Shown here: piece by piece, positions 1 to 64,000 of the stretch
How positions within the stretch are numbered: the stretch's first letter is position 1
How the letters are laid out: each line of letters begins with the position of its first letter
Assembly: GCF_017352155.2 (NCBI RefSeq)
Contig: NZ_CP084320.1
Location: forward strand, 62,001-126,000
Reading direction: 5' to 3'
DNA: 64,000 bases
From: Haloterrigena alkaliphila
GTDB taxonomy: Archaea; Halobacteriota; Halobacteria; Halobacteriales; Natrialbaceae
The notes under the pieces: generated by a model
The model's database searches: none
What the model saw: the letters and a program-made list of their open reading frames with translations, nothing else
Told to the model about the DNA's origin: nothing
Program-made: the position numbers and the translations under genes

Positions 1-29
1 TTTGTACCCGTGCGCCGTAGTCGGGAGCG

Positions 30-371
30 ATGACTCGTCCCGCAACCGCCACCGACGAACGGACGCCAGCGCGCCGAAAGTCGACCCTGTTCTGCTGGGA
101 GTGCGATCACACCAGCCCCATCGACGGCGACTGGGTGCGTCAACTGCGGGATCGACACGTCGAATACACCTGTCCGGACTGCGAGACGACGCTCGCGAAA
201 CGGCCACTGCCCGACGCCCCGACGGGTGACCGGGCGGCGGATCGCGTTTCGGTCTCGTGGCAGCGAACGCTCCGGACGACCGTTCAGATCTGGCGCGTGA
301 GCGTCGACGTCGGCCTCGCCGGACTGGCGGCGATGACCCGCTCGCGACCGACCGCCGGCCGACGTCGATAA
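30..371 (+). CDS. Small haloarchaeal zinc-finger-like protein
   Basis: The 113-residue product has two CxxC pairs, Cys22/Cys25 and Cys48/Cys51, about 25 residues apart, which is the spacing of a zinc ribbon. The segment between them is mixed charged and hydrophobic. The C-terminus is Arg-rich and may be unstructured. It is a stand-alone gene at the left edge, followed by the glnA promoter region. I do not recognise a characterised family; haloarchaea carry many such small zinc-finger proteins, and a nucleic-acid or protein-binding role is only inference. Confidence 0.6.
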   Translation: MTRPATATDERTPARRKSTLFCWECDHTSPIDGDWVRQLRDRHVEYTCPDCETTLAKRPLPDAPTGDRAADRVSVSWQRTLRTTVQIWRVSVDVGLAGLAAMTRSRPTAGRRR

Positions 372-563
372 CCGTCCACGCGACGCCGTACGCGGTCGCG
401 GATCCGAGCGATCGAACCGGTTACTCCCGACTGGTCACACGCGTATTCAATTTCGCTCGCGATTTTTTGGCTCTTGTTCTCCGTACTCCCTCATACGACC
501 TATGTTAATTTACATTCGTCCATCTTTTTCTCGATCTAGAGATATTCGCACACAACAGCAGAA

Positions 564-571
564 TTTTAGTA
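564..571 (+). promoter_or_regulatory. Probable TATA box of glnA
   Basis: TTTTAGTA lies about 34 bases upstream of the glnA ATG at 602, in an AT-rich stretch after GC-rich DNA. The spacing fits a leaderless or very short-leader haloarchaeal transcript. Confidence 0.45.
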
Positions 572-601
572 GTAGAATCCAATGGCCTAAGCGAGCAATA
601 A

Positions 602-1957
602 ATGACAAGTAGAAATCTCACGTCCGCAGAAGAGGACGTATTGGACGAAATCGAAGACGGAGAGATCGACTTCCTCCGGCTCCAGTTTACGGACATTCTG
701 GGAACGGTGAAGAACGTCTCCGTTCCGGCCCGGCAGGCCGAGAAGGCGTTCACCGAGGGAATCTATTTCGACGGGTCTTCGATCGAGGGGTTCGTCCGCA
801 TTCAGGAATCGGACATGCGTCTGGTTCCCGATCCGGACACGTTCGCCGTCCTCCCCTGGAGACAGCGCGAGGACGGGGCGTCCGCCCGGATGATCTGTGA
901 CGTCTACAACACCTCGACGGGCGAACCCTTCGAGGGCGACCCGCGCAACGTCCTCAAAGGGGCCATCGAGCGCGCCAACGAGATGGGCTACGAGGTCAAC
1001 TTCGCGCCCGAACCGGAGTTCTTCATGTTCGAGGAGGACGAGGAGGGTCGCGCGACGACCGACACCGCCGACCACGGCGGCTACTTCGACCTCGCGCCGA
1101 AAGACCTCGCGAGCGACGTCCGACGGGACATCATCTACGGCCTCGAGGACATGGGCTTCGAGATCGAGGCCAGCCATCACGAGGTCGCCCGCGGCCAGTA
1201 CGAGATCAACTTCGAGTACGACGACGCGCTGTCGACGGCCGACAACGTCGCGACCTTCCGGACCGTCGTCCGCGCCATCGCCGCCGAACACGACCTCCAC
1301 GCGACGTTCATGCCCAAACCGATCCCGAAGATCAACGGCTCGGGTATGCACACGCACATGTCGCTGCTGACCGAGGACGGCGAGAACGCGTTCCACGACG
1401 AGGACGACGAGTTCAACCTCTCCGAGACGGCCCACTCCTACCTCGCGGGGATCCTCGAGCACGCGCCGGCGATCACGGCGGTCGCCAACCCCACCGTGAA
1501 CAGCTACAAGCGGCTGGTGCCCGGCTACGAGGCGCCGGTCTACGTCGCCTGGTCGGACCGCAACCGCTCGGCGCTGGTGCGCAAGCCGGCCGCTCGCGTC
1601 CCGGCGGCCTCGCGCATCGAACTGCGCTCGCCGGACCCCTCGTGTAACCCCTACCTCGCGTTCGCCGTCATGATCCACGCCGGTCTCGACGGGATCGAAC
1701 GGGACCTCGAGTGTCCCGACCCGGTTCGGGAAAACATCTACGAGTTCGACGAGCAGAAACGCGACGAGTACGGTATCGAGACGCTCCCGTCGAACCTCGG
1801 CGAGGCCGTCGACGCCCTCGAGGAAGACGAGGTCATCTACGAGGCGCTGGGCGAACACGTCGCGCCGAAGTTCGTCGAAGCGAAGAGCCAGGAGTTCGAG
1901 GAGTACCTCGTCGACGTCTCCGAGTGGGAGATCGACCGCTACCTCGAGCACTACTGA
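602..1957 (+). CDS. glnA: Glutamine synthetase, type I
   Basis: The 451-residue protein makes glutamine from glutamate, ammonia and ATP in the cytoplasm. It has the beta-grasp N-domain ([23 protein letters not shown]), the catalytic ATP site [10 protein letters not shown] near residue 245, and the glutamate/ATP loop NRSALVRKP near residue 320. Length is normal for archaeal and Gram-positive GSI. The C-terminal region around LPSNLGEA lacks the NLYDLP-type tyrosine site, so control by adenylylation is not expected and feedback or P-II-type control is more likely. It stands alone with its own TATA box. Identification is secure. Confidence 0.97.
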
Positions 1958-2144
1958 CGACCGAGTCCACCTGACTACCCGCGGTGTTCGTTCCGCTTGT
2001 TTTTCGCACACGTCCTCCAGACGAGCCGGAGTCGGAGAACAAAGAGACAAACGAGTACAGTACGAGCGGACGGGCGTCGCAACTGCTGGATAGCCACCGG
2101 TCGCTCGAAAAATAGTCACAGCCCCACCCCCGCAATCGGACCGA

Positions 2145-2378
2145 TCAGTTCGCGACGGCGTACTCTTCGCCGCGCTGCTCGACCATATCGTCACTCGAGA
2201 GCGTGTTCAGGAGACTCAGAACCGAGAGTTGCTTCATCGCCAGCAGGTCGCCCAGTTCGTCGGCCGTCGCACCACCCGTCGCCTCGAGGCAGAGGTAGAC
2301 GAGTTTCGCCTGTGTGGAGTCGAGTTGGTTGGGAACCGGTTCGATCCGGGGGTCGGACCGGTATTTCTGTGAACTCAT
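2145..2378 (-). CDS. Small winged-helix (TrmB-like) DNA-binding protein
   Basis: The product is 77 residues from the ATG at 2378; a longer frame upstream would add a non-conserved leader through the promoter. Residues of the type AKLVYLCLEATGGATADEL, followed by LSVLSLLNTLSSDDMVEQRGEEY, form a compact helix-turn-helix with a beta-wing. It has no other domain. This size and pattern are common among haloarchaeal stand-alone regulators. The target is unknown, and its convergent neighbour glnA gives no firm clue. Confidence 0.7.
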   Translation of the reverse strand: MSSQKYRSDPRIEPVPNQLDSTQAKLVYLCLEATGGATADELGDLLAMKQLSVLSLLNTLSSDDMVEQRGEEYAVAN

Positions 2379-2604
2379 TGTCACCAGAACCGTCCCGATT
2401 CGTATATATAAATCCACACGTGTATTGTATATATATCCCGTAAAGGGCTCTAGTACAGTATTCGTCGGAATTTCGTCGTCGAGAGAGCGTGTCGGCTGTC
2501 AGAACAATACGGGCGACCGCCCTCGAGTCAGATCGCTCGTCGTCGAACCCGGGACGGGATCGACGGGAGTTTTACGACCGTCGGACAAGTCGAGAGACGA
2601 CCCG

Positions 2605-2937
2605 ATGACGAACGATCGCGACCGACCCGAGCCGCCGGCCGACCTCGACGACGACGCCCGCGAGGCGCTGGCAACGCTCGAGGACCTGAACGCCGATCAG
2701 CTCCGGGCGATCGGCCGCTACCTCGAGACCCTCGCCGCGTGGTCGGACTCGAGTACAGACGGTGACGCCGGTGACGATTCGGACACCGGTGACGGTCCCG
2801 ACGCCGACCCCGACTTCCCTGAAGGCGTCCCGGAAGCGGCGGACGTCACGGTCAAGGAAATCGCCGGGACGACGTACTACTACTACCAGTGGCGCGAGGG
2901 GGATCGCATCGAGTCGAAGACGGTCCAGCGAGAGTGA
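2605..2937 (+). CDS. Conserved acidic haloarchaeal protein, unknown function
   Basis: The 110-residue protein starts at the ATG at 2605; the frame is open further upstream, but that part reads through the promoter region. It has a helical N-terminal part (DDDAREALATLEDLNADQLRAIGRYL, residues about 15-45), an Asp/Gly/Ser linker, and a C-terminal beta segment containing TYYYYQWREGD. The last part looks like a small sheet. I do not recognise a function. A cytoplasmic location is likely, as there is no signal or membrane segment. Confidence 0.6.
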   Translation: MTNDRDRPEPPADLDDDAREALATLEDLNADQLRAIGRYLETLAAWSDSSTDGDAGDDSDTGDGPDADPDFPEGVPEAADVTVKEIAGTTYYYYQWREGDRIESKTVQRE

Positions 2938-3033
2938 CGACGTCGAGCGGGCATCGCAAAACGGCGTCTGATATCGACGAACCCACGTGTTCGTCGAGAA
3001 ACAATTATATGGACTCGAAGAAAACTGTCAGCT

Positions 3034-3393
3034 ATGCTCAGCGTATTCTTCGGCTTCCTCTCGCTCGTCCTCGTCGTGGGCAGCGTCTTCTGTATTCAGG
3101 AGGCGCGGTCGTACACCGACGAGCAACGGGCTCGAGCGCCGCGGCTCTGGCGAGCGTACGCCGCCAGCGGCGTCGTCCTCGGTCTCGTCGCCGTGGGAAA
3201 CGTCGCGTGGCTCCTGAACGGAGGCACGGTCTGGGCGATGAGCGGGCTCGCGAGCGTCGCCGCCGCGCTCCCGTGTCTCGTCCAGGCGCTGCTCCACCGG
3301 AAACTGGACGTCGACCGCAGTCCGCTGGGCGATCGGCTCGCCGAAACCGTCGCGCGGAAGCTCAATTTTCCCGAGCCGAACCGACAGGCCTGA
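3034..3393 (+). CDS. Small integral membrane protein
   Basis: The 119-residue product has three likely membrane helices: residues about 1-20 (MLSVFFGFLSLVLVVGSVFC), about 44-65 (ASGVVLGLVAVGNVAWLL) and about 68-88. A charged cytoplasmic-type tail follows. No conserved catalytic motif is seen. It converges on the rpe gene with only 7 bases between the stops. Function unknown. Confidence 0.6.
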   Translation: MLSVFFGFLSLVLVVGSVFCIQEARSYTDEQRARAPRLWRAYAASGVVLGLVAVGNVAWLLNGGTVWAMSGLASVAAALPCLVQALLHRKLDVDRSPLGDRLAETVARKLNFPEPNRQA

Positions 3394-3400
3394 TCGACTG

Positions 3401-4273
3401 CTACACCGACTCGTACGGTCCGAGCCGCGTCCCGTCCAGCAGGTAGGCCTCGCCGCCAGCCAGTCCCGCCGGCAGAAATGGTGAAAGAAACGACTGGTTC
3501 GCCAGGTTGACCCACGTCCCGCCGACGAGGTCGTTGAACGCCGGCACGACGACGACTCGAGGAGCCGCCTCGTCGTCGCGCTCGAGCCACGGAATCCCCT
3601 CGTACTCGGGACGCTCGCGAAACGGATCGGGAGCGAGGCGGCCGCGCAGCCACGCCCGTTCGACGCGGCTGCCGCCGACCTCGTCCTCGAGGCGGACGCA
3701 GGGGTGTTCGTGGCCCAGACAGACGACGTCGCACTCGAGGACCGCCGGCGCGGGCCAGGTGTGGCCGTGGCAGACGCCCACGGCGCCGTCCCCGAGCGCG
3801 ACGCCGGCGCCGGGCGTGACCGTCACGGCCGACGGATCGAAGTCGAGCGCGGCGACCTCGCGGTCGTTCTCGGGGGTGAGCCACTCCTCGATGCCGCCGT
3901 CGTGGTTCCCCTTCACAACCGTCACCGACAGCGCGGGCGAAAACGACTCGAAGAGCACCTCGAGTTCTCCCCGCTCGGCGCCGCCCGGATCGCCGATCGA
4001 GTGCATCAGGTCGCCGAGCACGACGAGGCGGTCGGGGTTCGTGCGCTCGAGCAGCGAGCGCAGCCGCTCTCGGCGCTCGGGGGCTTGGCTCGGGACGTCG
4101 ACGCCGCGTTCGTACCGCAGTCCGGCCTCGTAGCCGGCGTGGTAGTCGGCGACCAGCAGCGCGCGCTCGGCGCCGAGGGTGGCAGTCGCGGCCGGTTCGC
4201 CGGGAACGGGTTCGACGCGAGGCGGCGTCGAACCGCGAGCGGCGTCGGAGCGGGAGCGAGGCGCGTCGGACAT
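3401..4273 (-). CDS. rpe: RPA-associated calcineurin-like phosphoesterase
   Basis: This 290-residue protein has the full metallophosphoesterase motif set: DYH at 43-45, GDLMH at 87-91, GNHD at 122-125, CHGH at 168-171 and GHEH at 187-190. It matches the archaeal SbcD-related (MJ0037-type) family. It is the third gene of an operon after rpa1 and rpap1, 10 bases downstream of rpap1. The same three-gene order is known in Haloferax volcanii (rpa1-rpap1-rpe). The exact substrate is not established in the family; a nuclease or phosphatase role near single-stranded DNA is inferred from context. Confidence 0.88.
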   Translation of the reverse strand: MSDAPRSRSDAARGSTPPRVEPVPGEPAATATLGAERALLVADYHAGYEAGLRYERGVDVPSQAPERRERLRSLLERTNPDRLVVLGDLMHSIGDPGGAERGELEVLFESFSPALSVTVVKGNHDGGIEEWLTPENDREVAALDFDPSAVTVTPGAGVALGDGAVGVCHGHTWPAPAVLECDVVCLGHEHPCVRLEDEVGGSRVERAWLRGRLAPDPFRERPEYEGIPWLERDDEAAPRVVVVPAFNDLVGGTWVNLANQSFLSPFLPAGLAGGEAYLLDGTRLGPYESV

Positions 4274-4283
4274 CGCTCGCCGC

Positions 4284-6044
4284 TCAGATCGCCTTCAGGG
4301 TCTCGTCGTCGGGTTCGTAACACTGCCCGCCCATCAGCGCGTCCTGGATCGCGTCCTCGACCTCGTCCGCGGACGCGCCGGTGTCGTCGGCGACCCGCTC
4401 GACGAGGGTCGTCCGATCGGCGCCGTCGCCGTCGTCGAGTTCCTCCATCGTCTCGACGACGTACGCCTCGAGGTCGACGTCCGCGGCGGGCGCGTCGTCC
4501 GACTCAGTCTCGTCGGGCTCCGATGCGGTCGCGGCGGCGGCCTCGTCCTCGCTGTCGGCGGGTTCGGCAGCCGTCTCGTCTTCGTCCGGTTCCGCTTCCG
4601 GCTCGGATTCGGTTTTCAGTTCCGTTTCGTCGGCCTCGGTCTCCGGTTCCGATTCGGCCTCGAGTCCAGACTCCGGCGGCGCACCGAGGTCGTCGTCGAC
4701 CTCGTCGGATTCCTCGGGTTCGGCGGATTCGTCGGTCGCAGCGGCGTCCGCGGCCGCCTCGCTCTCGGTCTCGGACTCGTCGGCGGGTTCGTCCTCGGGC
4801 TCCGGAACGTCGATGTCGGCCTCGCCGGGTTCGTCGACCTCGGACCCGGTCGTGAACTCGGCGCCGAACTCCTCCTCGAGCTGTTCGCGCTCCTCCTCGT
4901 CCATCTCGTACATCCCGCCGTCGCCGGCGTCGAAGTCGCCGAGTTCCTCGTCGGCCGACTCCTCGGCCGTCTCGAGGTCCGCGTCGGCGTCGGACTCGTC
5001 GACGCTCGACTCGTCGAACTCGGCGGTCGGCTCGTCGGATTCGGGCTCGGACTCCGCGACGTCGCCGGTCGCGTCGGCTTCGGCACTCTCGGACGTCGAC
5101 TCTATTTCAGTCTCGCCCGCCTCGGCTGCGACGTCGACGTCGCCCTCCGACGCGGTGTCACGGTCCGTTCCGGTCGCGGTGCCGGCGGCGGAGCCGGTTC
5201 CGGCCGTCGCCGCGGCGGGTTCCGGCTCCGGTTCGGGTTCCGCCTCCGCGTCGGCCGCGGACGCCGACTCGAGCGCAGAGAGATCGATCCCCGCGAGCCC
5301 GGCCAGCGACGCGAACGTCGCGTCGGCGTCGGGACCCGCGTCGCCGGGCGCGAGCGAGAGCGCCTCGACCTGATCGCGGTCGCCCGCGACGACCTCGACG
5401 GCCTCGAGAGCGGTATCGCGCAGCGCGGCGAGGTAGCCCGGGGTCGTTCCGTAGTGGTCCTGCGCGAGGGGGATCCCCGCCGCGAGACCCTTGTCGACGC
5501 CGGCCTCGAGGAGTGCCTCGGTCAGCGCGTCGCCGCTGGAGCCGCTTTCCGCGGCCGCGGCGTACGTGCCGACCCGTTCGACGGTCTGTTCGGCCGCGCT
5601 GACGACCCAGCGGTCCCGGGTGTCGGCGTCGACCGTCGCGATGCTCTCGGGGCGAAGCGAGGTGTAGACCTGGTCCGAGTCGTCGGGCTGGAAGGTGCGG
5701 GCCTTGCCGGTCACCGCGACGAACTCCGGCGGCTCGAGTTGCTCGAGCGTGGCGAGTTCGTCGGGCTGGTACTGGCCGGCGTAGACGACGAACGCGCCGG
5801 TCGGGTCGACGATGCGGGCCCGGACCATCTCGTCGTTGACCGACGTCACTTCGGTGAGCGTGCCGACCGCGAAGACGCGGTTGAGTCGGGCGCCCGTCGG
5901 CGAGACGACGTAATTGGGCGCGCGCTCCTCGTCGCTCTCGGCGTAGGAGAGCGAGGCGTCGTCGTACTCTGCGGCGAACAGCCGGTAGGCGACCTCGCGG
6001 CCCGGAATCTCCTCGCCGTCGTCGCCGTCGCCGTTCGCGCTCAT
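4284..6044 (-). CDS. rpap1: RPA-associated protein Rpap1 (OB-fold partner of RPA1)
   Basis: The 586-residue protein partners replication protein A. Residues about 15-180 form an OB-fold-type domain (REVAYRLFAAEY, VFAVGTLTEVTSVNDEMVRA, DPTGAFVVYAGQY), characteristic of the COG3390 RPA-associated family. Residues about 240-500 are a very long Glu/Asp/Ser/Ala linker, far longer and more acidic than the domains need. The last 65 residues (VVETMEELDDGDGADRTTLV onward) form a winged-helix-like tail. It overlaps the rpa1 stop by four bases (ATGA), so translation is probably coupled. Family identity is strong; the role of the acidic linker is not known. Confidence 0.9.
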   Translation of the reverse strand: MSANGDGDDGEEIPGREVAYRLFAAEYDDASLSYAESDEERAPNYVVSPTGARLNRVFAVGTLTEVTSVNDEMVRARIVDPTGAFVVYAGQYQPDELATLEQLEPPEFVAVTGKARTFQPDDSDQVYTSLRPESIATVDADTRDRWVVSAAEQTVERVGTYAAAAESGSSGDALTEALLEAGVDKGLAAGIPLAQDHYGTTPGYLAALRDTALEAVEVVAGDRDQVEALSLAPGDAGPDADATFASLAGLAGIDLSALESASAADAEAEPEPEPEPAAATAGTGSAAGTATGTDRDTASEGDVDVAAEAGETEIESTSESAEADATGDVAESEPESDEPTAEFDESSVDESDADADLETAEESADEELGDFDAGDGGMYEMDEEEREQLEEEFGAEFTTGSEVDEPGEADIDVPEPEDEPADESETESEAAADAAATDESAEPEESDEVDDDLGAPPESGLEAESEPETEADETELKTESEPEAEPDEDETAAEPADSEDEAAAATASEPDETESDDAPAADVDLEAYVVETMEELDDGDGADRTTLVERVADDTGASADEVEDAIQDALMGGQCYEPDDETLKAI

Positions 6045-7327
6045 GCGTCCACCTCCTCGAGGAAGGCCGTCGCACGCGACGCGGGATCGTCGTCGCTCTC
6101 CTCGAAGGTCTCGGCGTCGAGGTTGGCGCCGTACTCGTCGACCGAGAGGTGACCGCGCACGCGGTACTCGCGGCCGACGATGCGCTCGCGGATCGCGTCG
6201 GCGACGACCTCCTGGTCCATGGCCTCACGGGCCTGCTCGAGGGCGTCCTCTAAGGTCCCGCCGTAGACCTCCTCGGTGAGTTCGTCGTCGAGGACGACGG
6301 TGACGGCGCCGGTGCCGTCGTCGAGGATCGCCTTCACGCGCATGTCGTCGATCCCGTCGACGTCGCCGTGGGTTCGACACTGTCCCTTCTGGATGACCCG
6401 GTAACACTCCGGGCAGCGCTGGATGAGTCCGGAGCCGTCTCGCACCGCGATGGCGTTGCCGACGACTTCGACGTCGTAGATGCCGCCGGTACCGACGGCC
6501 TCGCCGACGTCCATCGTCGTCGTCTGCGCGCCGACCTCGATCTCGCGGTCGAGCACCGAGACCGTCGAGAACTCCGAGACGTTGACCTCGGGGACGCCGC
6601 GGAACTCCTGCACGTAGGCGTTCTCGATGCGAACCGGGCCGCCCTCCTCGATCTCGGGGGCAGGGTCCCAGTTCGTGAAGGGGAGGCGACCGCTCTCGTC
6701 GCCGAAGACGCCGCTCAGGATCTCGGTCTCGCCGTCGCGGCCGTCGATCGTCCGTCGCTCGCACTCGACGACGGCGACCTCGACGTTCACCGCGCGGTCG
6801 CCGGTCTGGACGTCGGCCAGTTGCGCGTCGCCGCCGATCTCGTCGGCGTACGCCGCGGGGATCTCGAGCGACTCGTCGTCGAACGACAGCGAGGTGCTCT
6901 CGCCGAGGTTGAGTTCGGGTTCGCCGTCCCACTCGCGCACGCCCGCGTTGCCCGCGGTGATCGTGTCGCCCGGCGAGAGCCCGAAGTCCTCCCAGGCGGT
7001 GTAATCGATCGCGCCGCTCTCGTCGGCCAGTCGCCCCTCGACGATGACGTGCTCGTCGCCCTGATACCGGATCGAGCGCTTGCCGGCGGTTAGCACGACT
7101 GCGGTCACGGTGACGTTGCCGTCCTCGGGCGTGATCTCGGCGATCTCCTTGCTCGAGGGGGCGCCGCCACCGCCGCTCGAGCCGTCGCCGTACTTGCGGC
7201 GCAGGCTCTGTTTGGCTTCGTCGATGGGGACGCTGTACTCCACCAGATTCTGCAGGTCGGATTTGACCTCCTCTTTGTCGACGCCGAGGTCGGAGGCGAG
7301 ATCCTCGGCATGATCATCGAGTTCCAT
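6041..7327 (-). CDS. rpa1: Replication protein A, single-strand DNA-binding subunit RPA1
   Basis: The 428-residue protein binds single-stranded DNA in replication and repair. After an N-terminal helical region come OB folds at about 65-150 (VTVTAVVLTAGKRSIRYQG, IDYTAWEDFG), about 175-265 (AVNVEVAVVECERRTIDG, LPFTNWDPAPEI) and about 285-390. The third fold carries a zinc knuckle with Cys305/Cys308 and Cys317/His320 (CPEC and CRTH). Length and zinc site match haloarchaeal RPA1 rather than the shorter RPA3. It heads the rpa1-rpap1-rpe operon, and a TATA box sits about 26 bases before the ATG. Confidence 0.93.
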   Translation of the reverse strand: MELDDHAEDLASDLGVDKEEVKSDLQNLVEYSVPIDEAKQSLRRKYGDGSSGGGGAPSSKEIAEITPEDGNVTVTAVVLTAGKRSIRYQGDEHVIVEGRLADESGAIDYTAWEDFGLSPGDTITAGNAGVREWDGEPELNLGESTSLSFDDESLEIPAAYADEIGGDAQLADVQTGDRAVNVEVAVVECERRTIDGRDGETEILSGVFGDESGRLPFTNWDPAPEIEEGGPVRIENAYVQEFRGVPEVNVSEFSTVSVLDREIEVGAQTTTMDVGEAVGTGGIYDVEVVGNAIAVRDGSGLIQRCPECYRVIQKGQCRTHGDVDGIDDMRVKAILDDGTGAVTVVLDDELTEEVYGGTLEDALEQAREAMDQEVVADAIRERIVGREYRVRGHLSVDEYGANLDAETFEESDDDPASRATAFLEEVDA

Positions 7328-7348
7328 CAGTGGCCATTCGAGTGGCGG

Positions 7349-7357
7349 ATTTAAAAG
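7349..7357 (-). promoter_or_regulatory. TATA box of the rpa1-rpap1-rpe operon
   Basis: On the minus strand the sequence reads CTTTTAAAT, centred about 26 bases upstream of the rpa1 ATG. This spacing implies leaderless transcription of the operon. Confidence 0.55.
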
Positions 7358-7457
7358 CGTTCCCGCAGCGAGGTGAAACTGGAGGGCGACGCGGCCGTTC
7401 GCAGCGGCCTCGGGCGGTCGGCAGTGGCTTCATTTCGCTCCTCGCCGAAGTGAGCGT

Positions 7458-7667
7458 ATGGAACGCGTCGGTGCGGCGCTCGGCGGCCTCGCGTTCGTCG
7501 TCGCGATCGTCGGCGGAATCGTCGTCATCAGAATCCTGACGCGGGCGCTCTACGCGGCCGTCCTGTTCGCCGAGACCGTCGCCACGTTCGCGTTCGCCCT
7601 GCTGATCGGCTACCTCGTCTACCGGATCCTGCGCGGCTCGAGCGACGATCCCCGGCGCCTCGAGTGA
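7458..7667 (+). CDS. Small two-helix membrane protein
   Basis: The 69-residue product is almost entirely hydrophobic. It has two likely membrane helices (residues about 7-28 and 33-56) and a short charged tail ending DDPRRLE. It is divergent from the rpa operon and upstream of the ZIP transporter. No known family recognised. Confidence 0.55.
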   Translation: MERVGAALGGLAFVVAIVGGIVVIRILTRALYAAVLFAETVATFAFALLIGYLVYRILRGSSDDPRRLE

Positions 7668-7746
7668 GCCGAGGCTCGAGCGGGCCAGCGACGGATTTCA
7701 CCGATCGTGAACGTTTTCCCCCAGTAACCGCGATATCGGAGTACTC

Positions 7747-8640
7747 GTGAGTACGCTCGGGGAAGTCGTGATGATCGCAACGCTGGCCGGTGCGGCGACC
7801 GGGCTCGGTGCGCTGCCGGTGTACGTGACCGAGCGGATCAGCCACCGATTCTACGACGCCGCGCTGGGCCTCGCCGCCGGGATCATGTTCGGCGCGGCCG
7901 TCTTCGCGCTGGTCGTCCCCGGCCTCGAGTTCGGCTCGCTGTGGGAGGTCGTCGCGGGCGTCCTCATCGGGAGCGTCTTCCTGCTGGCCGCGAACCGACT
8001 CATTCCGCACGTCCACCTGCTCATCAGGGGCGAAGCCGACGGCACCTATCCGCCCGTCGCGGGGTCGGAGAAGGAGGTCGAGGCCACGCCGGACCTCGTC
8101 TCCGGGAGCCGCACCGCCGTCGACGGCGACGGTCGCGGCGAGGACGATGCGACGGACGCCGACGAGGACGGGGCGCCGGATCCGGACGAGGACCTCCGGC
8201 AGGCGATCCTGGTCGGCAGCGCGATCACCATCCACAACGTCCCGGAGGGGCTGGCGATCGGCATCGCCTTCGCGGGCGGCCTCGAGGGCGTCGGGCTCGC
8301 GCTCGCCGTCGCGATCGCGGTCCAGAACGTCCCCGACGGCTTCGCGATGGCGATTCCCGCGAGTCGTACCGGGCTCTCGAAACCGAAGACGATCCTCTAT
8401 ACGACCATCTCCGGGGCGGTACCCGAACCGATCGCGGCGGCGCTGGGCTTCGCCCTCGTCTCGGTCGTCACCGGCCTCTTTCCGCTGGCTGCCGGCTTCG
8501 CCGCCGGGACGATGCTCGCGGTCATCTTCCGGGAGATGATCCCCGCCAGTCACGGTCACGGCTACGCCGACGAGGCCACGCTGACGTTCGTCCTCGGCTT
8601 CGTCGTGATGGTGATCGTCGACGTCGGACTCGCCGTCTGA
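7747..8640 (+). CDS. ZIP-family divalent metal transporter
   Basis: The 297-residue protein has about eight hydrophobic helices. It carries the ZIP signature in helix IV, HNVPEG from His163, followed by a second metal-site helix (IAVQNVPDGFAMAIP), and a later FREMIPASHGHG segment. An acidic, disordered loop lies between helices III and IV (residues about 105-150), where ZIP proteins have their variable cytoplasmic loop. The start is GTG at 7747. It probably imports zinc or another divalent metal across the cell membrane; metal specificity cannot be read from sequence. Confidence 0.9.
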   Translation: MSTLGEVVMIATLAGAATGLGALPVYVTERISHRFYDAALGLAAGIMFGAAVFALVVPGLEFGSLWEVVAGVLIGSVFLLAANRLIPHVHLLIRGEADGTYPPVAGSEKEVEATPDLVSGSRTAVDGDGRGEDDATDADEDGAPDPDEDLRQAILVGSAITIHNVPEGLAIGIAFAGGLEGVGLALAVAIAVQNVPDGFAMAIPASRTGLSKPKTILYTTISGAVPEPIAAALGFALVSVVTGLFPLAAGFAAGTMLAVIFREMIPASHGHGYADEATLTFVLGFVVMVIVDVGLAV

Positions 8641-8745
8641 GAACGAGGGATCGGGATCGGATCCCGACGGTACCGACGACGGCAGCCGAACGCGGTCGGG
8701 CGCCGAGACGGCGGGACGCGGAGCCATGCACCTCCCGGGCAGTTA

Positions 8746-8752
8746 CTTATAG
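8746..8752 (+). promoter_or_regulatory. TATA-like box of the halocyanin gene
   Basis: CTTATAG lies about 33 bases upstream of the ATG at 8782, in an otherwise GC-rich spacer. It fits a short-leader transcript. Confidence 0.4.
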
Positions 8753-8781
8753 AAATTGCCGCCATATCCTCATGAGATACG

Positions 8782-9420
8782 ATGACACGGGACGATCCGC
8801 AGTCACGACGAACCGTTCTCAAACTCGGCGGCGGTGCAGTCCTGACGACCGTCCTCGCCGGCTGCGGCGGCCCCGGCGGAAACGGCGGGGGCGAGAACGA
8901 CACCAGCGGGGAAGAAAACGAAACGGGCGGCGCCGGATCGGAGAACGAAACCGGAATTGGGAACGAGTCGAACGAAACCGAAGCGGGCAACGAATCGAAC
9001 GAGACGGAGCTCGGAAACGAAACCGAAGCGGGCAACGAGTCGAACGAGACGGAAGCCGGAAACGAAACGGAAGGCGGCGGGGCCAGCGGGGCGCTCGAGC
9101 CCGGCGAGATCGTGCTCGGCGGCGAGACGCAGGCGTGGCTGGGCGGCGCACCCGACCCCATCGCCGAGGAGGAGAATCCGACGCTCACCCTCCAGGAGGG
9201 CGAATCATACGAAATCACGTGGGAGAACTTGGACGGCGTCGGCCACAACCTCCAGATCCTCGACGACAACGACGAGGTCGTCGACGACTACGAGACCGAA
9301 ATCATGCAGGAGGAAGGCGAGACCCAGACGCTCGAGGTCGACGAGGTCACCAGCGAGATGGCCCAGTACGTCTGCGAGCCCCACTCGGGGACGATGAACG
9401 GCGACATCGAGGTTCAGTAA
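8782..9420 (+). CDS. Halocyanin-type blue copper lipoprotein
   Basis: This 212-residue exported protein has a twin-arginine start (RRTVLKLGGG) and the lipobox LAGC at Cys28, so it should be lipid-anchored outside the membrane. Residues about 30-100 form a low-complexity stalk of NESNETEAG-like units with 11 N-X-S/T sequons. The C-terminal cupredoxin domain holds the copper ligands His155 (GVGHNLQ), Cys198, His201 and Met205 (CEPHSGTM). It is likely a small electron carrier for the respiratory chain. The repetitive, potentially heavily N-glycosylated stalk is the distinctive part. Confidence 0.92.
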   Translation: MTRDDPQSRRTVLKLGGGAVLTTVLAGCGGPGGNGGGENDTSGEENETGGAGSENETGIGNESNETEAGNESNETELGNETEAGNESNETEAGNETEGGGASGALEPGEIVLGGETQAWLGGAPDPIAEEENPTLTLQEGESYEITWENLDGVGHNLQILDDNDEVVDDYETEIMQEEGETQTLEVDEVTSEMAQYVCEPHSGTMNGDIEVQ

Positions 9421-9530
9421 CCGATCGACGACCGCTGCCGCCATCGATGGCGGCGTCACCGTTCGACTCCATCGATCTCGACGCACGCCGGGACACGGGT
9501 CTTCTTTAGGATTCGCGACGCAGGGAGCGT

Positions 9531-10193
9531 ATGCACGTCGTCGTCAACGCCGCCACCAGCGCGGACGGCAAGCTCTCCTCCCGCCGTCGCGAGCAGATCG
9601 CCATCAGCGGCGAGGCGGATTTCGCGCGCGTCGATCGCCTCCGGGCCGATAGCGACGCCGTCGTCGTCGGCGTCGGCACCGTCCTCGCGGACGACCCGCA
9701 CCTGACCGTCAAGGACGAGTCGCTGTGCGACGAGCGCCTCGAGCGCGGCGAGCCGGAACAGCCGGCCCGCGTCGTCGTCGACTCGAGAGGACGAACCCCG
9801 ACCGACGCCGCGATGCTAGACGACGCGGCGGCGACCTACGTCTGTCTGAGCGAGGCCGCTCCCGTCGGCGCGCGGATGGATCTGGCCGACCACGCCGAGC
9901 TCGTGACGGCGGGCGACGACCGGGTCGACCTCCTGCGGGCGTTCGCGGCCCTCGAGACGCAGGGCCTCGAGCGGATCATGGTCGAGGGCGGCGGCGAACT
10001 CATCTTCTCGCTGTTCGAGGCCGGACTGGTCGACGAGTTGCGCGTGTTCGTCGGTCCGAAGGTAATCGGTGGCCGCGACGCCCCCACGCTGGCCGACGGC
10101 GAGGGGTTCGTCGAAGAGTTTCCGCTGTTGAACCTCGAGAGTCTCGAGCGACTGGACGACGGGGCGTTGTTGTGCTGGACGGTCAGCGACTGA
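9531..10193 (+). CDS. arfC: 2,5-diamino-6-ribosylaminopyrimidinone 5'-phosphate reductase
   Basis: The 220-residue protein is a RibD C-terminal-domain-type reductase. It has the opening MHVVVNAATSADGKLSS, a nucleotide-contact region DAVVVGVGTVLADDPHL, and the motif ERIMVEGGGELIFSLFEAGLVDEL near residue 145-168. In archaea a stand-alone enzyme of this type reduces the ribosylamino-pyrimidinone phosphate in riboflavin (and hence F420) synthesis. There is no fused deaminase domain, as expected for archaea. It converges with the enoyl-CoA hydratase gene, whose stop is one base away. Confidence 0.88.
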   Translation: MHVVVNAATSADGKLSSRRREQIAISGEADFARVDRLRADSDAVVVGVGTVLADDPHLTVKDESLCDERLERGEPEQPARVVVDSRGRTPTDAAMLDDAAATYVCLSEAAPVGARMDLADHAELVTAGDDRVDLLRAFAALETQGLERIMVEGGGELIFSLFEAGLVDELRVFVGPKVIGGRDAPTLADGEGFVEEFPLLNLESLERLDDGALLCWTVSD

Positions 10194-10194
10194 G

Positions 10195-10968
10195 CTACTC
10201 GAACTCCGGCTCTCGGTCCTCGACGAACGCCGTCATCCCTTCGCGCTGATCCGGCGTCCCGAAGAGACTCGCGAACGCCCGCTTCTCGTACTCGAGTCCG
10301 CTCGTCTGCGACCCTTCGTGGCGCTGGTTGAGCGCCTGCTTCGCGGCGCGCATCGCGACGGCCGGCTTTTCGGCGATGCGGGACGCCAACTCGTCGACGG
10401 TCGCCTCGAGGTCCTCGTCGGCCACCACCTCGCCGAAAATCCCGGCCTCGGCGGCGGACTGGGCATCTAGCCGCTCACCGAGGAAGATCATCCGGCGGGC
10501 GGTCTCGTCGCCGACCAGTTCCGGCAGGCGCTGGGTCGCACCCCACCCCGGAATGATCCCCAGATCGATCTCCGTGTTGCCGATAACGGCCGATTCGCTC
10601 GCGACCCGCAGGTCGCAGGCGATGGCCATCTCGCAGCCCCCGCCGAACGCGTATCCGTTGACCGCGGCGATCGTCGGCGCCGGAAACGCCGCCAGCGCGT
10701 TTGCGACGTCGTGGCCGAGTTCGCCCCAGTCCTGGGCCTCGGCGGTCGAGAGGTCCTGCATGTAGCCGATGTCGGCGCCGGCGATGAACGCGTCGTCGCC
10801 GGCGCCCGTGACGACGAGCGCGCGGGCGTCCTCGTCCGCGGCGTCGGTGATCGCCTCGCCCATCGCCTCGAGCGTCTCGACGTTCAGAGCGTTCAGCGCC
10901 TCGGGTCGATCCACGGTCAGCGTCGCGACGTCGTCGTCCCACTCGAGTTCGACGGTATCCCAGGACAT
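10195..10968 (-). CDS. Enoyl-CoA hydratase/isomerase family protein
   Basis: The 257-residue protein starts at the ATG at 10968; the frame is open far upstream but only through other genes' antisense. It has the crotonase fold signatures: AFIAGADIGYM near residue 60 and the oxyanion-hole region IAAVNGYAFGGGCEMAIACD near residue 95-115. ELVGDETARRMIFLGERLDA follows, and the C-terminus is KRAFASLFGTPDQREGMTAF. It likely hydrates 2-enoyl-CoA in fatty- or organic-acid oxidation. Substrate length cannot be judged. Confidence 0.9.
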   Translation of the reverse strand: MSWDTVELEWDDDVATLTVDRPEALNALNVETLEAMGEAITDAADEDARALVVTGAGDDAFIAGADIGYMQDLSTAEAQDWGELGHDVANALAAFPAPTIAAVNGYAFGGGCEMAIACDLRVASESAVIGNTEIDLGIIPGWGATQRLPELVGDETARRMIFLGERLDAQSAAEAGIFGEVVADEDLEATVDELASRIAEKPAVAMRAAKQALNQRHEGSQTSGLEYEKRAFASLFGTPDQREGMTAFVEDREPEFE

Positions 10969-11136
10969 ACGCCGGGGTTCATCGGCCGTCGGGAAATCCC
11001 TTGCCACCGAGGCAGTCTCGGTCGCGAGCGATCCCGCCCGAACGCGGTCTCGTCTCGACTCGTCGAACCGGACCTCCGGCGGGCGCGAGTCGCGGGACCC
11101 GTCACACCTTTCCTCGAGCGTCCCGTCTCTGTGAGT

Positions 11137-11670
11137 ATGAAACGAGCCACAGTCGGCGGCGGTTGCTTCTGGTGCGTCGAGGCTGCCTTCAAAGCGCTCG
11201 AGGGAGTCGAATCGGTCACCTCCGGCTACGCCGGGGGCCACGCCGAGGACCCCACGTATCAGGAGGTCTGCGCCGGGAAGACCGGCCACGCCGAAGTGGT
11301 CCAGATCGAGTACGATCCCGACGCGATCGCCTACGCGGACCTGCTGGAGGTCTTCTTTACGATCCACGACCCGACCACGAAGGACCGCGAGGGGCCGGAT
11401 ATCGGCAGCCAATATCGGTCGGCGATCTACGCCCACGACGACGACCAGCTCGAGACCGCCCGGGCGTTCGCCGAGGAACTCGAGAACGAGGGGCTCTACG
11501 ACGGCATCGTTACCGAAATCGAGCCGCTGGAGACGTTCTACGAGGCCGAGGAGTACCACCAGGACTACTTCGAGAAGAACCCCAACGACGCCTACTGTGC
11601 GATGCACGCGGCGCCGAAAGTCGAGAAGGTCCGGAAGAAGTTCGGCGAGACCGCCCCGGCCGACGACTGA
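11137..11670 (+). CDS. msrA: Peptide-methionine (S)-S-oxide reductase
   Basis: The 177-residue protein carries the MsrA active site GCFWC, with catalytic Cys10. Other conserved stretches are SGYAGGHAEDPTYQEVCAGK, HDPTTKDREGPDIGSQYRS and EYHQDYFEKNP. It repairs oxidised methionine in the cytoplasm. An in-frame GTG at 11131 would add only two residues and could be the real start. It is a single gene, divergent from the enoyl-CoA hydratase. Confidence 0.95.
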   Translation: MKRATVGGGCFWCVEAAFKALEGVESVTSGYAGGHAEDPTYQEVCAGKTGHAEVVQIEYDPDAIAYADLLEVFFTIHDPTTKDREGPDIGSQYRSAIYAHDDDQLETARAFAEELENEGLYDGIVTEIEPLETFYEAEEYHQDYFEKNPNDAYCAMHAAPKVEKVRKKFGETAPADD

Positions 11671-11780
11671 CGCGCGTCGTCCCCCGGCTGAGACGTGATC
11701 ATGACGTAACGGCGGGAGAGCGGGAGTGAGAGCGGGTGGAGGGCCGAAAACGTCGCAGGACGTCCGATCGAGCGGCGGAA

Positions 11781-12161
11781 CTACCGCCGTCCCGACGGCG
11801 AGGTAGAGAAGCGAGTAGAGGACGCGTTCAGCATCGATCCGGCGGCGCTCTCGTCGTCGACGCGCCTCAGGTAGTCGACGAGGGTAGTCCCGCTCAGGCG
11901 TAGCGAGACGGTACGCGCGTCGCGATCGTACGACACGACCCCGTGGTCCTCGAGTCGCGGGAGGTGATTGTGCGCGAGGGTGAGACGGATGGTACGCGGA
12001 TCGTCGCCCGTCGGGCCCTCGTACTCGCGGTCGGCGATTCGCTCGGCGAGTTCGTCGATCGACAGCGCGGTGCCGACGTCGTCTAGCGTTCGCACGAGGA
12101 TTCGCCGTCGTCGGTCTGCGAGCAGCGCAAAGCACTCGGATTCTGTGAGTTCTGTGGTCAT
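11781..12161 (-). CDS. DUF7344-type winged-helix regulator
   Basis: The 126-residue protein has the pattern typical of haloarchaeal DUF7344 proteins: CFALLADRRRRILVRTLDD, then a helix-turn-helix built on ALSIDELAERIADREYEG, then RTIRLTLAHNHLPRLEDHGV and a wing VSYDRDARTVSL. The tail is Ser-rich. It has no membrane segment, unlike the paralogue at 56351. It is probably a transcription factor of unknown target, transcribed divergently from the winged-helix/coiled-coil gene to its right. Confidence 0.78.
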   Translation of the reverse strand: MTTELTESECFALLADRRRRILVRTLDDVGTALSIDELAERIADREYEGPTGDDPRTIRLTLAHNHLPRLEDHGVVSYDRDARTVSLRLSGTTLVDYLRRVDDESAAGSMLNASSTRFSTSPSGRR

Positions 12162-12386
12162 TGTCTGATCTCTGCTACGATTTCACCCGACGAGCAGCCG
12201 AGTAATATATCGGCCCGACAGTGTGTCCCAGTTTACTGCATTTCACGGGAATAAAGTAAACTATATTAACATAACTATTTATGATTATGGTTATCGCCGT
12301 AGCGTAACCCACTACTGGCTGGTTCACGCTACATGCTACAGAATACGGAACTAATATAGGGTTCGAAGACAGTCACACCGAGCGAG
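12162..12386. promoter_or_regulatory. AT-rich divergent promoter region
   Basis: This spacer serves genes reading away on both sides. It contains an AT-rich stretch around 12250-12290 (for example TATATTAAC and TATTTATG). A TATA-like CTAATATAG at 12351-12359 lies about 32 bases before a GTG at 12387. That GTG would be the natural leaderless start of the next gene but is out of frame by one base. Confidence 0.5.
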
Positions 12387-12447
12387 GTGAGCGCCAATTA
12401 CTACCCTCCAGCAGACGCTTGACGACCTCGATCCGAAGAGTATCGAC

Positions 12448-12999
12448 ATGCTCCGGGCGGTTTCCGACTGCGGCGGCGAGGCGACGACCTCGGAAATCCG
12501 CGATATGACGGGGCTGAGCAACAGTCAGGTCGCGTACCGCCGCGATAAACTGACCGAGTACGGATTACTCGAGGTTCGGACCGGCGAACCGACGGGGTCG
12601 CGGACTCCGCCGAAGGTGCACTCGCTCACGGAAGCGGCCCGGTCGCAGATCGATTCCGGGCTCTTCGAACTGTACAACGCGCCGGTGACGAGCGACGTCG
12701 AACAGCTCAGCACCCAGTACAACCACCTCCGCGACCGCGTCGACGACCTCGCACGGACGGTCGCCAGTCTCGAGGGGAGCCTCACGAAGGTCAATACCGA
12801 ACTGAGTCGGCTCGAGGGGACCATCGCGAAGACGAACGCGGAGCTAAACGAGCGCGTCGGCGACGCCGACGAGATCGAATCGGCGACCGACGAGGAGACG
12901 GTGGCAGGCGCCATCCACTCGTTGTCGGCGGAGCTCGCGGAGCTCCGCGAGGAAGTGGCGGAGCTGGACGAACGGAAGAAGAACAAGTTCTTCGGGTGA
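12448..12999 (+). CDS. Winged-helix protein with C-terminal coiled coil; start region probably disrupted
   Basis: As readable from the ATG at 12448 the product is 183 residues. Residues 1-60 form a winged helix (TTSEIRDMTGLSNSQVAYRRDKL, then YGLLEVRTG). Residues about 85-175 are a heptad-rich coiled coil (LRDRVDDLARTVASLEGSL, LAELREEVAEL) that may mediate oligomerisation. Upstream, the frame stays open and reads TTLQQTLDDLDPKSID without a standard start codon. A GTG at 12387 would join that frame if one A at 12396-12397 were removed. So the annotated start may be about 20 residues too short. Function and targets unknown. Confidence 0.72.
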   Translation: MLRAVSDCGGEATTSEIRDMTGLSNSQVAYRRDKLTEYGLLEVRTGEPTGSRTPPKVHSLTEAARSQIDSGLFELYNAPVTSDVEQLSTQYNHLRDRVDDLARTVASLEGSLTKVNTELSRLEGTIAKTNAELNERVGDADEIESATDEETVAGAIHSLSAELAELREEVAELDERKKNKFFG

Positions 13000-13440
13000 T
13001 CGATCGCCGCCTCGAGGCGGTCCCACGGCTCGTATTGGAGACTTCGACGCTCGAGGCGCGACGGACGACAGCCGCTCGAGACCATCGACGGGGACAAGAA
13101 GTCCCACCGAGGCCGCGTCGAGCGAGATCGGCGGCGACCTCGGAACGTCCGTTACGGCCACACTGACCCCGCAAGCGGCGTAACAGCGGCTACATCGGAT
13201 CTCCGGACGCGCTCAGCAGGTGTTGAATCCCGTACTGGTGCTGTAGAATCCGTAATACGGCTCGAGGACGCTACGCGGATGCACGAGGACGAGAACGTCG
13301 CTGACGCGCGAGCCCAGTCCCCCGACTACAGCCCCTGATGGTCCGCGTTTTTTCGCTGTCCCGTCCGACCCGAGCGGACGGGTCCCCGATCGACGCCGGC
13401 GCGGTGAAAGGTACCTCCGTCTCGAGTCCGTCCGTTCGGT
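13000..13440. other. Intergenic region, no gene seen
   Basis: This is 441 bases with no convincing gene. A perfect palindrome CCGCCTCGAGGCGG at 13007-13020 directly follows the winged-helix stop and could form a hairpin, but no T-run follows it. A short TTTTTT tract lies at about 13348-13353 upstream of the glpA-like gene. Confidence 0.5.
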
Positions 13441-14718
13441 ATGAGCAGCCGAGCGGAACGATCGGATCGGTCGGACGTCCTCGTCGTCGGCGGCGGCGCG
13501 ACCGGAACGGGTATCGCCAGGGATCTCGCACTGCGGGGCGTTGACGTGACGCTAGCCGAACGCAACGGGCTCTCGGCGGGCGCCTCCGGGCGCTCTCACG
13601 GACTGTTGCACAGCGGCGCCCGCTACGCCGAGAGCGACCCGGAGGGCGCTCGCGAGTGTCTCGAGGAGAACCGCATCCTCCGCGATATCGCCGGCGCCGC
13701 CGTCCGCGAGACGCGGGGGCTGTTCGTCCAGCTGGCCGGCGACGATCAGGCCTACTTCGAGGCGAAGCGCGCGGCCTGCGAGGACGTCGGCATTCCGGTC
13801 GACGTGATCGACGGCGAGACGGCTCGAGCCGCGGTTCCCGGTCTCGCCGAGCGCGTCGAGCGCGCCATGTGGGTCCCCGACGCGGTCGTCGTCCCGTCGC
13901 GACTGGTCGCGGCCAACGCGGCGGACGCACGCGATCACGGCGCCCGCATTCGCACTCACGCGCCAGTCGCGTCGATGACCGTCGACGACGGGCGGATCGA
14001 GTCGGTCTCGCTCGGCGGCGACGTCGGGGAGACCGTCGAACCGCGGTTCGTCGTGAACGCGACCGGCGCCCACGCCGGCCGGGTCGCCGCGATGGCCGGT
14101 GTCACCCTCGACATGCGCCCGACGCGGGGCGTCATGGTCTCCGTCGAACACGAGGGGCTCGAGCCGGTGCTCAACCGCTGTCGCGATCCCGCCGACGGCG
14201 ACATCGTCGTCCCCCACGACGACGAGGTCGTGCTGGGGACGACCAGCGTCCCGATCGACGATCCGGACGACTACGAGCGGGCCGACTGGGAGGTCGAGGC
14301 GACCGTCGAGGAGTGCGCGACGATCCTCCCGGCTCTCGCCGAGGCCGAGCGCGTCCGGACGTGGTGGGGCGTTCGACCCCTGTACGAGCCCGAGGAGGCC
14401 GCTCGAGGCGGCCGCGGGATCTCGCGGGGCTTCCACCTGCTCGATCACGCCACTGATAGTCACTCGTCGGTAGACCGCTCCAACGGCGTCGAGAACTTCG
14501 TCAGTATCGTCGGCGGGAAGCTGACGACCTATCGGCGCATGGCCGAGGCGACGGCCGACCTGGTCTGCGATCGACTGGGCGTCGACGCCGCGTCGGTCAC
14601 GGCGACGACCGCGCTCCCGGGCGCGTCGGATCCGGCGGCGCTCGACGAGTTCGTCCGCGAGTTCGACGGGCAGGGGCCGACGGATTCCGACCTCGTGGGC
14701 GGTGAGCGAGCCGAGTAG
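13441..14718 (+). CDS. FAD-dependent GlpA-like glycerol-3-phosphate dehydrogenase, short form
   Basis: The 425-residue protein has the FAD Rossmann motif VLVVGGGATGTGIARDLALRG at residue 13, SGASGRSHGLLHSGARY substrate-site sequence, and the late GlpA/GlpD signature SIVGGKLTTYRRMAEATADLVC near 360-380. It aligns in style with the catalytic half of anaerobic G3P dehydrogenase subunit A. It ends at once after the region following the SIVGGK motif, so the Cys-rich C-terminal domain of full-length GlpA (about 540-590 residues) is absent. No glpB or glpC follows. It may be a divergent oxidoreductase or a shortened second copy. Confidence 0.8.
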   Translation: MSSRAERSDRSDVLVVGGGATGTGIARDLALRGVDVTLAERNGLSAGASGRSHGLLHSGARYAESDPEGARECLEENRILRDIAGAAVRETRGLFVQLAGDDQAYFEAKRAACEDVGIPVDVIDGETARAAVPGLAERVERAMWVPDAVVVPSRLVAANAADARDHGARIRTHAPVASMTVDDGRIESVSLGGDVGETVEPRFVVNATGAHAGRVAAMAGVTLDMRPTRGVMVSVEHEGLEPVLNRCRDPADGDIVVPHDDEVVLGTTSVPIDDPDDYERADWEVEATVEECATILPALAEAERVRTWWGVRPLYEPEEAARGGRGISRGFHLLDHATDSHSSVDRSNGVENFVSIVGGKLTTYRRMAEATADLVCDRLGVDAASVTATTALPGASDPAALDEFVREFDGQGPTDSDLVGGERAE

Positions 14719-14767
14719 CGACGTCGGCAGCACCAGCGGGGCGGCGGCGTCAGCGTGGTCGGCGGCG

Positions 14768-16408
14768 TCAGCGCCCGCCGCCGAGACCGCGCGTGACCCG
14801 CCGAAGCGACTGCGTCACCGCCGCAGGGTGAGGGAGGCCCAGTCGGTAGCGGATTCGGTCCTGCCGTTTGAACGGGTCGAACACGGCGGGTTCCTCGAGG
14901 TCCCAGAGCTGCGCCCGCGACCCGCGAACGCCGCGGCGGTCGAGGACGGCGTTGGCCGCGCGGCGGCCAGCCTCGTTCGCCGACTCCATCGAGGCCAGAT
15001 CGGAGTTGGTTCGGACGTAATCGCTCGCCAGCGTGAGGTTCGGGACGCCGACGTCTGCTGGCGGCCGGTTTCGCAGCGAGCCGACGGTGTTGATCAACAG
15101 CGGCGAGCGGTTCGCGACGCCCGCGTCGGTTTCGACGATCGCCGGATCGAGGAACCAGTCGACCAGCAGCTCGTCGCGCAGCCGTTCGTCGGGACCGTTC
15201 AGGTGGGTCTTCAACTGGGACCAGATCTCCGCGGCGATCTCCTCGCGCGTGCAGTTCCTGGCCGGCTTTCCGTACAGGACGCCCGGCGCGTCCCAGTCCG
15301 AGGCGATCACCGAGAGGACGCCCGCGACGTCGTCGGCGCGGTCCTCGAGGTCGTACCCCGTCCAGAACTGCTGCTGGGAGATCGACGTCAGCGCCCACGG
15401 GGCGTCGGCGTAGACCTGATGGCCCCGGGTCAGTTCGACGTCCTCGCGGAGGTAGAACTGGATGCCGTTCATCCACGCGGTGTCGAGACGCTCGATCCGG
15501 CCGAGTTCGGGCGCGATCCGGCGCAGTTCGGGGGAGACCAGCTCGGAAGCGACCTCGATCGGAACCGCGAGGACGTACTCGTCAGCCTCAATCCGCTCCC
15601 CGGCGCCGCCGCTCCCGTCGGCCACGACGGCGCCGGTGACCCGTCGCCTGTCGGTCTCGAGCCGCCGAACCGGCGTGTTCGGGCGGAGATCGACGCCCAG
15701 CGACTCGAGGTGGCGAACCCAGGGGTCGATCCACGCCTCGCTGGTCGGCGCGTTCAGCACGCGCTCGGTCGGTCGGGTCGGATCGAGCTGGCCGAACAGG
15801 AGCTGCAGATAGACGGTGCCGATCGTTCTGGCGCTGCCGACCTGCGGGCGGAGCGCGACGAGCGCCTGCGTCGCGTACGCGAGCCGGTTCCGAAACTCCG
15901 GCGAGCGGTTGTCGGCGTCGATGAACGTCCACCACGAGACGTTCTCCAGTTCGTCCTCGCGGCGGTCCTCGCAGGCGGTCAGGACGTACAGCAGGCGCTC
16001 GAGCAGAAACCGGACGTCGTCGGCGGGCAGGTCCTCGGCGAACGCCGGGCGCAGCGCCTCGAGCCAGCCCCGGACGGTGTCGGGCGTGCGGGTTTCGGCG
16101 ATCCGGCCTGTCCCGTTTTCGCTCGCGATCAGCGTCGCCTCGGTCTCGACGAGGTTGTCCGCGACGGTGCCGTCGCCGTCGGGAATGCGGGCCATCGTGT
16201 CGACGACGTGGCGGTAAAAGGCCGGGAAGAACCGGAAGCCGTGTTCGCCGTGTAGCGGCGCCGGCCCGTCGTCGATCGGGATCGAACGAGCCTTCCCGCC
16301 GAAGCGGTCGTTCGCCTCGACGACGGTCACCTCGAGCCCGCGCTCGGCGAGTTCGTGGGCCGCGGTGAGGCCGCCGATTCCGCCGCCGACGACGGCAACG
16401 TGTGTCAT
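14768..16408 (-). CDS. FAD-dependent oxidoreductase of the phytoene/hydroxysqualene desaturase-like group
   Basis: The 546-residue protein begins with the dinucleotide-binding motif VAVVGGGIGGLTAAHELAER, followed by EANDRFGGKARS. GEHGFRFFPAFYRHVVDTM near residue 55 is typical of hydroxysqualene-dehydroxylase-like amine-oxidase-fold flavoproteins. It contains ANEAGRRAANAVLDRRG near 500, the C-terminal FAD-binding part. No membrane segment is evident. The likely substrate is an isoprenoid (carotenoid or squalene type), but this is inference. It converges with the glpA-like gene. Confidence 0.78.
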   Translation of the reverse strand: MTHVAVVGGGIGGLTAAHELAERGLEVTVVEANDRFGGKARSIPIDDGPAPLHGEHGFRFFPAFYRHVVDTMARIPDGDGTVADNLVETEATLIASENGTGRIAETRTPDTVRGWLEALRPAFAEDLPADDVRFLLERLLYVLTACEDRREDELENVSWWTFIDADNRSPEFRNRLAYATQALVALRPQVGSARTIGTVYLQLLFGQLDPTRPTERVLNAPTSEAWIDPWVRHLESLGVDLRPNTPVRRLETDRRRVTGAVVADGSGGAGERIEADEYVLAVPIEVASELVSPELRRIAPELGRIERLDTAWMNGIQFYLREDVELTRGHQVYADAPWALTSISQQQFWTGYDLEDRADDVAGVLSVIASDWDAPGVLYGKPARNCTREEIAAEIWSQLKTHLNGPDERLRDELLVDWFLDPAIVETDAGVANRSPLLINTVGSLRNRPPADVGVPNLTLASDYVRTNSDLASMESANEAGRRAANAVLDRRGVRGSRAQLWDLEEPAVFDPFKRQDRIRYRLGLPHPAAVTQSLRRVTRGLGGGR

Positions 16409-16544
16409 CTGCCGTCACTGGGTCCCCCAGCGGAGTAAGCAGTACCCCTAACGAATACGGGTCGGCGATAGCGGCGCTCGAACGTCGGTTTGAGCCGATT
16501 CGTCACCGTATTCGGAATCGAGACGAGCGTCGGCTGTTCCGCGT

Positions 16545-16910
16545 TCAGAACTCCCGGCTGGCGTTCGACCAGATGTTCAGCGACTGGTCGTTCGAGGAGT
16601 CGATATCGACGCGAAACTCGCGCTCGTCGTCGAGGCTGATACCGATCCGATCGAAGTCCGCCACGTAGCGCGACGTGTGGTGGCTTCCCCGTCGAACGCC
16701 GACGGTCTCACTGGCGAGTCCGGCCTCCGTTAGCCGATCGAGTTTTCGGTAGGTCGTCGACAGCGGGAGATCGGTCTCCTCCGCGATCTCGAGGACGGTC
16801 TTGGGCGCCTCGAGAATCGCGATGATCTCCCGGCAGTCGGCATCGTCCAGCACCGCGATGACGCGCTCGAGATCGGGCGTCTCGCCGGACGATGAGAACT
16901 CGAGTGGCAT
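16545..16910 (-). CDS. ArsR/IclR-like winged-helix transcriptional regulator
   Basis: The 121-residue product has a clear winged helix: REIIAILEAPKTVLEIAEET, then LPLSTTYRKLDRLTEAGL, then a wing around ETVGVRRGSHHTSRYVADF. The short C-terminal part (DREFRVDIDSSN) may be a small dimerisation strand. It is divergent from cobA and lies downstream of nothing co-directional, so no target is evident. Residues are conserved with many haloarchaeal HTH proteins of about 120 residues. Confidence 0.8.
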   Translation of the reverse strand: MPLEFSSSGETPDLERVIAVLDDADCREIIAILEAPKTVLEIAEETDLPLSTTYRKLDRLTEAGLASETVGVRRGSHHTSRYVADFDRIGISLDDEREFRVDIDSSNDQSLNIWSNASREF

Positions 16911-17031
16911 AGACTGCGAACACGTTAGGAGCGGAGCCTAAAGACACGTTTGGTCGTCATCACCCGCTGTCGCGCGGACGGCTACTGCCGATGTAACCAA
17001 CCTAATGTAGGACCCCGCCGATCCACGTCGT

Positions 17032-17721
17032 ATGAGCGACGATCAGCGGCCCGATTCGACGGTCGAGAACACGCCCGGGCAGGGACGAACGCCCGAACCC
17101 GAACGGATCGAGCCGGCGGCGCCCGAGGAGTTCGGCCTCGTGCAGGTCTGGTGGGGCGACGGAAAGGGAAAGACGACGGCCGCGCTCGGGATGGGGATGC
17201 GCGCGGCGGGCCACGGCTACCGCGTCCACCTGCTCCAGTTCATGAAGGGCGGCGCCTCGAGCGTCGACGCCGTTCGCGGCGAGTACAACGCCATCGCGGC
17301 GCTGCCGGGGATCAGCTACGAGAACCTCGGCCACTACGGCTGGCACGGGATGGCCGACGGCAGCGACGAAGCGGACCACGAGGCCCAGGCCCAGGCGGGC
17401 CTCGAGCGCGCCCGCGAGTTGCTCGAGGCGGCCGGAGACGCGGACCTCGCGGAGTCGATCGACCTCGACGCGCCGCCGGAGGAGGGCGTGCACATGCTCG
17501 TCCTCGACGAAATCCTCTACGCCGCCGATCGGGACCTGATCGGCGAGGACGACGTCCGCGACCTGGTCGACGCGAAGCCCGATAGTCTCGAACTCGTCCT
17601 CTCGGGCAGTCACGCCGAACCGGCGTACCTCGAGGACCGCGCGGACCTGATCACGAACGTTCGAAACGTGAAACATCCGATCGACGACGGGCAGCGGGCG
17701 CGACGGGGCACCGAATTCTGA
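17032..17721 (+). CDS. cobA: Cob(I)yrinic acid a,c-diamide adenosyltransferase
   Basis: The 229-residue protein is of the CobA/CobO/BtuR type. The P-loop GDGKGKTT is at residues 42-49, followed by MGMRAAGHGYRVHLLQFMKGG, and the Walker-B-like VLDEILYA is near residue 160. It transfers the adenosyl group of ATP to Co(I) corrinoids in cobalamin synthesis or salvage. A second B12 gene, cbiP, lies about 5 kb away on the same strand but beyond origin A. The N-terminal 35 residues are a haloarchaeal acidic extension. Confidence 0.93.
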   Translation: MSDDQRPDSTVENTPGQGRTPEPERIEPAAPEEFGLVQVWWGDGKGKTTAALGMGMRAAGHGYRVHLLQFMKGGASSVDAVRGEYNAIAALPGISYENLGHYGWHGMADGSDEADHEAQAQAGLERARELLEAAGDADLAESIDLDAPPEEGVHMLVLDEILYAADRDLIGEDDVRDLVDAKPDSLELVLSGSHAEPAYLEDRADLITNVRNVKHPIDDGQRARRGTEF

Positions 17722-17823
17722 GGAATCGGGCGGTCGATCGGTCGAACGTCCGGTCCGGCGGGGCTGTCACTACTCCCCTACCAACACAATTATTATCAGT
17801 TCCCGAGAACGGTTGGGCGTTCA

Positions 17824-18603
17824 ATGGGTGCGATTCACGTAGACGGACTGCGGAAGTCCTACGGTGCCGTCGACGCGGTAGCCGGGATGAGTTTTACCGT
17901 CGACCGCGGCGAGCTGTACGGGTTTCTCGGTCCGAACGGGGCGGGGAAGACGACCACGATCCGGACCCTGACCGGCCAGATCCGGCCGGACGCGGGGACG
18001 GTCGAGGTCCTCGAGACCGATCCGGCGGCGGAGCCGATCGAGACGCGACGCCGGGTCGGGATCCTGCCCGAGCAGGGGTCGCCGCCGAGCTTTCTGACGC
18101 CCCGCGAGTACCTCGCGTTCGTCGGCGACGTTCGGGACCTCGAGTCGGATAGGGTCGCCGAGCGGACGGCCGACTGGGCGGATCGCCTCGGCTTCGAGAG
18201 CAAACTCGACACGCTCCACACGGGCCTCTCGCGGGGCCAACAGCAGAAGGTGATGATCGCGCAGGCGTTCCTCCACGAACCGGACGTGGTCTTCATCGAC
18301 GAGCCGCTGGCGAACCTCGACCCGCTCGTCCAGGAGCAGGTCAAGCGCTTCCTCGTCTCCTACGCGGCCGGCGACAACGCCGTCTTCGTCTCGACGCACA
18401 ACATCGACGTCGCCGAGGAGATCTGTACGCGGGTCGGCATCGTCGCCGACGGGCGGATCGTGACCGAGCGATCGCTCACCGGCGACGGCGGCGGTGAGGG
18501 CGGCGAGAACGGGAGCGACGAATCGCTGCTGGAGGTGTTCCTCGAGCGCGTCGAGCGGGAGGACGCGCGAGATCTGCCGTCGCTCGAACGGGTCGACGTA
18601 TGA
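17824..18603 (+). CDS. ABC transporter ATP-binding protein
   Basis: The 259-residue ATPase has Walker A GPNGAGKTT near residue 37, the Q-loop, the signature LSRGQQQK near 137, Walker B VVFIDEP near 157, and a switch His in VFVSTHNI. It resembles drug/lipid/Na-export type ATPases that pair with a separate permease. The stop TGA lies inside the first copy of a 17-bp triplicated unit. The permease start lies in the third copy, so the ancestral ATGA stop-start overlap has been pulled apart. Confidence 0.92.
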   Translation: MGAIHVDGLRKSYGAVDAVAGMSFTVDRGELYGFLGPNGAGKTTTIRTLTGQIRPDAGTVEVLETDPAAEPIETRRRVGILPEQGSPPSFLTPREYLAFVGDVRDLESDRVAERTADWADRLGFESKLDTLHTGLSRGQQQKVMIAQAFLHEPDVVFIDEPLANLDPLVQEQVKRFLVSYAAGDNAVFVSTHNIDVAEEICTRVGIVADGRIVTERSLTGDGGGEGGENGSDESLLEVFLERVEREDARDLPSLERVDV

Positions 18604-18640
18604 GCGGGGTCGACGTATGAGCGGGGTCGACGTATGAGCG
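18590..18640 (+). repeat. 17-bp perfect tandem triplication spanning the ATPase stop and permease start
   Basis: Three exact copies of GGGTCGACGTATGAGCG occur at 18590-18606, 18607-18623 and 18624-18640. Each contains ATGA. The first supplies the ATPase TGA and the third supplies the permease ATG. The ATGs of copies one and two open only a six-codon frame (MSGVDV, stop). Confidence 0.95.
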
Positions 18641-20103
18641 CGCAGCCGTCGTCCGGTCGGTCGGGGCTGTCGATCCGGCGACTGCTCGGCGTCCTCTTTC
18701 GCGAGGAGTGGCGGCTCCACACCCATCTGTTCGGCGGCTGGCGGTTCGCACTCTTCCCGGTCGTGATCGCCGCCCTCGCCGTGAGCGCGGCGTTCGCGCT
18801 CGTCGAGACCGGGACCGCGCCCGGAACGATCGTTACCGGGCTCCACGTCCTCGTGTTCGGCTTCGGCCTCTACAGCGGGACGGCCGGCTTCGCGGGCTCG
18901 GACATGCTCGAGAACGTGTTCGGGGAGCTCTCGCTGGTCCTCTCGACGTCGACGACGCTGCCGCTGTCGCGGCGCAAACTGCTCGGGGTCTTCCTCCTGA
19001 AGGACGCGCTGTTCTACGCGGTCGCGTTCGTCCTTCCGATGGCGATTTCGAACGCGGCGCTGGTCGACAACGTCGCGGCGGTCCCGGTCGCGGTCGGGAC
19101 GCTGTGGCTCTCGCTGTCGCTGGCGTTCGTCGCCGGGATGGCCCTGACCGTCGCGGTGATCGCGGTCCGGACCCGCGGCGTGCCGACGTGGGCCATCGTC
19201 GGCGCCGCCGTCGCCGGCGCCGGTGCGGCGTGGCTGACGGGAACCGGTGGGGCCGTCCGGAGCGTCTTCGTTCCGATCGACGGCTCGCCGGCGAGCGCGC
19301 TCGGCCTGCTCGTCGGAACCGGCGTCGTCGGCGCGGCCTCGCTCGCGCTGTACGATCCCACCTACGGGCGACCGGCCCGGACCGCGAGCGACAGGTTCGC
19401 CCGTCTTAGCGACGTGCTCCCGGTCGAGGCCGTCGGCGCCGACAGCGCGCTCGTCTCGAAAACGCTGCTCGATCTGGCGCGGTCCTCGGGCGGCGTCGCG
19501 AAACCGTTCGTCTCGGCGGCCATCCTGCTCGCGCTCGTGGCCGCGCTGGTCGACGTCGTCGACTCGATCACCGGGATCGCCCCCGCGCCGGGGATCTTCT
19601 TCGGCGGCGTGCTGGGGCTGACCGCCTTCACCACCTACAACTGGTTGACCCAGTTCGACTCGCTCGAGGAGTACCTCGCCTACCCCGTCTCGATCGCGGA
19701 CGTCTTCCGGGCGAAGCGGGTCGCCTTCGTCCTCGTCGGCGCGCCGACGGTCGCGGTGCCGTACCTCGCGGCCGTGCTCTGGTTCGAGGCAACGCTCCTC
19801 GATGCGGTCGTCGGCGCAGTCCTGCTCGCGGGCTACGCGCTGTACTACTACGGCCTGACCGTCTACATCGCCGGCTTCGATCCCAACGAGTTCCTCTTCG
19901 ATTCGGTTCGGTTCTCGCTGTTCACGCTCGGTGTGGCCGTCGCGCTCGTGCCGACGCTGGTGGCCGGGTTCGTCGTGGTTCCGCCCACCGGGACCGTTGC
20001 GGTGGTGCTCGGTGTTGCTGGTATCGGATTCGGTGGTGTTGGAATGGTGCTCTCGAGTCGGGCCGGGCCGCGGTGGGAGACGCGGGCTCGAGACGGCGAG
20101 TGA
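18634..20103 (+). CDS. ABC transporter permease, polytopic membrane protein
   Basis: The 489-residue protein has about 12 hydrophobic segments, for example residues about 45-65, 70-90, 128-150, 160-180, 190-205 and, near the end, 430-480. Its N-terminal cytoplasmic segment is LGVLFREEWRLHTHLFGGWR. It is the membrane partner of the ATPase immediately upstream. The ATG used is the one in the third copy of the 17-bp repeat. Export is more likely than import, since there is no substrate-binding protein. The substrate is unknown. Confidence 0.85.
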   Translation: MSAQPSSGRSGLSIRRLLGVLFREEWRLHTHLFGGWRFALFPVVIAALAVSAAFALVETGTAPGTIVTGLHVLVFGFGLYSGTAGFAGSDMLENVFGELSLVLSTSTTLPLSRRKLLGVFLLKDALFYAVAFVLPMAISNAALVDNVAAVPVAVGTLWLSLSLAFVAGMALTVAVIAVRTRGVPTWAIVGAAVAGAGAAWLTGTGGAVRSVFVPIDGSPASALGLLVGTGVVGAASLALYDPTYGRPARTASDRFARLSDVLPVEAVGADSALVSKTLLDLARSSGGVAKPFVSAAILLALVAALVDVVDSITGIAPAPGIFFGGVLGLTAFTTYNWLTQFDSLEEYLAYPVSIADVFRAKRVAFVLVGAPTVAVPYLAAVLWFEATLLDAVVGAVLLAGYALYYYGLTVYIAGFDPNEFLFDSVRFSLFTLGVAVALVPTLVAGFVVVPPTGTVAVVLGVAGIGFGGVGMVLSSRAGPRWETRARDGE

Positions 20104-20136
20104 GAGCGAGGTGGCTAACGAGAGCGGGGTTCGGGT

Positions 20137-20157
20137 ACACCATCACTGCAAGTGAAC
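20137..20157 (+). repeat. Origin A outer box B1
   Basis: ACACCATCACTGCAAGTGAA matches the outer-box family of origin A in its CTGCAAGTGAA half. Confidence 0.5.
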
Positions 20158-20171
20158 AGCCGAGACTCGAG

Positions 20172-20193
20172 ACACCCCACCGTTGCACGTGAA
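20172..20193 (+). repeat. Origin A outer box B2
   Basis: It contains CACCGTTGCACGTGAA, which differs by one base from the inverted box at 22246-22268 and from the stray copy at 29094-29110. Confidence 0.55.
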
Positions 20194-20352
20194 GCCGTCG
20201 GGTTCAGGCTGCAGTTATCTGAAAAACGAGACTACGAGCGAAAAACTGCCGTGGGAACGATTCGGATAGCGGAACCGCCCGTCTCGATGTCGCCTGCCAC
20301 TTCGTGAGAATGTTTTCCTGACGGGACTGCGACGCAGAGATCCCTTCCCTCC

Positions 20353-20374
20353 CTCCACCATTTCCGGAGCTTTC
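20353..20374 (+). repeat. Origin A recognition box A1
   Basis: CTCCACCATTTCCGGAGCTT type box, nearly identical to the box at 20656. Confidence 0.75.
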
Positions 20375-20407
20375 GGTTCTCGAGAGGGGACGAAAAGCTA
20401 CCACTTA

Positions 20408-20431
20408 CACACCACTGTTTCCGAAGCTTTC
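20408..20431 (+). repeat. Origin A recognition box A2
   Basis: CACCACTGTTTCCGAAGCTT type box, preceded by a CACA run. Confidence 0.75.
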
Positions 20432-20510
20432 TCTGTAGAAGAGGTCGGTCCTGCGGAAGAGCGAAGATATCTGGGTAACAAGTATCAGTTTGATCGGTTC
20501 GAAAGGATAC

Positions 20511-20529
20511 CTCCAGCGTTTTCGGAGCG
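20511..20529 (+). repeat. Origin A degenerate recognition box A3
   Basis: CTCCAGCGTTTTCGGAGCG is a weaker match to the same box and may be a decayed copy. Confidence 0.5.
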
Positions 20530-20566
20530 TCGTTCCTTGAGAAATCTGGTTAAACCGTCACTCACA

Positions 20567-20590
20567 CACACCACTGTTTCCGGAGCTATC
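20567..20590 (+). repeat. Origin A recognition box A4
   Basis: CACCACTGTTTCCGGAGCTA, the best match to the family consensus, preceded by CACA. Confidence 0.8.
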
Positions 20591-20655
20591 CCGACGAGAC
20601 GATCACATCCCAGGAAAATCTCTGGTCGAGGAAGGAAGGTAATCAAGGGAGTCCC

Positions 20656-20678
20656 CTCCACCATTTCCGGAGCTATCG
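20656..20678 (+). repeat. Origin A recognition box A5
   Basis: CTCCACCATTTCCGGAGCTA, ending two bases before the orc1/cdc6-A stop codon. Confidence 0.78.
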
Positions 20679-20680
20679 AT

Positions 20681-21916
20681 TTACAGATAGTCGTTCTTAT
20701 CCGCTGTTGTTTGTATAGAGTTAGCTACTTCTTTGAAGCGAGTTGTTGATGTGAGGATATCGAGAACAGATTTTAACGGAACGTCGAGTTCATATTCGTG
20801 ATATCGGCCAGCAGAAAGTCCTTCGTTTCGTTCATAGACCGTGATGAGACCGAGCATATTCATATCGGACAGGTGATCACGGATTCGGCGTTCGCTGACA
20901 CTATCCGCATCGAGTCGATCACAGAGCGACACATAGCGGTTGTAGAGTTGGCGAGAACGAACTGGTACCTCGTTGTCGGCTTGATGCGATGCCAGCGCAC
21001 AGAGGACAGCATGTCCCTGCGTCGTCAGCTCCTGCATTCCCTCGTAGAGTTGATTTTTCTCTAGTTCGTTCTGTGCATCACGGACATGATCTCCAGTCAC
21101 TGCTTCAGCGTTCGCTGCTTGTGCAAGCTCGCCCGCTTCTCGAAGCAGTCGGATAGCTTGCCGGGCCGATCCCGTATCTTGTGCCGCGAATGCAGCGGAT
21201 AGCGGAACAACATCGTCCTCGAGTACGCCCTCGTAAAACGCTTTCTCAGCACGTGGTTTCAGGATCGATCGAAGCTGGTTCGCATCGTACGGTGGGAAGA
21301 GAATCTCTTTTTCCGCTAGTGTATCTTTCACTTTTGGTGAAAGGGAATCTCGGAACTGAAAGTCATTACTGATACCGATAACGACTGGCCGGACATCTTC
21401 TACATAGCCATTCGACTGGGCGCGAGGTAATCCATACAAAATATCATCAGAACGGCCGATATTATCGATTTCGTCGAGAACGATTACGACGGTACCGCCT
21501 AATGCGTCTAACTCCTCGTAAAGAAGTTCGAAAACTCGTTGCTGAGAGTAACCAGTTGTACTGATACGTTCTTCCTCCTGTTGCTGACGGAGTTCATTGA
21601 CGAGTGCAACGGCAACTTGATACGAGGTGGAAAGGTTTTCACAGCCGACCCAGACGGTAGAGAGGTTGACATCGTCGTACTCAGCGACATCGACTTCTAA
21701 GTGAGAAAGCAAAAACTTCGTTGCGACGGTCTTACCCGTTCCTGTCTTTCCGTAGAGAAAAATATTCGATGTGGGTCGATTATCGATAATCGGTTGCAGT
21801 GCTCGTTTGTATTTTTCGAGCACCTCGTCTCGTTCACGGATATCGTCAGGTTCGTATGAGTCATCGAGCGGATCAGCATTAGCGAATACTTGCTGATCCC
21901 GCTGGAATATGCCCAT
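20681..21916 (-). CDS. Orc1/Cdc6 family replication initiator (origin A)
   Basis: The 411-residue AAA+ initiator has Walker A GKTGTGKT at 56-63, Walker B VVIVLDEIDNIG near 150, an ISNDFQFRDSL sensor region and the initiator-specific PPYDANQL motif. The C-terminal winged helix (about 320-400) should bind origin boxes. The ATG at 21916 is preferred to an in-frame TTG at 21925, because a TATA box lies 25-30 bases before it. Base composition is clearly richer in A/T than that of its neighbours, unlike the second Orc here. Its own box family lies on both sides. It is probably a late-acquired origin module; identity as Orc1/Cdc6 is secure. Confidence 0.93.
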   Translation of the reverse strand: MGIFQRDQQVFANADPLDDSYEPDDIRERDEVLEKYKRALQPIIDNRPTSNIFLYGKTGTGKTVATKFLLSHLEVDVAEYDDVNLSTVWVGCENLSTSYQVAVALVNELRQQQEEERISTTGYSQQRVFELLYEELDALGGTVVIVLDEIDNIGRSDDILYGLPRAQSNGYVEDVRPVVIGISNDFQFRDSLSPKVKDTLAEKEILFPPYDANQLRSILKPRAEKAFYEGVLEDDVVPLSAAFAAQDTGSARQAIRLLREAGELAQAANAEAVTGDHVRDAQNELEKNQLYEGMQELTTQGHAVLCALASHQADNEVPVRSRQLYNRYVSLCDRLDADSVSERRIRDHLSDMNMLGLITVYERNEGLSAGRYHEYELDVPLKSVLDILTSTTRFKEVANSIQTTADKNDYL

Positions 21917-21937
21917 GATAAACAACCAACATTATGA

Positions 21938-21946
21938 TTTATAAAA
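21938..21946 (-). promoter_or_regulatory. TATA box of orc1/cdc6-A
   Basis: On the minus strand it reads TTTTATAAA, 22-30 bases upstream of the ATG at 21916. This supports that start and leaderless transcription. Confidence 0.6.
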
Positions 21947-22014
21947 CCATTGGTTCCTTAGCTTCTGAAGCTTCCTAAGCTGTGTACATTATATATGATG
22001 ACTAACCGTGGCTT

Positions 22015-22026
22015 CCGTAGCTACGG
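22015..22026. repeat. 12-bp perfect palindrome in origin A
   Basis: CCGTAGCTACGG lies between the orc promoter and box A6. It sits inside a looser palindromic stretch, AACCGT...ACGGTT, and next to GCTTCTGAAGC at about 21961-21971. It may be a regulatory or unwinding-related structure. Confidence 0.45.
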
Positions 22027-22041
22027 TTGATTTATAATAGA

Positions 22042-22067
22042 CACCCTCCACTGTTTCCGAAGCTATT
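22042..22067 (+). repeat. Origin A recognition box A6
   Basis: CTCCACTGTTTCCGAAGCTA in plus orientation, facing the inverted box A7 about 95 bases to the right. Confidence 0.78.
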
Positions 22068-22163
22068 GAACGACCCAGTATTCGATCGCTCTCAAGAAGT
22101 TCAAACTAGAAGATCAGAAAACGAGATACCGCTTGCTTACTTTACGCTGGCGAACTGCCTTCG

Positions 22164-22190
22164 AGATAGCTCCGGAAATAGTGGTGTGTG
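22164..22190 (-). repeat. Origin A recognition box A7, inverted
   Basis: On the minus strand it reads CACACCACTATTTCCGGAGC. It is the only inverted A-type box and forms a facing pair with box A6. Confidence 0.78.
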
Positions 22191-22245
22191 GGTAGTGTCT
22201 TTTACAGTGGAAGACCCCCTCCCCACCCCCTGCTTTAGAGACGAG

Positions 22246-22268
22246 TTTCACTTGCAACGGTGGTGTGT
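22246..22268 (-). repeat. Origin A outer box B3, inverted
   Basis: On the minus strand it contains CACCACCGTTGCAAGTGAAA. It mirrors boxes B1 and B2 at the far side of the origin. Confidence 0.55.
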
Positions 22269-22375
22269 AACTTTTGCACCATTGACTGTCGGGATCTACA
22301 ACAACGTCTCGGTTCCGAAAACGACCGTCACATGCAAGGCACACCGAAACCAGCCAATTCGTTGATTCGTCGGAC

Positions 22376-22585
22376 ATGAAGGTCGTCTACAAACCGGGAA
22401 ACGCCTACGAGGAGATCGACTGCTTCGACTTCCGCGAGTACGAACACGGTGTCGTCCTCCGCGACGAGGACGGGTACAACATCGGCTACGTCCCCCACGA
22501 GATCCTGAGTCACATCGAACCCCACCCCGGCGAGAAGGTCGACTTCGAAGACGGCCAACCACCGGAGCCGTACGACGACGAGTAG
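22376..22585 (+). CDS. Small acidic haloarchaeal protein, unknown function
   Basis: The 69-residue product is strongly acidic and predicted to be mostly beta (MKVVYKPGNAYEEIDCFDF, HGVVLRDEDGYNIGYVPHE). It resembles the small protein at 54459-54635 in size, charge and the run GV-L-D-D--NIGYVP / GVELYDSDDEFIAFVP. The two may be paralogues. It is the first gene right of origin A and just left of cbiP. Function not recognised. Confidence 0.62.
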   Translation: MKVVYKPGNAYEEIDCFDFREYEHGVVLRDEDGYNIGYVPHEILSHIEPHPGEKVDFEDGQPPEPYDDE

Positions 22586-22744
22586 TAAGCCAGATCGATA
22601 GGACCGAACCGAGAGGACGATACTCAAGACCGCTCGAGAATCCGCCCTGACGACCGATTATCGGAGGTCGCGACCGGACAGGAACGACTACGTACTGAAT
22701 CGATAGGACGATAGGCTGCGGCGAGCGAATAGGGACCGACGCGA

Positions 22745-24367
22745 ATGACCAGAACGCTGCTCGTCGCCGGCACCGCCAGCCACGTCGGCAAGTCGACAGT
22801 CGCCGCCGGCCTCTGTCGCCTGCTCGCCGATCGAGGCGTCGCCGTCGCCCCCTTCAAGGGACAGAACATGAGCAACAACGCTCGAGTGGTCGTCCGACCC
22901 GAGGCCGCCGCGACCGGCGACGTGAGCGACGAGGACGAGACGGACGCGGACCGGTGGGGCGAGATCGGCGTCTCGCAGTTCGTGCAGGCTCGAGCCGCCA
23001 GGATCACCCCCACGACGGACTGCAACCCGGTCCTGCTGAAACCCCGCGGCGACGGCGAGAGCCAGCTCGTCCTGCAGGGGCGGGCTCACGAGCACGTCCC
23101 GGCGGCCGAGTACTACGACGAATACTGGGACGAGGCCCGCGCCGCGGCCGAGGCGTCCTACCGCAGGCTCGCGGCCGACCACGACGTGATAATCGCGGAG
23201 GGCGCCGGCAGCATCGGCGAGATCAATCTCCACGACCGGGACCTCGCGAACGTCGAGACCGCCCGCTTCACCGACGCCGACATCCTCCTGCTGGTCGACA
23301 TCGAGCGCGGCGGCGCCTTCGCCAGCCTCTACGGCACGATCGAACTCCTGCCCGAGGGGCTGCGCGAGCGGGTCGTCGGCGCCGTCATCACCAAGTTCCG
23401 GGGCGACCCGTCGCTGCTCGAGCCCGGAATCGAGGAGATCGAGTCCAGGACGGGCGTGCCGATTCTGGGCGTGGTGCCCTACGACGACCCCGGCCTGCCC
23501 GAAGAGGATAGCGTCGGATTGCCGGCGCGGGGCGAACGCGGCGTGCTGGGCGACGACGACGGCGTTCCCGACGACCGGCGGATCACGATCGCCGTTCCCC
23601 GCCTACCCAGAATCTCGAACGCGACGGATCTCGAGGCGCTGGCGGCCGAGCCGGGCGTCTCGGTCGCGTTCGTCCCGGTCGAGGCCGCCGATGACACCGC
23701 TGGCGAGGCGGACCCCGCCGACCACCTCGCGGCCGTCGGCGCGGACGCGGTCGTCCTACCGGGGACGAAAAATACCGTCGACGACCTGCTGGCGCTCCGC
23801 GAGGCCGGCTTCGCCCCGGCGCTGGCGGCCTTCGACGGTCCGATCGTCGGCGTCTGCGGTGGCTACCAGCTGCTGGGCGAACGGATCACGAACGCCGACC
23901 TCGAGGGCACCGGCGCGGACGACGTCGTCGAGGGGCTGGGACTGCTCCCGGTCGAAACGCAGTTCGCGGGGACGAAACGCCTCGAGCGGACGACGGTGCC
24001 CGTCGACGGCTCGGCGACGCCGCTGCTCGCCGGCGCCGAAGGAGTCGCGTCGGGCTACGAGATCCACGCCGGCCGGACGCGGGCGCTCGAGGACGTGGAG
24101 CGGCCGCTGGGGGACTCGAGTGCGGCCCGCGGCCGGGTGCTCGGGACCTATCTCCACGGCCTGTTCGACAACGACGCGGTCCGGCGGGCGTTTCTCGCAC
24201 ACGTCGCCGCCGAAGCGGGCGTCGACCGGCCCGATAGCGACCCCGGGTCGGACGGAGCGACCGCGACGCCGTCCGACCGCGCCGCGGCGCTCGTCCGCGA
24301 GCACGTCGACCTCGCGGCGCTGGGCGAACCGTTCGCTCGCGAGTCGTACTCGACCGGCAAATCGTAA
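22745..24367 (+). CDS. cbiP: Adenosylcobyric acid synthase (glutamine-hydrolysing)
   Basis: The 540-residue CobQ/CbiP enzyme amidates adenosylcobyrinic a,c-diamide to cobyric acid in cobalamin synthesis. The N-terminal dethiobiotin-synthetase-like P-loop domain has [20 protein letters not shown] and [11 protein letters not shown], the latter diagnostic for this family. The C-terminal class-I glutaminase has the nucleophile Cys371 in [10 protein letters not shown] and a late HGLFDN motif. An acidic insert (about residues 60-70) and tail are haloarchaeal extras. It is not in an operon with other B12 genes; cobA is 5 kb to the left. Confidence 0.95.
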
Positions 24368-24434
24368 TCGAGCGGCGAGTCGAAATCGAGCAGCAGTCCG
24401 TAATCGCGGCGACCGAAGACCTCGTCGCGACAGG

Positions 24435-24824
24435 TTACGCGGGCCGCTCGCGGTAGGTTCCGAGCAGTTCCTCGAGGATGATACACTCCTGGTCGGTCGA
24501 GTCGTAGTGGGTGTCGATGAACCGTTCCGCGGCCTCGTACTCGCCCCGGAGGCCGTGTTTCCGGATCGTAATCACGGCGTCGAGGAAGAAGGTCCCGCCG
24601 TCGGTACCCAGCGCCTTGGCGTGGTCCGCCTCGGAGATATCGAGTTCGCTCTTGATCTCGTCGAAGTTGAACGTGTTCACCTCGTGCTCGTCGTTGATCA
24701 GGGTGAGAACGTACTCCGCGGAGAACCGATAGAACTCGGACTTGCTCTCGAACATACCGTCGTCGACGAGTTCGTCGATCGCCTCGACGACCTCGTCCGG
24801 GTACCTGACGGTATCTTTGGCCAT
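24435..24824 (-). CDS. Ribbon-helix-helix (CopG-type) DNA-binding protein
   Basis: The 129-residue protein has an N-terminal ribbon-helix-helix, residues about 3-45 (DTVRYPDEVVEAIDELVDDG, then FESKSEFYRFSAEYVLTLI). An acidic alpha-helical C-terminal domain (about 50-129) may bind a ligand or partner. This is longer than simple CopG antitoxins of about 60 residues, and no toxin gene is next to it. Haloarchaeal RHH proteins include cell-division regulators, but I cannot assign this one. It converges with cbiP. Confidence 0.82.
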   Translation of the reverse strand: MAKDTVRYPDEVVEAIDELVDDGMFESKSEFYRFSAEYVLTLINDEHEVNTFNFDEIKSELDISEADHAKALGTDGGTFFLDAVITIRKHGLRGEYEAAERFIDTHYDSTDQECIILEELLGTYRERPA

Positions 24825-24924
24825 ACCAATACGATGCTCACTGCGGGCTCATTACTGTTTCGAAGAGTTGTTGGAATAGTTGTAGATCGGTCGTGACGAC
24901 GTGACGGCTGGCAGCAGACACGCC

Positions 24925-25015
24925 GAGACGGAACAGGTTAGGACGGGACGAGATGAGACGGACCGGGACGGGACGAGATGGAACGGGATGAGACAGGCTA
25001 GGCCGAGACAGCGCG
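24925..25015 (+). repeat. Purine-rich degenerate repeat tract
   Basis: GACGGGACGAGATG-type units recur (for example twice at about 24940-24980), giving a strand strongly biased to G and A. It lies upstream of the membrane protein gene at 25113. Confidence 0.5.
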
Positions 25016-25112
25016 GAACGACGGCATCGCCGCCCCCCTCGAGGTTCGTATCGAATCTCGAAACGGAACGAACGTTAAAGCGGTCGGGACGGATGTCCCC
25101 ACACGAGCAGGT

Positions 25113-25934
25113 GTGATCGACGAGTCTCTCGGCTTCATCGTGAGTTCCCTCCCGTGGTGGTTGGCGGCACCCATCCTCCAGCTAACGGTGCTCACCGTCG
25201 GGATGGCCCTCGACGAGACGTACGTCAATCGCACGACGGTGCTGACGGGTGCCATCGCCACGCACGTTCACATCTTCGTCGCCGGCGACGCCGGGATCCT
25301 GGTCTCCGTCTACGCCGACCTCGGACTCATCATCGGCGCCTACGGGCTCTACGCCTACGTCATCGACGGTTACGTCAGCGGCTGGTTTCGAATTCTCGCG
25401 TTCTTCGTCTACTCCCCGCTGTCGGTCTTTCTCGTCATTCTGACCGCCGGGCCGACGCTGTTCGGCATCGAACCGCTGTTCGTGCCCGCGCTGGCGCTCG
25501 CCGGCTACGGAAACGTCCAGCTTCGAGAGTACCTCCGACCGGACGACCCCTACTACTTCGGTCCCGAGTCCCAGGCGGAGTTCGAGGCAGTGATCGAAGC
25601 CGAAACCACCGCAGGTGCGTCCGCCGAGACGGCGGCGTCCGGCGGAGCGACTGCGACGGCGGGCGCGGCCACAGCCGAAACCGGTAGCGAAACGCCCGCC
25701 GACACACACGCGACCGGCGAGGCACCGTCTGCCGGGGCCGCGACCCCGAACGGGGCCGGTCCCGCCGGCGACCCCGCTAGCCAGCCCGCCGCCGAAACGG
25801 CCAACGGGTCACAGGCCACGACTACCGATTCGGTCGACGACTCCGCCGACTTCGATCGTCCGGACGCCGAGCCGGCCGCCGCTGCCGACTCGAGCGAGCG
25901 GGGGATCCTGCCGAAGTTCATGCGTCGGCTCTGA
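25113..25934 (+). CDS. Integral membrane protein with long acidic/Ala-rich cytoplasmic tail
   Basis: The 273-residue product starts at GTG 25113. Residues about 1-130 contain five likely membrane helices (for example LAAPILQLTVLTVGMAL, ILAFFVYSPLSVFLVILTAG). After the short soluble piece LREYLRPDDPYYFGPESQAEF, residues about 155-260 are a low-complexity Ala/Thr/Glu/Gly tail. The last residues (GILPKFMRRL) are basic and amphipathic. Function not recognised. Confidence 0.7.
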   Translation: MIDESLGFIVSSLPWWLAAPILQLTVLTVGMALDETYVNRTTVLTGAIATHVHIFVAGDAGILVSVYADLGLIIGAYGLYAYVIDGYVSGWFRILAFFVYSPLSVFLVILTAGPTLFGIEPLFVPALALAGYGNVQLREYLRPDDPYYFGPESQAEFEAVIEAETTAGASAETAASGGATATAGAATAETGSETPADTHATGEAPSAGAATPNGAGPAGDPASQPAAETANGSQATTTDSVDDSADFDRPDAEPAAAADSSERGILPKFMRRL

Positions 25935-26272
25935 CGCGGCTCGACTGCCACACCGGTAGCAGATTATACGTTGTACACGGTGTGGACAGTTTACACATCG
26001 TACATTGTTTGAATGGTTCGAACGTCGTTATTCGGACGACGTTGTTCGGACGACGATGTTCGAGCGGTGGAGACGGGGGGACGTTCGAACGGGGGAGACG
26101 GAGAAACGTTCGACAGTGGAGACGGAGCGTACATCGCGAACAACGTCGCTCGTGGAGGGATGCTCGAAATAGCGATGGTAATAGCGACGGTACCAGTATG
26201 CTTTTATTCCAACGAGTTGTTGGCTTATAGAGACGGTTTCGGGCAGTTGCGACCGGACCCCGTTGCTATCGT
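25935..26272. other. Intergenic region with degenerate repeats
   Basis: No gene is supported. It holds low-complexity direct repeats such as GTTCGGACGACG near 26030-26060 and GGAGACGG units near 26070-26130. An AT-richer stretch before the Bat-like gene probably carries its promoter. Confidence 0.5.
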
Positions 26273-28375
26273 ATGTCCCACGAGAATCGTTCCGGATCGA
26301 TCCTTCACGTCGCGACGGCCCACCCGACGGCCCTCCAGACGCAGTTGAGCGCGGTGACGTCGGTCGACGTTCGATCGGTCACAGCCACGTCGTTCGCGGA
26401 GTCCCTCGAGTCGGTCGCCGAATCTGACCCGCGAGGTGACCCCGACGCGGCCGACGACGATCCTGCCGCCATCGTTCTCGAACTCGACCGGCCGGAACGG
26501 GTGCGGGACCTCCTCGAGCGCGTGCGAGCGGTCCACCCGAGCGTTCCGACGGTCGTCGCCCCGTCCGCGGGGAACGAGGCGCTCGCGACCGCCGCGCTGC
26601 GGGGGAACGCCGACGAGTACGTCCCGAGCGACGCGGACGAGGATCCCGTCGACCGAATCCTGTCGACGATCCGCGCGTGTCGCGAACCCGACGACTCGCG
26701 AGACTCGCGACGCGCGCGGGTGGTGACCGACGAATCGACGGCCGACGCCGTCACCGCGACGACGCAGCCGTCGGTCGCGTCCGGGGACGGAACCCACCGC
26801 ATCCTCGCGAACGAACTCCCCGACGAGGCCTTCGTTATCGGCGCCGACGGCACGTACCTCGAGGCGAAGGTCCGCCCGGAGGCCGCCGAGCTCTACTCGT
26901 CGCCACCGGACGAACTGCCCGGTTCGCGACTCGAGGACGTGTTTCCCGACGACGTCGCCCCGAAGCTGCACGACTGTCTCGATCGGACCCTCCGGACCGG
27001 CGAGGTCCAGTCGATCGAGTACGAGGCCGAGACGACCGGCGGAGTACGACGGTTCGAGGGACGGGTCGTCCCGATCGACGAGCGCATCGACGGCCAGCGG
27101 GCCGTCGTCTGGTTCGCGCGGGACATCACCGAACGGGTCCGACGAGAGCGCGAACTGCGGTCGCGACGCGACCACCTCGAGACGCTCAACCGGATCGGGA
27201 CGGTCGTCGGCCGGGTCATCGACACGCTGGTCGAGGCGCCGTCGCGGGACGCCATCGAACGGGAGGTCTGCGAACAGTTGGTCGACTCGGGGCTGTACTG
27301 CGGCGCCTGGATCGCCGAACGGACCGGCGACGGGCGGCTGACCTACCGGACCAGCGCCGGCGAGGCGGAGACCTACCTCACCTGCGCCGACGAACTCGAG
27401 ACGGGCCACCGATGTCTGATCGAGCGGGCCGTCGAGACCGGCGCGGTCCAGACGGAGACGAACATCCCCTCGAGCGAGACGATGCCCGAGCCCCTGCGGG
27501 CGGCCGCTCGCGAGGACGGCGTCAGATCCGCGATCGCGGTGCCGATCAGCCACAACGAGTCGGTCTACGGCGTCCTGACCGTCCTCGCGGGACGCAAAGA
27601 CGCCTTCAGTGACGGCGAACGGGCCGGATTCGGCCTGCTCGGGGAGACGATCGGGTTCACGATCATGGCCGTCAAGAACCGACAGCTACTGTTTTCCGAT
27701 ACGGTCGTCGAACTCGAGTTCCGCATCGACGGCGGGGACACGTTCTCGTTCGATCTCTCCGAGCGGTACGACTGCACCGTCTCGCTGGAGTGGGCCGGCA
27801 CGACGTCTAACGGCCGCACCGTCCAGTACGTCACCGTCGACGGACTCGACAGGAAGACCGTCCTCGAGGAAGCCGACGCCCACCCCTCGGTCGAGGAGTG
27901 TCGGGGCATTCACGGCAGCGAGGACGGCTGTACCATCGAGATCCGTCTCTCGGAGTCGGGCGTCCGGACCCTCGCGAACCACGGGGCGACCATCCGCGAC
28001 GTCACCGTCGCGGACGGCGTCGGGACCTGCCTGATCGAGGTCTCTCAGAACGCGAACGTCCGGGAGATCGCGGAGGCGCTGACCGTCGTCTACGAGAACA
28101 CCGAACTCGTCGCCCGGCGCGAGGTCGACCGACCGGTCCGCACCGCGGCGGAGCGGCGGGATCGCATCATCGACGAGTTGACCGATCGCCAGCTCACGAC
28201 GTTGCGACTCGCCTACTACAGCGGCTTCTTCGACTGGCCCCGCGAGAGTACCGGCGAGGAGATCGCCGACGCGATGGACGTCTCACCGCCGACGATGCAC
28301 CAGCACCTCCGGAAGGGACTGAAAGCGATACTCGCCGAGTTCTTCGAGGCCGGCGGCGGAACGGAAGCGGACTGA
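26273..28375 (+). CDS. Bacterio-opsin-activator (Bat)-like PAS/GAF/HTH regulator
   Basis: The 700-residue protein has four parts. Residues about 10-140 look like a degenerate receiver-type domain. Residues about 175-290 are a PAS domain (NELPDEAFVIGADGTYLEAK, VWFARDITERVRRERELRSR). Residues about 300-470 are a GAF domain (EREVCEQLVDSGLYCGAWIA). Residues about 480-690 are the Bat module ending in the HTH_10 motif LTDRQLTTLRLAYYSGFFDW, EEIADAMDVSPPTMHQHLRK. Such proteins sense light, redox or ligands and control transcription in haloarchaea. No bop-like target is in the window, and the target is unknown. Confidence 0.9.
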   Translation: MSHENRSGSILHVATAHPTALQTQLSAVTSVDVRSVTATSFAESLESVAESDPRGDPDAADDDPAAIVLELDRPERVRDLLERVRAVHPSVPTVVAPSAGNEALATAALRGNADEYVPSDADEDPVDRILSTIRACREPDDSRDSRRARVVTDESTADAVTATTQPSVASGDGTHRILANELPDEAFVIGADGTYLEAKVRPEAAELYSSPPDELPGSRLEDVFPDDVAPKLHDCLDRTLRTGEVQSIEYEAETTGGVRRFEGRVVPIDERIDGQRAVVWFARDITERVRRERELRSRRDHLETLNRIGTVVGRVIDTLVEAPSRDAIEREVCEQLVDSGLYCGAWIAERTGDGRLTYRTSAGEAETYLTCADELETGHRCLIERAVETGAVQTETNIPSSETMPEPLRAAAREDGVRSAIAVPISHNESVYGVLTVLAGRKDAFSDGERAGFGLLGETIGFTIMAVKNRQLLFSDTVVELEFRIDGGDTFSFDLSERYDCTVSLEWAGTTSNGRTVQYVTVDGLDRKTVLEEADAHPSVEECRGIHGSEDGCTIEIRLSESGVRTLANHGATIRDVTVADGVGTCLIEVSQNANVREIAEALTVVYENTELVARREVDRPVRTAAERRDRIIDELTDRQLTTLRLAYYSGFFDWPRESTGEEIADAMDVSPPTMHQHLRKGLKAILAEFFEAGGGTEAD

Positions 28376-28802
28376 GGAGCGTGCGGTCCAGTACGTCGTC
28401 TGGTCCAGCGCGCCATACGGTCCAACAGGTGATGACGATCAGCGAGTCGAAAAGCGTCCGCGTGCGAGCGAGCGGTAGGTGGTGGTGGTGTTTCGAATGG
28501 TGTCTGCTCGCACGGAGCCTTCGTCCGCCGAAGGCAACCGTCGGTTCCCACTCGAGCCAGATAACAGTACGCAATCGATCCGAACGTCAGTTCATCGGAA
28601 ACACGGTGTGTCCGTAGAACGGGCGCCGACGGCGGCGGGATGCGCCGTATCCATCACGTTCCACGATAGTCACGAGATTTTAAAAGTGTGCTATGTAAAC
28701 CCGAGCGTCGATGCGGTGCGGTCGGCGTCGTTCAGGCGGGATGGTCCCGACGAGTACCCGACTGGCGGTTCCCTCCGATCGATCGCCGGAGGACGCACGA
28801 AC
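28376..28802. other. Intergenic region with stray origin-B box and hairpin
   Basis: The spacer has no clear gene. It contains a possible hairpin GCCTTCG...CGAAGGC at about 28517-28535, an origin-B-type box at 28591-28612, and a TATA-like ATTTTAAAAG at about 28677-28686. Confidence 0.5.
28591..28612 (-). repeat. Stray origin-B-type recognition box
   Basis: The plus strand reads TTCATCGGAAACACGGTGTG, which matches the inverted boxes of origin B (compare 36569 and 37302). It is about 6.3 kb from the nearest other member. Confidence 0.6.
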
Positions 28803-29081
28803 GTGATACCGGACGCGCCGATCGACGGCCTCTACGCGGGGTCGAACGGCCGCTACTACACCAACTCCCAGGTCACGAGAAAGCTCCGTACCGGCCGCTG
28901 GAAGCCATGCATCCGACAGCGCGACCCGGATCGGCGACTGGTCGAAACGACCGACGAGACGCTGCTCCTGTTGCGAGCGGCCGACGATCTCCCCGCCTGG
29001 GCGGAGGTCCGTATCGACGACGGCCGCGCTCGAGTCGTCGACACGCGCCGACCGCTTCCGGGCGACTCGGCTTCGGAGTAG
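28803..29081 (+). CDS. Small conserved-looking haloarchaeal protein
   Basis: The 92-residue product starts at GTG 28803 (IPDAPIDGLYAGSNGRYYTN). It has mixed basic and acidic regions and no signal, membrane segment or metal motif. The frame extends upstream through the spacer, but that part is not credible protein. It lies exactly between a stray origin-B box and a stray origin-A outer box. Function unknown. Confidence 0.55.
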   Translation: MIPDAPIDGLYAGSNGRYYTNSQVTRKLRTGRWKPCIRQRDPDRRLVETTDETLLLLRAADDLPAWAEVRIDDGRARVVDTRRPLPGDSASE

Positions 29082-29093
29082 GGTCCTGCACGG

Positions 29094-29110
29094 CCACCGT
29101 TCCACGTGAA
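29094..29110 (+). repeat. Stray origin-A outer-type box
   Basis: CCACCGTTCCACGTGAA differs from box B2 of origin A by one base in the shared 16-base core. It is about 6.8 kb from origin A. Confidence 0.5.
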
Positions 29111-29280
29111 ACCGAGTGGTTCGAACGCGATCGTCTCCGTCGATTGGTCCTTCTATTTCGGGTTCATCCCCAGGGACGCCGAAACCGACAGGCGTACGAA
29201 ATCCGACGATCCGGAACCGGCCATAATGGACGGATATGTAAACCGGTACGAACTGGCGTTGTGCCTGACAATCCGCACTC

Positions 29281-30045
29281 GTGAAGCGACGCGTGTTTCT
29301 CGGGTCCGTCGGTTCGCTCGCGTCCGTCGGGACGCTGGCGTACACGACCCGGGAAGACGCCGATGCCCTCGCCGTCCGGATCTGGCTCTCCGAGGGGGCC
29401 GCGCGGTACGACGGCGTGGGCGACCGACTCCGCGAGTACCTCGAGCGAATTCTCGACCTCGAGTTCTGGTCGCTCGACCTCTCGATCGGCGGGACCGTTT
29501 CGGTCTCGACCGAAGACGGAGCGCGCGTCACCACCGGCGGAGAGTGGCCGCTGACGCTCGCCGCGGGGACACTCAGGCGAGGCGACGTCACCCCGGTCGA
29601 GGACGTCAATCTGCTCGTCACCGACGGACAGATGCGTCGGACGCCGACGGGGTACGGCTTTCCTCACGTCGCGTCGGTCGGGGGGGCCCGCCACATCGCC
29701 GCGCTCGAGTCGTTCGACGAGGTCTTCTCGGCGCCGGAGGCGGACGCCGACCGGTGGATCGTTCCGAACGAACCGGCGACGCGGACGATACAGGTGCTGG
29801 TCCACGAAATCGGCCACGCGCTCGGGTTGGGCCACGAACACGGCGTCGCGTTCCAGTACGGCGACGCGGTCGTCGCCACGCCGATGCTGAGCAGTTACGC
29901 CTGGAACGGGGAGCACGACGCCGAACAGTCGCAGTGTGGCACGTCGTATCCGGAGACGGACGGTCGAACGAAAAAGCTCGGGCTGGCGTTTTCGAACTGC
30001 GCCCGCCGCGAACTCGCCGGGTACAGCAGTGGCGAACGAGGATAG
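29281..30045 (+). CDS. Secreted metzincin-type zinc metalloprotease
   Basis: The 254-residue protein has a Tat-like start (KRRVFLGSVGSLASVGTLAY) and the full metzincin zinc site HEIGHALGLGH, with His175, Glu176, His179 and His185. The Met-turn candidate is TPMLSSY near residue 203. The domain before it has no recognisable propeptide switch. Start is GTG 29281. It probably degrades proteins outside the cell. The C-terminus has two cysteines (SQCGTSY, FSNCARRE), unusual for haloarchaeal exported proteins and possibly a disulfide. Confidence 0.83.
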   Translation: MKRRVFLGSVGSLASVGTLAYTTREDADALAVRIWLSEGAARYDGVGDRLREYLERILDLEFWSLDLSIGGTVSVSTEDGARVTTGGEWPLTLAAGTLRRGDVTPVEDVNLLVTDGQMRRTPTGYGFPHVASVGGARHIAALESFDEVFSAPEADADRWIVPNEPATRTIQVLVHEIGHALGLGHEHGVAFQYGDAVVATPMLSSYAWNGEHDAEQSQCGTSYPETDGRTKKLGLAFSNCARRELAGYSSGERG

Positions 30046-30058
30046 TCGCCGGCTCGAC

Positions 30059-30193
30059 GGTTGCGATGTCGGAAATTGCGGTGTCGGCGATTGCGCCGTC
30101 GGCGGTTATGGTGTCGGCGGTTGCGGTATCGACGATCGTGGAGTGGACGGTTGCGGTGTCGATAATCGTCGTATCGACGGTCGTGGTGTCGAA
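30059..30193 (+). repeat. Nine-copy 15-bp degenerate tandem array
   Basis: Nine consecutive 15-base units follow the pattern GGTTGCGGTGTCGAC between the convergent protease and regulator genes. Because 15 is a multiple of three, both strands read as pentapeptide repeats, but no start, Shine-Dalgarno or TATA supports translation. Confidence 0.75.
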
Positions 30194-30219
30194 ACGGTCG
30201 CCCGTCAGCCGCCGCTCGG

Positions 30220-30570
30220 TTACTCGTCCTCGTCGCTCTCGTCCTCACCGCGAACGAACCTAGCCTGCGCATCGCCGTCGCCGGCCCCGTCGGGACTGGG
30301 CCCTTCGATGAGCGATTCGAAGTCGTCGACCTCGTCGTACTGGTCGCGATAGACGATCGCCGCCTTCCCCTTGGAACTGATCTCGTACAGCCCGGATCGT
30401 TCGGCCGGCCCGATCTTGTGAACGAGCCCGTAATCTTCCAGTACCGGTAGCCGCGTGTTGATGTTTTTGCGGCTCTTACCGGTGTGTTCGGCCAGGTTCG
30501 TTGCGACGTTTCGACCCTTCTCCTCGAGCGACTCGAGGATCAGGAAATCAGTGGGTTGACGTAACTTCAC
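30220..30570 (-). CDS. PhiH1 repressor-like winged-helix regulator
   Basis: The 116-residue protein has residues 1-75 as a winged helix: FLILESLEEKGRNVATNLAE, then HTGKSRKNINTRLPVLEDYG, then LVHKIGPAERSGLYEISSKG. This is the pattern of haloarchaeal virus PhiH1 repressor-like proteins, which are common chromosomal regulators. The tail is acidic (EDESDEDE). It is divergent from nothing obvious, lies upstream of otsB on the same strand, and may read through toward neither. Target unknown. Confidence 0.85.
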   Translation of the reverse strand: MKLRQPTDFLILESLEEKGRNVATNLAEHTGKSRKNINTRLPVLEDYGLVHKIGPAERSGLYEISSKGKAAIVYRDQYDEVDDFESLIEGPSPDGAGDGDAQARFVRGEDESDEDE

Positions 30571-30751
30571 GCTCGTTCACTCTCAGTAGGTACTATATTT
30601 CCAGTGGTAACTAATACTTTCGGCTTGGACCGTTGAGTTTTAGCATCTGATAGGTATTTGAAACGGAATATATAATCAGTAGACGGCACCCGTCAGGCGA
30701 ATAATCATCCCATAGCCGTTAGAATACGAACCGTTTATATAACTATTATGA
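30571..30751. promoter_or_regulatory. AT-rich spacer with regulator promoter and otsB 3' end
   Basis: About 180 bases of AT-rich DNA. The part near 30590-30625 should carry the minus-strand promoter of the winged-helix regulator. TATATAAC and ATTATGACTATTTT near 30733-30752 lie just beyond the otsB stop. Confidence 0.4.
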
Positions 30752-31693
30752 CTATTTTCGGGTCGAGCAGTCGTTCACTACTCGAGCGAGATGGACGCTG
30801 GTCGATACGTCGCGTTCGACCGACGAATCGCCCCGGGACTGCGCCGGGGACCGCGTCACGTCCTGCGCGAGGAGTTCGACGCCGGTCGTCCCGAACCACT
30901 CGAGGACGTCCGCGACGTCCGACGGCGACGAGAGCCGGCAGGAGGCGGCCGAGGGGTCGTCCCCGCCGACTCGAATCCCGATTCCCTCGGGTTCGACCGC
31001 CCGAAACGCCGATTCGTCGGTCACGTCGTCGCCCACGTAGACCGGGACGGCCCCCGGGGGCGTGTCCGCCGCGATCAACTCGACCGCGTTCCCCTTCCCC
31101 CACTCGATCGACGGCCCGATTTCGAGGATCCGTTTCCCCGAGGAGATCTCGAGGTCGTCGCCGCCGAACCGATCGACCGCCGCGCGCGTGTGCCGACGAA
31201 CGATCGGCCGCGCGGCGGGCGGGACGGACCGGACGTGGACCGTCCCCGTCAGCCGCTTGTTCTCGATCCGACAGCCCGGCACGGGCGCGAGGACCGACTC
31301 GAGGGTCGAACAGACCGCGTCGATCCGCGCGGCGCGTTTCCGGGCAACCGGATGGACGGCGACCGTGCCGTTGCGAGCGAGCTCGAGGCCGTGGTTCCCC
31401 GCGTAGGTCCCCGGCCCGTCGATGCGCTCGCGAACGTCGGCCAGCGCCCGCCCGCTGACGATCGCCGTCGTCACGGCCGGGTCGGCCGCCAGCGCCGCCA
31501 CCGCCGCCTCGTTGGCCGCCGTCGGCGTCGCCGCGTCCGGATCGTCGACGATCGGGGCGAGCGTCCCGTCGAAATCCAGACAGCAGCAGAGCCGCGAGGC
31601 GCCCGCGAGCGTCGAACGGATTCGCGGCCACGCGTCTTCGATCGGCTGCGGAACCGTCTCGTCGCTCTGCTGGGGAGACGTCTCGGAAGCCAT
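30752..31693 (-). CDS. otsB: Trehalose-6-phosphate phosphatase
   Basis: The 313-residue HAD-superfamily enzyme has motif I LDFDGTLAPI near residue 40, AIVSGRALADVRERI near 80, a lysine-bearing EIGPSIEWGKGNAVELI near 205 and the acidic motif YVGDDVTDESAF near 228. It dephosphorylates trehalose-6-phosphate. It follows otsA with three bases between them, so the two form an operon making trehalose, a compatible solute. The C-terminal 35 residues beyond the fold are Ser/Arg-rich and probably disordered. Confidence 0.94.
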   Translation of the reverse strand: MASETSPQQSDETVPQPIEDAWPRIRSTLAGASRLCCCLDFDGTLAPIVDDPDAATPTAANEAAVAALAADPAVTTAIVSGRALADVRERIDGPGTYAGNHGLELARNGTVAVHPVARKRAARIDAVCSTLESVLAPVPGCRIENKRLTGTVHVRSVPPAARPIVRRHTRAAVDRFGGDDLEISSGKRILEIGPSIEWGKGNAVELIAADTPPGAVPVYVGDDVTDESAFRAVEPEGIGIRVGGDDPSAASCRLSSPSDVADVLEWFGTTGVELLAQDVTRSPAQSRGDSSVERDVSTSVHLARVVNDCSTRK

Positions 31694-31696
31694 CGG

Positions 31697-33475
31697 CTAC
31701 ACGGTCGACCGGCGTTCCCACCGGTCGGCGTCCGAATCCGACCGCGAGTCCGGGTCGGAACCGGTGTCGGACCCTCGGTTCGCGTGCGATTCCGGCTCTC
31801 GACCAGACCTCTCGGCTGACGTTCGTCCGTCTGTCTCCCGGTCCTCGCGACGGTGAACGCGACGGATCCAGTCGAACTGAGTCTCCATCCACCACTCGAG
31901 GTCGCCGTCGAAGATCCGGGTTCGGAGCGTGTTCATCCGGCGCTGGCGCTCGCGGCGGGGCATCGAGACCGCCGCCTCGAGTTGCGCGGCGAAGCCGTCG
32001 ACGTCGGTCGGATCGATCGTGAGGGCGTGCGACCCCAACAGTTCGTGGGCGCCGGTCCCCTCGCTCAGCACCAGCGTCCCGTCGCCGTCGACGTTCGCCG
32101 CGACGTACTCCTGGGCGACCAGGTTCATCCCGTCGACCAGCGGGCTCACGACCATCAGCTCCGCGCGGCGGTACAGCGCGCTCAACTCGTCGTTCGAGAG
32201 GTAATCCTCGGTGTAAACGATCGGTTTCCACCCGTTCGTCGCGAACCGGCGGTTGATCCGGGTGGCCTCGCTCCGGACGAGATCGCCGTGGCGCGCGTAA
32301 GCCTCGATATCCGTCCGGGACGGCGTGGCCGTCTGGACGAACGTGAACTCCCCGTGCCACTGCGGGTTCCGCTCGAGGAACCGCTCGATGGCGGCTAACC
32401 GCTCGGGGATCCCCTTGGAGTAGTCGAGTCGATCGACGCCGAGACCGACGACGTTCTCGGGGTCGACGTCGTATCGCTCGAGCAGCGACGTGACGTCGGT
32501 CTCCGAGACCGACCGCGCCCGTTCGTCGTGCGTCTTGGCGTCGATACCCATCGGCGTCGCGACGACGCGGGTCGTTTCCCCGTCGTAGGTAACCGTCCCC
32601 CGGGACCGGTCGACGTTCGCGGCCGGCAGGTATCGTCCCACGCAGTCGAGGAACCGGTCGACGTACCGCTCGACGTGAAAGCCCAGCAGGTCGTTTCCGA
32701 GCAGTCCCTCGAGGATCGCGCCGCCCGCCGGACACCGCTGGAACGTCGCCGCCGTCGGCCACGGGATGTGCCAGAACTGGGCGATCGTCGGCGACTCCGA
32801 CGCCGACTCGCGGATCATCCGCGGCGCCAGCGCGAAGTGGTAGTCCTGCAGCCAGACGACCGAGTCGGCCGTCGCGTTATCGACAACCGCCTCCGCGAAG
32901 CGTTCGTTGACCGTCCGGTACCAGTCGAAATCGTTCGATCGGTTCTCGACGAGATCGGTGAACCCGTGGCAGAGCGGCCAGAGCACGCGGTTACTGAACC
33001 CGTAATAGTAGGAGTCGACCGCCTCCTCGGAAAGGTCGATCCGCCGGAGGGTGTAGGACGGATCGTCAGGCGGGACCGCCACCCGATTGCGGTCGTCGGT
33101 GACCTCGAAGTCCGCCTCGCCGTCACCCCAGGCGATCCAGGTCCCTTCGGTCGCCTGGAGCACGGGGTCCAGACCGGCGGTCAATCCGCCGGTCGGTTCG
33201 TCGACCGCGATTGACCGGCTCTCGCTCGCGTCGCCGGACGACCGGTCGTCGTCGCCCGACCCGTCGTCACCGTCGGATCCACCGCTACCACCGCCGTTCG
33301 GCGATTCCGCCGCGTACTCGTGGCGATACGGTTGACGGTTCGAGACGACGATCAGCGAGCCGGGGCAGACGGAGTCGGCGGACTGCGAGTCCTCGGTCGT
33401 CCGGCCGTAGCCGTCGGCCCGTAACCGTCGATTGCTCGGATGCGTCGACGGCAACCGCGATTCGGTAAATCGCAT
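31697..33475 (-). CDS. otsA: Trehalose-6-phosphate synthase (UDP/GDP-glucose dependent)
   Basis: The 592-residue GT20 enzyme has the N-terminal loop SLIVVSNRQPYRHEY near 40, VVWLQDYHFALAPRMIRE near 205, FHVERYVDRFL near 270, LGVDRLDYSKGIPERL near 345 and VSPLVDGMNLVAQEYVAA near 445. An acidic Gly/Ser/Asp insert (about residues 58-85) and a Ser/Arg/Asp tail (after about 545) are haloarchaeal extensions. It is first in the otsA-otsB operon. It supports trehalose accumulation for osmotic stress. Confidence 0.95.
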   Translation of the reverse strand: MRFTESRLPSTHPSNRRLRADGYGRTTEDSQSADSVCPGSLIVVSNRQPYRHEYAAESPNGGGSGGSDGDDGSGDDDRSSGDASESRSIAVDEPTGGLTAGLDPVLQATEGTWIAWGDGEADFEVTDDRNRVAVPPDDPSYTLRRIDLSEEAVDSYYYGFSNRVLWPLCHGFTDLVENRSNDFDWYRTVNERFAEAVVDNATADSVVWLQDYHFALAPRMIRESASESPTIAQFWHIPWPTAATFQRCPAGGAILEGLLGNDLLGFHVERYVDRFLDCVGRYLPAANVDRSRGTVTYDGETTRVVATPMGIDAKTHDERARSVSETDVTSLLERYDVDPENVVGLGVDRLDYSKGIPERLAAIERFLERNPQWHGEFTFVQTATPSRTDIEAYARHGDLVRSEATRINRRFATNGWKPIVYTEDYLSNDELSALYRRAELMVVSPLVDGMNLVAQEYVAANVDGDGTLVLSEGTGAHELLGSHALTIDPTDVDGFAAQLEAAVSMPRRERQRRMNTLRTRIFDGDLEWWMETQFDWIRRVHRREDRETDGRTSAERSGREPESHANRGSDTGSDPDSRSDSDADRWERRSTV

Positions 33476-33688
33476 TCGCTGCTATCGACAGCCTCGGCGC
33501 GGGTTGCTTCCCGGCCTGCATCCGCTGGGGAGTCATATAGCCGCGGCTACCTGTCGGTACCCGTTGACTGCCTCTGTCGGGCGGTATCGACCGGCTAACT
33601 CCCGGAACGCCCGGCGCTGTACACCGCGATCGAAGACCGGACGGCACCGCCCGAACGTTCTTTCCCCGGGCGTCCGAATCCACCGACC

Positions 33689-34897
33689 ATGTCATCCCCG
33701 TTCGAGCGCCGGATCGAGGCCTGTCAGAACCGCCTCGAGCGCGCCGACGCCGCGCTGGCCGTCTGCTTCCCGAGCCCGAATCTCACGTATCTGACCGGGT
33801 TCGCGGAGTCCCCCTCCGAACGTCACCTGTTGCTGTTCGTCCCGCAGAGTGACGATCCAGTGCTCGTCGCGCCGGCGATGTACGAAACCCAGCTCGCGGC
33901 GCTGCCGATCGACGATCCCTCGCCGGAACTGCGGCTGTGGGACGACGATGACGACCCCCTCGAGGAAATCGAGTCGGTCCTGGCGGCGCTGCTGCCGGCG
34001 GTCGATGACGGTCGCGGCTCAGTACGGTCACAGCGCGAGGGATCACCGACGATCCTCGTCGACGACCGCATGTGGGCGACGTTCACGCAGGATTTGCGGG
34101 CGTGCGCGCCCGGCGCGACGTTCGACCTCGCGAGTCGAGTCCTCGAGGACCTCCGGCTCCGAAAGGACGACGTCGAACTCGAGGCGCTCCGGCGGGCCGG
34201 CGCGATCGCGGATCGGGTCTCTCGCGAGATTCGCTCGCGCGCGGACGACCTCGTTGGGACGACTGAGGCGGAACTGGCGGGAGAGATCGAACGGCTACTC
34301 GCAGAGTACGGCGGCGTCGAGCCGGCGTTCGAGACGATCGTCGCGTCGGGCCCGAACGGCGCGCGGCCCCACCACCACAGCGGCGATCGGGAGATCGAAC
34401 GCGGCGATCCGATCGTGCTGGACTTCGGCGCGTTCGTCGACGCCGATCTCGAGGGCGGAACTGGACGGTATCCCGGCGATCAGACGCGGACGATCGTCGT
34501 CGGGGAGCCCGCGGCGAAGTACGACCGATACGAACGGGTGCACGAGGTCGTCCGCGAGGCCCAGCAGGCCGCGGTCGACGCCGTCGAACCCGGAGTGACG
34601 GCCGGTGAAGTCGATCGAGCGGCGCGGACCGTGATCGAGGACGCGGGGTACGGAGACGCGTTCGTCCACCGGACCGGCCACGGCGTCGGCCTCGAGGTCC
34701 ACGAACCGCCCTACATCGTGGCGGGGAACGAGCGCGAACTCGAGCGCGGAATGGTCTTCTCCGTCGAACCGGGGGTATACCTCGAGGGAGGGTTCGGGGT
34801 CCGGATCGAGGATCTGGTCGTCGTTACCGAGGACGGCGCCGAACGGCTGAACGACTCGCCGCGCGGCTGGGAGACCGGCGAACATAGCCACTCCTAA
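33689..34897 (+). CDS. pepQ: M24-family aminopeptidase P/Xaa-Pro dipeptidase
   Basis: The 402-residue protein has an N-terminal creatinase-type domain (residues about 1-155) and a C-terminal pita-bread peptidase domain. Metal-site motifs are [14 protein letters not shown] near 248, [14 protein letters not shown] near 330 and [20 protein letters not shown] near 353-372. It likely removes residues ahead of proline in cytoplasmic peptides. It is divergent from otsA, and its 3' end abuts the left edge of origin B. The symbol pepQ is by family resemblance; substrate is not proven. Confidence 0.88.
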
Positions 34898-34902
34898 CGC
34901 CA

Positions 34903-34923
34903 GACACCGGGTTTCCGGTGAAT
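34903..34923 (+). repeat. Origin B recognition box O1
   Basis: ACACCGGGTTTCCGGTGAA, six bases after the pepQ stop. Confidence 0.8.
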
Positions 34924-34960
34924 CGGGTCCGAAATCGATCGGAAGCGGTCGCTAGGGTCA

Positions 34961-35065
34961 GAAACGGGAACCGGATCGGGCGAAATGGGCACCGGATCAG
35001 TCGAAATGACCGCTGGATCGGACGAAATAAGCACCGAATCGGGCGAAATAACCGCTGGATCGGGC
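34961..35065 (+). repeat. Five-copy 21-bp tandem array between two origin B boxes
   Basis: Five 21-base units (34961, 34982, 35003, 35024, 35045) begin GAAA and end in GGATCGGGC or a close variant. Alternate units contain CACCGG, half of an origin B box. The next unit grades straight into box O2. Both strands read as heptapeptide repeats, but no gene is supported. Confidence 0.85.
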
Positions 35066-35071
35066 GAAACG

Positions 35072-35092
35072 GACACCGGGCTTCCGGTGAAC
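35072..35092 (+). repeat. Origin B recognition box O2
   Basis: ACACCGGGCTTCCGGTGAA, 58 bases beyond the orc1/cdc6-B stop codon. Confidence 0.78.
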
Positions 35093-35149
35093 GAACTGGC
35101 GCGGTCCGCGGCCCGCGATGGCGAGGTCGCGGCTCGCGGTCGCCGACGC

Positions 35150-36355
35150 TCAGCCGTCGTCCGTCTCGACCAGCACCTTGCGAACGACGTCGGGATCCTC
35201 GAGCAACTGGTGATCGGTGTAACTCCCCTCGGCGCTGCCGCCGCTCTGGCGGGATTGCTCGATGATGTCGAGGAACGCGTGTTCCTTCAGGAGGTCCCGA
35301 ACCCGGCGCAGGGAGAGGGTATCGGAGCCCTCCTGGCGGCAGATCTCCTCGTAGACGTCGAAGATTTTGGTCGTGCGGAACCCGTCCTCGTCGGGGGTGT
35401 TGAGCGAGAGGACCGCGAGGGCCTGCAGGACGTACCGGGAGTGGGGCGTCGAACCGCGAATGAGTTCCCGGAACCGATCGGTCTCGGCCCGTTCGCGGGC
35501 CTGGACGACGAACTCCTCGCGAACCGTCTCGCTCCCGTTGGACTGGGCGATCTCGCCCGCGTACCGGAGGATGTCGATCGCCTTTCGGGCGTCGCCGTGT
35601 TCCCGGGCCGCGAGGGCTGCAGCGCGGGGGATGACGGAGGGCTCGAGGACGCCGTCCTTGAACGCGTCGCTGCGGGCCTGCATGATGTCCCGCAGCTGGT
35701 TGGCGTCGTACGGCGGGAAGACGAACTCCCGCTCGCAGAGGCTGGACTTGACCCGCTCGTCCATCCGATCCTTGTACTTGATCTTGTTGCTGATCCCGAT
35801 GACGCCGATCTTGCACGACTCGAGTTTGCCGGCCTCGCCCGCGCGCGAGAGTTGCATGAGGATGTCGTCGTCGTCGAGTTTGTCGACCTCGTCTAAGATG
35901 ATGAGGACGACCTCGTACTGCGAATCCAGCACCGTCCAGAGGCGCTTGTAGTACGTCGACGTGCTGAGCCCCTTGTCGGGGATCTTGATGTCGGTGCGGT
36001 CGGAGTCGTTCAGCGAGTGGGCGATCGTCTGAACCGCCTGCGTCTCCGTGCTGTCCTGTGCGCAGTCGACGTAGGCGAACTCCGCGGTGACGCCTTCCTC
36101 CGTCGCGACGCGAACCAGGCGTTCGGAGATGTGTTTCGCACAGAGGGATTTGCCCGTTCCCGTCTTCCCGTAGATGAGCAGATTGCTCGGGCTCTGCCCG
36201 AAAATAGCCGGATTGACGGCGTTAGCGAGGTCCGCGATCTCGTCGTCCCGGCCGACGATGCGTCCCTCCTCGGGGAGATGATTGATCTCGAGGAGTTCCT
36301 TGTTCTCGAAGATCGGATCGTCACGGGTGAAGAGGTCGTCGCCGGAACTCGACAT
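35150..36355 (-). CDS. Orc1/Cdc6 family replication initiator (origin B)
   Basis: The 401-residue AAA+ initiator has Walker A GKTGTGKS at 63-70, Walker B VVLIILDEVDKL near 158, the sensor segment IGISNKIKYKDRM, the Orc-specific FPPYDANQLRDIM near 215 and a C-terminal winged helix (about 310-400). The ATG at 36355 is preferred to an upstream GTG at 36370, because box O3 sits across the earlier codons. Its GC content matches the neighbouring chromosome, unlike orc1/cdc6-A. Box O3 between the upstream promoter area and the start suggests autoregulation. Identity is secure. Confidence 0.96.
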   Translation of the reverse strand: MSSSGDDLFTRDDPIFENKELLEINHLPEEGRIVGRDDEIADLANAVNPAIFGQSPSNLLIYGKTGTGKSLCAKHISERLVRVATEEGVTAEFAYVDCAQDSTETQAVQTIAHSLNDSDRTDIKIPDKGLSTSTYYKRLWTVLDSQYEVVLIILDEVDKLDDDDILMQLSRAGEAGKLESCKIGVIGISNKIKYKDRMDERVKSSLCEREFVFPPYDANQLRDIMQARSDAFKDGVLEPSVIPRAAALAAREHGDARKAIDILRYAGEIAQSNGSETVREEFVVQARERAETDRFRELIRGSTPHSRYVLQALAVLSLNTPDEDGFRTTKIFDVYEEICRQEGSDTLSLRRVRDLLKEHAFLDIIEQSRQSGGSAEGSYTDHQLLEDPDVVRKVLVETDDG

Positions 36356-36362
36356 GATCGTA

Positions 36363-36383
36363 GACACCACGTTTCCGGTGAAT
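36363..36383 (+). repeat. Origin B recognition box O3, overlapping the orc promoter region
   Basis: ACACCACGTTTCCGGTGAA begins about 8 bases upstream of the orc1/cdc6-B ATG, where initiator binding could shut off its own gene. Confidence 0.82.
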
Positions 36384-36502
36384 CGTCTTTACTGTTTGGA
36401 CTCGTCGACGAGGAGTTCGTCACAGCGGACAATTTCGGGAGAACGAGCGGCTATGGAGGTAATATATAGTTCTAGGGGAAGCGGTGACTGGGTCGGAGCG
36501 CG

Positions 36503-36524
36503 CACACACCGGGTTTCCGGTGAA
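36503..36524 (+). repeat. Origin B recognition box O4
   Basis: CACACACCGGGTTTCCGGTG followed by AA, then a G-run (ATGGGGTGAGCGGGGGAGG). Confidence 0.85.
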
Positions 36525-36568
36525 ATGGGGTGAGCGGGGGAGGGGGTCCAGTTGAAGTGGTGGTTTTG

Positions 36569-36590
36569 GTTCATCGGAAATTCGGTGTGC
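36569..36590 (-). repeat. Origin B recognition box O5, inverted
   Basis: The plus strand reads TTCATCGGAAATTCGGTGTG, a variant box facing O4. Confidence 0.72.
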
Positions 36591-36884
36591 CCGAGCGGCG
36601 CGTGCGGGAAAAGAGAGAAACGGTCAGTTCAGTAGACCGGGAGAGCGGACACTCTACACGCATTTCCCGCGGGTTTCGCGGTCTCGAGACATAGTAGATC
36701 GCGACGATGGCAGCAGATGATTTGGAGAGAAGGCTCGAGTTCGATACTCGAAGGAGACTGGGCTGAGAGACTACGACCTCGAAATAGTCGATTCCGGAAC
36801 GAGATGCCTCGATAGTCCTGTTAGTTTGAATATCGGCGACGGAGAATACCGCTAATTTCCAGTGAAAGAGTCGGCGTCGACTCA

Positions 36885-36990
36885 CGTCGACTAACTATCT
36901 TCGTTTTCCACTCAATGGACTTTTTACTCTCTAGCTTAATATATTTATTGTTGCTGGCTGGTGGAGTACCCATTGATCTAGTATCGTAGA
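36885..36990. other. AT-rich candidate DNA-unwinding element of origin B
   Basis: This stretch includes TTCCACTCAATGGACTTTTT and TAGCTTAATATATTTATTG. It is the most AT-rich part of the origin and lies between the facing box clusters. Confidence 0.65.
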
Positions 36991-37133
36991 GCACTGGCAC
37001 AGGGTGAAGCCAACCAGAAATCGGTTTGGGCTTCCTTTTGTCCTCTACGCCTTTCACCTCCTTCTACTACTATCTCGATCCCTCGCTTCGTCGTTCTCTC
37101 CTCCCCTTTGGCCCCTCTTCTCTTGATCACCGT

Positions 37134-37155
37134 TTCACCGGAAACCTGGTGTGTG
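37134..37155 (-). repeat. Origin B recognition box O6, inverted
   Basis: The plus strand reads TTCACCGGAAACCTGGTGTG. Confidence 0.85.
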
Positions 37156-37237
37156 CGTCTTGTCGTGTTGCTCTCGTCACGACACGTTGATACTACACCG
37201 TACCCCCGACGAGGCCGTCCCCCCTCTCGGTCACCGT

Positions 37238-37259
37238 TTCACCGGAAACCCGGTGTGTG
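37238..37259 (-). repeat. Origin B recognition box O7, inverted
   Basis: The plus strand reads TTCACCGGAAACCCGGTGTG, the exact reverse complement of box O4. Confidence 0.85.
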
Positions 37260-37301
37260 CGCGCGGGTGATAGCGACACCGGTTGCCGACGACAGAACTG
37301 A

Positions 37302-37323
37302 TTCACCGGAAACGTGGTGTGTC
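37302..37323 (-). repeat. Origin B recognition box O8, inverted
   Basis: The plus strand reads TTCACCGGAAACGTGGTGTG, the reverse complement of the O3 type. Confidence 0.85.
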
Positions 37324-37568
37324 CGTCCGTTCACCGTGGTATCAGTGATTCCTCCCGGTAATCGGCAACACCTAGCGCGGATCTTCTCAGTGCCCGCCCC
37401 TTGCGACTGATTGCGTCTCGAGAACCGGCGCGACTAATTGCGTCTCGAGACCCAGCGGCTGACTCGGCGGATTGCGGGTCAGTTTGTGGAATGCGCACGG
37501 GCTGGTTTGTGGAAGCTGCCAACGATGGTGTAATATATTCGATCCGTCCTCGGACACCGGTGATCCTG

Positions 37569-37590
37569 TTCACCGGAAACATGGTGTGCG
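37569..37590 (-). repeat. Origin B recognition box O9, inverted
   Basis: The plus strand reads TTCACCGGAAACATGGTGTG. Confidence 0.83.
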
Positions 37591-37612
37591 AGACGTATCC
37601 GTTTCGACGGCT

Positions 37613-37634
37613 TTTACCGGAAACGTGGTGTGTG
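37613..37634 (-). repeat. Origin B recognition box O10, inverted
   Basis: The plus strand reads TTTACCGGAAACGTGGTGTG. It is the outermost right-hand box, 23 bases from O9. Confidence 0.82.
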
Positions 37635-37798
37635 CGCGTCCTGTTATTCATTCGCTCGCGACTATTTCTCGAGTACCGTGCTTTCGGAGTTCCGTCGTCG
37701 ACTCCCGTCACGGATCGTGCGACTCTGCTCGGACTCGATAGGAGAGGAACACTCTAGCGAGACCGAGACAGACGCCGGCTCAGTAGTGTCGCACGGAC

Positions 37799-37975
37799 TC
37801 AGTAATAGTAGAGCTCGAGTTCGTGACCGCAGTTTCGGCAGGTCGTTTCCGTTCCCCGCAGCCGATTCGAGGACCGCTCCGCGTGAATACCTGGGCCCGG
37901 CGGAACGGCGGCGCTGATCGTCGCCTCGCATTCCGGGCATCCGATCCGCATAGCTGCATTATCTGACTGGGACAT
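37799..37975 (-). CDS. Small zinc-ribbon protein next to origin B
   Basis: Translating the minus strand from the ATG at 37975 gives a 58-residue protein. It begins MSQSDNAAMRIGCPECEAT and ends TCRNCGHELELYYY. Two CxxC knuckles about 32 residues apart (CPEC and CRNC) form a zinc ribbon, a frequent design among very small haloarchaeal proteins. It is the first gene right of origin B. Function unknown; the paired knuckles and clean start and stop make a real gene likely. Confidence 0.75.
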   Translation of the reverse strand: MSQSDNAAMRIGCPECEATISAAVPPGPGIHAERSSNRLRGTETTCRNCGHELELYYY

Positions 37976-38299
37976 ACCTCAGCCGTAGTCGAGAGTTCCG
38001 GATAGTTATACCAGGCGTACGGGATTTCAGCGCGATATTTTCCCTGTTTCACGTGAGTAGGGTGATATTTCCACGACGTGACACCGCGATACCCATTTCT
38101 CCATTTCTTGGAGTCGATACCGTGGCAACTGGGTCGAGACCGCGGTAACTGCCGAACCACGTGTGGACTCGTGAGCGTCTCAGCACCGTATGGCATGAGA
38201 GTCTCGGTACCAGATGATATATCGGTACCGTATAGCATATCGGTACCGTATGGGTATCGATCGGTACCACGATCAGTACCGCGTGGGATTCGAACCCGC
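37976..38299. other. Intergenic region with GGTACC-rich repeats and a tRNA-like T-arm sequence
   Basis: No gene is supported. Degenerate units around ATCGGTACCGTAT (exact at 38221-38233 and 38239-38251) fill 38181-38283. GGGATTCGAACCC at 38285-38297 is the reverse complement of a tRNA T-arm core, but no tRNA body matches it. Confidence 0.6.
38181..38283 (+). repeat. Degenerate ~18-bp tandem repeats with KpnI-like GGTACC cores
   Basis: About six units contain (A/C)GGTACC or AGTACC/AGCACC, and two are identical over ATCGGTACCGTAT at an 18-base period. They follow the P19-like gene stop on the minus strand. Confidence 0.65.
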
Positions 38300-39409
38300 C
38301 TAGACCGTGAACGAGACGTCCTCGAAGTCGAAAAACGCCGTCTCGTAGCCATCGTGTCGCGCCACTTGCGGGGGTAAGTCGACGGCGATCGTTATCTCGG
38401 CCCCGGACTCGAGGCCGTCGATGCCGGTCCCGTAGTGGTGGCCGAAGGCGTGATCGAGGGATTCCGTCAGCGGTTCGTCCTCGAGAACGGTCGCGTCGTC
38501 GCGTTCGACCGTGACGCTCAGCGACGCGAAGGGGAGGCTCACGTCGTTGTAGGGAGTTCGCGGACAGACGACGAGATAGGCGCCGTCCCCGGCCAATCGA
38601 TCGGCGTCCGTCGCGATCGCCGAAATCTTCGCGTCGCCGCTCCGCTCGGTTCCGATTCGATCGCCGGGGAGGTCTTCGATCGGCGGCCCGTCGGACGTGG
38701 GCGGGTGACCGGGTCCGTGATCGCCGCCGCTCGCATCCTCGTGATCGTCCCCAGCACCGTGTTCCATCAACGAGAGCGCCTCGGGATCGCCGCGTCGGTT
38801 CTCGTCGATCAGGTCGAACTCGAGGTCGTGGATGTCCGATCGCTCGAACTCGAAGTCGACCTCGAGGGTGGACGCACCCGTCCAGTTGGCGAACGCGCCG
38901 GTTCCACGAACCTCGAGCGCGCCGACCCGGACGCGGGCCGTGTACGCGCCTTCCTCGGGCAGGCTGACGTTGTCGCCGTAGTGGAACCCCATCCGCTGGG
39001 AGAGCATCGGCCACGGCGACAGCTGGCCGCCGACCGACTCGCCGTCCCGGAGCAACTCGAGTCCCACGTTCACCGGAAGGACGGTGTCCGTCTCCGCGTC
39101 CCAGACGGTGGCCATGAGGTGCATGCTGTCGTCCGTCTCGACGTCGACGCGTTCCGTTTCGCCGGCGACGGTCCAGAACCGGTGGGGGATCGTGTAGGAG
39201 AGCGCGACGGCGAGCGAACCGTCGCTCGCGCCGCCGTAGCTGCCCATCTCCTCCATTCCGGCGGGGAGGTAGACGGCGTCGGGGCGGTCCTCGACCAGCG
39301 GCGGGTTCGACCAGGCGGACTCCTCCTCGAAGCCGAGGCGCTCGAGACAGCCGGCGACGGCCAGCGCTCCGGTTCCGGCCGTTCCACCGAGAAAGGCCCG
39401 ACGATTCAT
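38300..39409 (-). CDS. P19/Tp34-like metal-binding lipoprotein
   Basis: The 369-residue protein has a Tat-like RRAFLGGTAG start and a lipobox AVAGC at Cys21. Residues about 30-185 match P19/Tp34 periplasmic iron/copper-binding proteins in order: AGMEEMGSYGG, DDSMHLMATVWDAETDTVLP, PMLSQRMGFHYGDNVSLPEE, YTARVRVG. The Met/His pair positions fit the family's copper and iron site. A His/Asp/Gly-rich linker (about 215-250) and a second beta domain (about 275-369) follow. It is probably involved in metal uptake or delivery on the cell surface. It may be co-transcribed with the membrane protein upstream on the same strand. Confidence 0.78.
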   Translation of the reverse strand: MNRRAFLGGTAGTGALAVAGCLERLGFEEESAWSNPPLVEDRPDAVYLPAGMEEMGSYGGASDGSLAVALSYTIPHRFWTVAGETERVDVETDDSMHLMATVWDAETDTVLPVNVGLELLRDGESVGGQLSPWPMLSQRMGFHYGDNVSLPEEGAYTARVRVGALEVRGTGAFANWTGASTLEVDFEFERSDIHDLEFDLIDENRRGDPEALSLMEHGAGDDHEDASGGDHGPGHPPTSDGPPIEDLPGDRIGTERSGDAKISAIATDADRLAGDGAYLVVCPRTPYNDVSLPFASLSVTVERDDATVLEDEPLTESLDHAFGHHYGTGIDGLESGAEITIAVDLPPQVARHDGYETAFFDFEDVSFTV

Positions 39410-39548
39410 TGGTTTCGTCTTGGGTTGCCAGCAGCAAAACGGCTGTTGGTTTGCCGGTCGAAAGCGCGGCGGCGCGATCCAAATCGGATCGAGCGCCGCT
39501 CATCGCCTGACGGCCGCTGTCGGTCCATCGGCTGAGGGCCGCTGTCGA

Positions 39549-41147
39549 TTACCCGCCGACGTACACCGGGCCCGGCGCCGGCAGCGTCAGGAGCCACAGA
39601 CTGACGACCGTGTAGCAGACCATCACGACGACGAACGGGTACTGGCTCCGGATCGCCTGCAGCCGTCCCGGGAAACAGTCGAAGGCCGTCGCGTGAGCCG
39701 TCCAGATCGCGAGGACGTGACCCGCGAGCACGGCTCCGATCTCGACGATCCCGACCCAGTCGGGGAGGGCGAGCGTGGTCGGATTGACCGGCGGCGCGAA
39801 CGGACTCGAGAGGGCCGCGAGCGCGGCCGGGGAGACCGAGATCGCGAACGCGAGGTAGTGGGCGACGTGGTAGCCCGCGGCGATCGCCAGCAGCGGCGGG
39901 GCGAACCGCCGGGCGAGTTCCCGTTCGGCGAGGTACGTCGGTGCGGTGCGCCGCGCGAGGCGGGCGGCGAGCCAGTACAGTCCGAGGGACAGTCCGAACC
40001 CGCTCGAGAGCACCAGCAGGTACGCCAGCGCCGCCGGAACGCCGGTCGAAACCACCGCCTCGATCGTTCGCCGGCCCGGTGGGGTGACGACGAACCCGTT
40101 GAACGTCAACTCCCAGACCAGCAGGAGGACGAACGCGACTTCGCTGGCATCGGCGACGACGCCGCGATCACGGAGTCGAGCGCCCGGGAGGACGAGTCGA
40201 AATCCGCCGCCCTCCCGTTGACCACCGTCCTCTTGCTGACCACCATTCACCCGCTGGATCGGTGCGACGGATCCGTAGAGGCGGAAGAGCACGGCCAGCG
40301 GATCCGCGCGTCGAAACCACGTCTCGGGCGAGAACACCACCGCGCCGGTGACGGTCGCGACGGCGTAGCCGCCGGCGACGAGCGCGAGGGTACCGGGGTC
40401 AGCCGTTACGGGCAGGACGATCTCGAGCCAGACCAAGAGGCCGAGACCGACGACCGCCGGCCACGACCGCAGGCGCGACGGATACGCGAGCAAACCGCCG
40501 TCGCCGCTCCCTCTGACGACGCCGCCCACGCCGCGCGCGAGGGTTCGAAACGGATCGATGGCGGGCCAGGGATCGACGAGCAGGACGGCGACCATCGGGC
40601 CCAGCGCCCGCAGGCCCACGAACGCGAGGATGACCCCGAGGTTCGCGATTCCCGTCGCCGGCCCCTCGAGACCGACAGCGACGACGGCCGCGAGGGCGAG
40701 AAGTCCGAGGAGCGATCCAAGCGCGGAGCCGACGGCGAGCGTCCGACGCGAAGCGACGAGCGGTCGAGTCGCCGTCGCGGCTCGAGTTGACGGTCGTTCC
40801 GACCGTTCCGACGCACCGGCACGCGTGCGCGAGTAGTCGTTCGCCGTCTCGACTTTGTTCGCCGTCCCGACTTCCGTCGTCACGAGCGGAACCCTCCACT
40901 CGTGAATCGCGTCGACGAGCGATCGATCGGTCACGAGCGCGGCCAGTATCGCGGACGCGGCGACGGCCGTGGCGCCGGTGAGCAGGGTGAGCCACGTCGG
41001 CACCGTGAGGTCGCGGTCCTCGCCGAGTCCGGCGGCGACGTTCGACGCGCTCGCGGCGTCCGTCCAGATCACCGCGCCGATAGCGACCGCTACGAGACCC
41101 CACGCGATCACGCGCCGCCGCCGCCGAGTCGATGGAACCGCTGTCAC
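39549..41147 (-). CDS. Polytopic membrane protein, partner of the P19-like lipoprotein
   Basis: About 532 residues and roughly 11-12 membrane helices (for example VIAWGLVAVAIGAVIW, WPAVVGLGLLVWLEIVLPV, VAFVLLLVWELTFNGFVV). Conserved-looking motifs include FSPETWFRRADPLAVLFRLY, YHVAHYLAF and AGHVLAIWTAHATAFDCFPG with RSQYPFVVVMVCYTVVSLWL near the end. The latter resemble actinobacterial membrane proteins often given the doubtful name fenitrothion hydrolase. The GTG at 41147 is my preferred start; the frame is open to 41291 but that piece is implausible. Intramembrane His residues suggest metal or heme handling. It is not FTR1: no REGLE-type motif. Confidence 0.65.
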   Translation of the reverse strand: MTAVPSTRRRRRVIAWGLVAVAIGAVIWTDAASASNVAAGLGEDRDLTVPTWLTLLTGATAVAASAILAALVTDRSLVDAIHEWRVPLVTTEVGTANKVETANDYSRTRAGASERSERPSTRAATATRPLVASRRTLAVGSALGSLLGLLALAAVVAVGLEGPATGIANLGVILAFVGLRALGPMVAVLLVDPWPAIDPFRTLARGVGGVVRGSGDGGLLAYPSRLRSWPAVVGLGLLVWLEIVLPVTADPGTLALVAGGYAVATVTGAVVFSPETWFRRADPLAVLFRLYGSVAPIQRVNGGQQEDGGQREGGGFRLVLPGARLRDRGVVADASEVAFVLLLVWELTFNGFVVTPPGRRTIEAVVSTGVPAALAYLLVLSSGFGLSLGLYWLAARLARRTAPTYLAERELARRFAPPLLAIAAGYHVAHYLAFAISVSPAALAALSSPFAPPVNPTTLALPDWVGIVEIGAVLAGHVLAIWTAHATAFDCFPGRLQAIRSQYPFVVVMVCYTVVSLWLLTLPAPGPVYVGG

Positions 41148-41318
41148 CGCCCGGGTACACCACGCCGATTCACATGTATCCCGCTCTCGCTCACAGTGGC
41201 CGAAGACGGCTATCCCGCTCGTGCTCGCAGTCGTCGACGGAAGTCGCAGTCGTCGATGGAACTGATATTCGGCGCATGAACCAACGGACATTTGATTACC
41301 CGCTCCGACGATTCGGGT

Positions 41319-42164
41319 ATGGAACGGCGGACGTATCTTCGCTCGCTCGGGGTCGCGGGTCTCGCTGGTGTCGCCGGCTGTCTCGAGAGTCTGGGGGGGC
41401 TGGGCGGCGATAGCCAGACGGTGTTGTCACAGCCCGACGATTACATTCCGGGTGCCTCGTATCCCGTCCACGGCGACGAGTTTCCGTCCTTCTCCGTCCC
41501 CGACCCGATCGCGGAGACGACCGTCTCGCTCGAGGATTTCGTCGGCGAACGCCCCTTCCTGATCACGTACTTCTTCACGACGTGTCCAGACGGAGTCTGC
41601 CCGGCCCTGCTGTTACGTCTGCGGTGGGTCCAGGAGGACGCCGCCGAGCGCGGCTACGAGGACGATATCGGACTGCTCGGCTTCACGTTCGATCCGGAAC
41701 GGGATACGCCCGACGTGCTGTCGGAGTACGCCGCCGAGCGCGGGATCGACTACGAGGCGGACAACTGGCACTTCCTCCGACCCGAAACTTACGACGAGGC
41801 GGAGACAATGACGGTCGACACGTTCGGTATTCCACTCCTCCGGTGCGACGACGAGGAGGAGGACTGCAAGACCGGGGACGAGAGCGGCGAGACGGGAGCC
41901 GACGACGGAGAGACGGATACCGACGGTAACGCGACCGAACGTCACGACGAACAGAACGGAACCGACGATCACGAGGAGCAGAACGGAACCGAGAGCGGCG
42001 GCCACGATCACGGCGAGTACACCTTCACGCATCCCGCGATAATCACGCTCGTCAACGAGGACGGCATCGTCGAACGCGCGTACCCGAAAGCGGTCCAGAC
42101 CAAACGGGCCGTCGGTCGGGACCGGATCCTCGAGGACACGCGCGCCGTCGTCGGGGTGGAGTGA
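41319..42164 (+). CDS. SCO1/SenC-type copper chaperone lipoprotein
   Basis: The 281-residue protein has a Tat-like ERRTYLRSLG start, a lipobox at Cys21 and a thioredoxin fold. Its cysteine motif is TTCPDGVCP, with Cys89 and Cys94, one residue longer than the usual CxxxC of SCO1. The expected distal His is in YTFTHPAIITLVNEDG near residue 230. Before it lies a His/Asp/Asn-rich insert (about 185-225, with HDEQ, DDHEEQ, GGHDHGE). It probably delivers copper to cytochrome oxidase or reduces its cysteines, outside the membrane. It is first of a SCO-TlpA-CcdA operon divergent from the P19 pair. Confidence 0.88.
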   Translation: MERRTYLRSLGVAGLAGVAGCLESLGGLGGDSQTVLSQPDDYIPGASYPVHGDEFPSFSVPDPIAETTVSLEDFVGERPFLITYFFTTCPDGVCPALLLRLRWVQEDAAERGYEDDIGLLGFTFDPERDTPDVLSEYAAERGIDYEADNWHFLRPETYDEAETMTVDTFGIPLLRCDDEEEDCKTGDESGETGADDGETDTDGNATERHDEQNGTDDHEEQNGTESGGHDHGEYTFTHPAIITLVNEDGIVERAYPKAVQTKRAVGRDRILEDTRAVVGVE

Positions 42165-42166
42165 GC

Positions 42167-42745
42167 ATGCGGCGACGGGACGTCCTCGCCGGGCTCGGCG
42201 GCGCGGGCGTGGTCGCCGGCGGCGGTGCGGTCGCGGTGTACGGACTGCCGTCGCCGGGGCGCTTCCTCGACGAGGAGACGGACGAACCGCCCGAGCCGAT
42301 CGAGATCGAGACGATCGAGGCCCCCGGGAGCGAGGCCGGGACGGTGGCGATCCCCGACCGCGGCCGGGCGACGTTCCTCGACCTCTTCGGGACGTGGTGC
42401 GGGCCGTGTATCGAACAGATGCCGGCCCTCGCCGAGGCCAACGAGCGGATCGGCGACGAGGTCCAGTTCTGCTCGGTCACGAACGAGTCGGTCGGCCCGA
42501 ACGGGTCGATCACGAAAGCGGAACTCGTCGACTGGTGGGAGAAACACGGCGGCAACTGGACGGTCGGACACGACCCCGCGGCCGAACTCACGTCGCGATA
42601 CCTCGAGGGCGGGTTTCCCACGGCCGTCGCCGTCGACGCCACTGGACGCGTTCAGTGGGCCGAATCGGGGATCAAGACCGCGGACGAACTGGTCGACGGA
42701 ATCGAGCGGGCCCTCGAGGCCGGCGACTCCGGCTCGGGCGAATGA
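42167..42745 (+). CDS. TlpA/ResA-type membrane-anchored thioredoxin
   Basis: The 192-residue protein has a Tat-like signal or anchor (RRRDVLAGLGG then GVVAGGGAVAVYG) and a thioredoxin fold with the active site WCGPC, Trp77-Cys81, after DLFGT. GGFPTAVAVDATGRV holds the cis-Pro. An in-frame GTG at 42161 overlaps the SCO1 stop (GTGA) and may be the true start. It likely keeps cysteines of a metal- or heme-binding protein reduced on the outer face, fed by CcdA, whose gene overlaps its stop. Confidence 0.88.
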   Translation: MRRRDVLAGLGGAGVVAGGGAVAVYGLPSPGRFLDEETDEPPEPIEIETIEAPGSEAGTVAIPDRGRATFLDLFGTWCGPCIEQMPALAEANERIGDEVQFCSVTNESVGPNGSITKAELVDWWEKHGGNWTVGHDPAAELTSRYLEGGFPTAVAVDATGRVQWAESGIKTADELVDGIERALEAGDSGSGE

Positions 42746-43416
42746 TCGACGCGGCTCTGGTTCCGACGCTCGCGTTCGCGCTGACCGCCGGCGTCGCGAC
42801 GTTCTTCTCGCCGTGTGCCTTTCCGCTCCTCCCGGGGTACGTCGGATTCTACGTGAGCCAGACTGAGGGCGAGGAGGCCTCGCTCTCCGGGTCTATCGGT
42901 CGCGGGATCGTCGCCGGTATCGGCGTCCTCGCCATCTTCAGCGCGTTGCTGGTGGCGGCCTACTGGATCGGGCACGCGACGCTGTCCAACATCGTCTACT
43001 TCGAGCCGATCGCCGGCGCGGTGCTGGTCGCATTCGGTGCGCTGATCGTGCTCGGCCGCGCGCCCTCGCTGTCGATCGCGCTGCCGAAACGCCGCTCGAG
43101 CGTCCTCGGGTTCGCGGTCTTCGGCGGCGGCTACGCCCTGGCTGCGGCGGGCTGTGTCGCACCGCTGTTCGTCGGCGTCGTCGCGCAGGCGCTCTCCCTG
43201 CCGCCGGTGTCCGCGGCGCTGGTCGTCGGTACCTACGTCGGCAGCATCGTGGTGCTGATGGTCTCGCTGACCGTCGCGACGGGCATGGGACTGCTCGCGG
43301 GGGCCGGCCGGCTGGCTGCCCACACCCAGACCCTCGAACGCCTCGCGGGCGCGGTAATGATCCTCGCCGGCGTCGGTCAGTTGTACCTCGCGATCGTCAT
43401 TCTCGACGTGCTCTGA
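42742..43416 (+). CDS. ccdA: CcdA-type transmembrane thiol-reductant transporter
   Basis: The 224-residue protein has six likely membrane helices and the conserved Cys/Pro pairs of CcdA: FFSPCAFPLLPGY with Cys25, and AAAGCVAPLF with Cys near 136. It passes electrons from cytoplasmic thioredoxin across the membrane to TlpA/SCO-like proteins. Its ATG overlaps the tlpA stop (ATGA), so the two are translationally coupled. It ends the operon. Confidence 0.92.
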   Translation: MIDAALVPTLAFALTAGVATFFSPCAFPLLPGYVGFYVSQTEGEEASLSGSIGRGIVAGIGVLAIFSALLVAAYWIGHATLSNIVYFEPIAGAVLVAFGALIVLGRAPSLSIALPKRRSSVLGFAVFGGGYALAAAGCVAPLFVGVVAQALSLPPVSAALVVGTYVGSIVVLMVSLTVATGMGLLAGAGRLAAHTQTLERLAGAVMILAGVGQLYLAIVILDVL

Positions 43417-43613
43417 CCGAGTCCTGTATCGTCGTCCTGCGACGGTTCGGCGTCCTCTCGTTTCGGCGTCCGCTGCCCGGCAGCAGCGCCGCGGCCGGCG
43501 GTTGCGAGTCCGCGTTCCTCACGAGAGTCGTGGCGCCGTTCGTATGCACGGAGAGCAATCGTTGCGATCCGGGTCCCTGCTCGAGCGACTCCGCCGTTTG
43601 CTGGGACGGTGAA

Positions 43614-43832
43614 CTATTGGTCGTCGAGCAACCCGAGTTCGTCGGCGGCGAGGTCGGCGATGCGGTCGGCGATGTCGGGATCGACGCTCGCGACGTCGTC
43701 GCCGTCGTGGACCCCGTCGTTGTGTCGTTCGATCGTCTCGGCCACGTCCGAAAGGGGGACGCGGGAGGTCGTCTCGCACCCGGGGCAGACGATCGGCACC
43801 GTCGGCTCGTCCGAGTCGTTCGTCGCGGTCAT
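43614..43832 (-). CDS. Small zinc-knuckle/acidic protein
   Basis: The 72-residue product begins MTATNDSDEPTVPIVCPGCE. It has one CxxC (CPGC, Cys16/Cys19), a helical acidic middle (SDVAETIERHNDGVHDGDD) and DPDIADRIADLAADELGLLD at the end. It has no second Cys pair but has His residues that could complete a zinc site. Such proteins are common in haloarchaea; function unknown. Confidence 0.7.
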   Translation of the reverse strand: MTATNDSDEPTVPIVCPGCETTSRVPLSDVAETIERHNDGVHDGDDVASVDPDIADRIADLAADELGLLDDQ

Positions 43833-43914
43833 CGTCGAACACTCTCGAGCGAACCGTCAAAATCGCACCGGTTAGCGGCGTTCGTCGGGATCGGTTTGAA
43901 GCGGCGATCGGCCG

Positions 43915-44895
43915 TTAGCCGCGCTGTCGGAGACCGACGAGCGTCACGGCCGCCAGCGCGACGATGACGGCGGGACCGCCGAACCCGGGCATCTCGTCGT
44001 TGTCGCTCGTCTCGTTTTCGGTGACCGAGTCGATCTCGTTCTCGTCGTTCGTGTCGTTCTCGGTGCTGTTCGTGTCGTTTTCGTCGTTGTTCGCTCCGCT
44101 ATCGTCGATCGGCTCGCCGTCGGCGCCCGTCACGTCGCTATCGAGCTGGATGACGACGATGACCTGTCCGTGGGAGGCGTTCGGCCTGTAGGTCCAGCCG
44201 CCGCCGGCTTCCTCGTAGGGCTCGGCGGCTTCGACCGGGTCGATGTCGGTCTCCCACGTGTCGTGGGCCTTCTGGATGTAGCCGACGACCTCGAGCTTGT
44301 CGGCGTGCTCGCCCTCGATTCGGGCCTCGCCGTACTCGATGGTCGCGTCCTCGGGGTGGCCGTGCATCTCGATGGTGTGGGCGTCCATGTAGCCGTCGCC
44401 CTGGGGCAGGTCGTCGGTGGTGCCGAACTGATCGCCGTCGAGGGGTCGCTCGTAGTGTTCGGTCAGCGGGAGCTGAACGGTCAGCGGGTCGGCGTGGGAG
44501 TGCCACGAGGTCGTCTCGCCGGTCGGAATCGTGACGGTCGTGTTCGGGACCGTTTTCCCGACGATCGGCTCGCCCGCCTCGTTGAGCAGCGTCACGCCGA
44601 TCTTCCCGGAGCCGTCGCCGAGGTACGGCGACCGGTACTCGTCGCGCGGGTTGATGTAACTGACCCACTCGCCGTTACTGGCCTCGTAGTACGGATCGCC
44701 CTCTTCGGGCGCCGGCTTGACGTACGCCTCCTCACTGACGTTCTTCTCCGTTCCGTCGTTCGGATCGGCGAGACTGGCCTGCGTGGTCCCGGAATCGGAC
44801 GTCGCGGCGCCGAGTCCGACGACGCCGACCAGTCCGATCAGCGCCAGCACGAGCAGGCCCGCGGTGACGGAGCCGCGTTTACGCCCGCTGCTCAT
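43915..44895 (-). CDS. PGF-CTERM-anchored surface protein, His-rich core
   Basis: The 326-residue protein starts at the ATG at 44895, giving the signal MSSGRKRGSVTAGLLVLALI. It ends with the archaeosortase A signal: acidic Asn/Glu/Asp linker (about 265-300), the PGF motif in MPGFGGPAV, a hydrophobic helix and LRQRG. The folded middle (about 50-250) holds WHSHADPLTVQLPLTEHYER and MDAHTIEMHGHPEDATIEYG, with several His that could bind metal. It should be processed at PGF and lipid-linked to the cell surface. Function unknown. Confidence 0.83.
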   Translation of the reverse strand: MSSGRKRGSVTAGLLVLALIGLVGVVGLGAATSDSGTTQASLADPNDGTEKNVSEEAYVKPAPEEGDPYYEASNGEWVSYINPRDEYRSPYLGDGSGKIGVTLLNEAGEPIVGKTVPNTTVTIPTGETTSWHSHADPLTVQLPLTEHYERPLDGDQFGTTDDLPQGDGYMDAHTIEMHGHPEDATIEYGEARIEGEHADKLEVVGYIQKAHDTWETDIDPVEAAEPYEEAGGGWTYRPNASHGQVIVVIQLDSDVTGADGEPIDDSGANNDENDTNSTENDTNDENEIDSVTENETSDNDEMPGFGGPAVIVALAAVTLVGLRQRG

Positions 44896-45332
44896 TTCGC
44901 TTCCTCCGTCGTTGCGTTCGGGCGGCGGGTCGCTCGGGATCGCCCGTCGCGTTCGACCCGTCGCGGTCTCGATCGGTATCCTGTCATCGAGCCGACCTTC
45001 GACATTCACCGTTCTTTATATGAGCAGCATTACTGGTCTATATCGACCGGCTACGCCAGGTAGACACCCGTTTCCACTCGATCAGCACCGAATGCCATCG
45101 TCGCCGCTGCGATGATTAGAACTCGAGAAATTCACCGATAGAATACAATCATCTACAGCTATCAGATTCGAACGTCCCGGTAATCGGTCGCTTACGCGGT
45201 TGACGGCGGCCGTCGGCGTCCCGAATCGAGACCGACGGGCCGCACTGACGGCCGTTCGGTGGCGGCCCGGGGTGAACCGCGCTTGCGCTGGCACGCCGAA
45301 CCCACTTCCGGGGCGGGAATCTACGCACGTCG
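44896..45332. other. Intergenic region with minus-strand promoter
   Basis: No gene is supported. A minus-strand TATA-like CATATAAAG at about 45014-45022 may serve the PGF-CTERM gene; the implied leader is about 95 bases. Another AT-richer part lies near 45110-45170. Confidence 0.5.
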
Positions 45333-45947
45333 ATGCGCCTTCGACTGCCCGACGATGCGGACGCCCTGTCGACGCGCGAGCCGCCAGCGGACGCGACGGA
45401 CACCGCTCGGAATCCCACGCCGACGCAGACCTTCCTGCTGGTCGCGCTCGCGAGCGCTGCCCTCGCGTACGTCGTCTCGCGGCTCCGCTCCTCGAGTGAC
45501 ACCGATAGCGATTCGGATACCGACGTCGACGCGGCGATCGAGACGGTCCGCGACCGAACCGTGGCGGCGCTCCCGTCAGCGGTCGGCGACCGCGTCGCCG
45601 AGGCCGTGCCCGCCGAATCGCAGTCGATTCCGATCGGAGGCCGCGAGTCGACCGAGAGCGAGGCCGAGACCGGAACCGATAGTGAGAGCGACGGCTCGAG
45701 GTCCGCCGCGGATGCCGAGACCGGCGGCGCTGCACCCGACGCCGGCGATCCGATCGACGACGAGGAGATGAACGCGGACCTCGCCGACGAGCCTTCGCCC
45801 ACGAAGGTTTCCTCGGGTTCGAGCGAGGAGATCCAGGACAAACCCGCCGAACCGGGCGAGATGGCGGTCGACGAGGGCGTCGAGGATCTGGTCGACGAAT
45901 CGCTCGACGACGCCGGTGACGAGTCGGACGTCGACGAAGAGGAATAG
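45333..45947 (+). CDS. Single-pass membrane protein with long acidic Ser/Asp/Glu tail
   Basis: The 204-residue product has one likely membrane helix near residues 30-48 (TQTFLLVALASAALAYVVSR). An acidic, low-complexity tail follows, with DADAAIETVRDRTVAALPS-type helical content then DSESDGSRSAADAETG. No catalytic motif is seen. The N-terminal 28 residues are hydrophilic and basic. Function unknown; an anchor for another complex is possible. Confidence 0.65.
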   Translation: MRLRLPDDADALSTREPPADATDTARNPTPTQTFLLVALASAALAYVVSRLRSSSDTDSDSDTDVDAAIETVRDRTVAALPSAVGDRVAEAVPAESQSIPIGGRESTESEAETGTDSESDGSRSAADAETGGAAPDAGDPIDDEEMNADLADEPSPTKVSSGSSEEIQDKPAEPGEMAVDEGVEDLVDESLDDAGDESDVDEEE

Positions 45948-46117
45948 TCGCGCTCGCGCGCGAAGGCGGGCGTTCGCCACATCATACTCGCAAAGCAGTC
46001 TCGATCCGTCCGAGTCATCTCGATCACCGTTCGAGTCGTCGCTATCGGGCACGCGATGATGACTCCGCCCCGCCGGGAGCGTGGTGCTTATCCGGTTCTC
46101 GCTCCTACCCTGAAGCG

Positions 46118-48958
46118 ATGAGTGAGGGGGACGTCGCGGCGTTTACGCACCTCGGACCGACGATCCGCGGGGCGCTCTCCGAGCGGGGCTTCTCGACGCC
46201 GACCGCACCGCAGCAGGCGGCGATCCCGCCGCTGTCGGCCGGCCGGCACACGCTCGTGATCGCACCCACCGGGAGCGGCAAGACCGAGACGGCGATGTTG
46301 CCGGTTTTCGATCATCTCGTAGCTGATGAGGGCCCACCGGAGGGGTTCGGCGCCCTCTACGTCACCCCGCTGCGGGCGCTCAACCGGGATATGCGCGAGC
46401 GCCTCGAGTGGTGGGGCGACTACCTCGACCTCGCGGTCGACGTCCGCCACGGCGACACGACCCAGTACCAGCGCGGGAAGCAGGCCGAGGATCCGCCGGA
46501 CGTGCTGGTCACGACCCCCGAAACCCTGCAGGCGATGCTCACCGGCGAGCGTCTGCGCGAGGCGCTACAGGACGTCTCCCACGTCGTGATCGACGAGGTC
46601 CACGAGCTCGCGGCCTCCAAGCGGGGGGCGCAGCTGGCGATCGGCCTCGAGCGCCTCCACGACCTCGCGGGCGACATGCAGCGGATCGGCCTCTCAGCCA
46701 CCGTGGGGGATCCGGGGGAGGTCGGCCAGTTTTTGACCGGCGGGCGCCCCTGCACGATTCGGGAGATCGACGTCGGCGGCAACGTCGACGTGGCGGTTCG
46801 CCAGCCCGAGATCACGGACGACGACGAGCGACTCGCGGGCGAACTGATGACCGAACCGGACACGGCCAGTCACGTCCGGCTGATTCGGGATCTCGTCGCC
46901 GCAAACGAGTCGACGCTGATATTCGTCAACACGCGCCAGACTGCGGAGGCGCTGGGCTCCCGATTCAACGAACTGGACCTCCCGATCGGGGTCCACCACG
47001 GCTCGCTGTCGAAGGAGGCCCGGATCGAGGTCGAGGACCGATTCAAAACGGGGGAGCTGGACGGCCTGCTCTGTACCTCCTCGATGGAGCTGGGGATCGA
47101 CGTCGGCCGGGTCGACCACGTCGTCCAGTACAAGAGCCCCCGGCAGGTGACGCGGCTGCTCCAGCGGATCGGGCGGGCCGGACACCGCCAGGACGAGGTT
47201 TCCAGTGGGACCATCGTCACGACCCGTCCGGACGACACCTTCGAGGCGCTGGCGATCGCCCGGCGGGCCCGCGACGGCGAGGTCGAACCGGCCGCGATCC
47301 ACGAGGGCAGCCTCGACGTCGTCGCCAACCAAATTCCGGGAATCGTCCAGAGCCGCGGCGATACCCGGTTCCGCGAGGCCTACGAGACCATCACGCGCGC
47401 GTACCCCTTCCGGGACGTTCCGGAGGAGACGGTCCGCGAGATCGTCTCGGAACTGCACCGCAACCGGATCGTCTGGTTCGACGAGGGCGAGGACCGGATC
47501 GAGACGACCGGCGGCACCTGGCAGTACGTCTACTCGAACCTCTCGATGATCCCCGACGAGGAGACCTACGAGGTCCACGACATCGCCTCGGGGACCCGGA
47601 TCGGGACCCTGGACGAGCGGTTCGTGGTCAACTTCGCCCAGCCCGGCGAGATCTTCATCCAGCGCGGCGAGATGTGGCGCATCGCCGAGATCGACGACGA
47701 GGAGGCCCGCGTGAAGGTCAGCCCGATCGAGGACCCCGCGGGCGAGGTTCCCTCTTGGATCGGCCAGGAGATCCCCGTCCCCGCGCCGGTCGCGGGCGAG
47801 GTCGGCGAGATCCGCGGGGTCGCGGAACCGCAGTTGTCCGCGGGCGCGGACGCCGCCGCGGTCGGCCGGGAACTGGCGCATCGGTATCCGGGCGACGAGT
47901 ACACGCTGACCGAGGCCTGCGAGCAACTCGAGCGGCAGGTCGACGCGGGGGCGCCTATGCCCACCGCGGACCGACTCGTCCTCGAGCGACAGGGTCGGAC
48001 CGTCGTCCTCAACGCGCCCTTCGGCCACACGATCAACGAGACGCTCGGCCGCATCCTGTCGTCGCTGCTCGGCCAGCAGGCCGGCTCCTCGGTCGGCCTC
48101 GAGACCGATCCCTACCGGATCGAACTCGAGGTGCCGAACTCGATCGCGACCAGCGACATCGTGGGGGTGCTCGAGGAGACCGACCCGGACCACGTCGAGG
48201 CCATCGTCGAACTCGGGCTGAAGAACTCCGACGCGCTCGCCTTCCGCCTCGCGCAGGTCTCGGCGAAGTTCGGCGCGCTCAAGCGCTGGCAGGGCGACGG
48301 CTCGGGACGGCTCTCGAACGACCGCCTGCTCGCGGCGCTCGAGGACACCCCGATGTACGCGGAGTCGATCCGCGAGGTGTTCCACGAGGATCTCGACGTC
48401 GAGGGCGCGAGCGCGGTCCTCGAGGGGATCCAGTCGGACGAGATCGACCTCGTAACGTATCGGGGCCGGACGCCGGTCGGACAGGGCGGCCGCTCGTCGG
48501 GCGGGAAGGAACTGCTGGCGCCCGAGAACGCGGACGCGAGCGTCATCAACACGGTCCGGGAGCGGATCCAGAACGACCGGATCATCCTGCTGTGTACCCA
48601 CTGCAAGGAGTGGAAGGCGAAGACGAAGGTCGGGCGCGTGGCGGAGCAGCCGAAGTGTGGAAACTGCGGGTCGACGCGGATCGCGGCGCTGAACCCGTGG
48701 GCCGACGAGGTCGTGCAGGCGGTCCGCGCCGCGGAGAAAGACGAGGACCAGGAGAAGATGACCGAACGCGCCTACCGCAGCGCCAGTCTGGTTCAGAGCC
48801 ACGGCAAGCAAGCCGTGATCGCGATGGCCGCCCGCGGGGTCGGACCGCACAACGCCGCCCAGATCATCAACAGGCTCCGGGAGGACGAGGACGAGTTCTA
48901 CCGCGACATCCTCTCGAAGGAACGCGAGTACGCGCGCACGCAGTCGTTCTGGGACTGA
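46118..48958 (+). CDS. lhr: Lhr-type ATP-dependent helicase
   Basis: The 946-residue superfamily-2 helicase has the Q-motif PTAPQQAAIPPL, Walker A APTGSGKTE near residues 49-57, VIDEVHEL near 155, SAT near 198 and FVNTRQTAEALGSRF near 270. Motif VI is in LLQRIGRAGHR near 350. The rest is the Lhr winged-helix and beta core. It ends with a zinc site CTHCKEWKAK...KCGNCGS and a helical bundle. Archaeal Lhr proteins unwind DNA and DNA-RNA hybrids and are linked to repair. It stands alone. Length is somewhat above the usual 840-930. Confidence 0.93.
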   Translation: MSEGDVAAFTHLGPTIRGALSERGFSTPTAPQQAAIPPLSAGRHTLVIAPTGSGKTETAMLPVFDHLVADEGPPEGFGALYVTPLRALNRDMRERLEWWGDYLDLAVDVRHGDTTQYQRGKQAEDPPDVLVTTPETLQAMLTGERLREALQDVSHVVIDEVHELAASKRGAQLAIGLERLHDLAGDMQRIGLSATVGDPGEVGQFLTGGRPCTIREIDVGGNVDVAVRQPEITDDDERLAGELMTEPDTASHVRLIRDLVAANESTLIFVNTRQTAEALGSRFNELDLPIGVHHGSLSKEARIEVEDRFKTGELDGLLCTSSMELGIDVGRVDHVVQYKSPRQVTRLLQRIGRAGHRQDEVSSGTIVTTRPDDTFEALAIARRARDGEVEPAAIHEGSLDVVANQIPGIVQSRGDTRFREAYETITRAYPFRDVPEETVREIVSELHRNRIVWFDEGEDRIETTGGTWQYVYSNLSMIPDEETYEVHDIASGTRIGTLDERFVVNFAQPGEIFIQRGEMWRIAEIDDEEARVKVSPIEDPAGEVPSWIGQEIPVPAPVAGEVGEIRGVAEPQLSAGADAAAVGRELAHRYPGDEYTLTEACEQLERQVDAGAPMPTADRLVLERQGRTVVLNAPFGHTINETLGRILSSLLGQQAGSSVGLETDPYRIELEVPNSIATSDIVGVLEETDPDHVEAIVELGLKNSDALAFRLAQVSAKFGALKRWQGDGSGRLSNDRLLAALEDTPMYAESIREVFHEDLDVEGASAVLEGIQSDEIDLVTYRGRTPVGQGGRSSGGKELLAPENADASVINTVRERIQNDRIILLCTHCKEWKAKTKVGRVAEQPKCGNCGSTRIAALNPWADEVVQAVRAAEKDEDQEKMTERAYRSASLVQSHGKQAVIAMAARGVGPHNAAQIINRLREDEDEFYRDILSKEREYARTQSFWD

Positions 48959-49079
48959 CCGGCAGCAGAGTTGCGATCGATCGTCGTCGCCGATTCGACG
49001 GCTCGAGCCGATCGAGCGACGGGACGCCGCTTTTCACCGTTCCACAGCCCTTATCTACGCGACTACCGAACCCCTGTCA

Positions 49080-51197
49080 ATGGAACCCGGCCCGTCACAC
49101 GATCCGTCCGAGACCGATGACGGGCGCTCCGCCGGCCAGCGTCCCGGCCGGCTGGAGAGACTGCTCGAGGCGGCGGACGTCGCCTGCTTTCGAGCGACGC
49201 CGACCGGGGAACTCATCGCGGTCAACGACGCGCTCACGAGGCTGACCGGCTACACGCAGGCCGAACTCCGCGAGCGCTCGTTCGACTCGCTCTTCGACGG
49301 CGAGACGACCCTCGAGTCGCTCGGGGCCTCGCTCGACGAGTCGGGTCCGGAGCCGACGTCGACGTCGGTCTCGATCCGGACGAAGACGGACCTCGTCCCC
49401 TGTACCGTCCACCTCGAGCGATGGTCGCAGGAACCCGATGGCGACCGGCAGCCGGCGATCACCGGTATCATCCGCCGCCGAAACGTGACGGGCCAGTCGG
49501 CAGTGAACGCCGAGTCGGATCTCACCTACGGTCGGACGTTCGAGGCGCTGGCCGACGCGCTGCCCGACGGCATCATCGTCCTCGATACGAACAGCGACGT
49601 GCAGTACGCCAACCCCGCCGTCGAGCGGATCCTCGGCTACGACCCCGACGAACTCGTCGGCTCGAGCAAGGTCAAAATCATCCCGGAGCGACTGCGACAG
49701 ACCCACCTCTCCGCGCTGCAGCGCTACCTCGAGACCGGCGAGCGCAACATCAACTGGACCTACGTCGAACTCCCCGGCCAGCACAAGTCGGGCTACGAGG
49801 TCCCGCTTGGCGTCTCGCTCAACGACTTCACCTACGACGGCGACCGCTACTTCGTCGGCCTCTTCCGCGACATTTCGCCGCGAAGGGAGGCCGAGCGGAC
49901 GCTCAAGGCCAAGGTCGCCCAGCTCGAATCGATCGCGTATCTCGGCCGTCACGCCCTCGACGAGGGCGACGCCGACGACCTCCTCGAGAAGGCGACCGAA
50001 CTGATCGCCGCGGCGCTCGAGGTCGACTGCTGTGTCGTCTACGAACACGATGTAGCCGAGTCTGCTGGCGACCCGGCGGGAGCGGAGAGTGGCGAGACGA
50101 CGGCGTCCTCGTCGGACGCCGTCGAGGTGCGCGCGACCGTCGGCTGTACCGACGCCGACGGCCTGCTCGAGAACGAGACGGCTCGATCGGCGGGGACCGA
50201 CTCGCTGGCCGGCGCCACGCTCGACTCGGACGACCCGGTCGTCGTCGAAGACGTCGCGACGGACGACCGGTTTTCCGACGCGCCGCATCTGGCCGACCAC
50301 GGCGTCCGCAGCGCCATGGGCGTCACGATCGGCTCGATCGCCGAGCCCTGGGGGACTCTCGCCGTCTACGACTCGGAGCAACGGGAGTTCGCCGACCACG
50401 ACGTCGACTTCGTCGAGAGCGCCGCGACGATCATCGCGACCGCCCTCGAGCGCCAGCGGTACGAACGACAGCTCGGCGAGACGGTCGCCGAACTCGAGGC
50501 GTCGAACGAACGGCTCGAGCAGTTCGCCTACGCCGCCAGCCACGACCTGCAGGAACCGCTGCGGATGGTCTCGAGCTACCTCAAGTTGCTCGAGTCCCGG
50601 TACGGGGACGACCTCGGTTCGGACGGCGAGGAGTTCATCGCCTACGCCGTCGACGGCGCCGAGCGCATGCGCGACATGATCGAGGGGCTGCTCGAGTACT
50701 CCCGGATCGACACGCAGGGCGAGCCGTTCGAACCCGTCGACCTCGACGAGGTACTCGAGGACGTGCTGACGGATCTGCAGGTGATGATCGAGGACGCGGA
50801 CGCCGAGATCACCGCCGAGTCGCTGCCGATCGTGCGGGGCGACGCCCGCCAGTTGCGCCAGCTGTTCCAGAACCTGCTGTCGAACGCCATCGAGTACAGC
50901 GGCGACGAGCCGCTGCGGGTCCGCGTCGAGGCCGAGGGGGCCGGCCGGATGTGGGAGGTTTCGGTCGCGGACGAGGGGATCGGTATCGACCCTGACGACG
51001 CCGAGCAGGTCTTCCGGGTGTTCCAGCGCCTGCACAGCCGCGAGGAGTACGACGGCACCGGGATCGGACTGGCGCTCTGTCGCCGGATCGTCGAGCGCCA
51101 CGACGGGGAGATCACCGTCGACTCGGAACCCGGCGAGGGAGCGACCTTCTCGTTCACGCTGCCTCGACGCGGGACGACCGAGTCGCGGTCGCCGTGA
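49080..51197 (+). CDS. PAS-PAS-GAF sensor histidine kinase
   Basis: The 705-residue protein has PAS (about 20-130), PAS (about 148-270, QYANPAVERILGYDPDELVG), GAF (about 280-460), HisKA and HATPase domains. The phospho-acceptor His488 lies in YAASHDLQEPLRM. The ATPase has LFQNLLSNAIEY, VADEGIGIDPDD and GTGIGLALC with the final GATFSF. No membrane segment is visible, so it is cytoplasmic. It probably senses an intracellular signal; no response regulator is adjacent (the nearest, at 53261, is 2 kb away on the other strand). Confidence 0.92.
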   Translation: MEPGPSHDPSETDDGRSAGQRPGRLERLLEAADVACFRATPTGELIAVNDALTRLTGYTQAELRERSFDSLFDGETTLESLGASLDESGPEPTSTSVSIRTKTDLVPCTVHLERWSQEPDGDRQPAITGIIRRRNVTGQSAVNAESDLTYGRTFEALADALPDGIIVLDTNSDVQYANPAVERILGYDPDELVGSSKVKIIPERLRQTHLSALQRYLETGERNINWTYVELPGQHKSGYEVPLGVSLNDFTYDGDRYFVGLFRDISPRREAERTLKAKVAQLESIAYLGRHALDEGDADDLLEKATELIAAALEVDCCVVYEHDVAESAGDPAGAESGETTASSSDAVEVRATVGCTDADGLLENETARSAGTDSLAGATLDSDDPVVVEDVATDDRFSDAPHLADHGVRSAMGVTIGSIAEPWGTLAVYDSEQREFADHDVDFVESAATIIATALERQRYERQLGETVAELEASNERLEQFAYAASHDLQEPLRMVSSYLKLLESRYGDDLGSDGEEFIAYAVDGAERMRDMIEGLLEYSRIDTQGEPFEPVDLDEVLEDVLTDLQVMIEDADAEITAESLPIVRGDARQLRQLFQNLLSNAIEYSGDEPLRVRVEAEGAGRMWEVSVADEGIGIDPDDAEQVFRVFQRLHSREEYDGTGIGLALCRRIVERHDGEITVDSEPGEGATFSFTLPRRGTTESRSP

Positions 51198-51258
51198 GCG
51201 CGCTCGCGTCGGCTCGAGCACCGTAACGGCCAAACCTCTCGACGGTGTGGCACTCCGT

Positions 51259-52059
51259 ATGAAGTTCGCACCGGGGGCCTGGAAGTACGCGGCTCTCCCC
51301 CTGCTCGCCGCGCCGTTCGCGCTGTTCATCAGCGTGACGGCGAGTCTGGTCTCCCTCGCGGTCGGCGCCGGAGCGCTCGCTTTCTTCCGCGATCCCGAGC
51401 GAACCACGCCGCCGACCGGCGTCGTCTCGCCGGCCGACGGCACCGTCTCCGTGCTCCGCGAGGAGGGCGACCGCGTTCGACTGGGGGTCTTCATGAACGT
51501 CTGGCACGTCCACGTCGTCCGCGCGCCGTTCGACGCCGCGGTGACGGACGTCGAGCACGTCTCGGGCGCGAACCGGCCGGCGTTCTCGAAGGACTCCGAC
51601 CGAAACGAGCGGGTCCACGTTCGCTGCGAGACCGAGTCGTCGAACCTCCCCGCAGGCGATTCGGCCGCGGAATCGGCTGCTGAAACCGACTCGAGCGGAG
51701 ACGGCGCCGACGGCGACGACCCGCACTCGAGACCCGACGAGCCGGCCAGCGACGCCGTCGTGACGCTGATCGCCGGCGCGTTCGCCAAGCGCATCCACCC
51801 GTACATCGAGCCCGGGGACGACGTCGAGCGCGGTGATCGGATCGGCCACATCGCCTTCGGCAGTCGGGTCGACGTGCTCTTTCCGCCTGAGGTGGAACTC
51901 GAGGACATCTCGGTGGCAAAAGGCGACTCGATGACGGCCGGGGAGACGGTGGTGCTCGAGAGCGAGACGCCGGTAGGTGGAGAGATCGATCTCGGAGCCG
52001 GTTCGGACGTGGATTTCGGTGGGCTCGAGGACGAGAGCGGGGACGAGTCACCCGCCTAG
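51259..52059 (+). CDS. asd: Archaetidylserine/phosphatidylserine decarboxylase-type enzyme
   Basis: The 266-residue protein has two N-terminal membrane helices (WKYAALPLLAAPFALFISV, SLVSLAVGAGALAFF), then RDPERTTPPTGVVSPADGTV. LGVFMNVWHVHVVRAPFDA follows with the active-site His region, and the self-cleaving Ser is in IAFGSRVDVLFP. A Ser/Asp/Glu-rich insert of about 40 residues (about 135-175) breaks the middle. It makes archaetidylethanolamine from archaetidylserine at the membrane. ATG 51259 is chosen; a GTG at 51247 would add four residues. Confidence 0.9.
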   Translation: MKFAPGAWKYAALPLLAAPFALFISVTASLVSLAVGAGALAFFRDPERTTPPTGVVSPADGTVSVLREEGDRVRLGVFMNVWHVHVVRAPFDAAVTDVEHVSGANRPAFSKDSDRNERVHVRCETESSNLPAGDSAAESAAETDSSGDGADGDDPHSRPDEPASDAVVTLIAGAFAKRIHPYIEPGDDVERGDRIGHIAFGSRVDVLFPPEVELEDISVAKGDSMTAGETVVLESETPVGGEIDLGAGSDVDFGGLEDESGDESPA

Positions 52060-52154
52060 TCGATTTTTGTACAATTCGAATTCGATCAACGGGTTAGCGG
52101 GTAGCCCAGACTGGGCCTGAACAGCATCAGTGAGGCAACCAAAAGCCGAAGTAG

Positions 52155-52175
52155 TGTCAACACTGATGTCAACAC
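52155..52175. promoter_or_regulatory. Direct repeat, possible operator of the VapBC pair
   Basis: TGTCAACAC occurs at 52155-52163 and again at 52167-52175, a 12-base spacing, ending one base before the antitoxin ATG. The position fits autoregulation by a VapB-type antitoxin. Confidence 0.4.
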
Positions 52176-52415
52176 ATGGGTGCCGCGAACGAACAGATCC
52201 GGATCAGCGACCGGGTAAAACGCGAACTCGAGCGGCGAAAACGAGCGAACGAGAGTTACAACGACGTCCTCGAGCGAATGCTGGAAGACACCGAAGCCGA
52301 TTTCGACGACGGGTTCGGGATCCTCTCGGACGGTCAGGCCGATCGACTCCGTGAGGAGCGCGAGACAGCGAAGGAGGAGCGACGCGAACGGATGCGACGG
52401 CTCGGCGACTCATGA
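52176..52415 (+). CDS. VapB-type antitoxin
   Basis: The 79-residue protein has a short DNA-binding-like N-terminus (ANEQIRISDRVKRELERRKR, SYNDVLERMLEDTE) and a charged helical C-terminus (EERETAKEERRERMRR) that would wrap the toxin. The gene overlaps the PIN toxin by four bases (ATGA). This pairing is the standard VapBC arrangement. It neutralises the toxin and probably represses the operon with it. Confidence 0.85.
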   Translation: MGAANEQIRISDRVKRELERRKRANESYNDVLERMLEDTEADFDDGFGILSDGQADRLREERETAKEERRERMRRLGDS

Positions 52416-52807
52416 AGGTTCTCGACGCGAATTATCTGATCGACTATCTCAACGGCGAACCCGCCACGAAGGAATTCTACGAGGCGAACGGCGGTGACGA
52501 AGAACGGTGGATCGCGCCTGCACCGGCCTACGCTGAAACGATCGTCGGCGTTGGGAACCTTCCCGACGGCAACGTCGACCGGGCTATCGACGCCCTCGCG
52601 TGGGTCGACGTCATCGATGTCGACGAGGAGTTGTCAATCGAGGCCGCACGAATCGCAGACGAAATCGGTTCACAGGGTCCGTTTCTCGACGGCGTCGACG
52701 CGCTCGTCGCAGCGCTCGGTCGAACCCATAATGCGACGGTCGTCTCGATCGATAGCGATCTCACGCACCCGGAAACGAAGCAGGTCGTTGACGTGACGGA
52801 CTACTGA
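52412..52807 (+). CDS. PIN-domain toxin (VapC-type ribonuclease)
   Basis: The 131-residue protein has the PIN acidic residues: Asp5 in VLDANYLIDYL, Glu near 42 in YAETIVGVG, Asp near 94 in FLDGVDALVAALG, and Asp near 113 in VSIDSDLTHPETK. This is a complete four-acid site, so it is likely an active RNase, cutting RNA when free of its antitoxin. It is translated from an ATGA overlap with vapB. Confidence 0.88.
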   Translation: MKVLDANYLIDYLNGEPATKEFYEANGGDEERWIAPAPAYAETIVGVGNLPDGNVDRAIDALAWVDVIDVDEELSIEAARIADEIGSQGPFLDGVDALVAALGRTHNATVVSIDSDLTHPETKQVVDVTDY

Positions 52808-52855
52808 GCCGGTCTTTCCTGCAATAGCACTCGAGAAGCGGGTAATGGCCGGTAC

Positions 52856-53218
52856 TCATCGAGGAAGGGCGACCTCGTAGTCAGCCGCCAGTTGCTGGAA
52901 TTCGGTCCACTTGAGACAACGAACGTCCTCGAAGTCGTCATCCCTCTCGAGATACCGACACAGCGCGTCGATTTCCTCCTCGAGGCCGTGTGTCGCCGCC
53001 CGATCGCGGAGTTCGTCCGCGTCGACGTCGACGCGGCTGAGCAGGAGCAGACAGTACGACTGGTGACGGGTGTCGTCGTCGATCAGGAGCGTGTGACAGC
53101 ACTGGTTCGCCGGCTGGTTCGACTCGAGTTCCGGAATAGAAGCAGTAGCGATGGCTGGGAAGCAGAAACTGGAGATCGTAGGCGGCGAACCGGGCGAGTC
53201 CGGTCTCGCGGAATCCAT
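52856..53218 (-). CDS. Short hypothetical protein, possible gene remnant
   Basis: About 120 residues from an upstream start; the N-terminal 50 residues (PDSPGSPPTISSFCFPAIAT) do not look like protein core. The last 60 (VDVDADELRDRAATHGLEEE, RYLERDDDFEDVRCLKWTEF) look like a real helical domain. It may be the tail of a larger, disrupted gene, with the true start at a later codon. No family assigned. It is convergent with vapC. Confidence 0.45.
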   Translation of the reverse strand: MDSARPDSPGSPPTISSFCFPAIATASIPELESNQPANQCCHTLLIDDDTRHQSYCLLLLSRVDVDADELRDRAATHGLEEEIDALCRYLERDDDFEDVRCLKWTEFQQLAADYEVALPR

Positions 53219-53260
53219 CGGTGGCGATCGCCTCGCGGTCCAGGCGAGGAAGCCGTCGTA

Positions 53261-53671
53261 TTACAGCGCTACAATACGTGACCGGACGAGAGCCATAAAT
53301 TCGTCAGGATCAGCTGGTTTGGTGAAAAAATCGTTCGCGTCGAGCTCGTCCAGTTCGGGAGAGGCGTATTCCTCGGGTACGCTGGTTAAGACGGTCACTC
53401 GAAGCTGCTTCAGTTCGGGATCGCTCCGAATTTCATCGAGGACCTGAGTGCCATCCACTTGTGGCAGGTTCAGGTCGAGAAGAACGATATCTGGACGAGG
53501 CACATCAGTGAATTCGTTCCGTTGGTGAAGGAAGTCGAGCGCTTCCGTTCCGTCTCTCGTGATGTGCAGGGCACTGTCGGCCTCCTGAAGTGCTTCTTCG
53601 ACCAGCCGAACATCCCCGGGATTATCCTCGACCAAGAGAACCTCCACGCTCCCCGCAGCCCCTTCATCCAT
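53261..53671 (-). CDS. Single-domain response regulator (receiver)
   Basis: The 136-residue protein is a stand-alone CheY-like receiver. The acidic pocket is Glu15/Asp16 (VLLVEDNPGD), the phospho-acceptor is Asp66 (IVLLDLNLP), the switch Ser/Thr is in VTVLTSV near 94, and the conserved Lys is in DFFTKP near 117. It is of the Rcp1-like group without an output domain, common in haloarchaea with soluble kinases such as the one at 49080. Low GC compared with neighbours. Confidence 0.92.
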   Translation of the reverse strand: MDEGAAGSVEVLLVEDNPGDVRLVEEALQEADSALHITRDGTEALDFLHQRNEFTDVPRPDIVLLDLNLPQVDGTQVLDEIRSDPELKQLRVTVLTSVPEEYASPELDELDANDFFTKPADPDEFMALVRSRIVAL

Positions 53672-54458
53672 ATCGACGCTTTCGGATCACACAGCCAAAA
53701 GGACGCATATCGGTTCGCTTGAGTTCGTCTGCGTTTGAGAACTCCATCCCAATTCAGCTGAATTTCTCTTTTTCCTGTCTAACAACGATTCTTAGCGCTA
53801 TTGTAACACCCGCGCTTACCGCCGAATCCGGGCGATTAGTGGCTCGAACGAGATAGGGGACTCCGTTCTGACGGACTGTCCTCCGATCGTACCCTGCTAA
53901 TCGGACGTGGCGGGACCTCGAACCTGTAGTTACCGAATACGCCTCGAGCGCATCACGACGTCAACGCCTACTACCGCCTCCCGGAGCACGCCGATCCGCT
54001 CGAGTGCGGGCGATCGTCCGTCGATCGGATTACGATACGGCCCCACTGGCCCCACGACGTGACCGCTTGGAGTGTTCGCTCGGGTTCGATAGCCGTTGGG
54101 TCCGCCCCTCGAGCGGTCCTCGGCGGTCGAACTCGTGGAGGTCGTGAAAGGATCACCCGGAGACGACGGCTGTCCACGGACAACGGAGTTCAGGCGAAAC
54201 GGACAGGCAGTGTTCAGAACTCATTGAGACCACCACGAAAGCCCCTGCCTCGCTCGACCGCTTGTCGCTCGCTACGCGTGGTTCGAAAGTTCGCTCTCTC
54301 GTCATCACGAAAGACGCAAAGCGTCTTTCGAACGACAGCGAGTCCATCGACTGGAGACCGGCAGGGGCTTTCGTGGTGTACGCTTCGAACGGATAGAACG
54401 CAGATCATCATCGAAACCACCATTCAGCTATATCTGGGTGGACAGCGTCTATTCGAGT
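53672..54458. other. Long intergenic region with a palindromic repeat element
   Basis: No confident gene. A coding-like stretch near 53943-54080 (reads HHDVNAYYRLPEHADPLECG on the plus strand) might be a relic. An inverted-repeat element fills 54231-54378. The first 150 bases, upstream of the response regulator, are AT-rich. Confidence 0.55.
54231..54378. repeat. MITE-like element with 19-bp perfect terminal inverted repeats
   Basis: CACCACGAAAGCCCCTGCC at 54231-54249 recurs inverted at 54360-54378. Inside are GTTCGAAAG and CTTTCGAAC, and a perfect hairpin GAAAGACGC-AAA-GCGTCTTTC at about 54309-54330. The element is 148 bases with no gene. Confidence 0.7.
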
Positions 54459-54635
54459 ATGTATCGTGCGATCCTCCCCGAGGGACAGATCGAGTGCGAA
54501 CGGTACGATCACACCGATAACGGCGTCGAACTCTACGATAGCGACGACGAGTTCATCGCGTTCGTGCCGTACGCGAACCTCCACGCGCTTGCGCACGCGT
54601 CGATCTACGAAGAAGACGAGCGGTCGATCATGTGA
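54459..54635 (+). CDS. Small acidic haloarchaeal protein (possible paralogue of 22376 gene)
   Basis: The 58-residue product from ATG 54459 (MYRAILPEGQIECERYDHTD) contains GVELYDSDDEFIAFVPYANL, like the GVVLRDEDGYNIGYVPHEIL stretch of the gene at 22376. Charge and size agree. An upstream ATG at 54438 is less likely. It is convergent with tfb. Function unknown. Confidence 0.65.
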   Translation: MYRAILPEGQIECERYDHTDNGVELYDSDDEFIAFVPYANLHALAHASIYEEDERSIM

Positions 54636-54653
54636 GCGCGGCCGGTCATGTAA

Positions 54654-55604
54654 CTACGCGGGTTGCTGGTCGATCGCCTCGAGTTGCTCCCGGTACCGGT
54701 TCCGAACCGTCACCACGGTCGTCTGTGCGGTGTCGGCGACGGCCCGCTGGGGGATCGTCTCGTCGCAGAGCAGGCCGGCGGCGTAGATGGCCGCGGCGGC
54801 GAACCCGGTCGGCGACTTGCCCGAGTGCAGCCCCTGCTCGGTCGTGCGATCGATGATGTCGATGGCCTTCGTCTCGACGTCCTTGTCCACGTCGAGTTCC
54901 GAACAGAACCGCGGGACGAACTGCCGCGGGTTCGTCGGCTCGAGGTTGATGTCGAGTTCGTCGGCGATGTAGCGGTAGGTGCGGCCGATCTCGCGCTGAT
55001 CGACCCGCGACACGGACGTCACCTCCTCGAGGCTGCGCGGAATGTCCTCCTTTCGGCAGGCCGTGTACAGCGCGCTGGTCGCGACGCCCTCGATCGAGCG
55101 CCCCCGGATGAGGTCCTGGTCGAGGGCCTGTCGGTAGATGACGCTCGCGGTCTCCTTGACGGGTTTCGGAACCCCGAGCGCGCTCACCATGCGGTCGATC
55201 TCCGAGAGCGCGTACTTGAGGTTGCGTTCGCCGGCGTTTTTGGTCCGGATTCGCTCCTGCCAGACGCGGAGCCGGTGGAGCTGGCCGTGCTTCTCGGCGG
55301 ACATCGAGTGGCCGTTGGCGTCCTTGTTCCGCCAGTCGATGGTCGTGGTCAGCCCGCGGTCGTGCATCGACTGGGTGAGCGGCGCCCCCACGCGGGAGAG
55401 TTCGTCGTGTTCCTGGGCGTTGAACGCTCGCCACTCCGGCCCGTAATCGATGGGATCCTCGGTTAAGACCAGCCCACACTCCTCGCAGACGCGTTCACCG
55501 CGGTCCGGATCGTGGATGATCGTGTCGGTTTCGCAGTCCGGACACAGCCCGGGCTCTGTCTCCTGTGTCTCGTTCGTGGTGTGATCGATGATGGACCGCG
55601 TCAT
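54654..55604 (-). CDS. tfb: Transcription initiation factor IIB (TFB)
   Basis: The 316-residue protein has an N-terminal zinc ribbon with Cys21, Cys24, Cys40 and Cys43, then the B-reader-type segment DYGPEWRAFNAQEHDELSRV. Two cyclin repeats (about 115-205 and 210-305) bind TBP and the BRE. The ATG at 55604 is preferred over a longer leader. Haloarchaea carry several TFBs that pair with TBPs to direct different promoters; this is one paralogue and which subset it serves is unknown. It is followed by the small acidic gene in the opposite direction. Confidence 0.95.
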   Translation of the reverse strand: MTRSIIDHTTNETQETEPGLCPDCETDTIIHDPDRGERVCEECGLVLTEDPIDYGPEWRAFNAQEHDELSRVGAPLTQSMHDRGLTTTIDWRNKDANGHSMSAEKHGQLHRLRVWQERIRTKNAGERNLKYALSEIDRMVSALGVPKPVKETASVIYRQALDQDLIRGRSIEGVATSALYTACRKEDIPRSLEEVTSVSRVDQREIGRTYRYIADELDINLEPTNPRQFVPRFCSELDVDKDVETKAIDIIDRTTEQGLHSGKSPTGFAAAAIYAAGLLCDETIPQRAVADTAQTTVVTVRNRYREQLEAIDQQPA

Positions 55605-56350
55605 CAGTAGTGGACAACGCTGTGCCGGCACTGTAAGGGGTTCACATGGTTTCGCGAGAAACGCCGACTTACTGCCCGAATCGCGGATCCAGCAGCGAAC
55701 GGAGAAAGAATCGGCACGTCGTCGCCGCGTCCGATTCGGAGCGGCCGACCGAGCCGTGTCGGAACCGTGTCCCATCGGTTCGTCGGGACGAAGCGCCGCG
55801 GTACCGGCGTTCTCGCCCTATACTGGGTATCGTGAACACGGCACATGAAATGTCCTCATCGTTTCGTTTCCGATCCAACGTAAATGACGGCTTCATCGCG
55901 TAAATTCGGCTTTCCGAATCGAACTGTCGTTCGCCTTTATCTCGTTGGCAGCAAACGTTCCGTAGCAGTGTCGTGTTTCAGATTCGCTCCCCGACTTGGC
56001 TGGACTCTCTCCCGGACCGATAGCGGACGTACGCGGCCGATACGACATCGCAATCGGTCGATACCATCAGCGCCGCTTCGATTCCACAACCGATCGTCTA
56101 GATGCCATCGTATTCCGCCGTCAACGCCGTCGAGAAGTCGTTCCATACCCGCTTTGCAGCCGGTGCGAAACGTGGCTGTCCTTAAGAGTGTCACTATTGG
56201 TGTACAACTTGGTGTGTCAATCGTGACTGCGACTTGCCGATCGAGCAAACAGCGGTTCCCGCCGACTCGACCGTTTGGCAGCCGTTTCGAGTTGAGTAAC
56301 TGGTATCGAACGAGCTGGAACCCTCGCCCACCGTTCGGAGGTCGAGCCTG
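55605..56350. other. Long intergenic region between tfb and the DUF7344 gene
   Basis: About 750 bases that should carry the divergent promoters of tfb and the next gene. I see no gene with a sensible product; the open frames are Arg/Ser-rich shadows. No strong repeat is evident. Confidence 0.5.
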
Positions 56351-56947
56351 ATGTCGTCTATCGATACGTCCCTCCCCGACGAGATCGCCTCTGTCGCCGA
56401 CTCGGAGGAGGAACAGCGCCTATCGAAGGACGTCATCTTCGAACTCCTGAAAAACCGACGTCGGCGCGAAGTCCTCGCGTACTTGCTCGAGGCCGACGAT
56501 ACGGTCACCCTTGGCGAACTCGCCGAGCAGATCGCGGCCTGGGAGAACGACACCGAGGTCAGCGCGCTCAGCTCGGACCAACGAAAGCGGGTGTACGTCG
56601 CACTTTATCAGACGCATCTGCCGAAGATGGACGACGCCGGCATCGTCGAGTACGATCAGGACCGCGGACTGATCTCGCTCGCGGACAACGCCGACCTGTT
56701 GATGATGTATCTCGACACGGATACGCACCAACAGGATCGCTGGGACCGATGGTACGCCGGACTGAGCGTCGTCGGCGCGGCGCTGGTCACCGGCGCCTTC
56801 CTCGGCGTGCCGCTGCTGTCGGCCGTCCCGACGCTCGGTCTCGCCGGCATCGTCGTCGTCGCGTTTTTCGCCCTCTCGATCGCCCACGCGGTCTCGAATC
56901 GAGAACGCGAACGCAACGTCGACGGCAAACTCTCGCGGATCGAGTGA
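56351..56947 (+). CDS. DUF7344-type regulator with two membrane helices
   Basis: The 198-residue protein has an N-terminal winged-helix domain of the DUF7344 pattern (IFELLKNRRRREVLAYLLEA, LGELAEQIAAWEND, RVYVALYQTHLPKMDDAGIV). After residue about 125 come two membrane helices (WYAGLSVVGAALVTGAFLGV, LAGIVVVAFFALSIAHAV). It may be a membrane-tethered transcription factor. It resembles the soluble protein at 11781. Target unknown. Confidence 0.82.
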   Translation: MSSIDTSLPDEIASVADSEEEQRLSKDVIFELLKNRRRREVLAYLLEADDTVTLGELAEQIAAWENDTEVSALSSDQRKRVYVALYQTHLPKMDDAGIVEYDQDRGLISLADNADLLMMYLDTDTHQQDRWDRWYAGLSVVGAALVTGAFLGVPLLSAVPTLGLAGIVVVAFFALSIAHAVSNRERERNVDGKLSRIE

Positions 56948-57638
56948 CTGTTCGTTCGAGCGGGGAACCACTGTTCCGGCGACAGGTGGGGCGGTATCCA
57001 CTTCGTCAGTTGGGGCTCGCGAGCGTTCGCCGACTCGAGAACCGTTCCTGCTAGCATATCCGGTATCCGGCATCCGATAACCGATATCCGGTATCCGGCA
57101 TCCGATAACCGATATCCGGTATCCGACAACCGATATCCGACGTCTGACAACCGACAACCGACGACTGACGACCGATTATTCTATCGATTCAGCGGTTCAC
57201 AGCCGACTCTCTCCAGTCGGATCGGCTCCCGACAGGTGCACCGCCGTTCCTGCTCGAGCGCTCGCCGCCGCTGTCCGCGACCGCGAGCGGTTCGCGCTCG
57301 CCGCGGCGACTGCACGGGGCGATCTGGCGGTGCCGAGGTCTCCCCTCGGCGGCAGTTCACTCGCGCGGGGAACGCCGATTCTCGACTGATCGTCGGTTCT
57401 TCCGGATCGTCGCTCGATCGGTCGTCGGTCCCCACGCGTCACTGATCGATCCGTCATCGGTCCTTACGCGGCGCCGGTCGGTCCGTCGTCGATTCCCGGC
57501 GACAGATAGTCGCTAGACAACCACTCACTAGGCGGTCGTTTCTCAGCTGAAGACCGCGTGACTGGTCCGGCGCCGATCGTCCGCCCGTTGGTCATAAACG
57601 GCGACATTACAATACAAGGGTATATCTTTTTTGCTTCC
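56948..57638. other. Long intergenic region with tandem repeats
   Basis: About 690 bases with no secure gene. It contains the heptamer-based tandem array at 57055-57173 and GATCGGTC-type short repeats near 57420-57480. The AT-rich promoter area of the next gene is near 57600-57630 (CATTACAATACAAGGGTATA). Confidence 0.55.
57055..57173 (+). repeat. Heptamer-based tandem array (28, 28, 21, 21, 21 bp)
   Basis: Units of 28 bases built from ATCCGGT/ATCCGGC/ATCCGATA heptamers repeat at 57055 and 57083. A 21-base unit at 57111 lacks one heptamer, and two more degenerate 21-base units follow at 57132 and 57153. Confidence 0.85.
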
Positions 57639-59468
57639 ATGGTTGGTGTCACCGGTCGAACAACAGATTCCCCGTCCGACGCGTCGTTTCACGAGTCCCT
57701 CGAGCCCTTTCGCCACACCGAGCGGTACGACGCCGACGTCGTGCTCGAGACGGACGCGTATTCGGTCGGAACGACGGCGTATCCGGAGTATCCGACGCGC
57801 ACCGTCGAGAACGAGGACTGCTGGATCTATTTCGAAGGCCGCATCTACGACGAACTCGACCGCCCGCTGGAGGACGAACTGCTCGAGGTGGGCGAACGCG
57901 TCCTCGAGACGGATTCGGAGAGCCAGTACCTGACCGACTGGGTACTCGAGACCGACGGGGAGTTCCTGCTCGTCGCCTACGACAAATCGAGCGGTCGACT
58001 CGGACTGCTCAACGACGTGCTCGGACGGCTACCGACCTACTACTATCACGACGGCGACACCTTCGTCTTCTCGCGGGAACTGCGGTACCTCGTCGACGCC
58101 GTCGACGGCGACGAATTCGATCCGCTGGGCGTCGCCCACTGTCTCCTCTTCGGCTATCCGCTCGGCGAGCGGACCCTCATGCGTCGGGCGACGCGACTGC
58201 CGCCGGGGACGTATCTCACGTTCGATCCGGACGACGGGACGGTGACGCGGACGGAACTGCACCGGTTCGACTTCGAGTACAAGGCGTACGCGAACCGGAC
58301 TCGAGAGGGCAACGCCGCCGAACTCGTCGACCGCTTCGAGACGGCGTGTGAGAAGCGGTCGGGGTACGGAAGCCGCGACGTCATTTCGCTGAGCGGCGGT
58401 CTCGACTCGCGGTCGGTGCTGGCCGGCTACCACGTCACGGACACGCCGGCGCGCGGGGCGACGATGGCCTCCGAGAAGAACGTCCCGCAGTCGGACGTCG
58501 AACTGGCCGAAAAACTCGCCCGGACGTTCGATATCGAGTGGGACCTGTACCAGGTCGGGCCGGCGAGAGGCGAGGATCTGGACACGCTCATCAAGACGAA
58601 AAACGGGCACGTCGGGCTCCTGACCTCGTTCATTCTCGACTTCCTCAGACAGCTCCGGGCGGATCACGGCTCGGGGATCACGTACGTGACCGGCGACGGC
58701 GGGGACAAGGCGCTCCCCGATCTGACGCCGGCGCGCTCGATCTCGAGCGAGCGCGAACTCGTCGATTACGTCATCGAGGAGAACGCCATGCTCGACCTCG
58801 AGCACGTCGCCCGGCTGACGGGCCTCTCGGCGGCGGAGATCCGGCGAAGCGTTCGCGATCTGCTCCGTCGCTATCCCGAACGCGATTTCGAGTCGAAGTA
58901 CGTCCACTTCCTCGTCTACGAACGCGGCGTGAACTTCATGTTCGAGGGCGAAGACCGCAACCGACAGTTCTTCTGGTCCACGACGCCGTTCTACTCCGTC
59001 GACTTCTTCCGCTACGCGATGAACTGTCCCGACGACCAGAAGGCCCGGTACGCCCTCTACCGGGAGTTCCTCGAGCAACTCTCCCCGGAGGCGGCCGAGC
59101 ACGTCCACCCGGACTACGGCGCGCCCATCGCGTCGTCACGCCACGCCGCCGCCGCGTTCGTCGACGACCTGCTCTCTCGCTACCCGCGACTGTTCGAGAC
59201 GGTACTGCCGGTGATCAAGTCGGTCAACGGTCTCCAGACCGATTCGACGGTCGACCCCGAGACGGTCGGCTGCATTCAGGACCAGATCGATCACTGCGAC
59301 GCGGTCGGCGAGGTTCTCTCGGTCGAGCGATTACGGGAGTTCCTCGACTCGTACTCGGATCACGGACAGGTTCCGATCTATCGGCTCTTCGTGATCACGT
59401 CCGTCATCGACGACATCCACTCCTCGCAGAGCGTCCTCGAGTCCCGAGGGGACGCCATCTTCGGCTGA
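57639..59468 (+). CDS. Asparagine-synthetase-like amidotransferase without the glutaminase cysteine
   Basis: The 609-residue protein starts at the ATG at 57639. It has a class-II glutaminase-fold N-domain (residues about 1-200; WIYFEGRIYDE, GRLGLLNDVLGRLPTYYYHD) but Val, not Cys, at position 2, so it cannot use glutamine by the usual route. The C-domain has the PP-loop SGGLDSRS near 252 and YVTGDGGDKALPD near 350, the ATP site of asparagine synthetases. It probably uses another amine donor or amidates a different acid. Its position beside surface genes suggests a role in a sugar or surface polymer. Confidence 0.82.
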   Translation: MVGVTGRTTDSPSDASFHESLEPFRHTERYDADVVLETDAYSVGTTAYPEYPTRTVENEDCWIYFEGRIYDELDRPLEDELLEVGERVLETDSESQYLTDWVLETDGEFLLVAYDKSSGRLGLLNDVLGRLPTYYYHDGDTFVFSRELRYLVDAVDGDEFDPLGVAHCLLFGYPLGERTLMRRATRLPPGTYLTFDPDDGTVTRTELHRFDFEYKAYANRTREGNAAELVDRFETACEKRSGYGSRDVISLSGGLDSRSVLAGYHVTDTPARGATMASEKNVPQSDVELAEKLARTFDIEWDLYQVGPARGEDLDTLIKTKNGHVGLLTSFILDFLRQLRADHGSGITYVTGDGGDKALPDLTPARSISSERELVDYVIEENAMLDLEHVARLTGLSAAEIRRSVRDLLRRYPERDFESKYVHFLVYERGVNFMFEGEDRNRQFFWSTTPFYSVDFFRYAMNCPDDQKARYALYREFLEQLSPEAAEHVHPDYGAPIASSRHAAAAFVDDLLSRYPRLFETVLPVIKSVNGLQTDSTVDPETVGCIQDQIDHCDAVGEVLSVERLREFLDSYSDHGQVPIYRLFVITSVIDDIHSSQSVLESRGDAIFG

Positions 59469-60116
59469 CTGGCGGCGCCAACCCCGTCGCGGCGAATCGC
59501 GCTCCGAATCGGGAGCAATTGGTTTCTCGGCCGCGTTCGCGTTTCGTTTCGCGACTGGCGGTCTCACATTGAGCGCAAGACGTTCTGTGAGGAAGGACTT
59601 ATATTCACGGCTCCCGAACGGACGACTGGCTCCCGACGACCGTCATCCAGTACCGGAGCAGTTCGCGTGCCAGCTTGCTGTTCCTGGCGCGGGAGCCGTT
59701 TCACGAAGTCGATTCTCGAGTCCGCTCGTTGTCATCGTCGAGTCGTCCCGCCGAGCCGACGCAGCCCGAGCCGATACCGCCCTGTTCCCGTCCGATCGAC
59801 CGTCCGATTCCCAGCACCGATCAGTCGAGAAGATCGTTCGGTTCTGAAGAATCGAAATCCGATAGATCACGGAACTGTCTACAACGACTGCTGACATAAT
59901 TCCGATCCACTCGATACCGATACTATATTTATATCCTTTCTATATTAAAAATCAAAAAGCCGAAGGCGTTGCAGTCTGCTTGTTTTGAATATAATAGTAC
60001 GTGATTATCTATCGTAAATAGAATGCAATTATATCACTATATAATTAAAATCACGAAATCTTACCGATAAATAAGCGAGAAAGTTTATAGTGTAATAGTA
60101 TCTTCTCTCAGATCGC
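59469..60116. other. Intergenic region with very AT-rich right half
   Basis: No gene. Bases about 59910-60110 are far richer in A/T than anything nearby (for example ATTAAAAATCAAAAAGC), and end in the promoter of the next gene. The left half is ordinary. Confidence 0.6.
60084..60090 (+). promoter_or_regulatory. TATA box of the surface beta-helix gene
   Basis: TTTATAG, centred about 30 bases upstream of the ATG at 60117, in an AT-rich region; implies leaderless transcription. Confidence 0.5.
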
Positions 60117-62141
60117 ATGGCACGCGAACATCCGGTACGGGGCCCTGATAGTCCCGAACAGGCGATTGATAGTGACGACAAACAGCAGGTTGAGAACCAC
60201 TCCGACCGCGGGACGATCGATCGACGATCGTACATGAAACTGGTCGGTGCGACGGCGGCCACGGCGGGTCTCGGTGCGAGTGCGGCGAGTGCCGCGAGCA
60301 GCGATTACGACGTCATCGAGGCGAGCGGTCAGGTGATCCGTATCGATAGCGGCGAGACCTGGGAGAACAAACTCATCGACTTCGGTAACGGCGGCACGAT
60401 CACCATCGCGGCGACCGGCACGAACTGGACGATCCGGAACATCGGATTCACCGGCTACGTCGGGTCCGAAGGAACGGCCCCGAGGAGCGGAAACATCTTC
60501 GGACTGGCCGACACCTCCGGGGGAACGAGCGTCGTCGAAAACGTCTTCTTCGGCGAGGGATGGTCGGGCCGACCGGCCGACCACCGTCCCCACCACGTGT
60601 ACGTCACCCCGAGCCACAGCGGCGAGATTCACTTCAATAACGTCAATTTCAGTCAGGACGGCTGTAACGGGGTCTACGGCTACCAGTCGGGAACCAGCGG
60701 CAGCGGCGGGACGCTCCACTTCGACGGCTGTTACGCGTACGACAACCACCACACGGCGTGGCGACCGGCCGACAACGGGTCGTCGATTCGGAACTCGGTC
60801 ATCTACAAGTCCGGCTCCCGCAGCGCGAACCGCGGGATCTGGGTCTGGGAAGGCTACGGCGGCGGCACGGAACTCGAGAACGTCCATATCATCACGAACG
60901 GCGTCGGTTCCGGCGTCGTGACGCGTGGCGACCCGGACCTCTCGATGACGAACGTCTACACCGACGACGGGTCGGGGACGCACGGCAACCCCGAGCACTT
61001 CGTTCCCGACGGCTGTCCGACGAGTCCGGAGGAAGCGGCGAGCGGGTCGGCGAACGTGCCCGCACAGGACCTCCCGGAGAACACGCTCACGATCACCGGC
61101 GCCGGTGATCCGACGCGGTACTACGCGGAGACGTCCGGCGAAATCGTCCAGAACCCAGATCGCGGCGACATCCAGAGCCACGACCAGATCGGCGACACGT
61201 CCGCCGAAGGGTGGGTGACCACGACGAACCACGTCGACAGTTTTCGGTTCGACGGCGAACTGGTCGACGTCGGCTTCCACCAGGGGTCGGCGACGGTCGA
61301 ACTCAACGGCGAGGAGATCGACCCCTCGACGTTCGGTGAGCAACCGCTCGACCGCACGCTGCTCGTCGACGGCATCGGGACCAGCGGCGGCACGCGCTAC
61401 GAGTTCACCGTCAGCGGTGCGGCCGAGAAATCGACGTACCAGGGCGCGTCGGTCGACGACGAAGATACCATCGCCAGCGGATCGGTCACGGGATCGGTCG
61501 CCGGCTGGCGCGACGCCTTCAACTTCAACGGCGAACTCGAGGAACTGACCGTCGACGGCGACGCGCGCGTCTACGTCGACGACGAGCAGGTCGACCCCGC
61601 GGACTTCGGCGACGAACAGCCCCACGTCCTCACGCTCGTCGGCAACGGATCGGACGCCAGCTACGAGATCAGCGTCGACGGCACGATCGACACGGTCGCC
61701 GGCGACGACTCGGAGCAGTTCGCGACGGCCCGCTCGGAAAGCACGGTCGAGGGATCGATCCAAACCGGCGTTCAGCGGTTCCGATTCTCCGGCGTGGTCT
61801 CGGACGTGACGTTCCTCGACGGCTCGGCCCACGTCTACGTCGACGACGAGCGGATCGACCCCGACGAGTTCGGCGAGCAGGAACTGCTTCCCCACGCGAT
61901 CGTCGTCGACGGCACCGGTACCGACGGCCAGACGGAGTACACCTTCACCATCGACGGCGAGGTCATCACCTCGAGTTACCGGGACGCGACGATCGATCCC
62001 GACGACTCGATCGAGGGTACGGCGGTCAGCGGCACCGTCGACGACGAAATCGACGCCTACTGGTTCGACGGCGACATCGTCGACTTCCGACTCAAGGGCG
62101 ACGCGAACATCGACGTCGACTACAACGCCCGCAACGACTAG
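60117..62141 (+). CDS. Tat-exported parallel-beta-helix surface protein with C-terminal repeats
   Basis: The 674-residue protein has a delayed twin-arginine signal, DRRSYMKLVG at about 36, then ATAATAGLGASAASA. Residues about 65-340 have the rung pattern of right-handed beta-helix proteins (WTIRNIGFTGYVG, SGEIHFNNVNFSQDGCNGVY). Four units of about 90 residues follow, starting near 374, 465, 553 and 646. Each begins like DSFRFDGELVDV and contains VYVDDEQVDPADFG; the last is cut short. It is probably an extracellular carbohydrate-binding or -cleaving protein near a polysaccharide locus. Strongly acidic, no anchor seen. Confidence 0.8.
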   Translation: MAREHPVRGPDSPEQAIDSDDKQQVENHSDRGTIDRRSYMKLVGATAATAGLGASAASAASSDYDVIEASGQVIRIDSGETWENKLIDFGNGGTITIAATGTNWTIRNIGFTGYVGSEGTAPRSGNIFGLADTSGGTSVVENVFFGEGWSGRPADHRPHHVYVTPSHSGEIHFNNVNFSQDGCNGVYGYQSGTSGSGGTLHFDGCYAYDNHHTAWRPADNGSSIRNSVIYKSGSRSANRGIWVWEGYGGGTELENVHIITNGVGSGVVTRGDPDLSMTNVYTDDGSGTHGNPEHFVPDGCPTSPEEAASGSANVPAQDLPENTLTITGAGDPTRYYAETSGEIVQNPDRGDIQSHDQIGDTSAEGWVTTTNHVDSFRFDGELVDVGFHQGSATVELNGEEIDPSTFGEQPLDRTLLVDGIGTSGGTRYEFTVSGAAEKSTYQGASVDDEDTIASGSVTGSVAGWRDAFNFNGELEELTVDGDARVYVDDEQVDPADFGDEQPHVLTLVGNGSDASYEISVDGTIDTVAGDDSEQFATARSESTVEGSIQTGVQRFRFSGVVSDVTFLDGSAHVYVDDERIDPDEFGEQELLPHAIVVDGTGTDGQTEYTFTIDGEVITSSYRDATIDPDDSIEGTAVSGTVDDEIDAYWFDGDIVDFRLKGDANIDVDYNARND

Positions 62142-62543
62142 GCTCCCGAACGCGCCGAGTCCTCCGGTCCGGCGGTCCGTGCTCATTCAGCTGTGAGACC
62201 GAAACGAACGCCATAAATCGCTCTCCACGCGCTCCAGATTACCGTTCTTCTCCTCCCGCCGGGGCACCACGAGACGGCGAGCCCGTCGGTCGAATCGACG
62301 TCTCGACCGAAGCCGTTGACATCCGTCGCCGCTGGTATGTCTCGACAAACAGACGGTATGCGGGCGATTACAATGGCTCGATTTGATGTAGCACTGATCA
62401 GTGTCACTGCTATCGTTGCGTCGTCGGGCGAGTGGATCGCGACGGTCGCTCGCCGGCGGGAATCGGTCTCTCACCTCGCCGAGTCGATGGGCAAACGCGG
62501 CGTACCGCGTCCGAACCGCTCACTCGAGTTCGCGTAGGTAGGC
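62142..62543. other. Intergenic region, no gene seen
   Basis: About 400 bases. The small open frames here are Arg-rich and unconvincing. It probably holds the flippase promoter near 62370-62400 (ATTACAATGGCTCGATTTGA). Confidence 0.45.
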
Positions 62544-64000
62544 ATGTCGGTTACTGACCGCATCATCGAGGGGTTCAAGGCGACGCTGGGCGGGCGCATC
62601 GTCAGCAACGTCGCCAACGGGCTGTTGATGCTGGTGCTCGCTCGGGTGCTGTTGACGCCCGACGAGTACGGACTCCTCTATCTCGTCATCTCGATCATCG
62701 CCATCGTGCAACTGGTCGCCGACCTCGGCCTCGCGCGCTCGGCCGCCCGCTACGTCTCCGAACACAAGGAGTCGGCGCCGTCGACGGTCCCGTTCATCCT
62801 GCGAACGTCGATCCGATACCGGCTGGCGCTGATCGGGACCGTCGTCGTGGCGCTCGTCCTCGGGCGGGATCTCATCGCCGGCGTCCTCGACGAGCCGGAA
62901 CTATCGAGCCTGCTGCTGATCGGGGCGCTCTACATGGTCTTCCAGTCGATGTACGCCTACTACCTGACGATCTTCCAGGGATTCAACCGCGTGGACCTGA
63001 GCGCGGCGATCGAGGTCATCAACAACGTCACCCGGCTGGTGTTCGTCGTCGCGCTGGCGGCGCTCGGACTGGGCGTGGCCGGCGCGATGTTCGGCTACGT
63101 GGTCGGGGCGATCCTCGGGGCGGTCGTCGGCTCGGTCTTTCTCTACCGTCGCTACCGGAGCTACGACGACGGCGGCGGCGATCGATCGCTCCGGAACCGG
63201 ATCCTGAAGTACAGCGTCCCGCTGACGGCGACCAACAGCGCGACGATGATCGACAACCGCCTCGACACGATCCTCGTCGCGTACTTCGTCAACCCGGTCG
63301 CGGTCAGTTACTACGTTCTCAGTAAACAGATCTCCGAGTTCGTCCTGGTGCCGGCGACCTCGCTGGGCTTCTCGGTCTCGCCGACCTACGGCGAGCAGAA
63401 AGCCAACGACTCGCTCGAGCAGGCGGCCCGGATCTACGAGACGACGCTCGAGTACGTGTTCCTGCTGTACGTTCCGGCCGCGGTCGGGATCGTCCTGGTC
63501 GCGGAGCCGGCGCTGACGCTGATCTTCGGCTCGGCGTACGCGGGGGCGGCCCCCGTCTTGCAGGTGTTCGCCGTCTACCTGGTCTTCCACGCCGTGACGA
63601 AGGTGACGACCAACGGCCTCGACTACCTGGGGCGGGCGAACGCGCGGGCGGTCGCGAGGGGGTCGACGGCGATCGCCAACGCCGGGCTCAACGTCGTCTT
63701 GATCCCGATCTACGGCGCGGCGGGGGCGGCCATCGCGACGGTCATCACCTTCGGTATCTACACGCTGGCCAACGTCTACGTGATGCACAGCGAACTCTCG
63801 CTCGACCTCGTCCGGATCGCTCGATCCCTCGTCCTGACGGCCGCGATCGGCGGCGCGATGGGACTCGGCGTGTTGGTTCTGGTGCCCTACGCCTCGAGCG
63901 TTCCGGCGTTGGTCGGCGTGATCGGCGCGGGCGTCGCTATCTGGGGCGTGCTGGTGACGGTAAGCGGGATGATCGATCCCAGAGAAACGATCGCACAGCT
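62544..64000 (+). CDS. Polysaccharide flippase (MATE/Wzx-like), partial
   Basis: From the ATG at 62544 the product begins MSVTDRIIEGFKATLGGRIV and runs off the window after about 485 residues, so the C-terminus is missing or nearly complete. It has about 12-14 membrane helices (for example VSNVANGLLMLVLARVLLT, LLYLVISIIAIVQLVADLGL) and ends in ALVGVIGAGVAIWGVLVTVS, the pattern of Wzx/RfbX flippases. It moves lipid-linked sugars across the membrane for glycans or exopolysaccharide. Confidence 0.9.
   Translation, partial: MSVTDRIIEGFKATLGGRIVSNVANGLLMLVLARVLLTPDEYGLLYLVISIIAIVQLVADLGLARSAARYVSEHKESAPSTVPFILRTSIRYRLALIGTVVVALVLGRDLIAGVLDEPELSSLLLIGALYMVFQSMYAYYLTIFQGFNRVDLSAAIEVINNVTRLVFVVALAALGLGVAGAMFGYVVGAILGAVVGSVFLYRRYRSYDDGGGDRSLRNRILKYSVPLTATNSATMIDNRLDTILVAYFVNPVAVSYYVLSKQISEFVLVPATSLGFSVSPTYGEQKANDSLEQAARIYETTLEYVFLLYVPAAVGIVLVAEPALTLIFGSAYAGAAPVLQVFAVYLVFHAVTKVTTNGLDYLGRANARAVARGSTAIANAGLNVVLIPIYGAAGAAIATVITFGIYTLANVYVMHSELSLDLVRIARSLVLTAAIGGAMGLGVLVLVPYASSVPALVGVIGAGVAIWGVLVTVSGMIDPRETIAQ

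Follow-up and report, generated by a model that had tools for sequence, protein, structure and literature searches.

Bacterial P19 proteins have a copper site that adjoins an acidic patch of Glu3, Glu44, Asp46, and Asp92 holding an iron analogue (PMC9174327). In the assembly of the CuA site, Sco, TlpA, and PCuAC work jointly; CcdA moves reducing equivalents across the membrane and TlpA reduces the cysteines of Sco and of the CuA site (PMC9145763, PMC7558416). According to the literature, PCuAC is exclusively bacterial and Cox17 is absent from prokaryotes, and the papers that we found do not describe how copper arrives at archaeal Sco and CuA sites.

We analyzed a 64,000-nucleotide stretch (the window) of a 161.7-kb replicon (contig C3) from the 4.27-Mb genome of Haloterrigena alkaliphila; it shows synteny with the Haloterrigena turkmenica plasmid pHTUR04. 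It contains a lipoprotein gene, here P19-A, whose product currently carries the annotation "iron transporter," a gene for a membrane protein (MEM), and, on the opposite strand, a trio of genes for SCO, TlpA, and CcdA.

Layout of the locus and its proteins

A preliminary description of this DNA had proposed a divergent locus of five genes, with a tight SCO–TlpA–CcdA operon on the opposite strand behind a gap of about 170 bases. Open reading frames and Pfam searches bore out both the genes and their places: MEM and SCO are separated by 171 bp, and CcdA overlaps TlpA by 4 nt. The features are as follows:

38300–39409, minus strand: P19-A, a Tat lipoprotein of 369 aa (open reading frame, Pfam, AlphaFold, and Foldseek/VIA)
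38306–38677, minus strand: DUF7350 domain of P19-A, residues 245–368 (PF24041, 2.3e-49; Ig-like model)
38825–39259, minus strand: P19-fold domain of P19-A, residues 51–195 (conservation in 47/47 homologues and alignment with bacterial proteins)
39437–39462, minus strand: shared promoter element at P19-A, TTCG-N5-CAAACCAACAGCCGTTT, 27 nt before the ATG
39549–41147, minus strand: MEM, a polytopic membrane protein with a GTG start and without a Pfam family
41268–41293, plus strand: shared promoter element at SCO, TTCG-N5-TGAACCAACGGACATTT, 25 nt before the ATG
41319–42164, plus strand: SCO family lipoprotein with an ATG start, CPDGVC, and a His/Asp/Glu-rich insert
42167–42745, plus strand: TlpA/ResA-type thiol-disulfide oxidoreductase with CGPC
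42742–43416, plus strand: CcdA, 224 aa, with SPCAFP and GCVAP motifs

An Rfam search gave no match. The surroundings include a replication-origin-like region (36359–37636), where five direct and at least two inverted TTCACCGGAAACNTGGTGTGTGCG repeats flank an AT-rich stretch at about 36930–36950, adjoining an Orc1/Cdc6 gene (35150–36370). A second Orc1/Cdc6 gene (20681–21925) lies in a GC-poor stretch of the same window (51% GC). Next to CcdA, a PGF-CTERM surface protein (43915–45009) is encoded, as it is in Haloterrigena and Natronorubrum relatives.

The N terminus of P19-A carries a Tat signal and lipobox (MNRRAFLGG...AGC). Its Pfam match to Iron_transport (PF10634) reached 21.4 bits, barely above the cut-off of 21, while its profile matched FtrA at 3.6e-8. 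In the AlphaFold model (pLDDT 88), the first domain is a P19 fold: all leading VIA matches belonged to the P19 family (FetP, P19, Tp34, and FtrA; Z 12–13), and the next family scored 9.5. The earlier assignment as a Tp34/P19-type lipoprotein thus stands for the fold and is refined by the additional DUF7350 domain. The latter was modelled as an Ig-like beta sandwich and was rejected as a second P19 domain, its fold matches being generically Ig-like. The His-rich linker is largely limited to P19-A, with a median of four His against none in the paralogues.

SCO matched SCO1-SenC (PF02630) at 2.8e-14 and Bacillus Sco1 at 5e-9. Its CPDGVC motif is a CX4C, one residue longer than the CX3C of Bacillus Sco1, and the copper site may thereby be altered; no CX3C was found in the protein. 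FTHPAIITL contains a candidate distal copper His, and the C-terminal half could not be aligned to known Sco proteins. Most SCO proteins of haloarchaeal trios have CX4C (CPDGxC) in place of CX3C, the latter occurring in a few trios lacking P19 (L140, L141, L143, L148, and L149) and also at the P19-linked loci L007 and L059. We rejected CX4C as an indicator of linkage to P19, since trios without P19 have it as well. TlpA has a membrane-targeted thioredoxin fold with CGPC, supported by a Redoxin match (3e-9) and by matches to ResA structures. CcdA, a short transmembrane protein of DsbD type, itself had no match in Pfam, DsbD_TM being reached below threshold and in relatives only; a profile of its family matched Thermus CcdA (5vkv) at E 3e-4, both Cys–Pro motifs are present, and its homologues are annotated as CcdA.

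The predicted metal site of P19-A

For comparison, we took four rhizobial and azospirilla P19 proteins, three of them encoded in intact FtrABCD loci alongside cupredoxin, FTR1, and 4Fe-4S genes and the fourth from a locus in which the FTR1 gene is set apart by a transposase gene. P19-A was aligned with them by hhalign profile comparison (E 3e-9) and by MAFFT. The two methods concurred in aligning the bacterial HLEADI with HLMATV of P19-A, and they set PMVASDGPHYGDN opposite PMLSQRMGFHYGDN; in the profile alignment, the bacterial PMVASDGPHYG came to lie opposite PMLSQRMGFHYG of P19-A. The copper-site residues His42, Met88, and His95 of P19 are kept in P19-A as H97, M135, and H143, and these three, together with M99 and M140, are invariant in all 47 aligned homologues, as are M55 and H76 of the same domain. 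The acidic iron/manganese patch was not found: Glu44 is replaced by M99, Asp92 by M140 or the neighboring R139 (nonacidic either way), and the position of Asp46 holds Thr, Ser, Val, or Ile and is never acidic among the 47 homologues, while Glu3 had no confident alignment. When the phylum was searched with PF10634 for archaeal members of the family bearing the canonical acidic patch, matches came from haloarchaea only. As judged from the alignments, the residues of P19-A are those that one would expect at a soft-metal, copper-type site and not at the bacterial iron site.

We propose that P19-A may act as an extracytoplasmic copper-handling accessory of the SCO–TlpA–CcdA relay, a reading that we consider to have about an even chance of being right; copper binding, transfer to SCO, and a client enzyme are the parts that we infer. 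CcdA would draw electrons from thiols in the cytoplasm and deliver them across the membrane to TlpA, which would reduce SCO and the CuA-site cysteines of the client. On the outer face, P19-A would capture or buffer copper with H97, M99, M135, M140, H143, and the His-rich linker, and would hand it to SCO, the role played by PCuAC in bacteria. P19-A had no match to PF04314 (PCuAC), and neither did any of 61 Natrialbaceae genomes in a search whose controls worked. The reading draws on the divergent linkage and the private promoter element described below, the one-sided dependence of P19-A on the trio, the P19 fold, the Met residues at acidic positions, the His-rich linker, and the absence of FTR1 and PCuAC. 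Against donation of copper count His132 of P19, which has no equivalent in the alignment of P19-A, the CX4C motif of SCO, the many trios without P19-A, and the presence of the Met-for-acid change in paralogous P19-B proteins as well.

The P19 fold and the existing annotation would suit iron uptake as well, with P19-A binding ferrous or ferric iron as in Campylobacter and TlpA–CcdA reducing iron for a permease, possibly MEM. The thioredoxin-like genes of bacterial P19 clusters, correctly named in the preliminary description (PMC6083913, PMC10783030), also suit it, as does the placement of paralogous P19-B genes beside a DyP-like protein, which recalls EfeB. However, a search of the whole genome for the FTR1 permease (PF03239), which is present at the rhizobial and azospirilla loci, found none (control positive in 4/14), MEM is missing from about two-thirds of the loci, the acidic patch is replaced in 47/47 homologues, and SCO is a copper family. 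We therefore regard iron uptake as improbable and do not uphold the earlier idea of a haloarchaeal counterpart of the P19 iron-uptake system.

Defense against copper stress is similarly doubtful. Here, P19-A would trap excess copper outside the membrane, and the thiol relay would repair or re-reduce cysteines oxidized under copper or oxidative stress. The His/Met site and His-rich linker, the presence of the Helicobacter pylori copper-resistance protein CrdA among the next fold matches of P19-A (Z 8.4), and the metal P-type ATPases adjoining P19-B genes on plasmids are all consistent with such a function. Nevertheless, the locus is without a copper-type efflux pump or a known copper regulator, and the trio is often the sole CcdA set of a genome, which points to housekeeping. 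Only one CcdA was detected in each of 26 of 51 genomes with P19-A, so the trio is likely a general thiol-reducing module and not dedicated to P19-A; in the H. alkaliphila genome, the CcdA of the window is the sole close copy.

The paralogous P19-B proteins share the Met-for-acid change and are encoded beside MEM, a DyP-like DUF7405 protein, and, on some plasmids, a P-type ATPase. As they have the same change next to other partners, the Met site does not single out the proteins paired with SCO. The P19-B neighborhood was dropped as proof of copper handling because the plasmid ATPases are of Zn/Cd type (EMDCPSC, CPC, and GDAGM), not of CopA type. A closely similar block, consisting of DUF7405, two P19-B genes, MEM, a DUF7410-type small membrane protein, the Zn/Cd-type ATPase, and a CDF-like gene, is found at loci L044, L046, L049–L053, L066, and L067 of different haloarchaeal genera, and its similarity across genera suggests that a metal-related island has recently spread by horizontal transfer.

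Linkage and a shared promoter element

Using tblastn, we compared the window proteins with 80 related loci and found that throughout Natrialbaceae the trio runs divergently from P19, on chromosomes as well as plasmids. Among 101 sampled Natrialbaceae genomes, P19-A, defined as a close orthologue with roughly at least 57% identity, was present in 51 genomes of 14 genera. CcdA lies at most 7 kb from P19-A in 50 of these 51, which share ancestry and so do not represent 50 independent events, and is divergent in all 50; the exception, G014, has P19-A alone. The arrangement is far beyond chance, and the claim that the two halves belong together, checked by their co-occurrence in relatives, is strengthened accordingly. 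The trio is more faithfully kept beside P19-A than any other neighbor, Orc1/Cdc6 being near in 17 of 30 loci.

The dependence is one-sided. We found 51 further CcdA copies (at least 59% identity) without a P19-A neighbor, several of the trios lacking P19-A sharing the same trehalose-gene neighborhood. Since the trio persists where P19-A is missing, it is P19-A that depends on the trio, whereas the trio does not depend on P19-A. The absence of P19-A beside many trios in several lineages indicates that it is dispensable or accessory. At locus L146 (5690–6091), a frame of 134 aa, 40% identical to P19-A, lies between Orc1/Cdc6 and an intact trio; it is possibly a decayed P19-A, and the SCO promoter element is still there.

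MEM, which the preliminary description had included in the unit, did not prove essential. It lies between P19 and the trio in 7 of 30 loci, and the P19–CcdA distances in the 101-genome sample imply MEM or another insert in about one-third. As roughly one locus in three has it, MEM is an accessory outside the conserved core and was rejected as a core component. It has no shared promoter element of its own; in the window, it sits between the two promoters and P19-A retains its own. The AlphaFold model of MEM is mostly helical, and Foldseek against the PDB gave no match at E≤0.001, whether to a known transporter or otherwise.

P19-A and SCO are preceded by the same element, TTCG-N5-YRAACCAAY-RRVSV-TTT, oriented toward either gene, and both copies at the H. 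alkaliphila locus fit TTCG-N5-CGAACCAAC. Its TTT lies 25 nt before the SCO start and 26–27 nt before the P19 start; 18 or more of the 21 consensus positions are present in 30 of 31 loci at SCO and in 22 of 32 at P19. We take this position to be that of BRE plus TATA in a leaderless haloarchaeal promoter. The 4.27-Mb genome contains the core AACCAAYRRVSVTTT in perfect form exactly twice, once at the P19-A promoter and once at the SCO promoter. Across the 101 genomes, we counted 106 copies of the element, 27 at P19-A, 60 at SCO (41 linked to P19-A and 19 in trios without it), and 19 elsewhere. The pattern was built from these promoters and the recovery of 87 of the 106 copies there is expected; the result is the lack of excess elsewhere, the 19 off-locus copies comparing with 21 for a reversed-pattern control. 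A general promoter motif was rejected on the same grounds. In many single loci, the similarity between the two elements is not significant alone, and we base the case for a shared element on its position, its conservation, and its exclusivity across the genome.

The element is the trio's own and is also carried by P19-A. Independent regulation of the halves, named in the preliminary description as counting against a joint unit, appears unlikely because P19-A and SCO have one and the same private element at their promoters. That P19-A and the trio are neighbors only, a pair maintained through inheritance close to a replication origin and through a duplicated promoter, with no joint biochemistry, would suit the common ancestry of the genomes and the Orc1/Cdc6 gene often adjoining the block, yet it is very unlikely given that the trio is kept in 50/51, in contrast to the variable flanks (Orc1 among them) and the intermittent MEM, and that the element is kept at both promoters on chromosomes and plasmids alike. 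We consider the coupling of the two halves nearly certain. The same replicon encodes a TFB (TFIIB) paralogue (54654–55775), and as the BRE position falls within the element, the latter might be read by a TFB that is selective in its promoters. A locus-specific promoter element offers a clean handle toward the regulator.

Returning to the copper-handling reading, we advance more tentatively, at somewhat below even chances, the wider proposal that haloarchaea have no PCuAC and employ a Met-remodelled P19-fold lipoprotein as copper donor of the SCO–TlpA–CcdA relay, with a near-exclusive promoter element controlling the pair.

Comparison with known systems

With EfeUOB, the DyP-linked iron-uptake system, the likeness lies in the P19-B paralogues beside the Tat DyP-like DUF7405 protein, whereas the P19-A locus is without EfeU, EfeO, and EfeB. 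The ResA/CcdA module is resembled by TlpA, which matches ResA structures, and by the CcdA profile, which matches Thermus CcdA, but here the module is joined to SCO and P19-A and the operon is without ResB and ResC. Campylobacter P19, Escherichia coli FetP, Brucella and Rubrivivax FtrA, and Treponema Tp34 share with P19-A the fold, the HYGDN signature, and His42/Met88/His95, and the Campylobacter P19 cluster has thioredoxin-like genes, as found beside P19-A. Unlike them, P19-A has the extra DUF7350 and Met in place of Glu44 and Asp92 (the latter perhaps replaced by the adjacent residue), and its locus lacks FTR1 permease, cupredoxin, and ABC partners. If P19-A is a donor, the label "iron transporter," in wide use for its family in haloarchaea, is wrong. 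Bacterial CuA assembly by PCuAC, Sco, and TlpA follows the same scheme, in which a His/Met protein outside the cytoplasm is linked with Sco, TlpA, and an electron donor of CcdA type, although P19-A and PCuAC are nonhomologous by Pfam and SCO has CX4C here.
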